Program-made: the position numbers and the translations under genes
Shown: one piece after another, positions 1-64,000 of the stretch
Layout of the letters: every line of letters starts with the position of its first letter
How positions within the stretch are numbered: position 1 is the first letter of the stretch
The notes under the pieces: generated by a model
The model's input: only the letters and a program-made list of their open reading frames with translations
What the model was told of the DNA's origin: nothing
The model's database searches: none
Assembly (NCBI GenBank): GCA_950295325.1
Contig: OX485803.1
Span: 2,976,001 to 3,040,000, forward strand
Source of the DNA: Polytrichum commune
Lineage: Eukaryota; Streptophyta; Polytrichopsida; Polytrichales; Polytrichaceae
DNA length: 64,000 nucleotides
Reading direction: 5' to 3'

Positions 1-2159
1 GAATGCATACATGAAGAGGTTATTTTCCCCTTCTACATAATTATCATATACTTATCCAATGGCCTTTGTTTCATTGACTTTGTTTTGTGTGTACATAATT
101 TGGGCTTATTATTCCACTCTTAAATGTATGTATATTTGTTTGTTCTACTACTAAAATTGTATACAAAAGGGTTTTAGAGGACCCTATGAATGTACATGTT
201 TCCAAAAACTAAAGAGGAGTGCACAGTGATTTGAGCATTTCTATTTGAGTGGTATGTGGTCAAAAGTGGTTCTAAGAACTAGCACCAATAAGACATGTCT
301 TTGGAAGACATTGGACTCCGCATTCAAAATATGCTGACCATTCTAGGTTCAAAAAACAACATGATTGGGGACCTAAATGACCACTTTATGAGCACAAAAA
401 TCTTCACTTCGATAATCATATGAACTCCATAAATAATGAGGCAAATGACTATGGGCACGATTTGGATTGCTAATCATTTTGCATTTATTATGTGTTTGAT
501 ATCCTACGAGAAGTGGGTGCAGAGGGAAAAGTGTCCATCGAAGGGCATTTATACTCTAAAGGTAATAGGCCGTGGCTCTTGAATGATCATGGTACTATGC
601 TTTTTGGAGGAGAGCATAGAGAAGTTCATGGACCATACCCCAAAGCCTTTTGGAGGTCACAAGCCCTTAGTGTAAACCCAAAGGGGGCCATTTAAAAAAA
701 ACAAATCTCAAAATATTTAGATATGCAATGGGGGAGAGAAGAGAGGAAGTGTTCATAGCTGTGTTTATGTTTGGTGGTTGTATGTGTTAATAACAAGTTT
801 TGAAATTTATTTATAGGGTATGCATTTTTAAAACTTATTTTTTCATTGCCCAAAGAAAAATTATTGTGTAGTAAAACAATATTGCATAGTAGAGAAATTA
901 CTACATAGTAGTTACATTTAAAAACATCCTTCTACAATAGCTCTAGCAGTCACAATTTGATTAAGACATGAATAGTATTAGAAGATGTACTTCTAATAAG
1001 TTGTCATAGGTTGTCCCCAGGGCCCAATGCGCATTCCGCCTATCATACCTTCAAGAGCCCATCCCCAAAAAGTCCGCTACAATCCCAACCAACATGATCT
1101 ATACTTGCCATGTGGGATTGCATGTGGATTTTTCCATTTACTAAAAATGCCATAGTTTAATGTCCAAAACTACCCTCGTATATACCTAAAGCGAGGCCCA
1201 TGACACTCTCAACCAATGAGAAGTCAAAGATTCTCAAGAGCCATTACCTAATGTATTTTGTGTAAACATGCCCTAAGGCACATCTACCTTAGGTACCATG
1301 CTCTTTATGCCATGTGTGTTGAAGTAGACTTTAATTAGAGCAACAACACATTCGAGCATCAAGCCATTTGGCTTGAGTAATGGAACCCATCTTCACCTCG
1401 ACCCCAAGCTCGTGCTACAATAAATATGATATTTAGTGTCACCTACTATTTGGAGTTAACACAATGCTATATCTTTTTACTACTAATGTCATTTGTTACC
1501 AAGTGAATTCGTTAATGTTCTATGTTGAGAGGCCATAACAAGTTTGTTGAAGGAAGACATAACAAGGGCAATTGGAGGGAGTTGGAAGCAATCAAAGGGA
1601 GGTAAAGGCCATTGAAGGAAAGTTGGAGGAGTGGCGCCGAAAATAGAGCAAGAGTGAAGGAGCTGAGAGAAAGTCGCCAAGAACGTGGAGCAAAATCAAA
1701 TGGAGAGAGGGGGAAGATGCAGTTCCCATGGGAATGGCCTTGGGGACTTAAAGGACCCGGGGAACATAGTTGGGAACGGACTCAATAGCGTAGGGAACCA
1801 TGGGAACGCTCATGGGGAGAGAGATTGCCACGTATGGGGACTTGACGCCACAAAGACCTGGCCCGAAGACCATAGGGGGACTTGAAACCACGAAAGACCC
1901 CATACTTCAAAGCCGTGAAGACTTCCCATGCTCGGAAGCCACAATTTCAAGACTTAAAGACTTCAAGGAGGTCCTAGACTTGAGAAGTAGTTAGAGGAGT
2001 ACTCAACCGTCTAATGTCGATGGAAACTAGATATTAGAAAACAATTATTCTCAAATCTTAAAATGGTAGATCACGGATGCTAGAATTAACTTGTAGTTAC
2101 ATAATGTATTTGTATTTAATAAATCATAAATTACCCACATGTAGGTTAAATTTAGGTTT
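1..2159. other. AT-rich stretch without a supported gene
   Basis: No reading frame here has coding character; the short open frames are scattered and overlap on both strands. It contains one copy of dispersed repeat H (listed separately). From about 1560 to 2010 the + strand is unusually purine-rich, with many GGAG, GAAG and CATGGGAA-type words, which explains the short open frames there. Nothing else was recognised. Confidence 0.6.
218..520 (+). repeat. Dispersed repeat family H, copy 1
   Basis: The segment shares an ordered set of words with about 6510-6795 and 58565-58850: a GGTATGTGGTCAA start, AAGACATG, ACCATTCTAGGTTCAA, GACCACTTTATGAGCACAA, then ATATTCATATGA-type sequence and an AATTATCTTGCATT-type end. 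All three run in the same orientation. No coding content was seen. The class is unknown; it could be part of an old non-autonomous transposon. Confidence 0.55.
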
Positions 2160-3640
2160 TGAGGACTTATAGAAAGGGGGACTTCAGGTTCTGACCACAC
2201 TTCATTTGGCCTCACATATCACACATGAGTGTTTCCTTATTCCGAAACGCCTCCACGAATAAAGGATTTACTTTTACCCAAAGAGCTAATCAGAATGGAT
2301 TACTTTTACTAGGAAAGCTTATCTTGTCACCTCAGGATTTCATTTGACATTGATCCTACATGAAGAATTTGATTACTTGAGATTTTTGAAGAACTGGAAG
2401 GACTTGATTACTTGAAACTTATGAAGAATCGAAGAACCATAAATTTGTGCAAAAATAAGAAAATAGATAAATAAAAATAAATAAAATCGAAAAACTTGAT
2501 TACTTGAGATTATTGTAGAAGTTAGAAGAACTTGGTTACTTGAGACTCTTAAAGAAACATGGAGAGCCCGAATACTGGAAACTCATTGAAAGACTCGGGA
2601 TCTCAGTTGCTTGAGTTCTCCTTACCAAACTTGGAAACTTGAAGATTACGTGGACTCAAAATTTTGAAAGTTAATGATTTGGGAATAAATTCACTTGGGC
2701 AACTTAAATGCTTGGACATGCAAAACTCAAGATTGCACAACTCCAACGCCTAAGCATAAGAATATCATGATCACTTGGAAACTCGATCACTCGTCTTACA
2801 CAAATAGAAGATTAGATTCAATGCTCGGATCAATCACTCTTGGCTCAAACACTTGATCGGATTACGGAAGAAGGTATTGAGGTGAGTTACATGACATAAG
2901 GTAAAGGTCAAGAAACGGAGCCAACATTTGAAGTGACTCCTTATGTTAGAGCACTCAAGCAAACTTGGATTTACCACCCTCAAGTGTGCTCGGGAAGGTC
3001 ACAAGGGTTCCATTGAGAAGACAAAGGTCATCATATGATAGGAAATCTTGAGGTAGAAAGGAAATCATGCCAAGCCATCAAGTAAAGCTCAATTTCCTAC
3101 TAAGCATAATCAAGTAAATCTAGAATTTCACTTCAAGGGAGCATATAATTACAACTAGGAGATCTAGGTGATGATATACCTTCCAAGTACATTCTAGCTA
3201 CTTGTGAAAGATCTTAGACCATATAAGTTTAGAATTAAATAGAAAAAATGTTAAACCATATAGATTCTCAAGAGAGTAGCATATACTTTCTTTCCCTAGG
3301 ATAAGAGAAATTACTAGAAACAAGATTTCTTCACTAAAACTAAAAAGACACTAAACCTTGACATTAAGTTTTTAGGGGAACATAATTTTGTATGATTTGA
3401 GCACATAACTTCATAAAGATTCCGGAAAGCATCTAAAAACACATTTTGCACTTAAAGTTGTACGAATCCAGTTATAAAATATATAAAGATGTGACTTTGA
3501 AATATTCACATAAAATTGTAAGGGAATATTATCACCCAAACAAATCATAATCAAAGAATTAAGACATCAAATAAAGTTACGAGATTTGTGTTCGCCGGTT
3601 AGTAGTGGGTTACACCGTCTAAGGATGGGAAAGTCTATCG
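2160..3640. repeat. Old repeat, possible inverted partner of 51591-52660
   Basis: The right edge, about 3592-3637, is the reverse complement of about 51595-51640: both carry CATCCTTAGACGGTGTA followed a few bases later by TACTAACCGG. The left edge shares ACACTTCATTTGGCC with the other copy. The interior is full of short degenerate words such as GATTACTTGAGA and shows only weak similarity by eye. It could be the decayed body of a retrotransposon or a large non-autonomous DNA element. No coding frame survives. Confidence 0.35.
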
Positions 3641-3654
3641 ACTGGAAGACGAGC

Positions 3655-3795
3655 TCAACATTCTATAATGTCCAACAACCAATTTGACATTTGTTGGGAA
3701 AATATTATATATATATATATATATATTGATATGGCATTGCGTAATTCCAAATAGTAAGTGACACAATACAATATTTAGTGTTGTGTTATTCACTA
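3655..3795 (+). repeat. Dispersed repeat family E, copy 1
   Basis: It contains TTCTATAATGTCCAACAACC and later CAATATTTAGTGTTGTG, which recur in order at 9650-9905, 20712-20925 and 42545-42730. An (AT)n run interrupts the middle (about 3703-3727). It is a short non-coding element of unknown class. Confidence 0.55.
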
Positions 3796-3799
3796 CTGT

Positions 3800-4211
3800 A
3801 GTAGAGGGCTACCTGCTTTAACACTTAAATTGATAAGAAATAATTTCCCTCTTTGAATCTATAGAGTCCCAACCAATGCAATAACAACATGTGGCAACAT
3901 TATTTTAAGCTATACTGATTCATTTTGTATCATATAGGCAAGTATGTTATTGTCAATCCAATCATTAATTGCATATTCATCAAAGTTCTTCTCCAACTCA
4001 ACATGACTTTGGGTCAGGAGTTTATTTTTGTGCATACAACACTTTTCGTGTTCGGTAAATTTCACTGCATGCGCAGAGGTTTGAACAAAGAACATCCTAT
4101 ATGTGGTCATTGACGGTCTTGGCATCTCAAGAGGTTTCAAAACAAGTTTGACCCTTAATGAACCACCATAGGTTGCTCTTCATTCAAATTCCAACACTAT
4201 CTCCAAGCATG
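3800..4211. other. No gene seen
   Basis: Only short overlapping open frames on opposite strands (about 62-76 codons) occur here, with no recognisable motif. Nothing else was found. Confidence 0.5.
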
Positions 4212-4214
4212 TAA

Positions 4215-4806
4215 GGTAGAGGGTGTTATAACCAACACCCCACTCAAAACCAACACCTATGCACACCCCTTAATCATGTACCCAGAACACGCCTTAAACC
4301 ATCTAAATGTCTCCGATGCAAAGTGGGAGCCAATTTGGGTGACATGCGGGGCAATTCCTAGAGACTCTGGGCTTGATTTTTGAAGAAAGTGGGATTGGAT
4401 GTAGGCAAGTATTGGAATGTAGCTAAGTTTGGGGTTTTTGAATGTATTATCAAGATTCCGCATGCAAAAGTTTTAAGGTTCAATTTTTCTCATTGGATGG
4501 AGTATTGGTATCAATGTGGGGACAATTTGGACAAAATGTGAGGACGATGTTGGGAGAAAACAATACGGGAGCAATTTTGGACGAGTGCAGGATGGTTTGG
4601 GTAACCGTTTGCATTGGGAGAAGTGGGGGTCTAAAGAATGATTTAGAAAACTAGAGATGAGTGCCTTCAATATATTTATGTGATGTGCAATTTATTTGAT
4701 TGTTGTATCTACTACGTCTAAGCCAATCATCATACATATCACTAAACCAAATGAACTCTAAAAATAAACGGAATTGCTTGAAGTGTTGGTTTAAGCACCC
4801 TCTACC
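4215..4806. mobile_element. MITE with GGTAGAGGGTG termini (Tourist-like)
   Basis: The left end reads GGTAGAGGGTGTTATAACCA and the right end, reverse complemented, reads GGTAGAGGGTGCTTAAACCA, giving a terminal inverted repeat of about 27 bp including the AACACTT side. The left flank is TAA and the right flank TTA, close to the 3-bp TWA duplication of Tourist/PIF-Harbinger MITEs but not identical. The 592-bp interior has no credible gene. TAAGGTAG ends recur elsewhere in the window (about 6831, 9641 and 63170). Confidence 0.6.
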
Positions 4807-4809
4807 TTA

Positions 4810-5939
4810 GCACAAGTGGGAAGAAATTATTGATGTTGTAGGCAAAACAACCAATGGAAAATCATATGTGACCAACTCCAGAAATGAAGTCCCATTTAAG
4901 TTAAAGAAAACCTTCATCGGGTGGGCGAGTCATTAAAATACTATGGGCATCGAGGAAGTTGACGAGTTTAACATGAAGGATCGACGATGAATCATGCTCG
5001 TGGTTCTCTTGTTCACGCTTGTATGAAAGTGATTTCTTACCAGTGTCAATTAGATGAAGAGACTATCAAATCACACTCACGTAGTTATCATGGAGTAAAA
5101 TTTTTGATGATGACGAACAAAATGTAGTTATTTTGGATAGCACCTCCCCATTGCATCCCCCCCCCCCCCAAATCCCTCCCAACTTTTGACAACCTCCCTC
5201 TACACTTCATGGAATTCACCTATTATCACACCAAATTCCTCGACTACGTCATCTTCGACTATGGCATTAACAAAGGCACCCTCCTTGTTAATGCCATCAC
5301 AATTCACAAACTTCTCAATTCATTTTAGATCATCAAAAACTTATCATCTTGTTTGATTCAGAACTTACAAAAGAACTACACACCATTCCTATCGAAGGTG
5401 AACATCTTGAACATGCACGGACAAACTAAGCGGCATCAATCTGTCCCCAAGGGTAAGGTTCTAGGGTCCTGACATGGTAAGTTTAAAAAATCCAGTTCAC
5501 TTGGATACGCCTACTATGATTGGGTGGACCATAAGTGGCAAGGTGCATCAAAAATCAAGTGCTAGAAAAGGTCATCCATCCGAGTAATATTGTGCCCTTA
5601 GGCAACTTAACCTCAGAGGGGCCTCGGAGTTCCCATGAGATCCAGGTTAAGGCCTTGGGTCTATGCCGGCGTTTCTATCGATGTTTTTATCTTCTAACCA
5701 ACTTGCGATGAAATTTTCAACCCTCCCTCTTTACATTATTTGGTTTTTAAGCAAGAAATCCTAAAAAGTCCAATCTTTCATAAAAGGTCAAAATGAGGAT
5801 TGCTTTTCTCTTTATGTGATCACGTAGGCCCTCTCGATGGTGTGAAGACCAATCAACATATCCTAAGCATAGAACCCAATCTCATCGTAGCACGTGTCTT
5901 TTTGGGTGTTTCGTTCATAACCACAACCCTTGCCATATA
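4810..5939. other. No gene seen; contains a C13 run
   Basis: There is no coding signal. A run of 13 C lies at 5157-5169. The remainder is unremarkable AT-rich sequence. Confidence 0.5.
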
Positions 5940-6224
5940 CTCCCTCCCAAAACGATTGTCCGCGTTCCTAGCTTTGGCGAGATTAAGGCCCGTTGACCAT
6001 TGACCAAGTAGTTGTAAGTATGACTCTTAAAATAGAAAACAACAACTACTCCAAAACGCCCCCCGAAGTTGCATTCTCAAAAGACTTCTTGATGATAAAA
6101 GTTTGGCACAATTTTTTTTGACTTTGAACCTCAAATTTCTAGCCGGGCGGATAAACTGGACAATCAATTTGAAACAAAGAAAAAAAATCTAAAAAATAGG
6201 ACAATCATTTTGGAGCGGAGGAAG
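5940..6224. mobile_element. Stowaway-like MITE
   Basis: The left end is CTCCCTCCCAAAACGATTGT and the right end, reverse complemented, is CTTCCTCCGCTCCAAAATGA followed by TTGTCC. Both ends are flanked by TA. A CTCCCTCCG-type terminus with TA target duplication is the hallmark of Stowaway (Tc1/mariner-derived) MITEs of plants. At 285 bp the length is typical. There is no coding capacity. Confidence 0.8.
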
Positions 6225-6227
6225 TAC

Positions 6228-6850
6228 CACTCACACAAACCTAGGTGACCATATAAAGCCCAAATGACTTATGTTGACTCTTTGCATGCAAGTCGGGCAC
6301 ATTATCTTCAACTTATCAACTAGGGGATCGACAACAAGAACGGCATCCAATAGCCCCCCGGAAGGAGGCATCAAATATCTTGCCGACCTTTGAATGCCAT
6401 GGACGGCAGTCTCACAAATATCACCTGCAACATGCAACACATACCGAAGGTAGACGTACCATGTTCCAACACAACAATAATATGGATACCTATACTTGAT
6501 TGTTATGCGGTTAGGTGTGGAACAAGAACGGACACCAAAAAGACATGTGTTTGAAATAGATCACACTATGTGATCGAACTACACTAACCATTCTAGGTTC
6601 AATAACTTAGCATGGTTAACAGTACATGTATGACCACTTAATGAGCACAATGATCTAGTTTTGTGATATTGGATAAGATATTCATATGAGCTCTGGAAAT
6701 TATGAGGCAGATGGCTACAACCACGAGTTGGAGTACTAATTATCTTGCATTGATTGTGTGTCTCATATCCTCCGTGGAGTGGTTGATCAAGAGTAGTATC
6801 CAAATGGCACACATCTACAACACATCTACCTTATAAGGTAGACGTGTGTG
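6228..6850 (+). repeat. Dispersed repeat family H, copy 2, ending in a palindrome
   Basis: From about 6510 the sequence follows copy 1 (218-520): ACCATTCTAGGTTCAA, GACCACTTAATGAGCACAA, ATTCATATGAGCTC, ATTATCTTGCATTGATT. It ends at a perfect 18-bp palindrome, 6825-6842, centred on TTATAA, which looks like two TAAGGTAGA element ends abutted. 6228-6500 shows no gene. Confidence 0.5.
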
Positions 6851-7286
6851 CCTGATGTCGGCACACAGATAAGGCCTTATGTGTGTGGGCCTTATGTGGT
6901 CATTCTTTCAATTACACAATTATATTTGTGTGGTTTATGGCAAGGTTTGAAGTTAGGAATAAATGTTCAAAAGACACATGTTTCTATGTGCTTAACATTT
7001 AAATATTGTCTCTGGTTCAATTTTGATGCTAAAGTGAGGAGGAATGATCAGTTATGACATGCATTAAACATTGGTAATATGTTCGGGTCAACTTTTGGCT
7101 TCAAAAATTCACAATAATTTCAATTTCAAGAATAAAATTACCGAACAATTTGCAATCCTCTTGATTTCTATCTTCCTACACGGGAATAATTTGCACCGCC
7201 TTATCCTTCTCCATATTTGACAATCAATCTCTTAAATGATCAGTTATGGGCACCTTTACTCCAGGTATGCAATTAAAGCAACCGAA
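6851..7286. other. No gene; segment shared in inverted orientation with 9190-9275
   Basis: About 6990-7080, reverse complemented, matches about 9190-9275: both carry CATTCCTCCTCACTTTAG followed by CAAA and ACCAGAGACA. This is another low-copy dispersed repeat. No coding signal. Confidence 0.4.
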
Positions 7287-7289
7287 TTA

Positions 7290-7807
7290 TGCCCCCTTCC
7301 CACATGACTTTACCAGATAACCAAAGTCTTTCCTAAAAACCGGATAAAGCTCCCTTGGTTATAGTGGAGGCATCTAGTTGTCCCAACGCACCTACAAGAA
7401 CTTGCTTTGGATATTTTCGAGTAGTTTTTAGTTAAGTAGTTTTCACACATGTTCATTGTTTTATCTACCAAGCAATGAACGTTGGACAGTTTTTGTCCAT
7501 CTCCAAATACCTTACTACTCATCTATCTTACCATCGGTTTTTGTTAATGTAGCTCCTCATGCCCTCATAATTAATACTAAAAGCAACCAATCACAAGGAC
7601 AGGAGGCGATACTTTTAAAGGTCCTACATTCTTGCCTCATGTCTAGGTACTGATGAGAGGGTCGGTGTTGGAGGCTTAAAACCTCCACTTTTAAACCACA
7701 CCACATCATTTGTCAACTAGGCTCAAGACTAGATAGTGTGGATGGTGTGAAGACCGTGTTTTTAGAACCAACTTTTAGGCTTAGCTAAAGTCAAGTGGGA
7801 GAGGGCA
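7290..7807. mobile_element. MITE family G, copy 1 (Tourist-like, TTA duplication)
   Basis: The left end TGCCCCCTTCCCACATGACT matches the reverse complement of the right end, TGCCCTCTCCCACTTGACTT. Identical TTA trinucleotides flank the element (7287-7289 and 7808-7810). A second copy lies at 29698-30227 in opposite orientation and shares the interior, for example a GCTTGGTAGATAAAA-type motif. It is 518 bp and non-coding. The 3-bp duplication points to PIF/Harbinger-type mobilisation. Confidence 0.8.
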
Positions 7808-8019
7808 TTAGGCATGTCTACCTCATTTACAATAACTAGTCCGCAGATGGTTCACACGTAAGATACATTGAACCAAATGCATGCACATACAATTTGATCT
7901 TCGGAGCATCAGGCAATTGTGACAAATCACTTTTCAATTCTCACCAGAAGTGGAGTTCCACATGCAAAAGTTGAAAGAAGTCAAAACGATGATTATCTTT
8001 GTCTTGAAGTTATATCCAG

Positions 8020-8243
8020 TGATGGGGGAGATTTTTGGGCATAATCGGTTGAGATCCTAGTGTGTGTTTGCAAGTCCAACCGGTTACATGTTGACATCCT
8101 CCGTTTTTCCTTTATTAAACTGGGGTATATTCTATAAATTCCTCTAAAATGGTCGGTAATTTTCCTGCATTCTTGAACTTCAACCGGTTATTTCTCAAAC
8201 TCAACCGGTTCATCTGTAACTAACTGCCAGTTCTCCCCGATCA
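8020..8243 (+). mobile_element. MITE family D, copy 1
   Basis: A 224-bp unit beginning TGATGGGGGAGA and ending TCTCCCCGATCA. The interior has several AACCGGTT words, GGTTACATGTTGACATCC and a GGTCGGTAATTTTC word. Near-full copies lie at 37973-38192 (same orientation) and 21168-21385, 31451-31649 and 45932-46453 (opposite). The shared 12-bp inverted end TGATCGGGGAGA identifies a short inverted-repeat element. No coding content. Confidence 0.7.
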
Positions 8244-8845
8244 TTGGTTATATCATAGGTCCTCCCAATTATTGTAGCCATTCAAACTATAATGATGGTG
8301 TCTACACTAGATAACATAGTCCAATCTCATCCAAACACATTCTTTTGGATAGTGTGCATTACAGGGGCAAATGTAGCATTTTTTGGACTAATAAATAGTT
8401 TAACTGTCTAAAAATATTCTTGATTAACAAAAATAACAATCCTCAAAAACCTCGAAAAGAAACTCATACGAGTGTTTTAGAATTAGATTCTCAAAATTTT
8501 CCACATTCTTGAAAATAAGATAATTAGTGCCAAACTTGCCCTTGTATAAAATAAAAGTTGTTGTCGGGGTTTAGTTTATACACCCAACGTGCATGGGAGC
8601 ATGTTCTTCCATGTTGTGGTCATGTTTAACCAAGCTTCACAGTAAGGGTATTTCCGCCTCTCGGAGGGTGGGCTCCTTTCTTGCCCCTGTACTATGGTAC
8701 CCTTTTCTTTCTACAACCTTTCCCATATGCCATTCATAAATGTTCATACGATTGGGAAGAGCGGCCACAATATAAGGGTGCAAATTTTTCCCTTGTAAGA
8801 AGATAGAAAGTAGGAAGACCGTTTAAAAATGTATTCCTCCAATTG
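8244..8845. other. No gene seen; part resembles 40801-40930
   Basis: About 8620-8690 shares CATGTTTAACCAAGCTTCA and a following GGTGGGCTC word with about 40848-40915. The shared piece may be the 3' end of a further retroelement family. Nothing else was recognised. Confidence 0.35.
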
Positions 8846-8849
8846 AAAT

Positions 8850-9150
8850 CTTACCAACCTTAAAATCCCAGAACCCAACATTAAAACTGTCATGAAGAAC
8901 TAACACCAAAATGCCATCAAATACCTCACATACCTTGTCCTAAACAAAAGAAAACTTGATAATAAACAAACACCCATCCCCCCACCTTCATGAACTTGGA
9001 AACTACTAACACACCACCCGAGCCCACCTCCCAAAGAGGCAATATACCTTAAGTTGCCAAATAACTGTGATCAACAGTAGGTTAACGGGCTCACATTCAC
9101 GCCGGTACCTAGATACGGGCGTTATTTTTTCTTTTCTTTTTCTTTTCCTC
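8850..9150 (+). mobile_element. 5'-truncated LINE fragment (same family as 38602-40060)
   Basis: Read on the + strand, this is the 3' end of the LINE present on the minus strand at 38602-40060. It contains ATGCCATCAAATACCTCAC, CTTGATAATAAACAAAC, a run of C, GAGCCCACCT, AACGGGCTCACATTCA and the terminal GGGCGTTATTTTTTC followed by TTTTC repeats. Only the last few dozen codons of ORF2 and the 3' UTR are present, so it is dead on arrival. The T-rich TTTTC tail, rather than poly(A), appears to be the family's 3' terminus. Confidence 0.75.
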
Positions 9151-9649
9151 TCCTTCAATTGAAAATACTACGAATTTTTGAAACCAAAAGATGGCCCGAA
9201 CATATGACCAATGTGTAGAGTCTGCCATAACCGCTCATTCCTCCTCACTTTAGTATCAAACCAGAGACATGTGTCATGACACTATTGGTTCCGGCCTTAT
9301 CGAAATCCAATCACAAGGATAATCAAAATTATGGCACCCTATAAGTTTCGGATCGGGAATCCGGTGCTTAGACTGTAAGACCCTTTGTAACCTGATACGC
9401 ATGCAGGGTGCTGGTGACCAACCCGGAAAAGCATGCATGTAGTGGGTTGTTAACCATCATTGGAAGTGCTGCAAGTTATTAGTGTCACCGACCCTTGTCC
9501 CGTCACCGGCACCGATGACGTGGCCTCCTGCGATTGGCCCCCACGCGTGTCCGTTAATGATGGACCGGCTCTTGCCACTCGCTATTGAGTGGAGGTATCG
9601 TACGGGCGTCACCGTAGTTGGCACCAACCCCCGCTCGCTCTAAGGTAGA
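9151..9649. other. No gene; locally GC-richer patch
   Basis: About 9370-9640 is richer in G+C and CpG than its surroundings (CACCGGCACCGATGACG, CCACGCGTG), but no frame or repeat was recognised. It may be a fragment of a GC-rich element. Confidence 0.35.
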
Positions 9650-9905
9650 TGGGTACTATAACTATTCAATTAGTGCATGGTACTATTCCGAGTTACCTAG
9701 TGTTCAAAATATTTAACGAGAATAGTAATACTTTACCAAGCAAAGTCATTTACGTTCTATAATGTCCGAACAACCTATTGAACTTTCGTTGGTTGAAGAT
9801 TGAACTTTCGAGTAAGATGTTATTGTACTCCGAATAGTAACACACACTCATTGGGACAAGCAGTGTAGCCCACTTTGTTTGGGATATGAACCCGCGATTA
9901 GTAAG
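9650..9905 (+). repeat. Dispersed repeat family E, copy 2
   Basis: It shares TTCTATAATGTCC, AACAACCTATTGAACTTTCG and TCCGAATAGTAAC with 20712-20925, in order. The best-preserved pair is this copy and 20712-20925. Non-coding. Confidence 0.6.
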
Positions 9906-10537
9906 TTATGAGATGATTAGCAAAACTAAATTGAGGTGTTATCCACTTTTCATGTAATTTTAAGAGCTCGTGTGAATATTTTATTCATTATCAAAGTGAA
10001 GACCAACCCCCCCCCCTATTTATGTTGATTATTGGGCCTAGAATGCTTATTGAACACATGGCCAAGGAAGATAGGAACCAAGAGAGGAGGTGTTGACACT
10101 ATAGCAAAGGGAGGCATTTTCACCTCATTATAGGCTTTCAACAATAGTGACACTCCCCACACCTCGGTCACATGTTTGTGTGCCACCAAATCAAAGCATG
10201 CATTGAACTTCTGAAATTTAAAGACGATGCGTCGGAATCCAACAACACCTACAGTGGATCACAAACACAAATAGGAGAACGCCGGCCTCATGGACGGACA
10301 CTATGTTGTTGTTGAAGTCATTGCCTTTCTATAGCCAGGTTTGGAGTGATCATCAACATGATCGCAAAGGAGGTTACCTCCAACCATGTTACAATTCAAG
10401 ATTTTCCACAATGCACATGCATGGATTGCATCAAGATGTGTTCTCATGCTTTGGTAAAAAGGAAATTGGGTGGTTCCAAACACGTCTACTAGGTGTTTAG
10501 ATTTCTATGCAAAGTGGATTACAACAAGAAACAAGTT
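9906..10537. other. No gene seen; contains C10
   Basis: A run of 10 C lies at 10007-10016. Two complementary open frames near 10301-10500 (60-65 codons) have no recognisable motif and are most likely chance. Confidence 0.5.
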
Positions 10538-10923
10538 CATTTACGCTCCAACAAGGCTATGCGACTACTTGAGCTAGCCAATGTTGATAAACACAAGTAG
10601 TTATACGAGTTTGTTGCTCACCCTAATTGTCAATACACAACAATAAATGTTTGTACTCAACATTGGTTGCACACACAAACATTGCACAATATCATAATGA
10701 AAATGAGCATTTGACTTGTAGTTTTTTTTTCATTTACGCTCCAACAAGGCTATGCGACTACTCGAGCTAGCCAATGTTGATAAACACAAGTAGTTATACA
10801 AGTTTGTTGCTCACCCTAATTGTCAATACACAACAATAAATGTTTGTACTCAACATTGGTTGCACACACAAACATTGCGCAATATCATAATGAAAATGAG
10901 CATTTGACTAGTAGTTTTTTTCT
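10538..10923 (+). repeat. Tandem duplication, 2 x 193 bp
   Basis: Positions 10538-10730 and 10731-10923 are nearly identical, starting CATTTACGCTCCAACAAGGC and ending in a T run after GTAGTTT. Only a few substitutions separate them, so the duplication is recent. The junction falls in the T run, which suggests slippage or unequal exchange. Non-coding. Confidence 0.9.
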
Positions 10924-11928
10924 TCTTCGAATTATCCATGTTAATAGGCCCCTTCATTTGCAATTAGTCTAAATTTAACCCTATCTTGATGTATGCATTT
11001 CGTTATTTAATGCTTGATTTGGTGTACGGCCCTTGAACTCAAGGGCATTTCCAATACTTGACATTACTGCTCACCACTCATCGGTCATGCCTTATCTTCC
11101 CCTCTTGAAAGCCTTCCGCCAAGATGATTGAAAAGAAAGAAAGAAAAAAGAAAAAAAAGGACTGTCAATGTATGAACATTGACATGCATTGTCCGTTCAC
11201 TATGCCTGGTCCAAGACCACGTGTTCCTGGTGAGGGGATGGCTCAACGCCTATGTGTAACAAGTGGATTATTCGTTAAGTAGTCAATTGATACCTATTCA
11301 TCTATTTTATGAACCGTATCTATCTATACATTCTATGTACGATGTGATTTAGTCAAGTGAAATCGGTGCTTCTCTCTCCTCAAATTTTCTTTTGTTCAGG
11401 CTGAAGTGTGTTAAGTAACATGTGGAGAGTTGTGAGAAGTTTTCTAATAAGTTTGTGGACTTTGAACTAACACTATGTGACAAAAAAAACAAATGCACAG
11501 AGACATGGCTTCTGGACACATGAAGGACAAACTAAGTAAAAGAGTTGTACTTTGTGACGCTTTGCACTTTGTATGAACTCATGTAGGGCGCGTCCCGACC
11601 TTTTTGCAGTGTCATGTAACTTGTAAGTTATGTCCCGGAGTACAAGCAATCTTATTACGAGAGCCTCCTCCAATCTCGCCCCCCAAGGCCCCAAAGGCTA
11701 AGCCTATGATACCAATCCTCGATCTCCATCCGTATACGTAATAATTTAGTATGAGTTCGAAAATGGTGCAGACTTTGATGATGAGTGTCGGAGATTGGTC
11801 GTTTCCTTATGTATAACAATATCTAGCTTTACTGACACAAGTTTTTACTGACAAGGACGTCACAAGTATGCAAGACTTGGGTCATTCATGTGGGTCATGT
11901 AAACCGTGTCACCTTTTGCAGCACCATG
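10924..11928. other. No gene seen
   Basis: AT-rich sequence with an A/G run near 11130-11160. A 73-codon minus-strand frame at 11473-11694 has no recognisable motif. No RNA gene was seen. Confidence 0.5.
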
Positions 11929-11931
11929 TTA

Positions 11932-12432
11932 GGGCCACTGCACACACGAGACTGAGAGCCCGTGACCGTTACACTTCAAGCACTCTCGTCGGTGGAAAAG
12001 GCGGAGCCGCTCCAAGTTCGCTTCACACTACGCTTGAGGGACCAACGGAGTATGTGAATGCAAGATGGATGTAAAGTCTACATGGAACCCTACATGGCAA
12101 CAAATGGATCATGTTTCATGGTCACTTGGACTATTTTCAAAAAAACCACCTCTTGAAGGTAGGCCTAATACAAAACCGGGAGACCAAAGCACTCGGAACA
12201 CTTGCAACCGTTGATTTATTCTATTTTATCATGTGTGCAGACCCGCATGAATAAATTTTTATTCAAATAGTATTTGGTTGAGGGTCCGGTCACATATGGC
12301 TTCACACTAGACTTGAGGATCCGTGACCACACTATATGATTTTAGACGTGTCTTGGGACGGCCTTAGGACACTTTCTTTTGGGCTCTCACAGTTTCATGG
12401 TCACGGATCTTGGCTCGTGTGTGAAGTGGGCC
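11932..12432 (-). mobile_element. MITE family A, copy 1
   Basis: About 500 bp. The left end GGGCCACTGCACACACGAG and the right end, reverse complemented, GGCCCACTTCACACACGAG form a terminal inverted repeat. The left flank is TTA and the right flank TGA, an eroded 3-bp duplication. It is in inverse orientation to copies at 14467-14939, 54770-55206 and 60253-61365. Shared interior words include TGAGAGCCCAAAAG, GGTAGGCCTA and CATGAAACATGATCC (complement). Tourist/Harbinger-like; no coding capacity. Confidence 0.75.
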
Positions 12433-14463
12433 TGAGAACCATGACTCTGAAAAATCTAGGGCACTTGAATTCAACATGAAGGCCATATTGTGTGACACAG
12501 AAATCCAACTTTGTGATTGATGGGCTCTCAAGCTTAGTGTAAATTGAAAATGGACCATGTTGTGGAAACGACAACATATCCTATGGACATTCAAAATGAT
12601 AGTCTCTGTAGCTATGTAGCTTCCTGCATTTTACTCATATTCTAGGGCTTTATAACATACAGGTAGACTAGATACTATCTTTCCCTTTCCATTCTTAGTT
12701 GTAAGCAAAGAAGACCGTCATGGGTCAACATAATAGGAGAGTGATTCTTATTTTGTCAAGTTTGTTGTTGTATTTGCACACTGATTTTTTAACATGTGCT
12801 TTACATGCAAAAAAAAAAATTATGGAGGATTGAACCTATAAAGCCTTCACGATTTCAAACTCAATTAGGTATTTATGTCAAATCCACATTATAAAAACAA
12901 TGACGTCCACACTCTATACTACTTCAGGGCTTTTATGTTGGATGGATGAGAGATACACTTATATGCATTAATTATCTCCCGCCTTTACAAGCATGATCTA
13001 TACCTATACGACCATATCCATATGACTATGAAACATTATTGGTGAAACATTGTAACACTACATCACTATTCCACTCGCATGATGTGGGAAACACGCCACT
13101 GCCATGTCACTCACAATTAACCAATCTATAATGATACACGCAACTAGGTTGCCCACGCTAATTTATTGACATATCACATTATTTTGAAGATTTACTTCCA
13201 CAACAATAAATTCATTAGTAATTTTTATGTTAATGAGGACCGTTCATATACGGATCAATAATAGAAAGCCATGAGGTTTTTGTGATTTGACAAGATGATA
13301 GAGTTATCCGTAAAGTCTCTCAAAGAGGGATGAAACTGTGGGTTTAATCCTTCTGTGAGAGAACTTTCTATCAAGAGCTTGTTAGCTCGTCGTGCATTTG
13401 GAAGTTGGGTGGAATTTTTGGGACCTCCTTTTTCCAGCTCTCAAACTTTGAGATAAGTTGAGGATCTAAAAGAGGCTATGCACATGGGACCTATTGTTGT
13501 CATGAACCTCGAATTGGCCTATGGTAGGCTAGCTTGGCCCACCCATCCTAATAGGACAACCTAGGTTATGTGACATCACTCTTTGTGTATGGTAATTTGA
13601 GCATTAAGAAAACTTGGATGACTTTGTGTCAATCCTCATAAACTCAAGGTTTGGGACTAATCCCATGGTTTCGTATGCTTTACTTTACGAATAGCTCTAA
13701 TTTGCATGGGTAAGTGGCAACCTATTGGCAAAGGCAACCTACTTGCACATATAAGTGTAGTAAGCCCTATTTGAGATAACACAAAGGCATGGCCATGAGG
13801 TCCACACTGCCTCCCTCCCTTGGAATGCGGATCCCATCCAACTCCGTAGTGGTAAACTACATTCTAAACTCCATAATATCATGCTTTAACTAGCAACCAA
13901 AGTACATGTGATATTAAGGAGTTCTATAGTGTTAACATGGATGCATAATTAAAAAAAGAATCGGTGTAGCATGTGACAATGTGACAATGTGGAATAACAC
14001 AAAATTAACATTACAATAATGTCAATAATAACAATGATGACAACGTGATGCGTGCAAACATGTGGTTTGAACTCTTTGGAGGTTTATTTTAATGTTAAAA
14101 CCCGTGATAAATGGCATGGATACGTGACAATAAGGAATGAGATAATATTGAGAACATCCAATTCCTAGGGTTTTGGGATATAAGAGAAGGAGTGACATTA
14201 AGGAGGTTGGTATTAGGGAGTGTAGAGTGTCCTTATGCTTGGGCCATGCATCGTTGGCATTTGGGAGATAGCCATTGCCTATAATAATATATAACTTTTA
14301 CTACCACTTTCTGACACAAGTTTTGCTGACAATCACATCGCAGCTAATCATTCCCGAGTTGGCACTTTGCTGCTGTCACTTAGGTGGTATATCTGGACTT
14401 GTGTTCGGAGGATTCCTAAACATTTATTCAAGGCAAACATATATGACACAGGCTGCTATGGTG
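12433..14463. other. No gene seen
   Basis: Two kilobases of AT-rich sequence with no credible reading frame, RNA gene or structured repeat. Open frames are under 80 codons and unsupported. Confidence 0.5.
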
Positions 14464-14466
14464 TAA

Positions 14467-14939
14467 GGGCCACTTCACACACGAGCCAAGTGCCGTGACC
14501 ATGAAATTGAGAGAGCCCAAAAGAAAGTGTCCAAAGGCTGTCCCAAAGTGTGGTTACGGACTCTCAAGTGTACTGTGAAGCCATATGTGACTGGACCCTC
14601 AACCAAATGCTATTTCAATGAATTTCTAATCATGCGGATCTGCACACATGATAAAATAAAATAAATCAACCGTTGTGAGCATTCGGAGTGCCATGGTCTC
14701 TCGGTTTTGTAATAGGCCTACCTCCAAGAGGTGGTTTGTAAAAAAGTGACCATGAAACATGATTCATTTGATGCCATGTAGGGTCCATGTAGACTTTACA
14801 TCCATCTTGCATTCACATACTCCCTTGGTCCCTTAAGTGTAGTGTGAAGCAAACTTGGACTGGCTCTGCCTTTTCCACCAATGAGCGTGCTTGAAGTGTA
14901 ATGGTCACGGGTTCTCAGTCTCGTGTGTGAAGTTGGCCC
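14467..14939 (+). mobile_element. MITE family A, copy 2 (complete)
   Basis: The cleanest copy: 473 bp, starting GGGCCACTTCACACACGAG and ending CTCGTGTGTGAAGTTGGCCC, with TAA on both sides (14464-14466 and 14940-14942). The 3-bp TAA duplication and GGGCC terminus fit Tourist-type (PIF/Harbinger-derived) MITEs. The interior includes CCTCAACCAAATGCTATTTC and GACCATGAAACATGATTC. No gene. Confidence 0.85.
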
Positions 14940-14950
14940 TAAGTTATGGT

Positions 14951-14970
14951 CTCTCTCTCTCTCTCTCTCT
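14951..14970. repeat. (CT)n microsatellite
   Basis: An uninterrupted CT dinucleotide run of 20 bp directly right of the MITE. Similar runs lie at 32749-32768 and 59791-59809. Confidence 0.95.
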
Positions 14971-15294
14971 TCTCGAACAACGCTACTTATTTGCCAATAG
15001 CAAGGTTCCTTATGTGCTCAATGACATTCCTCATGAGTTGCGAAGCACATGAGGGTACTAACTGAGGTAAGGAGCACAATATCATAATTATATTCCTCAA
15101 TTTCTTCTCTAAGTTTGCACCTTCTCTTTTCTTCAAATCTTGAGAAGAGTTGAAATGGTGACAATCATTAGAGTGATGAAACCACATATGGATGATATTG
15201 CAAACATTGCCTTCAAATAGAGATAGCCTTGTGAAGTCAAAATTCATACTCTATCTCCCTATGCTATAATTTCCAATTCCAATGGTTATTCTAG

Positions 15295-16040
15295 GGCATG
15301 TTGGGAAGTCCTTTATTGTATTTATTTCGTTTGAATTTTTCATCGTTTTGATGTTGTTCCCTTTTTTGGAGTGTTTCTAAAGGTGCCAAAGAGAGAGGAT
15401 TTAGTGGATTCTGAATCCCGAGGTCTACTTCCTCTCATATTGGTACCCTTGAAGTTTTAATTGACAGTCACACTTTTTGTATTCATTTCATTCCAATTTT
15501 TATTTTATTTTTATGGTGGTCCCATTCTTTGTAGTCCTTCCAATTATACAAAAGAGAGAGAATGCTAAAAGAAAAAGATACCATCCAGCCAACCAAGGGC
15601 CTTTGGGACAATGTCCCTAGTGCCCCAAGTTCCTGCCTGGATGGCTGGCCTAAGAGAGAGACCTTTCAAAAGTAAGAGATTATGTCCTCGCTCATTGGTA
15701 CCTTGGAAGCTTCTTGGGAAGTCTCGTTTTATGCATTTATGTTGCTTCATTTTTTGCTTTTATTTTCATGTTGGTCCCCTTCTTTGTAGTGCTTCTAAAG
15801 ATACCAAAGAGAGGAACAATCCTTCCGGTACCAAGAGGTTTATTTCCTTTCTCATTAGTACTTTGGTAGCATGATGGGAAGTCGCATATTTTGTAATTAC
15901 TTTATTCCAAAATCTCATTTATTTTGATGTCGGACCCCTTCTTTGTAGTGATTCTACGGGTACCGAGAGGTCTACATCCGCTCCCATTGGTACCTTGGAA
16001 GCATGGTGGGAAGATAGATTTTGTGTATTTGATTCATCTC
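15295..16040 (+). repeat. Degenerate tandem array, ~150-bp unit, about 4.5 copies
   Basis: Units share, in order, GGGAAGTC, a T-rich ATTCATTTCATTCC-like stretch, GTTGGTCCC(C)TTCTTTGTAGTG, TTCTAAAG, CCAAAGAGAG, a GGTACC or CCGAGAGGTCTAC word, TTTCTCAT and TGGTACCTTGGAAGC. One unit holds an extra segment (about 15575-15660). The open frames at 15565-15750 and 15611-15874 cross unit boundaries and are artefacts. The array's class is unknown. Confidence 0.7.
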
Positions 16041-16467
16041 GAAACTTTGACCTTGAAAGAGTAATGTGGTAGTTGTGTCCATGTATGCCATGCTCTAAAA
16101 TGGTATGTATCAATTGGATTGTTTTTGACGTTGGACATATAGAGTGTGGGATCAAAGACCTTTCAATGGCCGAGGGAGGGCCTTTGGAATTGTGTTGTTA
16201 GATTTGGACAATGAAAATGTTTTATGGAAATAGATGTCTTGAAGCCAAGTCAACTATTACTACACGGAAGTTGTAATTGCGTGTATGATCTCTTTTTATA
16301 TCAAAACGCTTTGCCAAGTGCAAAATTGCTTCACAAGCAATTAGTTTGTGCATTGGCACTATGAAAACTTTATATTGAGATTGAATTGTTCTTGAAAAGA
16401 GATGTATCAAATTTGAAATACTGCATCATGAAATATACACATCTATGCTTGACACAATTGCACCTCA
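16041..16467. other. No gene seen
   Basis: AT-rich sequence following the tandem array; no motif recognised. Confidence 0.5.
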
Positions 16468-17084
16468 TCATGCTAATATTAAACAAACTCCGCCTAGAGA
16501 GCCAACAAACCCTTTTCTTCCTATCAACATGATCACACCTTTAATTCCCACCACATAAATCGTATCCCACATGCACCCCCACACCATAAAGACGCTAAGA
16601 GGACCCGAAAGATGCAAAGATAGTCGATAAACCTTGCCAATAGCTCTATAAAGGGAGAGCAAATCAATTTGAGGTTCAAACACCAATTGTCATGCTTCAT
16701 AGAAGTATGAATGATGAGCCTCATTGTGCCACATAATACTAAGTGGATACCTAATACACAATTGTAGGCACAACATATTATGTTCACACCTGAAGGGAGC
16801 GCCTACTCCAACATGAAGCAAACTTGTACCGAATCATTGCACACTACCCAATGCAAGATCCAATAGGAGTGAACTATGAATTGAGAGTAGCAATAGACAC
16901 ACGCACAAGAGTGCAATGCAACATGACGAACAACCCTAACAAGATCACGCATAACAACCAGATTGAGCAATGAAGAAATGGCCAATGAGCAACCACCGCA
17001 TTGACAAAGCCAACCCTCCACCAGTGTCACAATAAAACCTGGACAAGAAGCCCACAAGCAACTAAGAGGAGCAAACATGGTCAA
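16468..17084 (-). pseudogene. Degenerate PPR-like coding remnant
   Basis: Two overlapping minus-strand frames (17084 to about 16803, then 16787 to 16468) give protein with the cadence of plant pentatricopeptide repeat proteins. The first contains LCQCGGCSLAISSLLN followed by LVVMRDLVR, which resembles the common MYAKCGSLxxAxxVF...RDLVSW pattern of PLS-type PPRs. The second contains MRLIIHTSMKHDN and LKLICSPFIELLAR, resembling GRxIHxxIxKxG...GNSLIDMYAK. PPR proteins bind organellar RNA. Many conserved residues are lost and a frameshift plus stop separates the two parts, so it cannot encode a working protein. The match is by eye, and another Cys/Leu-rich frame could mimic it. Confidence 0.4.
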
Positions 17085-18028
17085 GTATACGGTAAAGTGC
17101 TATGGTATACTAAAACCATAATTTTTTTGGTCAAAAGCCTAGGAGTAGTAGCAAAATGTTGTTTATATTGAATTTTTTTTCAAGGAGCCTGCTATTGTTG
17201 TGATAGGTATTCAAATATAGAATATCAAGATGAGATCTTCAAAACCTATCATTTAAAGTACTCCTCAAAAGGTTATCCCTAAATTTGGTTTTGGACATAG
17301 ATTTCATTACCTCAAACATTTTGAAGTTGGATTTTTTTCATTCCTTTAATTCCTTGTAAGCTTGAGGGCATTGTTACAAAGATTTGTACAAAAATAAGTT
17401 GAAAGTAATTTTATCATGTTTTTTAGACAATTTTTAGACAATTATGAATTCAATATATTTACTTGCACCGTCTTCTCAAATATGTAGACTTTTCCTAAAA
17501 ACAAATCGTCAACATAAATTGCTTGACTTTGTAGATCAATGTGTTTTCCAAATGTTTATGATTTCTTCCTTCACAAAATTCAAAGGTAGTATATAATTTT
17601 GAGTCATTTTCACTTAAACCTATGCAGGATAGTGAAATTGTGTAGTTGACCGTGCTCGTGCCCTAAAAAGCAAAACAGAAGAACACATTGCAAACACACC
17701 CCGAACACCAAAAAAATGAGCACCCCTTACTTCGAACTCATAGCGACCACACAAACACTCTTGCAACCCCTACATCCCCACAAAGGTCAACACACATCAC
17801 CATCTTAATCCCACACCCAATCAACCCAAAACCATCCCACACCAACAACAACCAAATGCATACTTGACGTTGAGCGGCAACATACCGAGTGAAGCAGCCA
17901 CTCACTAGCGCCGAGTCCCAAGCAACCCCAAGCCCATCCAACGCACACCAACAATAGAGCACAAATGTGAGCTTGAGACTGCCCAAAAGCACATTTAGCA
18001 AAGCACCAACACACCATCACCACACTCC
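17085..18028. other. No firm gene; C/A-rich patch 17640-18028
   Basis: 17085-17640 is AT-rich without features. From about 17640 the + strand becomes C- and A-rich, with minus-strand open frames (17738-18001 and 17805-18023) rich in Cys, Val and Trp. The skew matches the PPR-like remnant at 16468-17084 and the patch at 18572-18880, so these may be further decayed pieces of the same or a related gene. Confidence 0.3.
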
Positions 18029-18030
18029 AA

Positions 18031-18568
18031 GGGCCACTTTACACCAAGAGGCCCAGGCCAATTCCCCTTGAGGCCGATTGCATGAAATCTCAGCCCCTTT
18101 TGGGTTGGATGTCAGCCTCAACTACACATTATAATAAGATTATAATGGGGGCCAATTTTCCCATATGTAAAGCTCTTAGGGTCAAGAAGCTTGGCCGATT
18201 CAATAAATCTAACATAATCCAACGGATCTAGCATAATCTAGTATAAAGCCGTTCGTATTTCCACATAATCCGATGGATATGGTTTGCTAAAAAAGTGATG
18301 TTTTATTAAAGTTTATTTTTTAATTTATTGAAATTTGATATTGGCCCCGAGGCTAAGAATTGGCCTTCCATTTTGGGTGCACCCAATTCTATGAGCTTGG
18401 GCCGTGTCATACCATGCATTTTTAATTAGAAAATTCATACCACCAAATTGGCCCAACCTCTAGGTGTAAAGGGGTTGGGGCCAATTTCAGCCTTTTGGCC
18501 AATCACAAGTGAGGATTTCAAGCCTCTTACACAACGAATTGGCCCGGCCTCTAGGTGTAAAGCGGCCC
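18031..18568. mobile_element. MITE family B, copy 1 (Tourist-like)
   Basis: 538 bp. The left end GGGCCACTTTACACCAAGAG matches the reverse-complemented right end GGGCCGCTTTACACCTAGAG. Flanks are CAA and TAA. A second internal copy of the end lies near 18440-18490 (GGCCCAACCTCTAGGTGTAA), so the right side carries a duplicated terminus. It sits inside the C/A-rich patch. Confidence 0.75.
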
Positions 18569-18571
18569 TAA

Positions 18572-18880
18572 GCATCCACATGCCTAATTGACCGAAATCG
18601 AGAGCCGGCCTTTGGAGAACAACTTCGCCTACAACATCGCACGCTTGCAAGCCCAAGAGCACCCAATCCATAGCACAATTTCCTTTACCACTAGGCAACC
18701 GCACAAACAAGGCCAACATACAACACAATATCTCAAGGAACCATTGCCGGCCCAAAGACTTGCAATTCAAAAAAACTAACATGACACAAGCTTTCGCCGA
18801 ATCGTCAATCTTACATTTTGACACTCTATCGAACCCCCGGCACATGCAAGCATGGGCACAACATTCCCACAATAGTCAAC
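18572..18880 (-). other. Possible continuation of decayed minus-strand gene
   Basis: The sequence has the same strand skew as 16468-18028 and an open minus-strand frame that unfortunately runs into the MITE. Its part outside the MITE includes MLALFVRLPSGKGNCAMDWV, vaguely PPR-like. No conserved motif is strong enough to name it. Confidence 0.25.
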
Positions 18881-20711
18881 CCACTCAACAAAGATGATTG
18901 CAGTTAGGATTTTGGAGAAGATAAAAGATCATGGAACCATTTAGAGAAGACTTGAAAGGTGATTATTATATCATCTGGATGTCTTAGATAAGTTTTATCA
19001 AGACAATCACATGATTATTCCAAGTTGTTTTGGTTTTGAACTAGCAATTAGATGATGATTTATAGTGTAAAGTCTTACAAACTCTCACACAACATTACAT
19101 GTAATTATGGATGTCTCTCAACTCACACTATTTACCCATATATTAGTCTAGTAATGAGTTCATTTTAATTGGACCAAGTGCGGTGCATAATCATAGGCGT
19201 AGCCATTATCAACAGTCTTGCGTAAAATATCACATTTTAATGTCCTTACGAAAGCCAAGGGGAATTTGGTATAGTCAATGATCTTATGTTAAATAAGCCC
19301 TTTCAACGTAACTTGAAAAGGCAATGCAGTCATCCTTCCACAATTTCCTATTTTCATTTATTAATTTTAATATAATTACAATGATCTTTTACTTGGTCTT
19401 GCCAAAGTAACCATGTTGTCCATGAATTGAAATAATAGGCCAAACCACATATGCGGGTTAATAGATCATGGCATGATTCACTAGTTTATTCTCTTGTAAT
19501 TTTAAATTCAATTTATGCTCTCGCTCTCTTGCTCAATAGTCTTTTGGATGCCCATTCCATTTGTTATGTCCCAAGACTATTGGCTAGTGTGTTCAATTAT
19601 AACTTGACTAGTTCAAGATTACCACTCTAGCATATTAGAGTGAAATCGCTTTAGTAGATCCAATGAGAGCACAATCCTTACTAGATTTCCAACCATCAAG
19701 TCCTCTTGCCTCCTCGGTTTCTTCACCGCCAATGGTCTCAAGCAGCATTCCCTTCGTCTCCCGCCAAAGGGTAGGAAGGTGGAACCTATACAGTTTGTAA
19801 CTATGAGACCATAGCCTCTTCATCTTCTCAATCCCATTCTCCTTTGATTCTTTCTACTTAATTGTAAATTCATCAAATCATATTACAATGACAATATACC
19901 AGTTCCTCATGATACAAATGGATATTCAATTTTAGTTTTTATGTCTCTCACTTAGAATATGGCCCAATTAATTTTTCTTTGATTCAACCAAGTCTTTCAA
20001 GGTCCACAGTCTCTTCAATTACTAGGGTGAAATTAACTATTCAATGCAAATTGTTGCAAACAATCGACCTCAAACATGTTCGATTTTTTCAAGTGTGGTT
20101 ACTTCTAATTTTATCTCTCACTTCTCCAAATTGGACAAGAAAATCTCTCCCACTCATAACCTCTCGATATAATGTGCAACATGTGTTTAATTACTTAGAG
20201 TTAATGTCTATCAATTTCATTGCCCTGGAAGTTAGGACTCACCCTTCTTCCTCAAGATTCCATAAATGAAATCAACACATACTCTCTGATAACCTCTTCA
20301 AAGGACAATGAATCATTCCTTCATCAAACTTCAAACAATAATAAAGACACAACAATTTTCAATAACACTTTTTACAGCCCAGTGAGACCATAGCCTTAAT
20401 CCTATTATGGTTGTTTCCAACATATCAAAATATTAAGGCTCCAAATACAAAGAACATTGTTCATATGCCTCTGTGTATGTGTATTTGCTCGTGCAATATG
20501 AACTCTAGCTCTATTGTGCTTCAATATTTTTATGGTGGGTGGTTGTCGCTAATCGATTCGAGAGCTATAATAACATGTGATCTTACTACTAGTGAGCGCA
20601 CACACAATAAAAATAGACACTCATGTTGCACTTCTAACCCCACCTCAACCACACTACTACCTCCCCCCCCCCCCCGCCAATTTTTTTTATATATATATAT
20701 ATTAATGGGTG
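18881..20711. other. No gene seen; contains C13 and (AT)n
   Basis: AT-rich sequence. A run of 13 C lies at 20663-20675, followed by an (AT)n run near 20685-20702. A 96-codon + frame at 19979-20269 has no recognised motif. No RNA gene was seen. Confidence 0.5.
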
Positions 20712-20925
20712 TTACTATCTAGAATTACGCAGTGTTATAACTATTCAATGAGAACGTAATATCCTACCAAGCAGAGTTAGTTATGTTCTATAATGTCCAA
20801 ACAACCTATTGAACTTTCGTTAGTAAAAAAATGAAGTCATGAGTAAGACGCTATTCCATTGCATAACTTCGAACAGTAACATGTACTAATTGGGATGATC
20901 ACTGTAGTGAAAAGTGGAAAAGTTA
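20712..20925 (+). repeat. Dispersed repeat family E, copy 3
   Basis: It matches 9650-9905: TATTCAATGAGAACG, TACCAAGCAGAGT, TTCTATAATGTCC, AACAACCTATTGAACTTTCG. Non-coding. Confidence 0.6.
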
Positions 20926-21167
20926 ATTACAAGCCTTAACTACAAAAGTTAACTACATTGATATGTGCAATTAGGTTGCCCCATGCTAATATATCAACAT
21001 TTCACGTTATTTAAATAATTACTACGTACATTTACTACTATAACTTATATTGTAGTATCTATACATATTAATGAACAAAGTTATACATTTTTGTAATCTA
21101 TTTTTCATCCAAGATAAGTGGAGGTGTCCTATTCGCAAAGACAATCAAATTGCACATACCAGTGTAT

Positions 21168-21385
21168 TGAGCGGAGAAAACCGACCGCAAGTTACAGAAG
21201 AATTGGTTGAATTTGAGAAATAATTAGTTGAAGTTTAAGTCTTCAAGAAAATCGCAGATTATCTTAGAGGAATCTATGGAATATACCTTGAATTAATGAA
21301 GAAAACCCGAGATCACAACATGTAACTGGTTTGGAAACCCTAAGTTAGGGTTTTGACCCGTTATGCCCAAAAATCTCCCCGGACA
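21168..21385 (-). mobile_element. MITE family D, copy 2
   Basis: It runs in inverse orientation to 8020-8243, ending AAAAATCTCCCCGGACA and containing CAACATGTAACTGGTT. It ends 118 bp left of the Harbinger element and is more eroded than the 37973 copy. Confidence 0.6.
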
Positions 21386-21491
21386 TTGTGCCAATGGACA
21401 AAGGTCTGCGAGGTCTGAGCACGTAGTCTTAATGTAACTTATCTGATAACAGTACAAACTTAATCAAATCGCCATGGTCCAGGGTCTTGGA

Positions 21492-21502
21492 TAAGGTACT
21501 AA
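21492..21502 (+). repeat. Left flank of Harbinger element: 11-bp direct repeat TAAGGTACTAA
   Basis: TAAGGTACTAA immediately precedes the element and the same 11 bases immediately follow it (29062-29072). The last three bases, TAA, fit the family's usual 3-bp duplication. Confidence 0.9.
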
Positions 21503-21553
21503 GGCTGGGGCCGCACACGGGGGTCCCAGACCGGAACCGGTGTGGTAACCGGG
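21503..21553 (+). repeat. Left terminal inverted repeat of the Harbinger element
   Basis: It begins GGCTGGGGCCGCACACGGGG and continues through TCCCAGACCGGAACCGG to a GTAACCGGG end. It aligns over its whole length with the reverse complement of 29012-29061, with five substitutions and one single-base indel. Confidence 0.95.
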
Positions 21554-23474
21554 ATTTAGGGTGAAACGGGGGCCGCACCAGGTGGGTGCACCTTGGGGAT
21601 ACTGTAGGTGTGTCAGAGGCAAGATGGGGCCATGTGCCTCCCGGAAAATGCAGAAACACACACAGAACGGGCCGTTTTGAAACGCAGCTCACAGGCAACG
21701 TTAAGGACGGCCGTGGATGACATCGCGCACTCATGGACAAACTCTGTCAATGGCTCCGTCCACGGAACGGACAGGGTCCCGGTCCGAGCCGGGACGGGGC
21801 TCAGGGCTGGCATCTTGTCGCCTGTCTTTCTTCGCGCGGGAGCTTCGCGAACGTCAACGTCCGGAGCTCTGTGCGGTCGCTCTGCTGCTCCGACCTCGTC
21901 TCCCTTCGGCCCAGAAGCTCAATGCGAATGCGCCTGGCCCTTTCTGGCGGTGTGCTTTGGAGCTCGTTCTGGATTTCGTTCGCTTCCCCGAGGGCTTGTT
22001 CCGTGGAGAGTGGGAGCGTGCTGCGCCGCGACCCGACGACTGCATAGCAAACCAATCATGTGAGTGGGATTAGGGTGGGTTTTCTGCATTCCAGTATGTG
22101 TGTGTGCGCTCAGGGCGCCAGAGGTTCCTGCTCTGCGTCGGGGGTTTAGGGCCATTTGCTGCACCTCGCGCATACTATCTTTTGCTATGGGTTGCCGTTC
22201 GGGGTCCAACTCCACGTATCGCGGGCTCTTTGCTTTTCCGGCCTCTGACTTCGCTCGGGGTTCGATTTCTGGTGTTCGTGTCTGGGGTGTGGGGTTTTGG
22301 GCTCTTCCCTGCCAGTGCCGAATTTTTTCCTGTCCTTGCTCCCGGACGATTCGTTGCCCTTGGGCATCGCATTCTGTTTCCGTGCAAACCTGTGGGTTGC
22401 CGCTGTGGAGGGATGGGGTTTCCTCGCGTTCATAACAACCCTGAGCAGGGCCTAGGTGTCCTTTTTTTGTGTCTGTTCGGCCCGTTGTATGTGCCCCCCC
22501 CCCCCGTTGTTGTCCCTTCCCTTCCTCTGTTGGCAGTGGCACACCCGCGCTATTTCGCATTTGTGTTCTCCTTAATTTTGGCATTTCGGCCGTCTTCGTT
22601 GCAAGACGGCCATTGGCAGGTCCCTTTGCCGGAATCCATGCACCGATGACAGCCAATTAACAAGGCCTTTCTGTGTCCAGTGTGGCCGTTGCTCTCTGCC
22701 TGCACCTCTGCTGCACGTATGTTAATGCCGTTCCTTTGCTTTATGTTGTAATTCCCGACCTGTGTGTGCTCGTTGGCGTAGGACGGCCGTGCAACTCTGG
22801 CTGCAGATTTACCTGGTCACTTTCGTCTCCTGCATTTCTTTTGGATTGGCACCCTGTTGGGCCAGTTGGGTTCCCTGCGCCACTGGGTCGTTGTCCCATT
22901 GCGTTTTATGCAGCATTGCTCTTTGTGGTCGAAAATTGCCGCTATGTAATTTTTTTTCCTTCCGCCTTTGTCGATTACCTGGCACGATTGTCCGGCTCCA
23001 ACACTGGTACTCCTTCCCCGTTTTTGTGTCCCTCTGTGCCGCATGCTCGCAGCTGGACCTCCGTTTTCGCCGCCCTACCTCGGAGGATTGCCCCTCTGCC
23101 ATTTGCTTCTTTTTTTTTCTCGCACGTTGTTATGGTCCCTGTGTTTAGTATTTGCTTGCCCATTGCCGCAAATTGGGATCGTTCAGGGTTTTCTGGGCCT
23201 ACATGCTTGCATTCAGGATGACAGTGTCTTTGGGGTCCGTGCCTCCTCATGTGCCCCTAGAATGTGAAATTTTGTTGTCCCTAACTCCTGCCACTGTATG
23301 TGCCATTTCTGCAGACTGGGAGCTTGCAGCTGTCTGTGGGAATGTTCGTGCAGGCTGTGCTTCCGAACTCTTGAGCATGTTTTTGAGCTTGGGGTTCTTC
23401 GTTGCGCCCCAGCTGTTTCCCCGATTCGTTACGCAGATGCAGGGGGTTCGACCAGCAGGGTGTTTTGGTTGACG
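21554..23474 (+). other. Harbinger left subterminal region / probable 5' region of the Myb-like gene
   Basis: GC-rich, and pyrimidine-rich on the + strand from about 22080. Overlapping open frames occur on both strands (for example - 21919-22656 and + 22098-22649), but they lack conserved motifs and shadow each other, so none is called. Upstream of the chosen Myb start at 23475 the frame stays open back to an ATG at 23298, with Cys-rich sequence that looks like translated UTR. A 5' UTR with introns is likely. C12 lies at 22494-22505. Confidence 0.5.
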
Positions 23475-24581
23475 ATGGATGACATAGTGGACCTGGGGGA
23501 TAGCCCGCACTGCCCGTCCACGCAGGTGCCAATCGGTGCGGATTGCGATTATGAAGCTGGATTTTGGGACAGCCAGATTCCTCCCCCATCTACGGCTGCC
23601 AGCAGAAGGGGCGGGGCTCGTTATAGAGGCAGAACCGCGGCCGGAAGCTCACTGTCAGGCCCTTCCCAATCACAAAATGCAGTGCCGCACAAATTGAGAG
23701 GGCCGAATTGGACTGAGCAAGAGATGCTGGTTCTCATAGGGCAGAAGCGTGTGGAGTGGGATGGTCGCCACAACTGCAGCCAACCCTCACTTGCGAAATT
23801 TGTTTATGGGACGACGGCATGGAAACAGGTGTTGGCAGGGTGCATGTCCGTGGTCGGCTTCCGTGCTAGGGATGCAGATCAGCTAACCAACAAGTGGGAT
23901 GGCTTAATCAAGGACTACAAAAAATTAAAAGATTACGTAGAGGGCACGGGTTCGGCACATTGGTGGGGTATGAATAGGGAGGAGAAGAGAGACCTTTGTA
24001 AAACCAGAAAATTACCTCTTGAGTTTACCGAGACTATGTACAACGAAATGGAAAGTTTTGTTGGGAAAAGGGTGATTTTTGGTCGTGCATCTGATGTGGT
24101 CGACTCCGACCGCTTGGGTTCGCCGCCAACAAAAAATTTCTCCCGCTCGCCACCCTCTGCACGTGGGGCAACATGTGTTACCCCAACCAGCCCCGCCACA
24201 AGTGCCACAACCGCACCCAACCCTACGGCGGATGGCACTCCTGGAGATGGCATGCCTGGCTCAACGGGCCGCAAGCGAAAATCGGTGGGCACCGACAACT
24301 TGGTGGACTTCGTGAAGGACTTTAACTACGAATATCTTGCACGAGTTGAGGCTCAAGATAAGGACAAACGGTCATGGAGGAGCGAGATGATGGCACTTGA
24401 CATGGCGCGGGAGACAAGAATGGCATACAAGGAGGCGGAGACTTCGAACATGGACAACAAGCTTTACGAGTTGGAGGTTGAACGGACAAAAAATTTGGGG
24501 AACATGACAAGCGCGTTGCTTATGCTAGCATCCTCTATGGACACTCTTACCAGGTTCTGTGTGCAACCTACATCTCTTTGA
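23475..24581 (+). CDS. Harbinger Myb/SANT-like (trihelix-type) DNA-binding protein
   Basis: 368 residues from the ATG at 23475; an in-frame ATG at 23298 would add 59 Cys-rich residues that do not look coding. Residues about 76-200 form a Myb/SANT-like, trihelix-type domain: GPNWTEQEMLVLI, tryptophans at 79, 95, 116 and 141, then NKWDGLIKDYKKLKDY and a WWGM segment. Residues 205-265 are Ser/Pro/Thr-rich linker. GRKRKS (265-270) is a candidate nuclear localisation signal. The last 100 residues, charged and helical, probably form a coiled coil. In PIF/Harbinger elements this protein is the partner of the transposase and helps it enter the nucleus and bind the ends. It converges with the transposase gene with a 20-bp gap. 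No frame disruption was seen. Confidence 0.88.
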   Translation: MDDIVDLGDSPHCPSTQVPIGADCDYEAGFWDSQIPPPSTAASRRGGARYRGRTAAGSSLSGPSQSQNAVPHKLRGPNWTEQEMLVLIGQKRVEWDGRHNCSQPSLAKFVYGTTAWKQVLAGCMSVVGFRARDADQLTNKWDGLIKDYKKLKDYVEGTGSAHWWGMNREEKRDLCKTRKLPLEFTETMYNEMESFVGKRVIFGRASDVVDSDRLGSPPTKNFSRSPPSARGATCVTPTSPATSATTAPNPTADGTPGDGMPGSTGRKRKSVGTDNLVDFVKDFNYEYLARVEAQDKDKRSWRSEMMALDMARETRMAYKEAETSNMDNKLYELEVERTKNLGNMTSALLMLASSMDTLTRFCVQPTSL

Positions 24582-24601
24582 GCTCAGCTGTGTGGTCTAT
24601 G

Positions 24602-26320
24602 TCATTCTCTTGTCGGATGTCTAGCTGTGTGATCGGTGTTCTGCATTCGTACTAGGTAGTCGAGCAAGTCTTCTCTAGCCATCTTCCCCTCCAACAGTGC
24701 CCTTTCCTCACTCAACAAACCCATTGGCCTGGGTGGATGGAAGATGTCCTCGTCAGCTCGACGTGTGTGCTCGTCTTCGTCCATCGCAGGAAGGTGGCAG
24801 TCCACCAGAATTTGGTCGAGAGTCCGGTCTTTGCTTGCAAGCAGGATGTTGTGGAGCACACAACATGTGTGAACCACAGTGGGTAGGAAATCGAGCTTCA
24901 AAGAAGATCTTCCGCCGATTTCTTTGAACCTCGCTTTCAGTATGCCGAACGCTCGTTCCACGCACATGCGTGTGGACGAGTGCTTGCGGTTGAACCACAC
25001 CTCCTCGTTTGCGAGAGGCATGCCCATGGGTCCCATCTTGAATGGTGTAATGCACCAGCTCAAGAGAGGGTACCCACGGTCCGCCACTATGTAAGGGGGA
25101 AAGGGTAGTGCCGCTGGCCACGTCGTCGGGTCGTCGTGGAAGCCTCCCATTACTCCCTCCTCCACTTTACGGTACAGCTCCGATGACTTGAAATGGGCGC
25201 TATCATGCAATGAACCCGGTGGGCCTGTGTTCACCGATGTGAAGTAGCATTTAGTATCCACAACACCCTGTAACAAAATGGAGAATGATTTGTTCCTGTT
25301 CCTATGGTCTGCCGCAACGATGCTATTGGGTGGCGCCGAAATATATACGTGAGTGCCATCTATGGCACCAATACAGTTTGGCATCCATTGTTTTGCTTGA
25401 AATGCAGCTGTAACCCTTGTCAGTCTTCGACCAACCGGCCATGCAATGAGGTGCCCAAAATTGTTGCTTATGGCCACGCATACTTGCCGCAAGATCCCAT
25501 GGACGGTTGACTTCCCTAGTGCGGCTTTGTCGGCAACCAGAGGTATTGACACACCGTGCATGAGTTTGAACAAGGTCACAACAACCTTCTTTTCAACCCC
25601 AATTGGTTGTCTCCAATGCGTGTGTTGTCCTTGTATGTGTGGTCTAAGATCATGTACAAGCCGGTCGAAAGTCCTCCTTCGCATTCTCAAAATGTCGTAG
25701 AACATGTCCGGTGTGTAAATGTTGAACAAGTACTCCTCGAACCAACACGTCGACCTCGGTTTCACATACCACTTGCAATCCAAAGTGCGAATGTGCCACG
25801 CAATCAAGTCCAGTATCTGTTTTTCGTGTGGGTACTCCCGGGCGTCTTCATGGTGGTCGTAAATTCGGGAGGAAGAGCTGGACCTAGCATTCGCATCAGC
25901 CTCGATGATTTTTTTTTTTTTTTTTCTGTGTGCAAGTTGAGCCTTGTCTGCGTCCATTGTTGTGGTTTGAATATGCATCAACATAACTGACATGTCAATG
26001 CATGCCATGAGGATGGGGATTGCGGCCACAATCAACGTTGTGGCGAATGACCGTTGTTGCGGTGGAAGATGTAGGGGCATGCTGGTTGGCGTACCACAGC
26101 TTGGCTCGGGAGGCAGGCATGGACTCGCAGCTGAGAGTGGGGGCAGAGAGAACTCTGGGCGAATGGGAGCCCCCGGGAGCAGTGGAGGTGACGGTGATTC
26201 ACGGGCAGGAACATCGCGCGCACATGGAGCTGATGCCTGGACCGGTGATGAGACGGGAGGACGTGCGGAACACGGGAGTGGCTGATGAGCATCGTGCACC
26301 TCTCCCACCTGAACCTTCAA
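24602..26320 (-). CDS. Harbinger transposase (HARBI1/DDE_Tnp_4 family nuclease)
   Basis: A 572-residue uninterrupted frame. Residues about 150-235 carry an N-terminal helical region (WFEEYLFN, FYDILRMRRRTFDRLV). Residues 240-284 are helix-turn-helix-like (GVSIPLVADKAALGKSTVHG). The nuclease core has D321 in CIGAIDGTHVYI, GPPGSLHDSAHF near 365-377, D414 in VADRGYPL and E455 in CVERAFGILKARF, then CCVLHNILL near 486-494. D321, D414 and E455 are the expected catalytic triad. The first 120 residues are Pro/Ser-rich with a Met-rich hydrophobic patch (91-116), so the true start could be internal or lie in an upstream exon. A run of Lys at 133-137 comes from a long A tract (T on the + strand near 25910-25926), a slippage-prone site. 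The enzyme excises and inserts the element with a 3-bp duplication. Confidence 0.92.
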   Translation of the reverse strand: MKVQVGEVHDAHQPLPCSARPPVSSPVQASAPCARDVPARESPSPPLLPGAPIRPEFSLPPLSAASPCLPPEPSCGTPTSMPLHLPPQQRSFATTLIVAAIPILMACIDMSVMLMHIQTTTMDADKAQLAHRKKKKKIIEADANARSSSSSRIYDHHEDAREYPHEKQILDLIAWHIRTLDCKWYVKPRSTCWFEEYLFNIYTPDMFYDILRMRRRTFDRLVHDLRPHIQGQHTHWRQPIGVEKKVVVTLFKLMHGVSIPLVADKAALGKSTVHGILRQVCVAISNNFGHLIAWPVGRRLTRVTAAFQAKQWMPNCIGAIDGTHVYISAPPNSIVAADHRNRNKSFSILLQGVVDTKCYFTSVNTGPPGSLHDSAHFKSSELYRKVEEGVMGGFHDDPTTWPAALPFPPYIVADRGYPLLSWCITPFKMGPMGMPLANEEVWFNRKHSSTRMCVERAFGILKARFKEIGGRSSLKLDFLPTVVHTCCVLHNILLASKDRTLDQILVDCHLPAMDEDEHTRRADEDIFHPPRPMGLLSEERALLEGKMAREDLLDYLVRMQNTDHTARHPTRE

Positions 26321-27234
26321 CCACAGATAAGAGGGGGAACAGTTCCATCAATGTGTTCCGTAGCGGCGTAGGTTAGTTATGAGTAGAGTATGGGAATGAA
26401 TGCCGAACTTTTGGCAAGTAGTGGGCATTCAGACTGTCACGGATGTAGGGGAGCAGAAGTTCATGTGCAGCAAAGATTGACTGTAAAATCCCAGACAGCC
26501 TGGGAGGCACACAGTGCCGAACGGTAATGAAATTTTTTGGGTATCTGCATACATTCCCAGACCTCAATCGGTGCCTAAAGCACGAGCAGATGTGTGGTGT
26601 GACATGTTATCTTGAGCACAGATGGCATAATTTAACATTCCCGCATGTTTATGTTTATGTTTGTTGTGTTTGTGAGGTTGAGGAGAACTGTGTGTCTACC
26701 GTGTGCCGGAAACATGTGACAGACGAAGAACCACGGCAGGCAGGTAAAGCATGCAGCCTGCAGCAAACATGGCATGACAACATACAAATAGGGAAACATA
26801 AAGCCATGTTCAAAATGAATTGCCGCAAGCAAAATGCGGCAGGCGAGGGATGAAGTGTCGGAAAAAATTAAGAAAAATCTGAGTCAATTGCAGAGGCAGC
26901 TGCGCACATTCACGGAGGCCCGGGGAAAATGGGCAGGTTAATTGCTGCCTGGCGGAATGGCAGCAACCCCCCAGGAAGGCTATAATGCAAGTCAACCCAA
27001 AAAAAAGTCTGGTGAATGCCAGAGAAGCACATCGACGCCAGAAATGGCAGAGTATATGTGAACGGGCCCTCCCAAGGTCCATGATGCATGCCAATGGAAG
27101 ATGAATGGATGACGCAAAAGACAATGCAAGACAGACCACGTCAAGCCAAAAACGGCTGAAACTGCTACACAAAAAATTTCTGAATTTATAGTTTTTATTT
27201 CTCCACACTGGCGGAAACAAACAATTTGGCATAC
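26321..27234. other. Harbinger interior between transposase and candidate third exon
   Basis: No strong coding signal. If 27235-27664 is a 5' exon, this would be intron or transposase 5' UTR on the minus strand. The minus-strand open frame continuing from the exon to 26810 becomes Phe/Leu/Cys-rich after about 27235, as expected for read-through into an intron. Confidence 0.4.
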
Positions 27235-27664
27235 CGAATGCCATCACGGGCATCCCTGCGAGTGTGCGTTCAAAATTTATATCTACAGGCAGCCGCACCT
27301 GTGGCTGGAGAGCCCGGAATGCGGTGTCAATTTCAGCGAGCCTGCTCCTAATGAAGTCGAATGGGTTCGAGGGCGCATCACAGACCATGCGCGGCGTGTA
27401 CATTGGCATCCCTGCATCGTCGTCACGGAGCATGAGCAAGAGCGAGCGGCCCAGCTCGTGCGTCTCCAATTCGGCCTCCGAGTCAAAGCGAATCATCAGC
27501 TCCCGCAAGTTGTTGCAGTCATCTTGCAGCTCCCATTTACAATACATTTCGACAAGGGGCAGGAGCTCCATGCAAGTTGCGCGCAGAGCGTGGCGGGAGG
27601 GATTGCTGGTTCGCCCATGCCGACGCCATACAAGGTGCCCTGCACGGCCAGGTTCAGTAATTCA
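27235..27664 (-). CDS. Candidate additional coding exon in the Harbinger element
   Basis: On the minus strand the frame is open from a stop at 27662-27664, through an ATG at 27571, to 26810. The first ~110 residues after the ATG look coding: charged, amphipathic, including LRELMIRFDSEAELETHELG, LLLMLRDDDAGMPMYTP and SRLAEIDTAFRALQPQV. Just after PVMAFG the DNA reads TTCG followed by GTATGC, a plausible 5' splice site, and the downstream translation loses coding character. It may be a third element-encoded protein, an upstream exon of the transposase, or a captured host gene fragment. No family was recognised. Confidence 0.4.
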
Positions 27665-29011
27665 CACCAACTGCCCCCCGAGATCACCGAACTTCAAAAG
27701 GCAACAAAACGACGAGCAGAGCCACAGAGAGAAAAAGAGAGGGGGAGGCCAGAAACGCACCCAGTTTTGTTTCCCGGAATGCGCGTTCATGCGCCAATGA
27801 GTGAGAGTAAAAAACGTAGCAGAATAGTTTATAACCGTCCCAATAATCCTGCGCACTGCAACGACGGGTCCAAGCGTAAATGAGTCGAAAGCAAACACAT
27901 CAGAGGTGGGTGTAATTGCCCAAAATTTAGCGCAACACAGCAAGCACACGCAACCATGTGCAGTGTGCAGGTTGCTGCACGGTGCATAGAGTCCAGCGCA
28001 AGCATGGAACACGCGCCGAACCCATACATGCTCTTCGGGGCTCAATAGACGTGCTCAGCACATGGCAAGAGGACAGAAAAACAAACCCATATGACACGAA
28101 AACATCGTAGCACAGAATGGCACAGGAGACACCAAACCCAGGCAGAAGGCGGAGGCCGCCAGTGAGGGCAGAGTCTAATTTCGTTTGCGAGTCGACCGAA
28201 AGAACATTTGCTGCGATTGAAATTCCGGCATTCAGCCCAGGCCCAGCCTCCACCATTAGCAATAATCCGCGGGCGCATCATTCCCTGGCGACTTCGAATA
28301 TGCCCACGACTGTCAGCAAACAACTGCTGAACGGGGATGACAGAAACACCGCCAAAAAAACGGCAATTGCCCCCGAGACAGTGAGCCCTAAACCCTAGAA
28401 CAAATGATACAATGCGAAGAGGGCGTTTCCTAAGTCAGGGGCTGCAGGGGCGAGCCCTCATCGCGGCGACTGCGGAAGCAACATCTTCAGCGGAGGCGCA
28501 GCAGGATGGCACCCCCACCACAGCGGTCGAACACCGAAACCCCGCCGCGAATTGGGAGTGTATCCACACGCGGGCGAAGGCAAGAAGACAATGGGGAAGA
28601 GGAAAACCCAAATACAAGCCCCACCCAAAAGAAAACAAAAACAAAAAAAGCCACAGCGTCCACCACCCGAAAGGCACATATGTGTCATTCTTCAGCCAAA
28701 CAACAGCGGCAACAGAGTGGTGTGGTCGGCACCCGAATTGCATCCCCCGCAACTCGCCATCAATTGCGGTGTCTGTATCCATCCGCAACGCCTGCTCTTC
28801 GAGTGCGGGTGGAACGTTGCCGTGGCCTCGAAGACCAAACAACCAACGATTTCCGAGGTGCCTCAGAGCCCGCGTGACGTGGGCAGCAACAGAGAATAAT
28901 GGATGATCTCTGTGGCCCTCCTCGACGGACCCAGCCATGTGTGGCCTCCGGCACGCCACCTGCGGAATTGCCAGCTATCTACTCGTACCCGGCCTCGGGA
29001 TTCTGGGTGGA
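27665..29011. other. Harbinger right subterminal region, ambiguous coding
   Basis: Long open frames exist on both strands (for example - 28435-28959, 174 codons; + 28412-28906, 164 codons). The minus-strand N-terminal part (MACRRPHMAGSVEEGHRDHP onward) could be a first exon, and a further open segment lies near 28100-28262, but no motif decides between strands. GC-richness alone can hold frames open here. Confidence 0.35.
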
Positions 29012-29061
29012 CCCGTTACCAAACCGGTTCCGGTATGGGACCCCCATGTGCGGCCCCCCCC
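29012..29061 (-). repeat. Right terminal inverted repeat of the Harbinger element
   Basis: Reverse complemented, it begins GGGGGGGGCCGCACATGGGG, then TCCCATACCGGAACCGG and a GTAACGGG end, pairing with 21503-21553. Confidence 0.95.
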
Positions 29062-29072
29062 TAAGGTACTAA
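29062..29072 (+). repeat. Right flank of Harbinger element: 11-bp direct repeat TAAGGTACTAA
   Basis: Identical to 21492-21502. The first three bases, TAA, match the left TAA as a 3-bp target duplication. Confidence 0.9.
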
Positions 29073-29163
29073 GGTGCGTGCCAGGAGGTAGCTAGCAGTC
29101 TTCAATCCTGGCTTTGTAACCACCAAGGCTCACAGTTCTCTGCCTCTCTACCAGAGCCCTACA

Positions 29164-29560
29164 TTGGGTGCCCATACCCACCCATGCCCATGGGTTTTGG
29201 GTGGGCATGGGTGCAATATTATTGTTCATGGGTGGGCATGGGTGGGCATGACTGCGATATTATTATTCATGGGTGGGCATGGGTTTGACATTATAATGGG
29301 TGGGCATGGGTGGGGCACAATTACACAATCATACAAGACACATTACACAATTACACAATACACATTACACAATTTTTGAATACATGGGCGCAATTTGAAT
29401 AGCATGGGTGGGCATGGGTGGGGCGTGGGTGGGGCATGGGTGGGCACATGTCATGCTATGTGTGGGCATGGGTGGGCATGGGTGCGCACATGTCATGCTA
29501 TGGGTGGGCATGGGTGGGCATAGGTCACTGCTGATGGGCATGGTCTGGGTATGGGTGCAA
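29164..29560 (+). repeat. GGGTGGGCAT minisatellite
   Basis: Many irregular copies of the 10-bp motif GGGTGGGCAT, interspersed with larger repeats such as GGGCACATGTCATGCTATG and an ACACAATTACACAAT patch (about 29320-29370). The open frames 29164-29379 and 29408-29668 are low-complexity GGHGW-type translations and not genes. The + strand is strongly G-rich. Confidence 0.85.
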
Positions 29561-29587
29561 TTTGAAAGGAAAATGTTGGGCTCTGCT

Positions 29588-30800
29588 CTCTACATGTGGA
29601 CACGCAGTGGCCTGGCCTGCTCTAATGCAAAGCAAGTTGTAATTTGCTTACCTCACTTGAGCTTCTAAGAATTTACCGACTAGGTTTATTTCACCTATGG
29701 GGCATTCCCACCTGACATTAGTTAGAAGTAGTTTTAGTCTAAAAGCGGTTTTAGTTATCTAGGGTTCACACATACGGCTCTTTTTAGTGCCGAGCCTAGG
29801 TGGCAAATGATGTGGCATGGCTTAAAAGTGGAGGTTTTAAGCCTCAACCACCGACCCTCCCATCGGTACCTAAACATGAGGCAAGAATATAGGAACTTTA
29901 AAAGTGTCGCCTCCCACCCTTGTGATTGGTTGCTTTTTAGTCTTAGCTATGAGGGCACGAGGAGCTTCATTAACAAAAACCGATGGTAAGATAGGTGAGT
30001 AGTAAGGCATTTGGGGATGGGACAAAAACTACCCAACATTCATTGCTTGGTAGATAAAACCATGAACATGTGTGAAAGCTACTTAACTAAAACCTACTTG
30101 AAAATCTCTGGACAAGTTCTTGTAGGTGCATTGGGATAGTCGGATGCCTCCGCTATAACCGAGGGAGCTTTACCCGGTTTTTAGGAAATACTTTGGGTCT
30201 TAACTAAAGTCAGGTGGGAAGGGGGCACTAGTCTGGTATTTATTGCATGTCTAATGTTGATGTTTATCTCATCTAGTATGGTATTTTTTGGTTGATAAGG
30301 GCATGCGGTCTAACCATAGCAAGGAATACCGCTTCCAGGATGACACCACTTCGACATGGCCAAGGTTATCCATGTTTGGACTCTGATACATGCTAGATTG
30401 GTTAGAATGGTGTCATTTCAGTGTCATTCCAGTGTCCCCTTGATCCAGCTTTCCCTACATATGGACACTTAGTTGAGATTGGATGGCATGCTCTAATGCA
30501 AATCGAACTATAATTTGCTTACCTCACTTGAGCTTCTAAGAATTTACTGACTAGGTTGATTTCACCTAGCATGGTACTTGTTGCATGTCTAATGGTGATG
30601 CTTATCTCATCTAGCATGGTACTTTTTGATTGATAGGGGCATGCAGTCTACCCATAGCAAGGAAGACTACTTCCAGGATGATACCACTTCGACATGGCCA
30701 AGGTTGTCCATGCTTGGAATCTGACACATGTTAGATTGGTTAGAATGGTGTCATTTAGTGTCGTTCCAATGTCCCCTTGATCCACCCTTCCTAGTAGTGC
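29588..30800 (+). repeat. ~335-bp tandem duplication interrupted by a MITE
   Basis: Two-plus copies of a unit containing CTCTAATGCAAA, TTTGCTTACCTCACTTGAGC, TTCTAAGAATTTAC, GCATGTCTAATG, CCACTTCGACATGGCCAAGG and GTCCCCTTGATCCA. GCATGTCTAATG occurs at 30245 and 30583 (338 apart). The first copy is split by the MITE at 29698-30227 right after TTTCACCTA; the second retains the unsplit site. Non-coding. Confidence 0.85.
29698..30227. mobile_element. MITE family G, copy 2 (CTA duplication, empty site present)
   Basis: 530 bp. The left end TGGGGCATTCCCACCTGACA pairs with the reverse complement of the right end, TGCCCCCTTCCCACCTGACT. CTA flanks both sides (29695-29697, 30228-30230). The neighbouring tandem unit keeps TTTCACCTAGCATGGT uninterrupted, which proves insertion and a 3-bp duplication. 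It is homologous to 7290-7807 in reverse. Confidence 0.92.
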
Positions 30801-31450
30801 CCCCCTACCCAAACCAACACACCCCATCTTGTTACACATGTTACTTAAATGGAGCTTGCCTTTTGAAAGGAAGGAAGTACTCCTACCTCAATGCTCAGTA
30901 AAACATGATCAAGGTAAGGAGGAACCGATTCCCATTCACGTCGTTGCGAATGAAAGCACCGATGTTACTTTCATTTATTTCGTTTATCATGCTTAATAAA
31001 CCAGGGCACCCACCAACCATCCTACTCATCCTCAAGATGACAATCCCCCACTAGTTGGAGTACTTCAAATACCTACCACCCCCCACACCAACAACCATTG
31101 AGCACCAATTGGAACAACATATACTAGAGGAGCTTTGGTCTTTCACTTCCCCCAAATGAAACCACCTTCAACAAGAGGCACCCAATTGTGTCCCTTTAGC
31201 CATCCTCCATAAACCCAACCCGGGTTTAGGATTTAATTTTCAGCTTTGGCCAAGGGTGAAAGAACTTCTTTTCTTGGGTACAAATTGAAAATTCAATTGC
31301 AAGAAAGAATCAAATTAAATACAACCACCCCGGGGGAACCAACGCAACCCGAGGGGAAGGGGGGGAGTGAAATAACTATCACTCTTTAGGAACCTATAGT
31401 TGATGTTATCATTACTTCGTTCACATATATGGCAAGTGTCTAGAACTATG
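30801..31450. other. No gene seen
   Basis: AT-rich sequence with no motif, RNA gene or repeat structure recognised. Confidence 0.5.
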
Positions 31451-31649
31451 TGCAGGAAGAACCGGCGGTTAGTTCCAGATGAACCGGTTGAAGCTGGAGA
31501 CTTCAAGAGAATTACCGATCGGTTTAGAGGAATCTATAGAAGAATATACCTCACATAAATAAAGCAAAACCGGAAGATGCCAACATGTAACTGGTTGGAT
31601 TTAGAATCACTAGGATCTTGACCAACTATGCCCAAAAACTTTCCAGGCA
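31451..31649 (-). mobile_element. MITE family D, copy 3 (uninterrupted reference for 46111)
   Basis: It contains AGAACCGGCGGTTAGTT, GCCAACATGTAACTGG and TTTAGAATCACTAGGATC. The last string is the intact form of the site split by the element at 46111-46430. Its right end, TTTCCAGGCA, is eroded. Confidence 0.7.
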
Positions 31650-32177
31650 CTGGTCTGGAACACGAAAACCATAAAATGAGTCAAGTGTCGGGGAGCACCA
31701 TGCACCTAGCATTCAGATGTTGTCTTTGTCAGTTATCACAAGAAATAGAGCCTATTCCCAGCATGGTTTGTTGAAATTTTCATTTTGTGCCCCCCCCCCC
31801 CCCCCCCCAAAAGAAGAAGAAGAAGAAGAGCATGGTTTGTTGGGTCCAAAAGTGTAACCATTTGATTACGTAAGTTTCAGTGTTACTTTTTGTGGGTTGA
31901 ATTATTGCTTTATAAATGTGGCATTCTTCATTCCACAAGTTGAAACCCAATCCACTCGGTGCATGTAAACTCAATATCTTTGTTGCCTCCCATCCAAGAG
32001 ATACTATGGGGGTGCACTTTTCATAGCACGTGTGAGTGTACATGAGTGCACCAAAGGGGTATTAATTTGAACTATTCCGTACTACGTATACATGTGCTAC
32101 ACAAATTATAACTCGTAATTATGTACATGTATGGAGGACTTCTAGAAAAATACACAACTTTTGTACTTGTATGGTAG
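31650..32177. other. No gene; C19 run followed by (AAG)n
   Basis: 19 consecutive C at 31790-31808, then A and AAG repeats to about 31829. Otherwise AT-rich without features. Confidence 0.6.
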
Positions 32178-32738
32178 GGTCACTTATTGAGGCTCATTCA
32201 TTTGAAAAGCGTGGAGGAGGATGAGGAGTGTGATTATGATCACATATGGATTGATGATTCTAGTGCACAAGATGGTGGCAAGGAAAGTTGTAGTGTTGGA
32301 GAAGACAACTCAAACATGTGCAAAGATCTTGTCATAGAGACTTAATTGATGCAATCACGAGTTGAGAATGTTTTACATGAAGATGTGGAGTTGCAAAGTG
32401 AGCTTCGACATGCCTTGGACGTGCTAACTGATGAACATGAAAATGTTGAAATGCCCTCTCAATCCAATGTAAAGTCCATTGTGGCTTATGTAGAGGTAGG
32501 GGAGTCTAGAATTTTCAAAAGCACATTTGTTAGTCGATTGAATGGCAATCCAACTTTATCTAAAGATCAATTGACTTGGATCAAGATTGGCATATTATTA
32601 TATATGAAGCTTAAACTCCTTGCCGCCACAAATCATGATATTGTGTTAAATCTTTATTATGATTGTGGAGTGTGTTTTTTGAACACACCTGAAACTAGAA
32701 TTGTCAAAAAAGAAAACCATGGTAGACATAGGATTTAA
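32178..32738 (+). pseudogene. Unrecognised coding remnant, one in-frame stop
   Basis: A single frame is open from 32178 to the stop at 32738 except for TAA at 32343-32345. The first part is acidic (EEDEECDYDHIWIDDSSAQD). The second (ATG at 32349) includes VLHEDVELQSELRHALDVLT, KSIVAYVEVGESRIFKSTFV and PTLSKDQLTWIKIGILLYMK. Composition and periodicity look like real protein rather than chance, and the region lacks repeats. No domain was recognised. It may be a degenerate transposon ORF or host gene exon; the stop could alternatively mark an intron. Confidence 0.45.
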
Positions 32739-32748
32739 AAGCTTTTAG

Positions 32749-32768
32749 GCTCTCTCTCTCTCTCTCTC
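32749..32768. repeat. (CT)n microsatellite
   Basis: A CT dinucleotide run of about 20 bp just after the remnant above. Confidence 0.95.
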
Positions 32769-35249
32769 AAAGAAGGAATGAACCCTATCAATTCATCCCT
32801 CGTTGGGGGACTTATGTATAGTCTACCATCAAATGTGGTTTTGATGGTGTTGCATAACACAACTCAACGACGCAAGCCCTCATAATATAACAGTGGGATG
32901 TTGGGAGTTCACTCTAAATCCGAGTCTCCCTGCACAACTTTCCCAGCACCCACTTGTTATATTTCAAAAACCCCACAGAACAAAAGACTACACAATAAGT
33001 AATGTTATGTGGGTTTTCACGAGATTCACAACGACCATAACTCAAATCAAAGATGAAGATCCGATTTGCTATTGTGACACAAACTTCATGGTGTAGACCG
33101 AATCGGTAGAAGTTGGAACACATGGGAAACGAACCAAACAACACATCATAAATACGTCAACGTGCATGCATGCAGATCCTGGAGAAGGCCCTGCAATTAT
33201 GTTCGCTACTCAATGCCATATATGCCTCACCTGCAAAGCACATGAGGTACACGGATGGAGCTTAGGGAGTAATTAAGTTATATAGAGAGCGGGCAAGGTA
33301 GTAGTATCATGACTATGTTACTTTCCCCTCAATTTCCTTTTCGAGGCGAGTATCATAAGATAGTCCTCCAACTTACTATCATCGATCGCACGGCCACTGC
33401 CCCGAGGTACAAAAGCCTAAGCTCATATAGCATCTCAGCTCACATTGTTATTGGCTCTAGCTACCCACCCCGCTCTTCATTATTTCATTGGCATCTTATG
33501 TCCATAACTTTGTCCTTGAATGACCGCGTCCATATAAGCCGACGAGAGCGGTGAGTGGATGAAATTGTCTTGCACAAGTGACTTTAGAATCGATCGGTTG
33601 TCATTTCTAAGTGTCTTTTTTCCCCCACTCTATGCGAGAGCCTACTCTATCGAGGGTACACAAGAGCAAAGGAAAGAAAGATAATGAAAATCGAAACTCC
33701 CTTCATGAGTCGGCGATTCTTTGTGTTGCTAGGCGAGTAACATGTTTTATGCTTGGGATGATTCTATACGCAACGGGAGTATATTTCATAGAAAGGTGTT
33801 GATCATGTGCTATGAGCAAGCATTGTAGGGATCACGTGATATTAAGCTTACCACTATATTGCATGGATGGGTTCGCAGCCGACAAAGTTCATGCATTAGT
33901 AATACAAATTTGTAGGTTTTATATTCACCTAGCAGAGGGGAACTACCATAGGCACATAGCCGGTTTTGGATGTTTACATCCTTAAATAGATGATGGATTA
34001 TTTGAGGAAATGTGAGTATGTTTTGACGGGTGAGCTTTTAGTTATTTATATAATTACCCAAATATTGCAAAATTTCCACTCTACTTTTCAAGTATCTTGT
34101 AAAGCCAAGCAACCTTTCAAGTTTCCCTAACTTCTAGATTTCCAATTATCTTTCAAAGTCAAGCAACCTTTCTAGTTTGCCTAACTTCTACTTTTGGAGT
34201 CCAAGTATTTTGATGTTTCTATTTTCTAAACGCTTTGGTCTCAAAAGGGTTAATTCTAGGTAGCTTCTAAGGGGTCTTCGAAAGGTCGTAGAGGAGGGAC
34301 TTCAAAAGTCTTTGATGGGGGTCTTCAAAGACTTCAAAAGTCTTTAAGAGTATAAGCTCCCGATAAGTCTTCGCGACGCTCACGAGAGATGTTGATGTTG
34401 AATGAGGTGCTTTAGGTGCCCTATATGCCTTCTTTATATAGTATTTAATATCTATGGGAGCTCGGGAACAAAGCATGGGAGCCCGGAAATGAGGCAATGC
34501 CCAGGGAACGGGCATGGGAGCCGCAAGTACGAAAACAATTGGGAATGGAGCAAAGGATGAACAAGTGTGGATGGCTAAGATGCCTGGATATCAAATACTA
34601 GCTTCCTTGTTTTGGAGGCTCCTATAGCGTTCCCCATATGTTTGGAACTATGTCTCTCTATCCTTTGGCTTCTTGGCATCTCCTCTTTGCAAGCTCCTAA
34701 CTCCTCCTTAGCTTCTCCTTATATCTCACGGTTCCTAGTTCCTCTTGTGGTTTCTACCTATGTGGGGGGCATGTTGTTAGTCAACTATCATAACACATAA
34801 TTGATTCCACTAGCTGATGTTCAACATATATATATATCCCCAAGCTAAATAGTGTGGCCATGATTTTAGCTAGCTTTTAATTTAGGTAGATCATTTCAAT
34901 TAATTTATACTATATTATTTTCCATAGAAAATATTATAGTAATTTTTTATGAATGGTTATTGAAGTTATTTGTGTGGTTGCTATAATGTGCAGAATGATA
35001 TATGGTACTATAACTGAAAAGTTTTGTGGAACGAAATCAAACAAAACCCAAGTGTAGGGTATAAGGCAATGGATATGCTTGAATATTTTAGAAATTTATT
35101 GCGAAAAAAAATTAAGGTGCTCAAAAGGCCGAGCTACAATGAAACATGATTCCAAATATTTGCAATAATTATAATATACATGGCATCAAATAATTTTGAA
35201 ATAAATCGAATCAATGACATTTTGAAATATGAGTAGGATCCCAAAGTTA
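32769..35249. other. No gene; minor repeats
   Basis: About 33050-33150 shares GGTAGAAGTTGG and ACATGGGAAACGAACCAAA with the right part of family H. About 34093-34190 is a ~54-bp tandem duplication (AAGCAACCTTTCAAGTTTCC and AAGCAACCTTTCTAGTTTGC). The rest shows nothing. Confidence 0.45.
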
Positions 35250-35741
35250 TTAAAACTCAAAACAAATTAAATGTACAAACATATGAGTGTTCTCATATAA
35301 TTCCCTTATGAGAAAATGAATCAACAACTCTGTTATAACCATGAAATCATCAAACAATGCATTTCTTAAGGCCTCCTCCACTAAACTTATCCCATGCCCC
35401 TCTTTGTGTGGATGTCTTTGTCTAAGTAATCCAATGTGAGGGTCCATATTGCCATTTGGTCTTCCACATGGTGCTTCACCCATGAGTTGACAAAAATTGT
35501 GCAATACACAACACACATACACAATTTTTGGAAGTTTCTTAACTAAACATATAGCCGATTTGAAAATGCACTATAGAAGCTTGAGCAACCCAAAAGCTGT
35601 TTTTTTTTTTTTTTTTTAAATGTCGACCATTCATTTTCTTTTCAACTTTTATTTTTTCCTAGTCACCATAAGAGGGTTTAAATTTCTAAACATATAATCC
35701 CTAAGAGGATACCCAAAGTTTGCTAGAAAATAAGGATGCAC
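35250..35741 (-). pseudogene. Dead Harbinger-type transposase fragment
   Basis: Minus-strand translation gives, in order, VHPYFLANFGYPLRDYMF (the VxDxGYPL block, with Asn where the second catalytic Asp belongs), AFGLLKLL-stop-CIFKSAI (the VERAFGxLK block) and KIVYVCCVLHNFCQ (the CCVLHN block). A run of 18 T (35600-35617) replaces the codons just before AFGLLK, so the catalytic Glu is lost. Frameshifts and stops separate the blocks. The sequence differs clearly from the intact transposase at 24602-26320, so it comes from another, older lineage of the same superfamily. Confidence 0.8.
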
Positions 35742-37224
35742 TTCATGGCCTTAGACTAACACAACAAGCTCTTTTAGGATTTCACGCTCCCATAGCTTAT
35801 CATATATTGATGAACTTTGGAATTTACCTTCCACCAGCTGCTCCCCTAGAGATATTGCAACAAGCATTCCAAAATAATTTGTTTATGTCACACACAACTT
35901 GGTAGTCCACACATAAATTGAAAATGGTCGATTATATCTTACAACCCCCCCCCCACCCACCCCTGTTGGTATAACAATGTACGAGAAAATATTTTTCACT
36001 TGTCAAACAAAACATCCATAGTAATGTCCATATATTTTCAAATTGTGGATGCGCCTACACAAAACATGTTAGTCATAAAGTTGGCAAAATATCATGCGCC
36101 AACCTGTAAATTACTAATCCTACAACCTTATGTATAGGAAGGGGCTCCCACACAAACATCAAAACCTTCGACATCATCCATGTCTTGATTCCATTAACTA
36201 GATATTGGAATGACAAAAAAAAATCACACTACATGCTTCTCTATAGTTTTGATCTTAAATATCAGGATCGTGATGCCAAACATCACCTTCAAAGACATCG
36301 AAATGAATGTGTTGTTGAAGCTCTTTCCACCAACTGCACCGGGGTTTGCAAGGCACATGCACCAACATAGCAAACATTATAGGCAAAGAGGAATATTCAA
36401 TGTCGGGGTCTCCACCCTCCCCCCCCCCCCCCCTTCCTACACCATTTTACATGGTCAAAGCAAACACATTTTTATGAAAATAACATCAATGTCAATGGTC
36501 TCCATTGTAACAAATTCTCAACAACCAAATTGTATATGCGATCTATAATCCAACTAAGGTATTGGGAGTAAGAAAGAATGTATCACAATATAACAATTGT
36601 TATAAATTAAAGGTAACCACACTTTATTTAATTGCGCATTACCTTAAAATATGTTGGCACAAACATCCATACATAAGGGTTTGGATTTAAAAGTGTTTTA
36701 ATGGTTGTGTTGGTGCCATGTGACATTATTTTGTAACAAACATAGTAGGTTGGGATTAAACTTTTGATGATGCATCACAATACACGTTAAGTTAATAAAC
36801 TCAAGATTTAAGAAAATTACAGTTCTTTTAGAATTTTTTGTTTTAGAGTTGAATACCTATGTTATGCGGGTATTAGTTGGTACGTTTTGTTTGTTCTTCA
36901 ACTTCCGCCAATTTGGGTTAGAGGAAAAAACACTACCCTACATATTGTATATATATTATTATTTGGTAAAATAGCTCAATTTTGGTGTTTGGACATAATA
37001 GAGCATTAACATCGTTACTTGGCAGAAAATTACAAAAACCTTCAAACTATGAAACATTGTGTGTCACCAAATTGTAAGTGCCACTACATTCAATATTGAA
37101 CATAGTATTGCCTTGGCACATGTATGGAAAAACCATTACCGATTCTCCAAACCGGATTGAGAATTAGCCCTCCTTATATTCAATAATAGACTGCAAAGTG
37201 CATGTTAGTTGATAGTTCAATTAG
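35742..37224. other. No clear gene; C10 and C15 runs
   Basis: The stretch to about 36500 could be the eroded upstream half of the dead transposase, but no block was recognised. C10 lies at 35945-35954 and C15 at 36419-36433. 36540-37224 is AT-rich and featureless. Confidence 0.4.
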
Positions 37225-37497
37225 GTAAATAACTCCACGTTAAAAGAGATTGGACCACGTCTTCATATATTACTAACTATTATAAATTCAGTGGTGAACA
37301 CAATTGGGGACATGTGTATTGAGTTCAAAAATCAACACACGTGCACTTTTGATAATCATAACTAAATTAAACGAGGCCTTATTTTCAATTCGGCTTTTGC
37401 ATGTGTTTCATTATAAATTTGCTAATACAATATGAGTTTTGTTATGTGAATCTAAACAATAGAAGTTGGAGAACATGAAAATGAACCAAATAGCACC
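37225..37497 (+). repeat. Dispersed repeat family H, right part
   Basis: It matches 62495-62805: ATTGGACCACGTCTT, GTGAACACAATTGGG, ACATGTGTATT, AATCAACACACGTGCACTTT, TTGCTAATACAA and AGAAGTTGGAGAACATGAAA. Non-coding. Confidence 0.65.
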
Positions 37498-37972
37498 CAC
37501 ATACCTTAAAGCCTAGTAAAACAAACTTGGCCCACTTAACTCTTCCGTTGCCTGGTTGTTGGTGGCAACGGCATGTGCCCATGTCAACCGTTTTCAACAT
37601 TGGCAGGGCAAAGCTCCACAATTGTAATGCCCTTGTCCTCACATGCCAGGGCTAATAGAAGATGAGCTTTCCATATGTTAAGTTTAATATGAGTGGGGAT
37701 GTGTAGTGAAGTCATGGGGTGGTGTCCTAGTACTTCCCCCACTCCCAAGGCCACTGCGGTTAATCCTAGTGGATACATTTGGCCTCCTTAATTACCCGAA
37801 CCGATAACATCCATTATTGAACTCATGCATGAAGAGGTCCAAGACGTAGAAGCCCCAAGCGGTAATGGTGGCTAAAGGGGAGTTGTGGGCATAGACCTAA
37901 ACCAAAGGTCAACTGACTATAGGCCTTGAACCCCGACCGAAGGGGTTTATAGTCTGCATTGGTTGGCATCAG
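37498..37972. other. No gene seen
   Basis: No motif recognised; short minus-strand frames at 37442-37778 are unsupported. Confidence 0.5.
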
Positions 37973-38192
37973 TGATCGGGGAGATTTTTGGGCATAATTG
38001 GTTAAGATCCTAGCATTTGCAAGTGCAACCGGTTACATGTTGACATCCTCCAGTTTTCCTTTATTAAATTGGGGCATATTCTATAGATTCCTCCAAAATG
38101 ATCGGTAATTTTCATGCAGTCTTGAACTTCAACCGGTTATTTCTTAAACTCAACCAGTTCATTTGTAACTAACTGCCGGTTCTCCCCGATCA
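37973..38192 (+). mobile_element. MITE family D, copy 4 (cleanest ends)
   Basis: It starts TGATCGGGGAGA and ends TCTCCCCGATCA, an exact 12-bp inverted repeat. The interior closely follows 8020-8243. It ends 13 bp before the left LINE flank repeat. Confidence 0.8.
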
Positions 38193-38205
38193 TAGGTTGG
38201 CATAG

Positions 38206-38601
38206 GCCATGCACTCTACATTTAGGTTTTGAGGGATCAAGGTTGATGTTTGGGTTGCCATTGGTTGTGCGTGATTGGCAACATCACAAATCCATTGAGT
38301 CCCATCAAACAACCACCATTGATACACAACCAATAGTCAATTGTGGGTTTGGATTGTGACTTGTATGCAAGGAAGAGCTTTTCCTCCCAATCTTACAGTT
38401 GATTCAATGTTCATCATGAAAACTTTTGACCTGCCGAACGGGTTTCAATAAACAAGTGGAAATTGTTAAATCTTCAAGAAAAAAATACTAAAAAAATACA
38501 ATCAAATTTGTGAAATGTTGGAACTAATTTTTGACAAATTACTTATCTGGCACAAATGTATTTTATTGGCCCCAATATGCCTACATGAAGATCTCACCAA
38601 A
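38206..38601 (+). repeat. Left direct repeat flanking the LINE (396 bp)
   Basis: It starts GCCATGCACTCTACAT and ends GAAGATCTCACCAAA. It repeats at 40061-40440 with scattered substitutions and one 15-bp indel (AAAACTTTTGACCTG is present only here, about 38417-38431). Confidence 0.95.
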
Positions 38602-40060
38602 GAAAAGAAAAGAAAAAATAACGCCCGTACCATGTACCAGCATGAATGTGAGCCCGTTGACCCGATACTAATCATGTTACCCATGATGCAGTATGGGGCG
38701 TTATGCCTCTTTGGCAGGTGGGCTCCGGTGGTGTAATTTTAGTCAGCTTCCCTTTAGGGAGGGGGGGCAGGGGTTTGTTTATTATCAAGTATCCTTTTGT
38801 TTAGGACTAGGTAGGTGAGGTATTTGATGGCATTCTGGTGTAAATTTTTTATGAGTGTTTTCATGCTAGACTTTGGGAGTTTAAGTTCGTTGAGTTGTTC
38901 GATAGAGTGTTCATGAATGGCCCCTCTTACTCCAGTAGTGATTGTGATGAGGGGGTTGATTTTCCATCCGTTATTTTGTATATTGTAGATTAGTGGATCA
39001 TGTTTGGTGTGTTTGTGTGTTTTGGCTTGTTTTGGGAATCTATCGTGCCAGTATGTGAATTCGATGAATTGTACTGTGTATTTTACGGAGGGTGAGATAG
39101 GTGTTTGTATTTGGTTGGGGGCGCCAAGTATACAAAGGATGTCAGGTCTTAATTTGGCTTGGCATTGACAAGGTTGTTGGGGGCATGTGCACTTGAGGAG
39201 CCATTTTGAGACTGTTGGGTCTGGGGGTTGGTTGTTTAAGTTGCCAGCGTTTGTCAAAGTGTAGAATCTGGTAGTTTTGTTGGCTTGCAATGTTTGGGTA
39301 ATGAGGTGTGTTGTTTTGTTGTGTCTTGCTATTCTTAATCCCTTTAGATACGGGTGTTCACATGTTGATAATAGGTGAGGCCACGTGTCTTTGTCATTGT
39401 TGCGACATAGTGTGCAATTTGGATTTGGATATTTGAGGGGCCAGAAAATATTTTTCCTATGGTTACCCATGTATTGGGCGAATCTAAATTTTAGACTTTG
39501 GGTGATTTGGGTGTCCGGTACATTTACATTCTTCCAAAAATGGTTGGAGAGTTTTTGGTTGATTTGTTTGTTTGAGAGCCTTTTGTCGACATATGGGAAC
39601 TTCCTTTTGGCTAATGCGGCTTCGTAGTTTTCATGTGTTTTTGTTATGAATGTGCCTAAGTTGCGTATGGCTCCATCATGTGTGGTTGTTGGGCAACTTG
39701 CTAGTCAGTAGGGGGTAGTGTGAGCTATGTGTATGTGTGGGGTCTTGTCTGGTTTTTCTTTCAGTGTTCCTTCGTTGGCTAGTGTGTCTGCTATTTCGTT
39801 GCCATTAATGGATGTGTGCGCTCTTACTTTATGTATGTGAATCATGTGTGGGGTCCAATATATTTGTCGTACGATGGCTGCTATGAGTAGTTTATCTGGG
39901 TGATGATGTTGGGATGTTAGATGTTGTATGTGATTATTAATTAAGTATATGTTGTTAAGGCTATCTGTGAATATGTATGTATCCTGTTGTGTGTTTTGTA
40001 TATTTTGGATGGCAATGAGTATTGCGTTGAGCTCAACTCTTAAGATATTTGGGTGTCCAT
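38602..40060 (-). mobile_element. 5'-truncated LINE (non-LTR retrotransposon)
   Basis: A 1459-bp minus-strand insertion carrying the C-terminal part of ORF2 and the 3' UTR. Its 3' end in sense orientation is GGGCGTTATTTTTTC followed by TTTTC repeats, also seen at 8850-9150. The 5' end is cut within the RNase H domain. Direct repeats of 396 and 380 bp abut both ends exactly. A third, more decayed copy lies at 49650-50320. Confidence 0.92.
38754..40056 (-). pseudogene. LINE ORF2 C-terminus: RNase H plus CCHC knuckle
   Basis: One frame is open for about 434 codons apart from a single TGA at 39705-39707. The upstream part is an RNase HI domain: RVELNAILIAIQN (catalytic Glu), YIFTDSLNNIYLI (catalytic Asp) and HTSINGNEIADTLANEGT (His, and final Asp in NEIAD). 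The first catalytic Asp is missing because of 5' truncation. After the stop, the same frame continues through KFRFAQYMGNHRKNIF to a zinc knuckle CTLC-x9-H-x4-C (C19, C22, H32, C37 counted from the ATG at 39470), then a 200-residue tail ending at 38754. RNase H removes template RNA during target-primed reverse transcription. The RT and endonuclease are absent, so the copy is dead. Confidence 0.88.
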
Positions 40061-40440
40061 GCCATGCACTCTACATATAGGTTCTGAGGGATCAAGGTTG
40101 ATGTTTGGGTTGCCATTGGTTGTGCGTGATTGGCAACATCACAAATCTATTGAGTCCCATCAAACAACCACCGTTGATACGCAACCAATAGTCAATTGTG
40201 GGTTTGGATTGTGACTTGGTCACAAGGAAGAGCTTTTCCTCCCAATCTTACAGTTGATTCAATGTTCATCATGCCGAACGGGTTTCAATAAACAAGTGGA
40301 AATTGTTAAATCTTCAAGAAAAAAATACTAAAAAAATAAAATAAAATTTGTGAAATGTTGGAACTAATTTTGACAAATTACTCATATGGCACAAATGTAT
40401 TTTATTCGCCCCAATATGCCTACATGAAGATCTCACCAAA
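40061..40440 (+). repeat. Right direct repeat flanking the LINE (380 bp)
   Basis: Copy of 38206-38601. It begins exactly where the LINE 5' end stops and lacks the 15-bp insert of the left copy. The sequence right of 40440 (TTATGTGAGG) is unique, as expected if this is a target-site duplication. Confidence 0.95.
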
Positions 40441-42540
40441 TTATGTGAGGACTCCAGCTGTATGGATGTGATCTTTAAATCAATACCAACAAGTTCAATT
40501 AAACATTGTTCATGAATATGTGATGAAGTTTAGCCTTTGGGGTTAATAAAACACACACACACACACACACATTCTTAATAAGTTGAAACTTGGTTCAAAA
40601 TCAACACTATAAATAAAGACATGGATTTACTGCACATATCATAAACTAGCTCATGGGCTACATATTACCTGATTTTTCCACCCATTTTCATTCCTCTTTG
40701 AACAATAGTGAGTCAAAACAAGAGTTTTAGGCAATCATCAACGAATCCATTAGGTAGAGCCTCCCTTGATAAATAGAATAAAAATTAATGTCAATGTTTT
40801 TTTTGGGGGTCCATTGGTGTGAATGGGGAGCCCATTTTTCTTTATCATGATCATGTTTTAGCAAGCTTCAAGGTATGATTACTCCCTTCCTTTTAGGAGT
40901 TGGGCTCTTTTGCAGAGCCTAGTCAACTTTTGCAAGAACGTAAGGTGTTTCATGGATATTTGGTGTATATATTTCATGAGCTTTTGGATGTCCTTTGAAG
41001 GTATGTCGAGATTCTTAAGTGCTTTTATTTAATGTTTCGTTGAACCTCTCATGAGTAAGAGGCACCTTGTTTACCCCTGAAGCCTCGGCCTTCAAGTTTG
41101 GTAGCTTGGACCATAAATATATTATTGACAAGTGATCATGACCACCACTTTATATCCTTTCATGAATTGAGAAATGAATGGTGGCCCCGCTTTATTTTTT
41201 AAATATCACCATAAATAAGAGGGAGCGTGTCAAAAAATGAATGAAAGAAGTGACATGATATCCTAGATGTTCATAAATGGATAACGTTTGATGATCACCT
41301 AGATTGTACGGCGTAAGAAACTGAATAAATTACCTCATTAAAAAAAGGTGATCATGTCAATATATATAAAGTTATATTTCATCCTAGTAATGTATATTTT
41401 GATAGTAAAACTTACACATATCCATGTATTTGTTAGTTTTAATATCATTTGAAACACCATGTCCCGTGACCACGGCTTCAAGAAAGTGACCGTGAAATTC
41501 TCTTGCTCGTGGCCTTTGGACCACACACCATGGCCATGAGAAACCCTAGGTCATTTTTCCCACACGGCCCTTAATTCAAAACAATGAATGCTGCCAGTGT
41601 CACTAGATTACTGGCGCCATATCATCACCAATCATATCTGATCTGGCAGTGATGTGGCATCCATGACTGGTGAAGAATGTAGTTAATATCATTTTCATTA
41701 CCACTGGTGGCGAGTCATTCAAGCTGAATGTTTTATTTTTAATATTGATATTGATATTGATAATTCCTGTTAGAATAACTACACTAAATTTGATAACTAT
41801 GGTAGGTTTTCGGATGGCACTTCTTATGAAAAAGTGAACAAATTTTGTCATGGATGATGGGTGAGTTCATCCATTGCCCAAATCCCCACCATCTCTTGTC
41901 AGCAACTGGTGATGAAATATTATCATGGATAATTGAAATTTGGATGAAACATCACTTGGTAAGTGACAGTAATTTCAACATTGTATATCTATAATCCCCC
42001 CCAAAAAACTTACAAGGAATGACAAATAATGTTGAGTCAACAATTAGTGTTGGTGACACTACGCCACAGTCTACAAGTAGTATTGAGCAAGACAATTAGG
42101 TGACACTAAATATCATATTTAGTGACAACAATACTAAGATATGTACAGGCTCAAACCGTATGATGGATGAGTCAGAATAAAACACACAACGTGAGATAGA
42201 TCTATGCATAAAAGATCACTTAAGGTCCTGAGGGCTTAAAGCATTGCAATTTCAAGCAAGGTAGATAGCTTGGATTTTTTTTCAAAATAATTCATAGATT
42301 AGCAAGTCAATACAGAGTCTACAAAAATAGTACTAAAAAAAAAGTTTACATGTAACCTACGTATTTGCAAAGTTGTCTTAAGGAAAGAGCCTTTTACTAT
42401 CAACTATGGGGATTTGTTGATGTTGGGATAGTAAGTGAGAAACATAAATTTTGGTCTTATTATGGGTGAGGATCTTCTATTAAATGAAGGTGTTGTCCCC
42501 CTTTTGTGGATCACTTTTTACACCACCACGTTGAGTGGAT
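40441..42540. other. No gene; (AC)n and a short palindromic repeat
   Basis: (AC)10 at 40551-40570. About 40801-40930 resembles 8620-8690. A palindrome at 42104-42124 (CACTAAATAT, C, ATATTTAGTG) is the terminus of family C fused head to head. The remainder shows nothing. Confidence 0.45.
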
Positions 42541-42544
42541 AGAT

Positions 42545-42730
42545 CCCTAATTAACAATTATGTTTTTATCAAGTAAAGATGTTAATGTTCTATAATGACC
42601 AAACAACCAATGTGATATTTGTTGGCCAAAAAATGAGAAATGTTGTATATAGTTGTAGGATTGCGCAATTTCAAATAGTAGTGACACAAAATGCAATATT
42701 TAGTGTAGTAGTGTATAGTATACCTCTATG
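42545..42730 (+). repeat. Dispersed repeat family E, copy 4
   Basis: It contains TTCTATAATGACCAAACAACC, ATTTGTTGGCC and CAATATTTAGTGTAG, like 3655-3795. It is closer to that copy than to 9650 or 20712. Confidence 0.55.
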
Positions 42731-42744
42731 TATTGGCAATTTGA

Positions 42745-44231
42745 TTAATATATAAAATTGTGCACCAAAAACCTCGACAAGGCAACACCACAAGCTACCG
42801 CATCACCCGTTACATATGTATAAGCTTTATTTATTGAAAATGTACAAAATGAGGCTAAGAAAGCGTCTTTCACGTTGCCTCCATGAAGGCCCTTGACATG
42901 TATATAGAGGGGAACAACTGTAGAGTCAACACCGATGATGGTAATGGTAGTCGTGCCACACCGGTTTGCAATGTCCGGGTCGGCCAAGGCATTTGTGGTA
43001 GTCCTGTCAACATACTCAAAAATCATTGAACGCCGACTCTGTAGCGCAGCCACTTCCGAAGTGCCACCCGCGGTTGTCGACCCCTACCACCATAAGGAAT
43101 GTCACCTTTGGCGACACCAACTCGTAGGTCCTCTTCAAGCCATCCATGTTGTATATGTTGGAGAGGCACAATCTTTGCCATCACCTTCCAATGGAACCTT
43201 ATTGTCATTGTGCAATGTGAGGTTGATATCTCTCCCCTCCACCCTATGATCAAGAGTGAATTGTTTGGCATTCAAGTACCTCATGTTGGAGACTCTAGTG
43301 ATAGTATTTAAAAACACTTTTTGAAATGTCCTTCACTTTGATATCACGAGCATTCATCATTATCCTCCAATTGAAAGCAACCTTCTTAACATCCATCATG
43401 GCAAACATCAAAGGAATCACCCACGTAGAATTTAAATAAAATAATGTGTCATGGAGGCTCACAACCGAATGTTTCTTCATGCAAAATTTTATTGATGAGC
43501 CCTTTGAAAAATGTTGCTATAAGACAAATTCACTCGATTCTTGGGTCACCTACCTTGCGAAATTTTGCATACTCAAATTACCCTTCATTCATATGGTTCA
43601 AAGACATTTCGTGATGCACAACCTCAAAGTGCTCCTCCTCATTGTCCTTCATGCAATACCCAACCAAGAGCAAAAATATATGCACTCCCTTGACTCTCCA
43701 CTTCTTACAAACGGCAACATGCCATGTTGGAGGATTTCGATCCCATCCCAAAGCCACCTTTATTTACTTTGTTCAAGACAAGTAAACTATTGAACTACTC
43801 TTGACCACCATGTGGAATTGTTTGTGAATGAATTCACCTCCCCTTTAATTGAGTACACTCCAACAATACAATATTCCTCAATGAACCTTTTCAAATTCAC
43901 CAAAAGTTTAATATCATTGTCCCCACACCCCACCGCCTCCCAATTGCAATAGTCACAATTGTACTCCTTTGCATGAGCATGGGCTATTGCTCTCATTTTG
44001 GGAGGCATCTCAAAATCAACCCTACAAGAAATCCCCAAGCATAACCACCATGATACAATACACATCGAAATTTACAAAAAAATAAAAAATAAAAAATCCA
44101 AGCACAATTGCCAAAGCAGACACCTTACAATTCAACGCCAAAGTTAGGCCATAGCATACACTGCTATGAGCTATGAAAGTTGCAAAGTGACGCTGAAGCC
44201 ACCATGGGTCACCCATTAACAATGTTGTCAC
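42745..44231 (-). pseudogene. Unrecognised decayed protein-coding region
   Basis: Consecutive minus-strand frames give segments with real protein character. From 5' to 3' they are: about 43995-43810 with MPPKMRAIAHAHAKEYNCDY (a Cys-x2-Cys near CDYCNWE); 43480-43295 with YLNSTWVIPLMFAMMDVKKV and NWRIMMNARDIKVKDISKSV; 43317-43135 with VSNMRYLNAKQFTLDHRVEG and RDINLTLHNDNKVPLEGD; and 43053-42745 with MIFEYVDRTTTNALADPDIA and TTITIIGVDSTVVPLYIHVK. Frameshifts and stops separate them. No family was recognised. It could be a degenerate host gene with introns or an unfamiliar transposon ORF. Confidence 0.4.
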
Positions 44232-45931
44232 CGCTTGCTAAATAAAGGCGCATGCTTGGCCCATCACGAGCACTACTACTTGCTTCCCCATGAAAATATT
44301 ATCTTCCCCCTTGGGAACCAAATGGGATGATTCATTTCCTAGGAATCTCCACTATGGCGTTTTCGGCTATTTGGGTTGGGCACTACTTATTGAGCACAAT
44401 ATAATCTATATCCATGTAAGTTCTACAATTTTACAAAGTTAAGTAGGTAGATGGTAGTCCCAATTGTATGACACTTGTTTAATTAAGCATTCTCATTGAG
44501 CCCTCTTTTTTCCCTATCAACTCATCAAACACATGAGTCAACCTTATACTTCACATGGTTGGTAGTGAATTTTGTAAGATAAATCTGATGTTGTTTTCAT
44601 TATTTACCATGGAAGAGCAACAATGCAATTGCATATTGACATACTACAAGCATATGAACCATGAGCAATTGTCCAACGTCATCGGAAATTTGTCCTATGT
44701 TTTTGGAAAATCTGCAAATTTATTACATTGATAGATTAGCATCGTCCTTTCACCAACTTAGGACAATTGCCCATGATTCCTATGATGGTAGTGTCATTAA
44801 ATTAAATTCCAAACATTTGATGCAAACATATCTATCTATCTATACATACATACATAAAATACTCGTGTACTATCGTAACTTGTCAGTTGAGGTAATCAAG
44901 CTTATAAGGGTTATTTCCATTGTTTGAGATTTTGTAGGGTTTTTAAAACATATAAGTTGATTCAAATGAGGAACAAAAGTGTTGAGAATATAATTTATGG
45001 AGTCAAGGTGAATTCTCATAGCATTGCTTGTAAGTTTCCTTGAACATTTTTCCTTCATATATATATAATTTAGAATTGAACATGTACACATGTATTAAAA
45101 ATCATTCATGATCACACTATATATTTGATTTGATGTGACCACGCTATTCATCATCGATTGAAGACATGGAGGGTGTGTGGTCATGGGCAAACCGCATCCA
45201 AGCCATCCATTCACAAAGCCCCATTCTACGGTCTCGAAACTGCTCGGGTAGTCCGAAAAAAACTTCCAACATATGAGAAATCAATGTTTGCAAGATGAAG
45301 GGGTTGCTTGTTCATCCCATCGTATGAGAGCATTTGTGTGGCATTTTAAAGGTTTCCATAGGGTTCCTTATTCCCCTCATACAAATGGTTAAATTTCATT
45401 TCATCTCGTTGTCAGTCATCAAAAAGGGGCTTGGAGTTGATGGCTAATACCCTTGATTCTACCTTTCAGAAGGAAGAGGTAGGAGTTTGACCCTCCCCCC
45501 CCCCCCCCTCCACCCGTTGGCATCATCTCCTCCGCAAGTCCTTTTAATGAAGGACTTAGTTTGAAAATTTTCATCCAAGATTCGTGAGTGGATAAAGGTG
45601 GAGACTTCATCCAACGTGAAGTTTTTCAAGCTCTACCCGAGGGGAAGAGAAGCGAGAAGAGGCAACTGAAGAGCCTCTAGATTTGTCAGATCATAATCGA
45701 CAATCGAGATATTCTTGGCCCCCAACCACACGGGAGACATTCACAACACCTTAGTGACGCGGGGATCGTACAGGTGCCCATGAATAAGTCTTGTGTAATC
45801 CACACTAATCTAAATGAGATACATGGGATAGTGTTTGAATAAGACATGTCTACCTTAACTTTCTGGCAACTCAGTTTTTCCTGCAATGGAAAAAACACAT
45901 GGAACAACACACACAACAGACTCCTAACCAG
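44232..45931. other. No gene; C14 run
   Basis: C14 at 45495-45508. A (TCTA/CATA)n stretch lies near 44829-44857. No coding or RNA gene signal was seen. Confidence 0.5.
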
Positions 45932-46453
45932 TGCTCAGGAAGAACCGGCGGTTAGTTACAGATGAACTGGCTGAGTTTGAGAAATAAGCAGTTGAAGTTG
46001 GAGACTCACTTAGCGATCATTTTGAGAAATCTATAGTCGAATATACCCCAAATGAACGAAAGCCAAACCGGAAGATGCCAACATGTAACCGGCTATATTT
46101 AGAATCACTACACTAAATATGAAATTTAGTGTTTGATACACTAAATACGAACGCATACACTAAATATCACTAACCCTATGAAAGTAAGTAACATTAAATG
46201 TAAAGTCAAACACTAAATATCAACTATGGTAATATGTGGAAGTTACATGTTTGAATTTAGTGTTAGTAATGATATAAAAAAAACAACAACAACGATAAAA
46301 GAAGGATTTCAAAACATCTTCTAGCATATCTTCTAACACTAATTGTCAAGGAATTGAGAATTAGTGTTGAGCATGGTAGGGTAGTAACAACATTAAATAT
46401 AAGCAAACACTAAATATCATATTTTGTGTAACTAGGATCTTGACTTACTCTAT
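45932..46453 (-). mobile_element. MITE family D, copy 5, interrupted by a smaller MITE
   Basis: 45932-46110 follows copy 3 (31451-31649), including AGAACCGGCGGTTAGTT and GCCAACATGTAACCGG. After TTTAGAATCACTA it is split by 46111-46430, then resumes with CTAGGATCTTGACT and fades after about 46453. Confidence 0.75.
46111..46430. mobile_element. MITE family C inserted in MITE D
   Basis: About 320 bp. The left end CACTAAATATGAAATTTAGT and the right end, reverse complemented (after TA), CACAAAATATGATATTTAGT form the inverted repeat. ACTA lies on both sides (46107-46110, 46431-46434), or 6 bp with one mismatch (TCACTA/TAACTA). Copy D3 retains the empty site. The interior has AATTAGTGTTGAGCATGG, which recurs inverted at 47996-48107. 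The superfamily is uncertain. Confidence 0.8.
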
Positions 46454-46577
46454 GTAAGGTAGGAAATACCAACCCGTTAACCACTCTCTAGCTCTGCACT
46501 AGATCACCATCATAATGGTGAAGTGCCAATCTAAAACCGATCATGGCTCGGCAACAACTTCAATACGTGTACACTTA

Positions 46578-46800
46578 GGGCATCGCCAGTGGATCTAGGT
46601 AAAGCTCACTGCAAACCAAAACCTATCTTTTGACTGACCTAAAATTAGAAACTGAAATTACCATCATTAGAAGCACACCTAAATGAACGTGAGATATTTC
46701 TCAAGAAAAAAGAATTGTAAAAATTTGACGTAGGTGAAATCCCTCATTGAAAACACCACATTTTCAAAATTTAGAGGGAGTGCACCAAATCTTGCTTAAA
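46578..46800 (+). mobile_element. MITE family L, copy 1 (partial or with altered ends)
   Basis: From about 46600 to 46797 it is almost identical to 58024-58223 (one difference seen: AAATGAACG versus AAATAAACG). Its first 20 bp (GGGCATCGCCAGTGGATCTA) differ from the twin's start, and the right half with the hairpin is missing. The left flank is TTA. Confidence 0.7.
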
Positions 46801-47576
46801 ATCTTTGCTTAGTGTAGCCAGTGGGAGTCAAGTGTTAACGTACTCATGAGGTAACCAATTCAGACGATGTTCTGTATGGAAATGCGGATTACCGTGTTCA
46901 ATGTAGGGAGAATCTAGTGAACGAGGAGGGGGTTGGACAACTTTCCACTTTGAAAAAGTGTAGCATTTCTTGTATAGGGCAGAAAAATACGAAACAACTT
47001 GCATTCTTCATGATTCCTTCTCGTCTATCTTGGGAAATCATCTCACGATTGTCAGACCAGATCTTCACTACAGATCACCTTATTCTCACGGGATATGGTA
47101 TTTCTACCTTACATGCTCGAAAACCTTCCCCGGGCAGTGCTGGTGACTCCAACCCCATGGAATTACTTAACCTCCTCCTTTCCTCCATTCCACCACCATG
47201 ACCGTGAAAGTAAGTGAAGTGCGAAGGAAGTGAAGGTGTATATATATATGTATGTATGTCTCGTGATTGACGATGCATGCTGTCTATCCTTTTGCCGTTG
47301 CATGCTGGCAAAACGGTTTCACAGCAGGAACATCACGGGAATGGTCCTTTTGGGGGAAGCCAGATTCTGGAAATCATGAATTGATGTGCCCTCTCTTTCT
47401 CTTTCCCCCCTTCACCAATCGCCACGCCCGCTCCCTCCAACGCACGCCTGTGTGGGTCCACGCTCAACCACAGCCACTATCTCTCTTTCTCTCTCTAGCA
47501 TAATAACAAGAACAAGGTGCACGGCATTTATATATATATGGACCTTCTAACTTAACGGACTCGAAGGGAACGTAGC
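46801..47576. other. No firm gene
   Basis: A 94-codon + frame at 46917-47201 is unsupported. A (TA)n and GTAT run lies at about 47238-47262, and CT-rich sequence near 47480-47500. Nothing else was recognised. Confidence 0.45.
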
Positions 47577-47579
47577 TTA

Positions 47580-48961
47580 GGGGGCCAGTTTGCACTATGG
47601 ACCATGAAGTCGGACCACGGAAGATGGTCTTTGTCAATGGTCTGACTTCATGGTCCGACTTCAATGGTGCGACTTCATGAAAAATTAGTTTTGAGAGCCT
47701 TGGGTCCCTCACTAGGTGTAAACCAAATATGGGACAAGAAGAACGACCATGCACCTAAAAGTGAAGGTGCTGATTTTTTTTATAACGTGCCCAAAAAGGG
47801 CATTTTTGAGAGAAAGGAAATTCAGGTTTGATCAATTTCTTGTCTTCTCTTGGGCTTCACTTGTCTTCCCTTCTTGTTAAATGTGTCGAAGATGTGGCTT
47901 GCAAAACTTCTCACAACAATTTTTACAAAAAATGAGCGAATTGATTTGTACATGTTTCAATGTGATTTACATGTGACATGTACCTTGTGTTGTCACTACA
48001 CTAAATAGGATATTTAGTGTTTGATTATATTTAATGTTGTTACCACCCTACCTTGCTCAAAACTAAAGTTCAATTCTTTGATAATTAGTGTTAGAAGATT
48101 TCCCATTGCGGTTCTTTTGACCACCATGATCTACAGTCACTAAATGACTACAGATTTAGGCACATAAAGGGTAGATTCATTAAAAATTTATTAAAACAAC
48201 ATTTCTCTGCCATGGGCCCTTGCCTTTTCTTACCAGACCACCTCTCTTGCCTCTCTCACCGCAAAACCCGTTGGACCATGTCATTGCATTTATTAGGCCT
48301 TAAAATTTGTATTTTAGGGACCTTGACCTTCATGGTCCCTTTGACGTTTTTTCCTCAGTGTAAACCGAAGTTGTCCCGGGACAACTTCACCATCCAATTA
48401 GTTGCCTTGCAAAGCCCTGGTCCCACAGGGAGGTCACTCTAAGGCATTTTTGTGCACTACGTGCGGCTAGGGGTTTTTTTTGTTTTGGGGCTATTTACCT
48501 TCAAGGGCTGAATTAAAGCCTCCCTATAATTACTTAAATTTCAAAAATGGCCCATTTGTTTGCACCCTTTGATTACTTATATTGTCCAAGTCACTGCAAT
48601 TTTTTGTACTCCATATTCCTTTTAAGCCATTTTTGGACATATGGAAATCTCAATTATCATCCATCCCCGTGAGTCCTAAACCCATTTACATATCATACTA
48701 AACATACCTTCTAGGATCCTTATCTTTAGCCCCTATATTAATTTTACAAAAAAATAATGGCCCACATTTTATGTCCATCTAACTTATTTATAATGGGATT
48801 GTCTACATTTAATGGCCCCTTCATTATTTGGAATTCCTTTATAATTTTTATTTCAAATGATTTTAATCCTCTCTATATTATGCCGCACGTCGTTTTTAAT
48901 ATGCACTAAGTGATCTACCCGTGCCTGGTCCAACTTCATGGTCCATAGTGTAAACCGGTCC
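47580..48961. mobile_element. 1.4-kb Tourist-like element with TTA duplication
   Basis: The left end GGGGCCAGTTTGCACTATGG pairs with the reverse-complemented right end, GGACCGGTTTACACTATGGA, continuing CCATGAAGT. TTA flanks both sides (47577-47579, 48962-48964). It holds several tandem and inverted ACTTCATGGTCCGAC words (about 47608-47680) and half of a family C element (47996-48107). No transposase remains. Confidence 0.8.
47996..48107. mobile_element. MITE family C half-copy nested in the 1.4-kb element
   Basis: TCACTACACTAAATAGGATA through TAATTAGTGTTAGAAG matches the reverse complement of the right half of 46111-46430. Only one terminus was seen. Confidence 0.65.
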
Positions 48962-48964
48962 TTA

Positions 48965-49189
48965 GAGGCGTCTCTCTCTACTAGACACTTTGATCGCACT
49001 CGATTGAGACCCTTCAAATTAGAGACCCAACCTGGGTGTTTTTTAAGATGTGGAGATGTCTTACTTCTAAATCTTCAACATCTCTTGTGCTTTGAGGGAA
49101 AATGGAAAAAAGGGTGCAAATTAAAAGGATAAACTTTGGGGATTTCCAGTAGTCACTGGTGGGATTAGATTTCGGATCCAGATTTAAGC
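48965..49189. other. No gene; spacer between two Tourist-like elements
   Basis: Short unsupported frames only. Confidence 0.5.
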
Positions 49190-49192
49190 TTA

Positions 49193-49513
49193 GGCCCACT
49201 CTACACTAGGAGTCGAGGCCAAGAGCCAAGGGAAATCTCGTGATCCTATTGGTTGAGAGCTTAAGGCCAACCCGAAGACCTTTAGACTAGGAGTCAAGGC
49301 CAACAATTAATTGAATATTTAAACCTATAAAATGTTGGCCTTGAGATGGTCCCCAAGGCACAAAAGAAATCCTCATGGATTGGGGGGCCAACAAAGGGCC
49401 TTGGGACCAACAAGTACACAAACTTGAGGCCGGCTCGAGCTTCAAAAGAACTCAAAGATTGGTTAAATTGGCCCCAAGATTTCACGGCCTTGACTCCTAG
49501 TGTAAAGCGACCC
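49193..49513. mobile_element. MITE family B-like, TTA duplication
   Basis: 321 bp. The left end GGCCCACTCTACACTAGGAG matches the reverse-complemented right end GGGTCGCTTTACACTAGGAG, followed by TCAAGGCC-type sequence on both. TTA flanks (49190-49192, 49514-49516). Resembles 18031-18568 in terminal logic (GGGCC..CTTTACAC..AGG). Confidence 0.8.
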
Positions 49514-49649
49514 TTATTGTAGGTAGATTCTTATGTATATAACAATTCAGTTGTGTTACGCGTATGGATTGCCATTTGAGATACGTTATGGGATTTGGTC
49601 ACAGTGGTCCATCCTAGGTAGCATGGACGAAAATGCTTGTTTGCGATTT

Positions 49650-50320
49650 TGGCTATGGAATGGGTGACGGGATGTCATGGCAGTATGTGAATTCAATGCA
49701 TCGGACTATATTTGTGGGGTAGGGGGTTGTTGGTGTTTGGCTTTGGTTTCGGGCTCCTATTATCCATGGGATGTCGGGTCTTAATTATGCTTGGCATTGG
49801 CATGGTGTGTGTGCAGGTGCACCTAAGTGACCATTCCGGGATTGTTGAGTTGGGTGGCTTGTTGTCAAACTTCCTTGCATTGATTAGTGTGAAGAATCAA
49901 GCGAATTTGTTTGCGTGTAGTGTTTAGGCAATGAAGTGCATTTCTTTGTTGTGGTGGGATATTCTGAGGCCTTTTATGTGTTGGTCCTCACACGTGGATG
50001 GGAGGTGGGGCCATGTGTCCCTGGCATTGTTGGGGCTTAGGGTGCAATTGGGGTTTGGGTGGATAAGGGGGCCATAAGATATTTTTCTATGTTTTCCCAT
50101 GGATTGGGCGTATTGAAATCTAAGGGTTTGCATGATTTGGGTGTCTAACATGCCCGTGGCCTTCCAGAAGTGATTGGAGAATTAATGGTTTATTTGGTCA
50201 TTTGATAGTCATTTGTCAACATATGGGAATTTGTTTTTGGTTGCGATGGATACTCATTCATGATTTTTTTTTAGTTTATGAATGTATGGAGGTTGCAAAT
50301 GGTTCCATCGATATTTCATC
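49650..50320 (-). pseudogene. Decayed LINE ORF2 C-terminal copy
   Basis: Minus-strand 50151-49924 translates to LDTQIMQTLRFQYAQSMGKH then NPNCTLSPNNARDTWPHL and KGLRISHHNK, aligning with the 38602-40060 copy. The second Cys of the knuckle is Ser here. The frame breaks outside this stretch. No flanking duplication was identified. Confidence 0.75.
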
Positions 50321-50425
50321 CATAGTAGAAAACCCTAATGGGGTCTCATTTCCACCCCATCTCTCTCATGTGTTGTGTGGCAAACAAGGGTGTGTGAGCT
50401 CATAAGGGTGTGCAAGTTTTGAGTG

Positions 50426-50500
50426 TGGCGTGGTGGTGTGGTGATGTGGTGATGTGGTTATGCAAGTGGCATGGTGGCATGGTGGCATGGTGGCATGGTT
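50426..50500 (+). repeat. GGCATGGT / GTGATGTG short tandem repeat
   Basis: GGCATGGT units and GGTGATGT units in a row, G/T-rich on the + strand. Confidence 0.8.
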
Positions 50501-51590
50501 AGGATGTGAGTACCTCTCTTTGTTTCCTTTGAAATGCTTTGAAGATTGCTTGTGGAATGTATGAATTTAGGGTTCATGAACTTGTTGTATGAGGAGGAAG
50601 TGTAACTCTTGGGTCTATACTCCTAGATCTATAATGTGTGATTAGGTACATGTGTAGCTCCGTGATCTATACTCTTGTCTTCCTGCGATTTAGTCAGAGT
50701 GGTGTGAAGTAAGTTCCCATTCCATCTCATTCAGAAGGAGAGAAAGAACTTCTTCACTGCCAGAAAGAGAACAATTTGGACTCAATGAGCATCATGCCTT
50801 ACCCTTTGTAGCAATTTGCACTTGGTAGCATTGATGTTTTAAAGTTTTTATGGTTTGGATATGCTTTATGTTTTGGATATGTTTCAAAGTTTTTATGTAG
50901 TCTAATTTAGTGATTAAGTTTTTGTGAGAGTCAATATGTAAACGAGGATATTTTTTAGCATAATTTGTCAAAACTTGGTGTTTCCAAAACCAAATTGGTC
51001 ATTTTCCAAACTCAATGCTTTCAAACTCAACGCTACAGATCAATAGCTTCAAAACATCAATGCCACCAAATGCAAAATACCAAATAGCATTGATGTTATT
51101 TCACAAGATCAGTAAATTTCTTGAAGTTTTGAACTCCATCCGGATATTTCTCGGACTCAACAATTCACCTGTAAGTAGTAGTCGGTTCTCCCCTTTCATT
51201 GGAGCCAATCATGTGTGTTGTTTGTTGAAGATGAATCTCTCTTCCCAATCGGGAAGATGATGATCACTTCAAAGTTCTCTCATATTGTTTGGTGTTCAAT
51301 CTATGTGAAAGTAGTATGGTAAAGATGTACCAATGTTGCAAAAGTCTTGTTGCTTGCTAATTAGTTTTAGTAGTTGTTGGAGATGCCAAAGTCTTCTTGC
51401 TAAAGAAAAACCCCAAAAAGGGCCCTAGAGTGCTTTTTGATGTCTAAGTGATGGCATGTCTCTATAATTAAAAGTGGTAATGATCTACAAGAATTGTAAT
51501 GCACTCTAGTCGGCCACACCTTCCAGTGTAAGTAATGACTTGTTGCAAAGCTAGAGTGAAACAAGTAGAATGTTGAGGTCCCCTTCAACC
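50501..51590. other. No gene; old MITE D remnant 51060-51205
   Basis: About 51060-51205 keeps the right half of family D (TTTCTCGGACTCAACAATTC, GTCGGTTCTCCCC). The remainder is AT-rich and featureless. Confidence 0.45.
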
Positions 51591-52680
51591 CTCATCCTTA
51601 GACGGTGTAGCTTGCTACTAACCGGTTACATGAAGATCACCCCTATCGGAATCAGACTTCACATAATTCCAATATCCTTGAAGGTAGATATATGCATGAT
51701 TAATCACTATGGGTAATTTCCTTGTTTAATAATTTTAGGATTCTTCTCATAAGTATTTTGAACATGATTCCAAATGTCCTTCGTTATTTAATCAAATCCA
51801 ATCTACCTAGTTGATAGGATGTTCCTCAATGAAGTGATATATTCTAAGTTGTGTTCAAGTATGAAGGGATGAGGGATTTGGACCACTTGACGGTTCAAAA
51901 CGATGTCCCTTCATCTTGGAATTTCTTTCCCTCACATCGATTGGATCTCCTACAATGTCCTTAGGGTATGCTTGATTGAATTACAATCTAATCCTTCTTG
52001 AGTGCTAACTTTGGTAAGTAAACCCAAACTTTAACCACTTTGATTTTAAGTGTTTGGTTCAGTTTATGTACCATGCTTTAATTAATAAATTTTAATTTGG
52101 ACAAGTACTCAAGTCACATGTGTGTAGTCCATGTGTCAAATCTAAGTTCTAAATGCATAAAGTTTCCAATTAATCCACGTGTCCTAAGTGTTTTTTTATC
52201 CAAAACTTTAACTCTTTGGGTTTCAAGCATTTGAGTGACTCTAAGTACCCGACTCCATATTGTTCTAATTAACCTAAGTTATGGGTCTTCCGGATCTTAC
52301 GTACAAGTAACTCCAATTTTCAAGTTTCCATGTGTATTAAATGTCTAAGTATCTCAAGTAACCTTTTTACATATTTTCCAGTTTCTAAGTGATTTCTAAG
52401 CATTAAATGAAAGTCTTCGAGCCTTTGAAGTTATAAGTAATTTCTTTGAGAAAGACTCAATTGGAGCTTCTGGATTTCTAAGTAAAATTTTGAGTATACA
52501 TGTGTCAAGTTCCAAGTGTCATTCTATGTATCCAATTATAATTCCCAAGTCCAAAGTAGTTTCCCATCTATATCAAGACTTTGGTGACACTTCATGTAAA
52601 CTGTTCAAGGCCAAATGAAGTGTATTAAGGCCCTGAATTTGGCCTTCTTACAAAGTGTTTGACATCTAGTAGGTATTTGA
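51591..52680. repeat. Old repeat, possible inverted partner of 2160-3640
   Basis: The left edge matches the complement of 3592-3637 (CATCCTTAGACGGTGTA, TACTAACCGG) and the right edge carries GGCCAAATGAAGTGT. The interior is rich in TTAAGTGTCTAAGT-type words and resembles the other copy only loosely. Confidence 0.35.
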
Positions 52681-54765
52681 CCTCTCTTTAAAGTGTAAAC
52701 TCCTTGAGTCCAAACTTTTGCTCTCAACCAATAAGGTCGCTAGGTTTTGGGGTTTCTTTGCTCTTGGAGACTTGGACCCGAGTGTAAACCCTAAACCCAC
52801 CCTAAGTACATAATATCAAATTATCAGCGACACTACACACTGGAAACACAATATGGCTCTGCAACTTCTGGATTAATGACATCATAATTTGTTGGTGCAT
52901 GGCCTATTGTGATATGAAGGCAACGTACAATTTAATCAGAGGTAAAGAACCACTATCAATGAAAGGGGTCAATGTAAGTACCAAAAAACTCCTCGTTGAT
53001 TCAGTCAAGTGCCAATAGGTCACATTATTCTTATTCTCATTCAATGTCTTCTCGGAGGCTTATTTATGGGCAACAAATAATGATCACATGCATCATCACC
53101 TCTCATAGCGTTATTAAGCTAAGTGGCCAGGTTGGGTGGGGCCAGGAACATGTCATGTAGGGTGCTAGAATTATACATTACAGATGCTTGTTAATAAGTA
53201 AATTCCAACCTGAAAAACAAGTGAGATTTGGGTGAAGCACTGTCACTAAATATTATTAGAATGGAACACTTGATAATAATTGAATTAAGGTTTAGTTCCT
53301 TTTAAGTATCTGCATTCGTGGGCCTTATGTGATCACTCTTCTTCATTCGACACCTATGCATGGGTGGTAAATTGGTAATCCCATATGGCAACGCTTGTAG
53401 GTAAGAACATACACCAAAAACACAGTGACACTGTGAGATTGAAGTATGTGCTCGAAACAAAACATACCATCGACTTCACAAATTGAGATTCATCGCTCTT
53501 TTATGACGAGTGTCTGTATCGTGAAACGGTTTTGATGTATACGGTGATCTCCCTCCAAAGAAAACCTCATACACCTTACGAAGCTCTCTACCAGATTTCT
53601 CATTACCCCTTCTTAAGAATCACAATGCCATGATTCAAATAGCATTCTTTGAAACAAGGGAAACCTTCCTTAGGTCAAAGAAAATCGCATTATCCTACAA
53701 GTTGACATTTTACCCAAATGAGGATATGCAAATTTTATTATGCTCAAAACACTATGTCCCATCTTACCTAATAATCAAATTGCCCAATGATGTATGCACA
53801 CGACATTGGCAACTTTATACCCATCTAAGTTTCTTACAAATGATATGCTTTGGGGAAGTTGTTTGTTCTTACTGTGTGTTGTATCACCTACAATTACATC
53901 ATAGCTAATGGGAAAACAGAATTCTAGTACCACAAATCTAGTACTTATGGGCATGCCCATAAGTGGCAGAATCCTAGTACTTAAATCTATCCAAAGCTCC
54001 CACATACAAATTATCCTTTGTGGAAGAGCACGAGACTTGTCATATACCACTCAAATATAAGTGCTCAAAGTGATCACACAAGCTTCAAATACCTTGTCTA
54101 TTGTATTTCGAAGTTGGCTTATAACACATGAAAATCAATACCCAATGTTGCGTCTCCTTCGAGAGCTGATCGAATTCTCTTTCATCTTTTGAGCTTCAAT
54201 CATTATTGCAGAAAGTGGGACTTTCTGCATCCAAGTGTACCTCTCATCCATCCAACACAAAAAGTTGTCCTTATAAGTTTGTGGCCGAGTCATCTCAAAT
54301 GACGTGGACTAAACTACTTTAGGAACTATAAAATCGATTCCAAAGTCAATAGTCTAAGAACTAGTAAATATAATATATGGGTTGCATACTACTTCAAATT
54401 ATTTTACGTATATTAAAGGGAAGAGCACTTCTCAAGTGCATTATAATTTGCAAGGGTTTCGAAGGTGAAGATGGCAACCCATGTCTCCAAGGTCCCTACG
54501 AACAAGAATACATAGAGGACTCCCTTCCCGTTCATGAAAACCTAGCAAGCTTCTCGTAACGGATGTCCCGCCAAGGGGGTGGGAGTAAGGTGAGGCCTTG
54601 TGTGAGGTGGATGTTGATTGTGCCCGAGAGAGACCTTGAAAAACAAACACTACAACAAGAAAAGGGGGGGGGTGGCTTGCACAACCGTTTAATAAGAAAG
54701 AGAATCGCTTGTATTAGAAGCATAGTTGCAAGTTGGCAAGTAGGCCCTCCTTGCTTCCTCTTTTA
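52681..54765. other. No gene; weak family H trace near 53325-53470
   Basis: Short open frames on both strands (for example 53630-53908 + and 53775-54050 -) overlap and lack motifs. TTATGTGATCACTCTTCTTC and GACACCTATGCATGGG weakly recall family H. Confidence 0.45.
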
Positions 54766-54769
54766 CTAA

Positions 54770-55206
54770 GGGCTCGAGCCAAGGGCCGTGACCATGAATT
54801 GTGAGAGCCCAAAAGAAAGTATCAAAAGGCCGTCTCAAGACATTTCCAAAATCACGAAATGTGGTCATGGGTCCTCAAGTGTAGTTGGAAGTCATATGTG
54901 ACCAGACCCTCAACCAAATGCTATTTCATTGAATTTCTATTCATGCGGGATCCTTACACATGATAAAATAGAATAAATCAACGGTTGTGAGATTTCATAG
55001 TGCCATGGTCTCACGGTTTTGTGTTAGGCCTACCTCTAGGAGGTGGTTTTTTTAAATAATCCAAGTGACCATGAAACATGATCCATTTGATGCCTTGTAG
55101 GGATCCATGTAGGTTTTACATCCATCTTGCATTCACTTACTCAGTTGGTCCCTCAAGTGTAGTGCGAAGCGAACTTGGACCGGTTCCACCTTTTCCACGA
55201 ATGAGA
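54770..55206 (+). mobile_element. MITE family A, copy 3, right end lost
   Basis: It starts after TAA (54767-54769) with GGGCTCGAGCC, i.e. lacking about 10 bp of the terminus, and follows copy 2 to TTTTCCACGAATGAG. There it stops, where the foldback element begins. The missing right end is not found beyond 57402. Confidence 0.8.
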
Positions 55207-55207
55207 G

Positions 55208-57402
55208 GGATCTCCGTATTTTAGTGCTACGAGCGTTTGTAGGACACCTCCCGCGGGCAACGTTCATGCTCGGGCAGCCCGTTCCTGTCCTCCCGTCCCG
55301 ACCCGTCTTACTTGCCCGACTTGGCCTTCCTGCCCATGTCCTCCATCCTGCCCGACGCGGCCTTCCGCCTGTCCAGTTGTCCATTTTAAATTTTGTCATA
55401 GAGGAGGCCACGGAAGATCTACAGGACGGACATGGTTTAGTTTGAGATCTGGAAATTCCTGCAGGTACAATCGTCCACAAGGACACCAATACGTGCTTGA
55501 AAGCTGGTGCATAAGAAAGGTTTAGGGTGCGGGATGTAACTCTTGAAAATGTGCGGGCGAGGTTGCAGATCCCACCCCCTGGGGCCTTTGACAGGACAGA
55601 CATTTCTTGGGAGGAGAAAATCAACCAATGACGGGGTAGGATCAACCCTAGATGCTAGGACAGTGGAAAAACAAAATAGTACAAAGACACCTCTTGTTCC
55701 ACCTTTAGTTGTCTAGTTGTTTCTACAGCCTCTAACTTTGATACAAGTTGTCCTAAAAGTCTTACATGGCAACCACTCCCAATAGGACAGACAAAACAAA
55801 GGAGGGCAAGTAGATTGCAAGCCAGTCTAACCTCTAAGCGAGGATGCCAATGCAATTTTGTGGCGAAGCAACTGTATATGGACCACACTTTATGTGAAAT
55901 TCAGTACCATAAAATTAACCATTTCAACAAGGCTGGACAAGTCTGTCATGGGAGTTCAGATTATGTTAGGACAACACTGAAAATAATGGGTGTTGCATAG
56001 ATTGATATATGACATTGATAGGATACATTACAATGTTACTGAATTCAATGAGGAAGGCATAAAGTCTTTTTAGGACACTAATGTTGTACATGTCCTGTCA
56101 TATTTTACTAACTTGTTTGTTTTCCGAAAATTCCCAATTGCCAAAGTTTCATTTACATTCAAAATTCAACAAACAATGATACTTTATTGAAAATGGGTAG
56201 GGGCCAATGTATCAATACTCATGTGTCCGAAGTGGATATGTAATGGTTCTCACCTATCATAATTGTGTCCTATTATGATTCAACCTTACATTGGTTTTAT
56301 CTTGTCTTATTGTAACATCCCACACCAATATTCTAAGAAATAGTACTAAACTCCACAACGTTATCAACGATTGCATTGCACTCGCCTTCCACCACCAAAA
56401 TTTGCGTCCTTTGACGCGTCCAACCACAGGACACGAATATCATCCTCTTTGTCCATGACCAACATATCCAAGCAGGCGTTCCAGAAACAAGCTCTCATCT
56501 AGGACGAGGCTTCAGCCTGCATGGCCTCAAACCCATTGCATGTCCTCATAACTTCCAGATCGGAAACTAGCAGGTACAATCGCATGTCCTCATAATCGTC
56601 CATCATGGCAAAAATTTCCAGATCTGAAACTAAACCATGTCTGTCCTATAGATCTTCCGTGGCCTCCTCTATGACAAAATCAAATCCTTCTTCGAAAGAG
56701 ACACATTTCCCTCCCAGATCCACAATGTCCACCTCCATGGCGATCGACTAGGATAATGTCGATCAAAGTTACAACTCTTCCAAATCCTAAACTAGCAATG
56801 CAACAGCCTTTCCCCAGCTTCCTTACTCGCTCCAAAGCTGTCCAGTGGCGTGAGCAAGGAAGAATGACGGAAGAATTTCCAGATCTGAAACTAAACCATG
56901 TCCGTCCTGTAGATATTCCGTGGCCTCCTCTATTACAAAATCAAACCCTTCTTCGAAAGAGACACATTTCCCTCCCAGATCCATAATGTCCACCTCCATG
57001 GCGGGCGACTAAGACAACATCGATAAAAGTTACAACTCTTCCAAACCCTAAACTAGCAATGCAACAACATTTCCCCAACTTCCTCACTCGCTCCGGAGCT
57101 GTCTAGTGGCGTGAGCAAGGAAGAATGACGGAGCTCGGGTTCGGTGTGGGGTAGTGGTAGAGACAAATATGACGGATGAACGGCCGGATGGACGGATTGA
57201 CAGACGGGTGGACAGCTGGACAGGCGGAAGGCCGCGTCGGGCAGGATGGAGGACACGGGCAGGAAGGCCAAGTCGGGCAGGTAAGACGGGTCGGGTTGGG
57301 AGGACGGGTCGGGACGGGAGGACAGGAACGGGATGCCCGAGCATGAACACTACCCGCGGGAGGCATCCTACAAACGCTCGTAGCACTAAAATACGGAGAT
57401 CC
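55208..57402. mobile_element. Foldback element with long inverted arms
   Basis: The left arm starts GGATCTCCGTATTTTAGTGC (55208); the right arm, reverse complemented, starts identically at 57402. Pairing extends about 190 bp, including CTACGAGCGTTTGTAGGA, GTTCATGCTCGGGCA and the GC-rich CCCGACTTGGCCTTCCTGCC block. Further in, 55388-55459 pairs with 56613-56690. No obvious target duplication. The Gly/Arg-rich frames in the arms (for example - 55133-55645) arise from GC-rich repeat sequence and cross the element edge, so they are not called. No transposase. Confidence 0.8.
56613..57134 (+). repeat. Tandem duplication, 2 x 261 bp, inside the foldback element
   Basis: AATTTCCAGATCTGAAACTA occurs at 56613 and 56874. 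Both units continue with GTGGCCTCCTCTAT, CTTCTTCGAAAGAGACAC, ACCTCCATGGCG and GGCGTGAGCAAGGAAGAATG. A short inverted piece of the same unit lies at 55388-55459. Confidence 0.9.
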
Positions 57403-58000
57403 ATAAATCACCTTCCACTTGCTTAATAGGCTCAAACACCTTTGTTAGGGTATCAACCAGGAGGTATTTATCATAATATATCCTAACCATCAATCTCAAT
57501 GTCTATAATCCAAAAGTAGCATACCAAGAGAGATAAAATAACGATTCAAAGCTAGTAGACTAAAAGAGACCACTGAGATACTAAGACTATATACACAAGC
57601 TCCGAGAACGTAAACAAATAGTCCTAACCACCAATGGCACACATCAAGAACTCATCAAAGCATAAGCCAAGACCCACAAGCAACTCCTACACAAATCAAT
57701 AGTCACAAACACCTCTTTTACAAGGCAAAAGAATACGAATACCTATTGCAAAAGTAAGTGCCAAAAGTAGGAGAAAAAGAGAAATGAGAGTGCAACAAGG
57801 GCCTCTTATGAAGTCTCTTGGGTGGAGGGTGGGGCCATAAGGGCTCGTGGACAACCCTTATCAAGACTCGAGGCATGTTACTCGAGAGTAGCTTAACCTA
57901 GAGATACAAAGTCAACAAGTTGTTAATCTAGATTTTTCATGGTGATAAAAATAAGAATCCTTAGACAAGGAGCCGTCTTACACTCTTGAGACGATCATAG
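57403..58000. other. No gene seen
   Basis: No reading frame or repeat recognised. Confidence 0.5.
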
Positions 58001-58003
58001 TAA

Positions 58004-58397
58004 GAGCATCCTCAGTCGGTCTAGGTAAAGCTCACTGCAAACCAAAACCTATCTTTTGACTGACCTAAAATTAGAAACTGAAATTACCATCATTAGAAGC
58101 ACACCTAAATAAACGTGAGATATTTCTCAAGAAAAAAGAATTGTAAAAATTTGACGTAGGTGAAATCCCTCATTGAAAACACCACATTTTCAAAATTTAG
58201 AGGGAGTGCACCAAATCTTGCTTTAAAATGGAAAGATCCTCCCACACTCCCTCCAAATTTTTGACATTTAGAGGGAGTGTGGGAGGATCTGTCCATTTTA
58301 AGCAAGATTTGGTGCACTCCCTCTAAATTTTGAGCAATTTTAAGCAAGATAGGTCTTGGTTTGCAGTGAGCTTTACCTAGACCGACTGAGGATGCTC
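58004..58397. mobile_element. MITE family L, copy 2, with internal hairpin
   Basis: 394 bp. The left end GAGCATCCTCAGTCGGTCTA equals the reverse-complemented right end. TAA flanks both sides (58001-58003, 58398-58400). The inverted repeat continues through AGGTAAAGCTCACTGCAAAC. A nested hairpin at about 58190-58336 has ~70-bp arms around a 5-bp loop. Tourist/Harbinger-like by duplication length. Confidence 0.85.
58190..58336. repeat. Near-perfect inverted repeat (hairpin), ~70-bp arms
   Basis: Left arm AAAATTTAGAGGGAGTGCAC to CCTCCCACACTCCCTCCAAA, loop near 58260-58264, right arm back to GTGCACTCCCTCTAAATTTT. Few mismatches by eye. A transcript through it would form a long stem. Confidence 0.9.
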
Positions 58398-58400
58398 TAA

Positions 58401-59504
58401 GGAGCTAATTAACTTGGATTCCATTTGCACACGATGAAAGTCCATCACCTTATTCAATCAAATGAAATACCTAGACGTTGTGAAACCCACGCCAAATTTA
58501 AGAATTAGGAGTCAAGACATGTCTATACTATAACATAGACGTATCTATTTTGGTGACTTATCGTCAAAGGACATCTATATTTGATTGGTATGTGGTCAAG
58601 TGTGATTCCAAAAAAGGACATCAAAAAGACATGCATTCTAAAGAGATTGGAATATGTGCTCAAATTATGATAATTATTATGTGTTTAATAGTCAACAAAA
58701 TTGGGAGGACGTATATGACCATGAAATGAGCACAACAATCTTCACTTTGATAATGAATAAGATATTCATACAAGCTTCAAAAATTAGGAAACTATCTACA
58801 TACTCATTCAGATTAGCTAATTATCTCGTACTATACATTTGTCAAGTGTAGCTTCTCCTTCTCCTTCTCGTATCTAGGTCCCCTGATCATGTAGGTGAGC
58901 ATAATTTGAACACATACACTAATCTCTTTTTAAATGTAGTTTATTTTGATAACATTACTAAGGACCTAGACGATGATCTTGTCCCAAAGAAAAATTTGCA
59001 ATGTAAAAATAAATAAATGAAATAAAAATAAAAACAATGGAAACTATAGTTGTTTGTTGAAAATTCTATAGCACACAACCATAGTGCTCGCCCCTAAATA
59101 GGGGAATCCCCGGAATTGTAGGAGATTTGTGCTTGGTAGAGTATTGGTCGCATGGAACGCAACCAAGGAGGTGAGTAATGTTTACGTTGGTGTCCGTTCT
59201 TAGATTCACACATAAACCACATACCACTTAAATATAGGTGTCGAGATCATTGCAAGGTTCAATGTAAGATACGTGGGTGTCATTTGGTTCGATTCTTGTG
59301 TTCTCCAAATTCCATCAATTAGAGGTACACAACAAAAACTCGTGTCGCATTAGCAAATCCACGATGAAACGTCTGCAAACACTGGATTGAAAATCAAACC
59401 TCCTTTGATTAAAATTACGATTATTGGGGAAACGCATGTTTGGCGATTCCTCAACTGGATACAACAAGTCCTCCCAAATCGTACTCACTATTGAGTGTAG
59501 ACTA
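58401..59504. repeat. Family H copy 3 (58565-58850) and an inverted H trace; no gene
   Basis: 58565-58850 carries GATTGGTATGTGGTCAAG, AAAAAGACATGCAT, ATGACCATGAAATGAGCACAA and TAAGATATTCATA like copies 1 and 2. About 59195-59250 carries the reverse complement of the H start (ACCACATACCACTTAAATAT). No coding signal. Confidence 0.55.
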
Positions 59505-59637
59505 CTCCGTCCCAAAACGATCGTCCTACCCCCCAGAGTAGTTTTTAAATTTTAACCCAAAGCGTTTCTCCCACAAACACTTTGGGACATCAAACTCCAG
59601 GGGGTAAGTTACGACAACCGTTTTGAGACGGAGGGAG
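59505..59637. mobile_element. Stowaway MITE
   Basis: 133 bp, starting CTCCGTCCCAAAACGATCGT and ending ACGGAGGGAG, with TA on both sides (59503-59504, 59638-59639). The reverse-complemented right end CTCCCTCCGTCTCAAAACGG pairs with the left. Classic Stowaway terminus and duplication. Confidence 0.88.
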
Positions 59638-59862
59638 TAATTCTTAACACTCAAAGACGTAGTCCAATCTCTTTCAAACACGTGTCTTTACGACGTTTGC
59701 TCGCTCGCTCACTCTTCGATCCTCACGGAACCACACGCCAATCAAAACCTAGGGGGTCGGATTAAGGGAACGATCCACTCATTTAGGACACCTCTCTCTC
59801 TCTCTCTCTACCCTAGGGCGCACGTCGTCTACTATACCTCACCGTAAAGAGCAGAGCTGAGC
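59638..59862. other. No gene; (CT)n at 59791-59809
   Basis: A CT run of about 19 bp; otherwise nothing. Confidence 0.6.
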
Positions 59863-60150
59863 TTAGGTCGCGGTGAGGCCGAATACATTGAAAGCGTTCA
59901 TGTCACAAATGCAGTGCATCATGGGCTGGAGTGCGGATGACACCTTTTTGGATTTCAGATAGGAAAGCGCCTCATGTAACCGGCTCATGATATGCCGCGC
60001 TCGACTGGTGTAAGGTACCAGTCTTTGAACTTATATTATCCTATGCGATCCGCAACCCACATGATGTAGTTGTTGTATAGCCTGATGAAGCAGCAGCAGA
60101 TTCCCCATGTCAGACACAGCAGCAGCAGCAGCAGCCGGGTACATGAGCCC
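59863..60150 (-). pseudogene. Possible coding remnant with poly-Ala tract
   Basis: On the minus strand, one frame reads LMYPAAAAAAVSDMGNLLLL, HQAIQQLHHVGCGSHRII, a TAA, then VQRLVPYTSRARHIMSRLHE, ALSYLKSKKVSSALQPMMHC and MNAFNVFGLTAT before a stop at 59863-59865. The CAG run on the + strand (near 60090-60135) encodes Ala in this frame. Base composition is more gene-like than the surroundings. The internal TAA may be a true stop or lie in an intron. No family recognised. Confidence 0.35.
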
Positions 60151-60353
60151 CTTCACAGTCGCAAAGTGGCAAGGTACATGGGCCTGTCACCACCTAGCCT
60201 ACCCTTGCCTTGCATAGTGTAGTGTAGTGGACTCCGCATGAATGATGTGTTAGGGCCACTTTACACACGAGCCATGAGCCGTGACCGTGATATTGTGAGA
60301 GCCCAAAAGAGAGTGTCCAAAGGCCGTTCCGAAGACACCTCCCAATTCATCTA

Positions 60354-60958
60354 TAGTAATCTCCCGCTTAAGTACGCACTTTGAACTGGAGATGTTGGTG
60401 TTTATTTAGTTGGTAGGTGCGTATTTTACTCATATCGTTTTCTGGACCTTCTGATCCAGTGAATCGTAATGGGAAATGGATGAAACCTAAGGCAACCCGC
60501 GTGACCGAAACCCAACCTATTTGAGACATTTGTTGAATATGAAAGTGCCACCGACTTCAAAGGCTTTGAAGCTCTGCACAACCGCAAGGGACCATAAGCA
60601 TGGGTAGTATCCGCGTTTTGTCGCAAGAACGATCGTATGCATAGGAGTACAGTAACTTCCCCCCAACGAAAGGCGGGGCCGGAAGGCGCGTGGGTTCAAA
60701 CGCTCTCAACATTGACGACCAATTGCTTTGCTCCGGTGTTCAAACGGAAGCTGGATGGATGTATGATGAACATCGACGATTGTTTGAGATGTTTCAGCAA
60801 AACGTTAACAAAGCGACATTGAATGTCAAGCGTGAAAAATTCATGCATTCACGGCAAATGACTTTGCACGACATGTTCAAACAATAAAGTATGAACCTTA
60901 ATTTTTTCAAAAAAATTGCGCACTTAACTGGGATGCGTACTTAAGCAGGAGATATTTG
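60354..60958. mobile_element. pogo/Tigger-like (Tc1/mariner) element nested in MITE A
   Basis: 605 bp, flanked by TA (60352-60353, 60959-60960). The left end TAGTAATCTCCCGCTTAAGT and reverse-complemented right end CAAATATCTCCTGCTTAAGT both continue ACGCA; the right also has CCCAGTTAAGTGCGCA. Ends rich in CTCC..TTAAGTGCGCA words with a TA duplication are typical of pogo/Tigger elements. Only the C-terminal part of a transposase frame remains (60645-60887). Confidence 0.75.
60645..60887 (+). pseudogene. C-terminal remnant of a pogo-like transposase
   Basis: The frame is open from a stop at 60642-60644 to the stop at 60887. After the first residues it reads NALNIDDQLLCSGVQTEAGW, MYDEHRRLFEMFQQNVNKAT and ends KREKFMHSRQMTLHDMFKQ. 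The extreme C-terminus QMTLHDMF resembles a PCNA-interacting (PIP) box, Q-x2-L-x2-[aromatic or hydrophobic]-F, a feature described at the C-terminus of pogo transposase. AATAAA follows directly at the stop codon. The DDE core and DNA-binding region are missing, so it is a non-functional internal-deletion derivative. The family call rests on the ends plus this tail. Confidence 0.55.
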
Positions 60959-61040
60959 TAGCGTGGTCACAAATCTTCAAGCGCTAGTGTGAAGTAATAC
61001 ATGACCGGGCTCTTGACCGAATGCTATTTCAATGAATGTC

Positions 61041-61784
61041 TATTCACGCGGGTCCTCACGTATGATAAATTAGAATAAACCAAGGGTTGTGAGCATCCAG
61101 AGTGCCGTGGTCTCCTGGTTTTGTGTTAGGCCTACCTCCAAGAAGTAGTTTTTGAGAAATAGTCCAAGTGACCATGAAACATGATCCATTCGATGCCGTG
61201 TAGGAAATCCATGTCGACGTTGCATCCATCTTGAATTCACATTTATACTCCATCGGTCCCTCGAGCGTGGTGTGAAGCGAACTTGGACCGGCTCCACCGT
61301 TTCCACCAATGAAGTGCTTGAAGTGTACTGGTCACGGGCTCTCAGTCTTGTGTGTGAAATGGCCCTTATATTGGTACGTATTTCATCTCGTTGTTCTTTA
61401 TTGTTATCCTCTATTTACATGGGTCTTCACACATGATAAAATTTGAGTAAACCAACGGTTGTGAGCGTCCAGAGTACCGTGGTCTCCAAGTTTTGTGTTG
61501 GACCTACCTCCAAGAAGTGGTTTTTGAAAAAGAATCCAAGTGACCATGAAACATGATCCATTCGATGCCATGTAGGAATCCATGTTGACGTTTCATCCAT
61601 CTTGCATTTGCATGTATACTCTATCGGTCCTTCAAGCGTAGTGGGAAGCGAACTTGGACCGGCTCCACCGTTTCCACCAGTGAGGGTCCTTGAAGTGCAC
61701 TGGTCACGGGCTCTCAGCCTTGTGTGTGTGAGGTGGCCCTTATATTGGTATGTATTTCATCTCGTTGTTCTTTATTGTTGTTAT
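61041..61784 (+). repeat. Tandem duplication, 2 x ~371 bp, spanning the MITE A end and host flank
   Basis: 61041-61411 and 61412-61784 align throughout: TGATAAA, GTTGTGAGC, CTACCTCCAAGAAGT, CATGAAACATGATCCATTCG, CGAACTTGGACCGGCTCCAC, GGCCCTTATATTGGTA and TTTCATCTCGTTGTTC. The unit includes the right half of MITE A and about 45 bp of flank, so it formed after the MITE inserted. Confidence 0.9.
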
Positions 61785-62389
61785 TGAAGGGCCTTAAATT
61801 TGGGGGTTATCATGATAGGCCTGCGTCACATGTCCCATATCCGTCCCCGCTCCGTCCCTCGCCTCCCATTGGTGGGGAGGAGGGGACATACATTCCGAAC
61901 GGATCACCTTCTGGCTGCAAGGGACAGCTCCGTCCCGATGCCCGTCCCCGGCCCGGTCCGATAATGTGGTGCTTTTTCTTTATTACCCCAGGAACTTCAA
62001 TTGCAATTCAATGAGATTTTCAAGGAAAAGGTCTCAGGAGCCTGAAGAGTCGGGTCATGAGTTCCCGTCCTTCATCGACATGTGTCAGAACTGCCTTCTC
62101 GCAACCAGTATATAACTTATTCGGGGTAAGTACACTAATTTTGTCCTCATATTGCTGCAAGTTATCATGTTGAATTTACACGTATGTACTCTTCGTTGTG
62201 TACTAAAAGCCCACTCCCACTTACTACTGTAGTAGTGTGGGCCACCAGCGAATGGCTCCTACCACCACCAGGGGCCAATTTCAGCTCCAATCTGGCTACC
62301 GGATGTAACCAGTGCTGGTGGAACCCGTACACTGATGGCATGCACTTGTAGGTGTGGGTAGGTTATAAGCTAAGGGCTACTTTTAAGAT
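61785..62389. other. No gene; short GC-rich patch 61830-61965
   Basis: 61830-61965 is GC-rich (CCGTCCCCGCTCCGTCCC, CCCGTCCCCGGCCCGGTCC), recalling the arms of the foldback element in composition only. The remainder is featureless. Confidence 0.4.
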
Positions 62390-62805
62390 ATGTGGGTGTT
62401 CTTCGAGTGCTTTTTAAAAATTGGACACCTATATTTGATTGGCGTTTGATAAGTTGAGGATCAATGAACAAATACCATAAAAGACACATGATTTAAAGAT
62501 ATTGGACTACGTCTTTAGTTTTTTTTTTTATTGATTGTTCCACACTCAATAGTGAACATGAATGGGGTGAGTTAGTTAGAAGTAGATAATGAACGCAATT
62601 GGGAAAACATGTGCATTTAGTCAAGAAATCAACAAACATACACTTCCGATAACCATGGCTAAACCAGGTCCAAGAGCCGATTTTCACTCCAATTTTTTTT
62701 GTTGATGTTCCATTGTAAATATGCTAATGCAACACATGTTTTGTTGTGTATGTCTCCTTGGTAGAAGTTGGTGAACATGAAAAATGAACCAAGTGCCTTC
62801 CACGC
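62390..62805 (+). repeat. Dispersed repeat family H, long copy
   Basis: The left part carries CACCTATATTTGATTGGCG and ATAAAAGACACATGAT, like 58565-58850; the right part matches 37225-37497. This copy links the two halves and shows that family H is at least 400 bp long. Confidence 0.65.
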
Positions 62806-62889
62806 ATACCAAGAGCACATGACCATGAAAAACATCCAAAGGTTGTACTGTGGGAAATTGCAACATATGTTTGGGTTCAGGTCCCTACC

Positions 62890-63177
62890 ATGCCCATTCC
62901 ATTGACTGCCACGTCCCATAGTTTTGTGTTAAACCTACCTCTTTTAGATGGACCTAACGGAATTTTCAATAGGCCATGAAGCATTATCCACTTGTTGCCG
63001 TGTAGGATGTCATATAGATTTCCATCCACTCAAATGTCTTTGGTCCCTCATGTGCCTTCAAACTCTAGTGTAAAAGTGAACTTGAACCGTCTTTAGGTTC
63101 TCAACCAATCACAAAATTTGTATATCACAAGTCAAGGGCCCTCAAGCTATAGTGTTAGGTGGCTCTAAGGTAGATGG
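62890..63177 (+). repeat. Diverged relative of MITE family A
   Basis: AGTTTTGTGTTAAACCTACC, GGCCATGAAGCATTATCCAC, TGCCGTGTAGGA, TTTGGTCCCTCA and AAGTGAACTTGAACCG run in the same order as the right half of family A, at clearly lower similarity. It ends GGTGGCTC before TAA. Confidence 0.6.
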
Positions 63178-64000
63178 TGCTAAAAGACATGAGGATGGAC
63201 ACTCTGTTGGAAATCTAAATGATGTTTGTGGATCATTATGAAATTAAACCCCCTATATACGAGAAGTTCATAGAGAAAAACAAATATAATGTACCAACGT
63301 CAGGCTAGAAAATGGATTCATGCATGTATACCAAGCTTTTTGATGTATAGTGATAAATGCCTCCACTACCTATACAAAATACATGTCATTTATTTTACAT
63401 GTGAAATACAATTTTACTTTCCCATGCGAAAGTTATTGAATAGTTTTTCATCTTGTAGCATGTAACTCAAAAACTGCACCAAGCAAACAAAGACAATTTT
63501 TTCTCTAAACTTTAGCCCCCCCCCCCCCCTTTTGTTATCTACCTTTATTTCAAATTTCATAATAGCCTTTTTAAGTGTACACACTACACTACATGAAAAT
63601 ATACCTCATCCTTATGTATACTTTGTATGCTAATGCCTCAAATAATACCCCTTCTCACACTCACTTTAGTTCGTACGTGGTATGAAGAGTCCATCCCCAT
63701 GAAGGTGAAATGGCACCTCGGTAAAAATAATATGACCATCAAGGATGGAAATAGTCACCATGGCTTCATTCGGTCTTCATGGCCTAATCTTGATGATCAA
63801 AGCAATCTCAAATGGTTTAAGAATCAAATATCAAATATCAATTCACTTTATTTTAAATTTCAATCCAAGATATGATTTAAGAAAATTTATAATTAGCGTC
63901 CACTTTAACATCCCCAATGGAAAGCATGGAAATTGTTGTAAATTCTACTTCGCTCTACACATAATCCTCTAGAGATTAATAAGGGAAGTGCAATGAATTA
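63178..64000. other. No gene; C14 run
   Basis: C14 at 63516-63529. Overlapping + frames at 63627-63972 (75-82 codons) have no recognised motif. Confidence 0.5.

What the first reader, a model, noticed from the sequence alone, without database searches (positions are those of the whole stretch)
38206..40440. LINE flanked by ~380-396-bp direct repeats: an unusually long target-site duplication
The repeats abut the 5'-truncated LINE exactly at both ends, as a target-site duplication must, but are far longer than the usual 7-20 bp. They differ by scattered substitutions and a 15-bp indel, which dates the insertion. Very distant top- and bottom-strand nicks could produce this.
Basis: partly seen in the sequence, partly recalled or inferred. 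Interest (0 to 1): 0.75.

Follow-up and report, generated by a model that had tools for sequence, protein, structure and literature searches.

The report
LINE insertion with 390-bp target duplication
A jumping gene in what looks like a green plant copied itself into this spot and duplicated about 390 bases of the site instead of its family's usual 14 or so; this is a rare mishap of a well-known process, seen before for human LINE-1 elements in cultured cells.

Summary
The genome search found no other whole copy of the repeat. It is no mobile unit: its left 125 bp belong to an older repeat, and three paralogues carry that piece together with DNA that lies left of the first copy, in the same order and at the same spacing. 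The LINE's 3' junction is ordinary for its family: complete TTTTC tail, and a TAA|TTT site that fits 39 sister sites in part. Of 65 sister copies with readable edges, 42 have short duplications of 10-19 bp (median 14); none was found with a long abutting one outside a tandem array. Repeat divergence (14/380) and changes private to the LINE (28/1370) fit one event. Best explanation: normal target-primed reverse transcription, completed from an unrelated break about 390 bp away on the other strand. Such long duplications are known for human L1, so this is a natural example, not a new mechanism. In passing: this LINE family matches the PCIF1 Pfam model.

The parts
38206..38601 (.). Repeat copy A (396 bp), the flank on the LINE's 3' side; its left neighbour is the native one
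38602..40060 (-). 5'-truncated LINE copy (1459 bp), sense strand minus
38602..38621 (-). LINE 3' tail, TTATTTTTTCTTTTCTTTTC in sense, shared with small changes by sister copies
39768..40040 (-). C-terminal part of the RNase H domain; the 5' truncation falls inside this domain
39705..39707 (-). Premature stop codon in the LINE reading frame
40061..40440 (.). Repeat copy B (380 bp), the flank on the LINE's 5' side; its left edge is the newly made junction with the LINE
40438..40443 (-). First-nick site (TAA|TTT on the minus strand, between 40441 and 40440), kept whole beside copy B
   Evidence: placing the nick is inference from the family's pattern
38204..38207 (-). Inferred place of the distant second break (minus strand GGC|CT, between 38206 and 38205), kept whole beside copy A
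   Evidence: inference
37970..38195 (+). High-copy MITE (inverted repeat around TGATCGGGGAGA; duplication GGTTGGCAT scored as 9 bp, 8 bp if the element ends at 38195), whose right duplication ends at 38203, 2 bp before copy A; probably coincidental

Best explanation
[quoted passage not shown] The LINE endonuclease nicked the + strand at CACCAAA|TTATG, and the primer ending in AAA was extended on the T-rich RNA tail. Reverse transcription stopped early, inside RNase H. The other strand was not cut about 14 bp away as usual; the cDNA end was joined to a break about 390 bp away (GCATGGC|CT on the minus strand), with 0-1 nt of microhomology. Filling in the two long single strands made a direct duplication of 396 bp with the LINE at its junction. 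Shown: the anatomy, the family norm, the native left side of copy A, and ages that do not conflict. Inferred: the order of nicks, that the distant break was a stray host nick or repair break, and the fill-in.
For: Exact abutment on both sides. 3' tail complete and family-typical. Target TAA|TTT carries A at -1 and T at +1, where 37 of 39 sister sites have G or A and 39 of 39 have T (3 of the 42 resolved sisters were left out of that count: L010 and L017, whose repeat runs into the tail, and L027, whose repeat starts with G). 42 of 65 sisters have 10-19 bp duplications, median 14; mismatched flank pairs reach that score in 4 of 392 cases. No sister outside a tandem array was found with a long repeat abutting both ends. 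Repeat divergence 14/380 = 1.84% per copy, against 28/1370 = 2.04% substitutions private to the LINE (19 nonsynonymous, 6 synonymous, 3 noncoding). Three paralogues carry the left 125 bp of copy A (or part of it) and a block from about 37690 together, at spacings of 195, 158 and 257 bp against 200, 161 and 260 in the window without the MITE. In print, L1 duplications of over 100 bp and up to several kb, explained by a more distal unrelated nick (PMC5223499, passages).
Against: No orthologous empty site could be read. At -2 the target has A, which only 3 of 39 sister sites have. 21 of 65 sisters fall below the score for a short duplication, so an insertion without a recognisable short duplication is not very rare in this family. 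The LINE's private changes are only an upper bound on its age (terminal branch 2.9%).
Confidence: 0.82

Rival explanations
1. A double-strand break with long overhangs was being repaired into a host tandem duplication, and LINE cDNA was captured as filler at the junction, without a LINE endonuclease nick.
For: Simple tandem duplications of 193-397 bp without a LINE are common here: 6 in 351,747 bases scanned, 3 of them in this window. Duplication from opposite-strand nicks is established with Cas9 nickases, there with overhangs of 43-49 bp (PMC8355091, passages).
Against: The LINE's 3' end is complete with its tail, and the junction has the family's usual A|T site and an A-ending primer, the mark of target-primed initiation; filler would be expected to be cut at both ends (expectation from general knowledge).
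Confidence: 0.11
2. The tandem duplication was there first, and the LINE happened to land exactly at its junction.
For: Tandem duplications of this size occur about once per 59 kb in the sequence scanned. 21 of 65 sisters lack a short duplication by the score used.
Against: A normal insertion would leave 10-19 bp of the next repeat unit before the LINE; none is seen. Sister L036, which did land in a tandem array, kept a 12-bp duplication. My arithmetic: about 7,000 such junctions in 408 Mb gives roughly 5e-5 per insertion, before asking for no target duplication. Ages agree.
Confidence: 0.04
3. The 380-396 bp copies are terminal repeats of a composite element (LTR-like), or a repeat family of their own.
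For: Direct repeats flank a retroelement fragment.
Against: No other whole copy found in the genome. The unit runs from within an old repeat (likeness to 38330) into DNA with no other match. None of 65 sisters shows a comparable unit.
Confidence: 0.01
4. Assembly artefact.
For: Reads could not be inspected.
Against: The copies differ by 14 substitutions and a 15-bp indel, spread along the unit; a misassembly of one sequence would be expected to give near-identical copies.
Confidence: 0.02

Closest known systems
Long target-site duplications of human L1 in cultured cells (Servant et al., Genetics 2016, PMC5223499, passages read; Gilbert and Symer papers only as cited there)
   Same: LINE mostly at normal endonuclease sites, direct duplication of hundreds of bases, explained by completion from a distal unrelated nick
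   Different: There de novo in human cells, frequent when nucleotide excision repair is lost and never over 10% of events in HeLa as reported there; here one old natural copy among sisters with short duplications
Long-TSD class (>20 bp) of LINE 5' junctions (Yamaguchi et al. 2014, PMC4245944, passages read)
   Same: Duplications over 20 bp set apart from short ones; 5' ends joined by annealing or directly
   Different: Other LINE families, in chicken DT40 and human HeLa cells
Tandem duplications from opposite-strand nicks (PMC8355091, passages read) and natural rice insertions (Vaughn and Bennetzen 2014, title only, in the reference lists of PMC4812662 and PMC8355091; the paper is not held)
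   Same: Breaks on opposite strands, fill-in, direct duplication
   Different: In the Cas9 experiments read there is no LINE at the junction and the overhangs are under 50 bp; the rice paper's details were not seen

Membership tests
LINE (non-LTR retrotransposon) | Reverse transcriptase domain in the family | tested here: met
   RVT_1 92.2 bits in sister copy L108; absent from the window copy because it is truncated
LINE (non-LTR retrotransposon) | Apurinic-type endonuclease | tested here: met
   Exo_endo_phos_2 33.2 bits and Exo_endo_phos 26.6 bits in L108, both over cut-off
LINE (non-LTR retrotransposon) | Copies share a 3' end and differ in 5' truncation; short target duplications | tested here: met
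   58 places with the 3' end pattern; 42 of 65 sisters with 10-19 bp duplications
LINE (non-LTR retrotransposon) | Clade assignment by RT phylogeny | not tested
   No tree of reverse transcriptases was built
Long target-site duplication of a LINE | Direct repeats of more than 20 bp abut both ends of the insert | tested here: met
   396/380 bp
Long target-site duplication of a LINE | Endonuclease-type 3' junction with tail | tested here: met
   TAA|TTT site and TTTTC tail; -1 and +1 fit, -2 does not
Long target-site duplication of a LINE | Single-copy empty site in a relative | not testable with these tools
   the genome has no relatives here; paralogues of the left 125 bp speak for the left side of copy A only
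LTR retrotransposon | Terminal repeats shared by family members | tested here: not met

The most novel reading that the evidence does not exclude
In this plant the LINE endonuclease nick entered a host pathway that turns two distant opposite-strand nicks into tandem duplications of 200-400 bp, the same size class as the LINE-free tandem duplications around it; so the long duplication reports a host repair habit, and the second break may even have been tied to the MITE whose own duplication ends 2 bp away.
Probability: 0.3. Interest if true: 0.45.

Novelty: new member of a known kind. Interest (0 to 1): 0.28.

Why it matters
It is a clear natural example, in what looks like a plant, of a LINE insertion completed from a distant second break, with a family yardstick of 65 sister copies. 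Such events duplicate hundreds of bases and so are a source of small segmental duplications. The case, with LINE-free tandem duplications of the same size around it, suggests that the second cut in LINE integration can be supplied by the host.

Tried and rejected
Repeat as a mobile unit or LTR: rejected. Repeat as an RNA gene: no Rfam match at gathering scores in 37900-40700. MITE-coupled second break: the MITE's end lies about 10 bp from copy A; its age could not be settled. It differs at 13 of 225 sites from the majority of 20 copies, yet each differing base is shared with at least one of them, and 0 of 226 bases are unseen in the others; the 20 were picked for likeness to the window copy, so this is biased. 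Left as a coincidence. SINE reading of twelve sisters that start about 110 nt from the LINE end: several show their own short duplications at that edge, so they look like truncated LINEs or a 110-nt tail element; not followed. PCIF1 link by solved structures: no PCIF1 hit by sequence or profile.

Rows dropped: 83 sister loci were fetched (L001-L058, L079-L103); 18 had no readable 5' edge in the piece fetched, or one that I did not settle, and were left out, leaving 65. L025 and L037 share flanks and are probably one insertion duplicated, so 64 independent. 44 scored 10 or more; L032 and L036 lie in repetitive flanks and were not counted among the 42. L036 showed a 62-bp, 81% match that reaches both LINE ends; the check shows a 46-bp tandem array beside it, with related units on the other side, and the exact 12-bp repeat reads as its own short duplication. 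Two of the 21 below the score have a likely short duplication at a misplaced edge (L030; L094, read from the flanks printed). One further match (C4:23073719) lies inside the piece of L016 and was not analysed on its own. could see only the flanks fetched, about 500-1500 bp downstream. The sisters were chosen by likeness to the window copy's 3' end.

Strength of the paralogue test: the aligner is lenient and all three alignments run on past 38330 to near the end of the query, so the edge itself is not sharply placed by it; the firm part is order and spacing, and the middle pieces align better than shuffles in 200 of 200, 200 of 200 and 198 of 200 trials for L104, L105 and L106. With copy B and its LINE neighbour the best alignments start 2 and 9 bases before copy B for L104 and L105, and 52 bases before, with a low score, for L106.

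Papers: no paper on long target duplications of LINEs in plants or mosses stood out in the listings (capped listings of an open-access library; two searches listed 12 of 95 and 10 of 798). Opened, by passages only: PMC5223499, PMC4245944, PMC2912911, PMC4812662, PMC8355091.

Full report
What is there. The window lies in a 408-Mb genome of a green organism, probably a land plant (58 matches to the chlorophyll a/b-binding family; solved-structure matches of one such protein are light-harvesting chains, which names no organisms; land plant is my inference, and that some of those entries are from a moss is recalled). A 5'-truncated LINE copy runs on the minus strand from 40060 to 38602. It keeps the end of its RNase H domain, the rest of the reading frame with one premature stop and a TTTTC tail. 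On both sides lies the same sequence: 38206-38601 (copy A, 396 bp) and 40061-40440 (copy B, 380 bp), with 14 substitutions over 380 aligned bases plus 15-bp and 1-bp indels. The copies touch the LINE directly; only 3 nt at the tail and 1 nt at the other end are ambiguous.

The repeat is not a unit of its own. The genome search gave 5 matches: the pair, and three partial ones of 46-127 bp at 72-87% identity (the tool warns that such counts are lower bounds). Those three loci (L104-L106) also match window DNA further left, within about 37687-37807, in the same order. The distance between the two blocks is 195, 158 and 257 bp in the paralogues, against 200, 161 and 260 bp in the window once the MITE and one copy of its duplication are left out, and the middle pieces align better than shuffles in 200, 200 and 198 of 200 trials. 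A lenient alignment runs through 38206, the left edge of copy A, in all three; with copy B and its LINE neighbour as query the best alignments start 2 and 9 bases before copy B for L104 and L105, and, with a low score, 52 bases before for L106. So copy A's left side is the old, native arrangement, and copy B's left edge is new, made by the LINE junction. By blastn the old repeat's likeness stops at 38330 in all three, so the 396-bp unit starts inside an old repeat and ends in DNA with no other match found. That is what a target-site duplication should look like, and not what a mobile unit should look like.

The family norm. Sister copies were collected by likeness and by 3'-end patterns (58 places, 15, overlapping). 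Of 83 fetched, 65 had a readable 5' edge. A scored search for short duplications found 44 at score 10 or more, against 4 of 392 for mismatched flanks; leaving out two in repetitive flanks, 42 remain, 10-19 bp long with median 14. The other 21 fall below the score. A search for repeats of 30 bp or more anywhere between the fetched flanks found one other that reaches both LINE ends, 62 bp at 81% in L036; that copy sits in a 46-bp tandem array and has a 12-bp duplication of its own. The window copy is thus the one clear outlier among 66. In 39 resolved sisters the target has T at +1 (39 of 39), G or A at -1 (37 of 39) and T at -2 (27 of 39) (L010, L017 and L027 of the 42 were left out, and L027 has a repeat starting with G). 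The window site, TAA|TTT, fits at -1 and +1 and not at -2.

Dates. The two copies differ by 3.7% (K2P 0.038), 1.84% per copy. The LINE copy has 28 of 1370 sites private among seven close copies, 2.04%, of which 19 are nonsynonymous, 6 synonymous and 3 noncoding, as expected for a dead copy. The terminal branch is 2.9%. These agree with duplication and insertion in one event; the LINE figure is an upper bound, so this is consistency, not proof. A run of four adjacent substitutions may be one event, which would lower the repeat figure.

Mechanism. A normal first nick and tail-primed reverse transcription explain the 3' end. The other end was joined to a break about 390 bp away on the other strand. 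For human L1, duplications over 100 bp and up to several kb are reported in cells lacking nucleotide excision repair, and in at most 10% of HeLa events, and the authors propose that a more distal unrelated nick is used (PMC5223499, passages). Yamaguchi and colleagues set duplications over 20 bp apart as a class (PMC4245944, passages). Nicks on opposite strands without a LINE make tandem duplications, shown there for overhangs under 50 bp (PMC8355091, passages). This genome holds LINE-free tandem duplications of the size seen here: 6 of 193-397 bp in 351,747 bases scanned, at 10536-10921, 56610-57132 and 61039-61779 in the window and in L003, L005 and L018. That raises the prior for a junction that was there first, but a landing at the exact junction with no target duplication is about 5e-5 per insertion or less by my arithmetic, and the family usually leaves 10-19 bp.

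What it is not. It is not a new element and not a new mechanism. I score it as a new member of a known kind. The orthologous empty site, the decisive test, cannot be read here.

Noticed in passing
L006:2068-3396, L008:1857-3002, L108 (sister LINE copies); genome-wide: The LINE family matches Pfam PCIF1_WW (cap methyltransferase-like, recalled) upstream of RNase H and, by the order of L108 and L082, downstream of RT: 34.1 and 35.2 bits, cut-off 31.1; 23.0 bits, under the cut-off, in L096. In the genome all 150 places scored, of 697 candidates, pass the cut-off, some in open frames over 2,900 aa; 0 of 14 control genomes; I did not check how many of these are LINEs. No solved PCIF1 structure was hit by sequence or profile. 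Two literature searches showed no paper on such retrotransposons (12 of 207 listed; 0 papers). Could be worth its own study.
   Followed up: partly
L108:4365-5501 (-): The upstream frame of the LINE holds GGDIQTNPGP, like a 2A ribosome-skipping motif (motif recalled).
   Followed up: no
L025, L032, L034, L036, L037, L040, L043, L044, L047, L052, L057, L058: Twelve sister copies (L025 and L037 probably one insertion) start within a few bases of the same point about 110 nt from the LINE 3' end, several with their own short duplications: a truncation hot spot or a 110-nt tail element.
   Followed up: partly
37970-38195: High-copy MITE (5540 first-look candidates), inverted repeat around TGATCGGGGAGA, duplications scored at 7-10 bp in 20 copies, 6 of them an exact 8 (hAT-like, recalled), inserted in an older repeat; the MITE-empty arrangement shows in the spacing of L104-L106.
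   Followed up: partly
10536-10921, 56610-57132, 61039-61779: Simple two-copy tandem duplications of 193, 262 and 371 bp at 98, 92 and 88% identity (the first two also).
   Followed up: partly
24602-26320 (-): DDE_Tnp_4 transposase frame of 572 aa; a 427-aa frame lies next to it at 23298-24581 on the other strand.
   Followed up: no
39043-39610 and 49675-50240: A second stretch about 71% like the LINE lies 10 kb away in the window.
   Followed up: no
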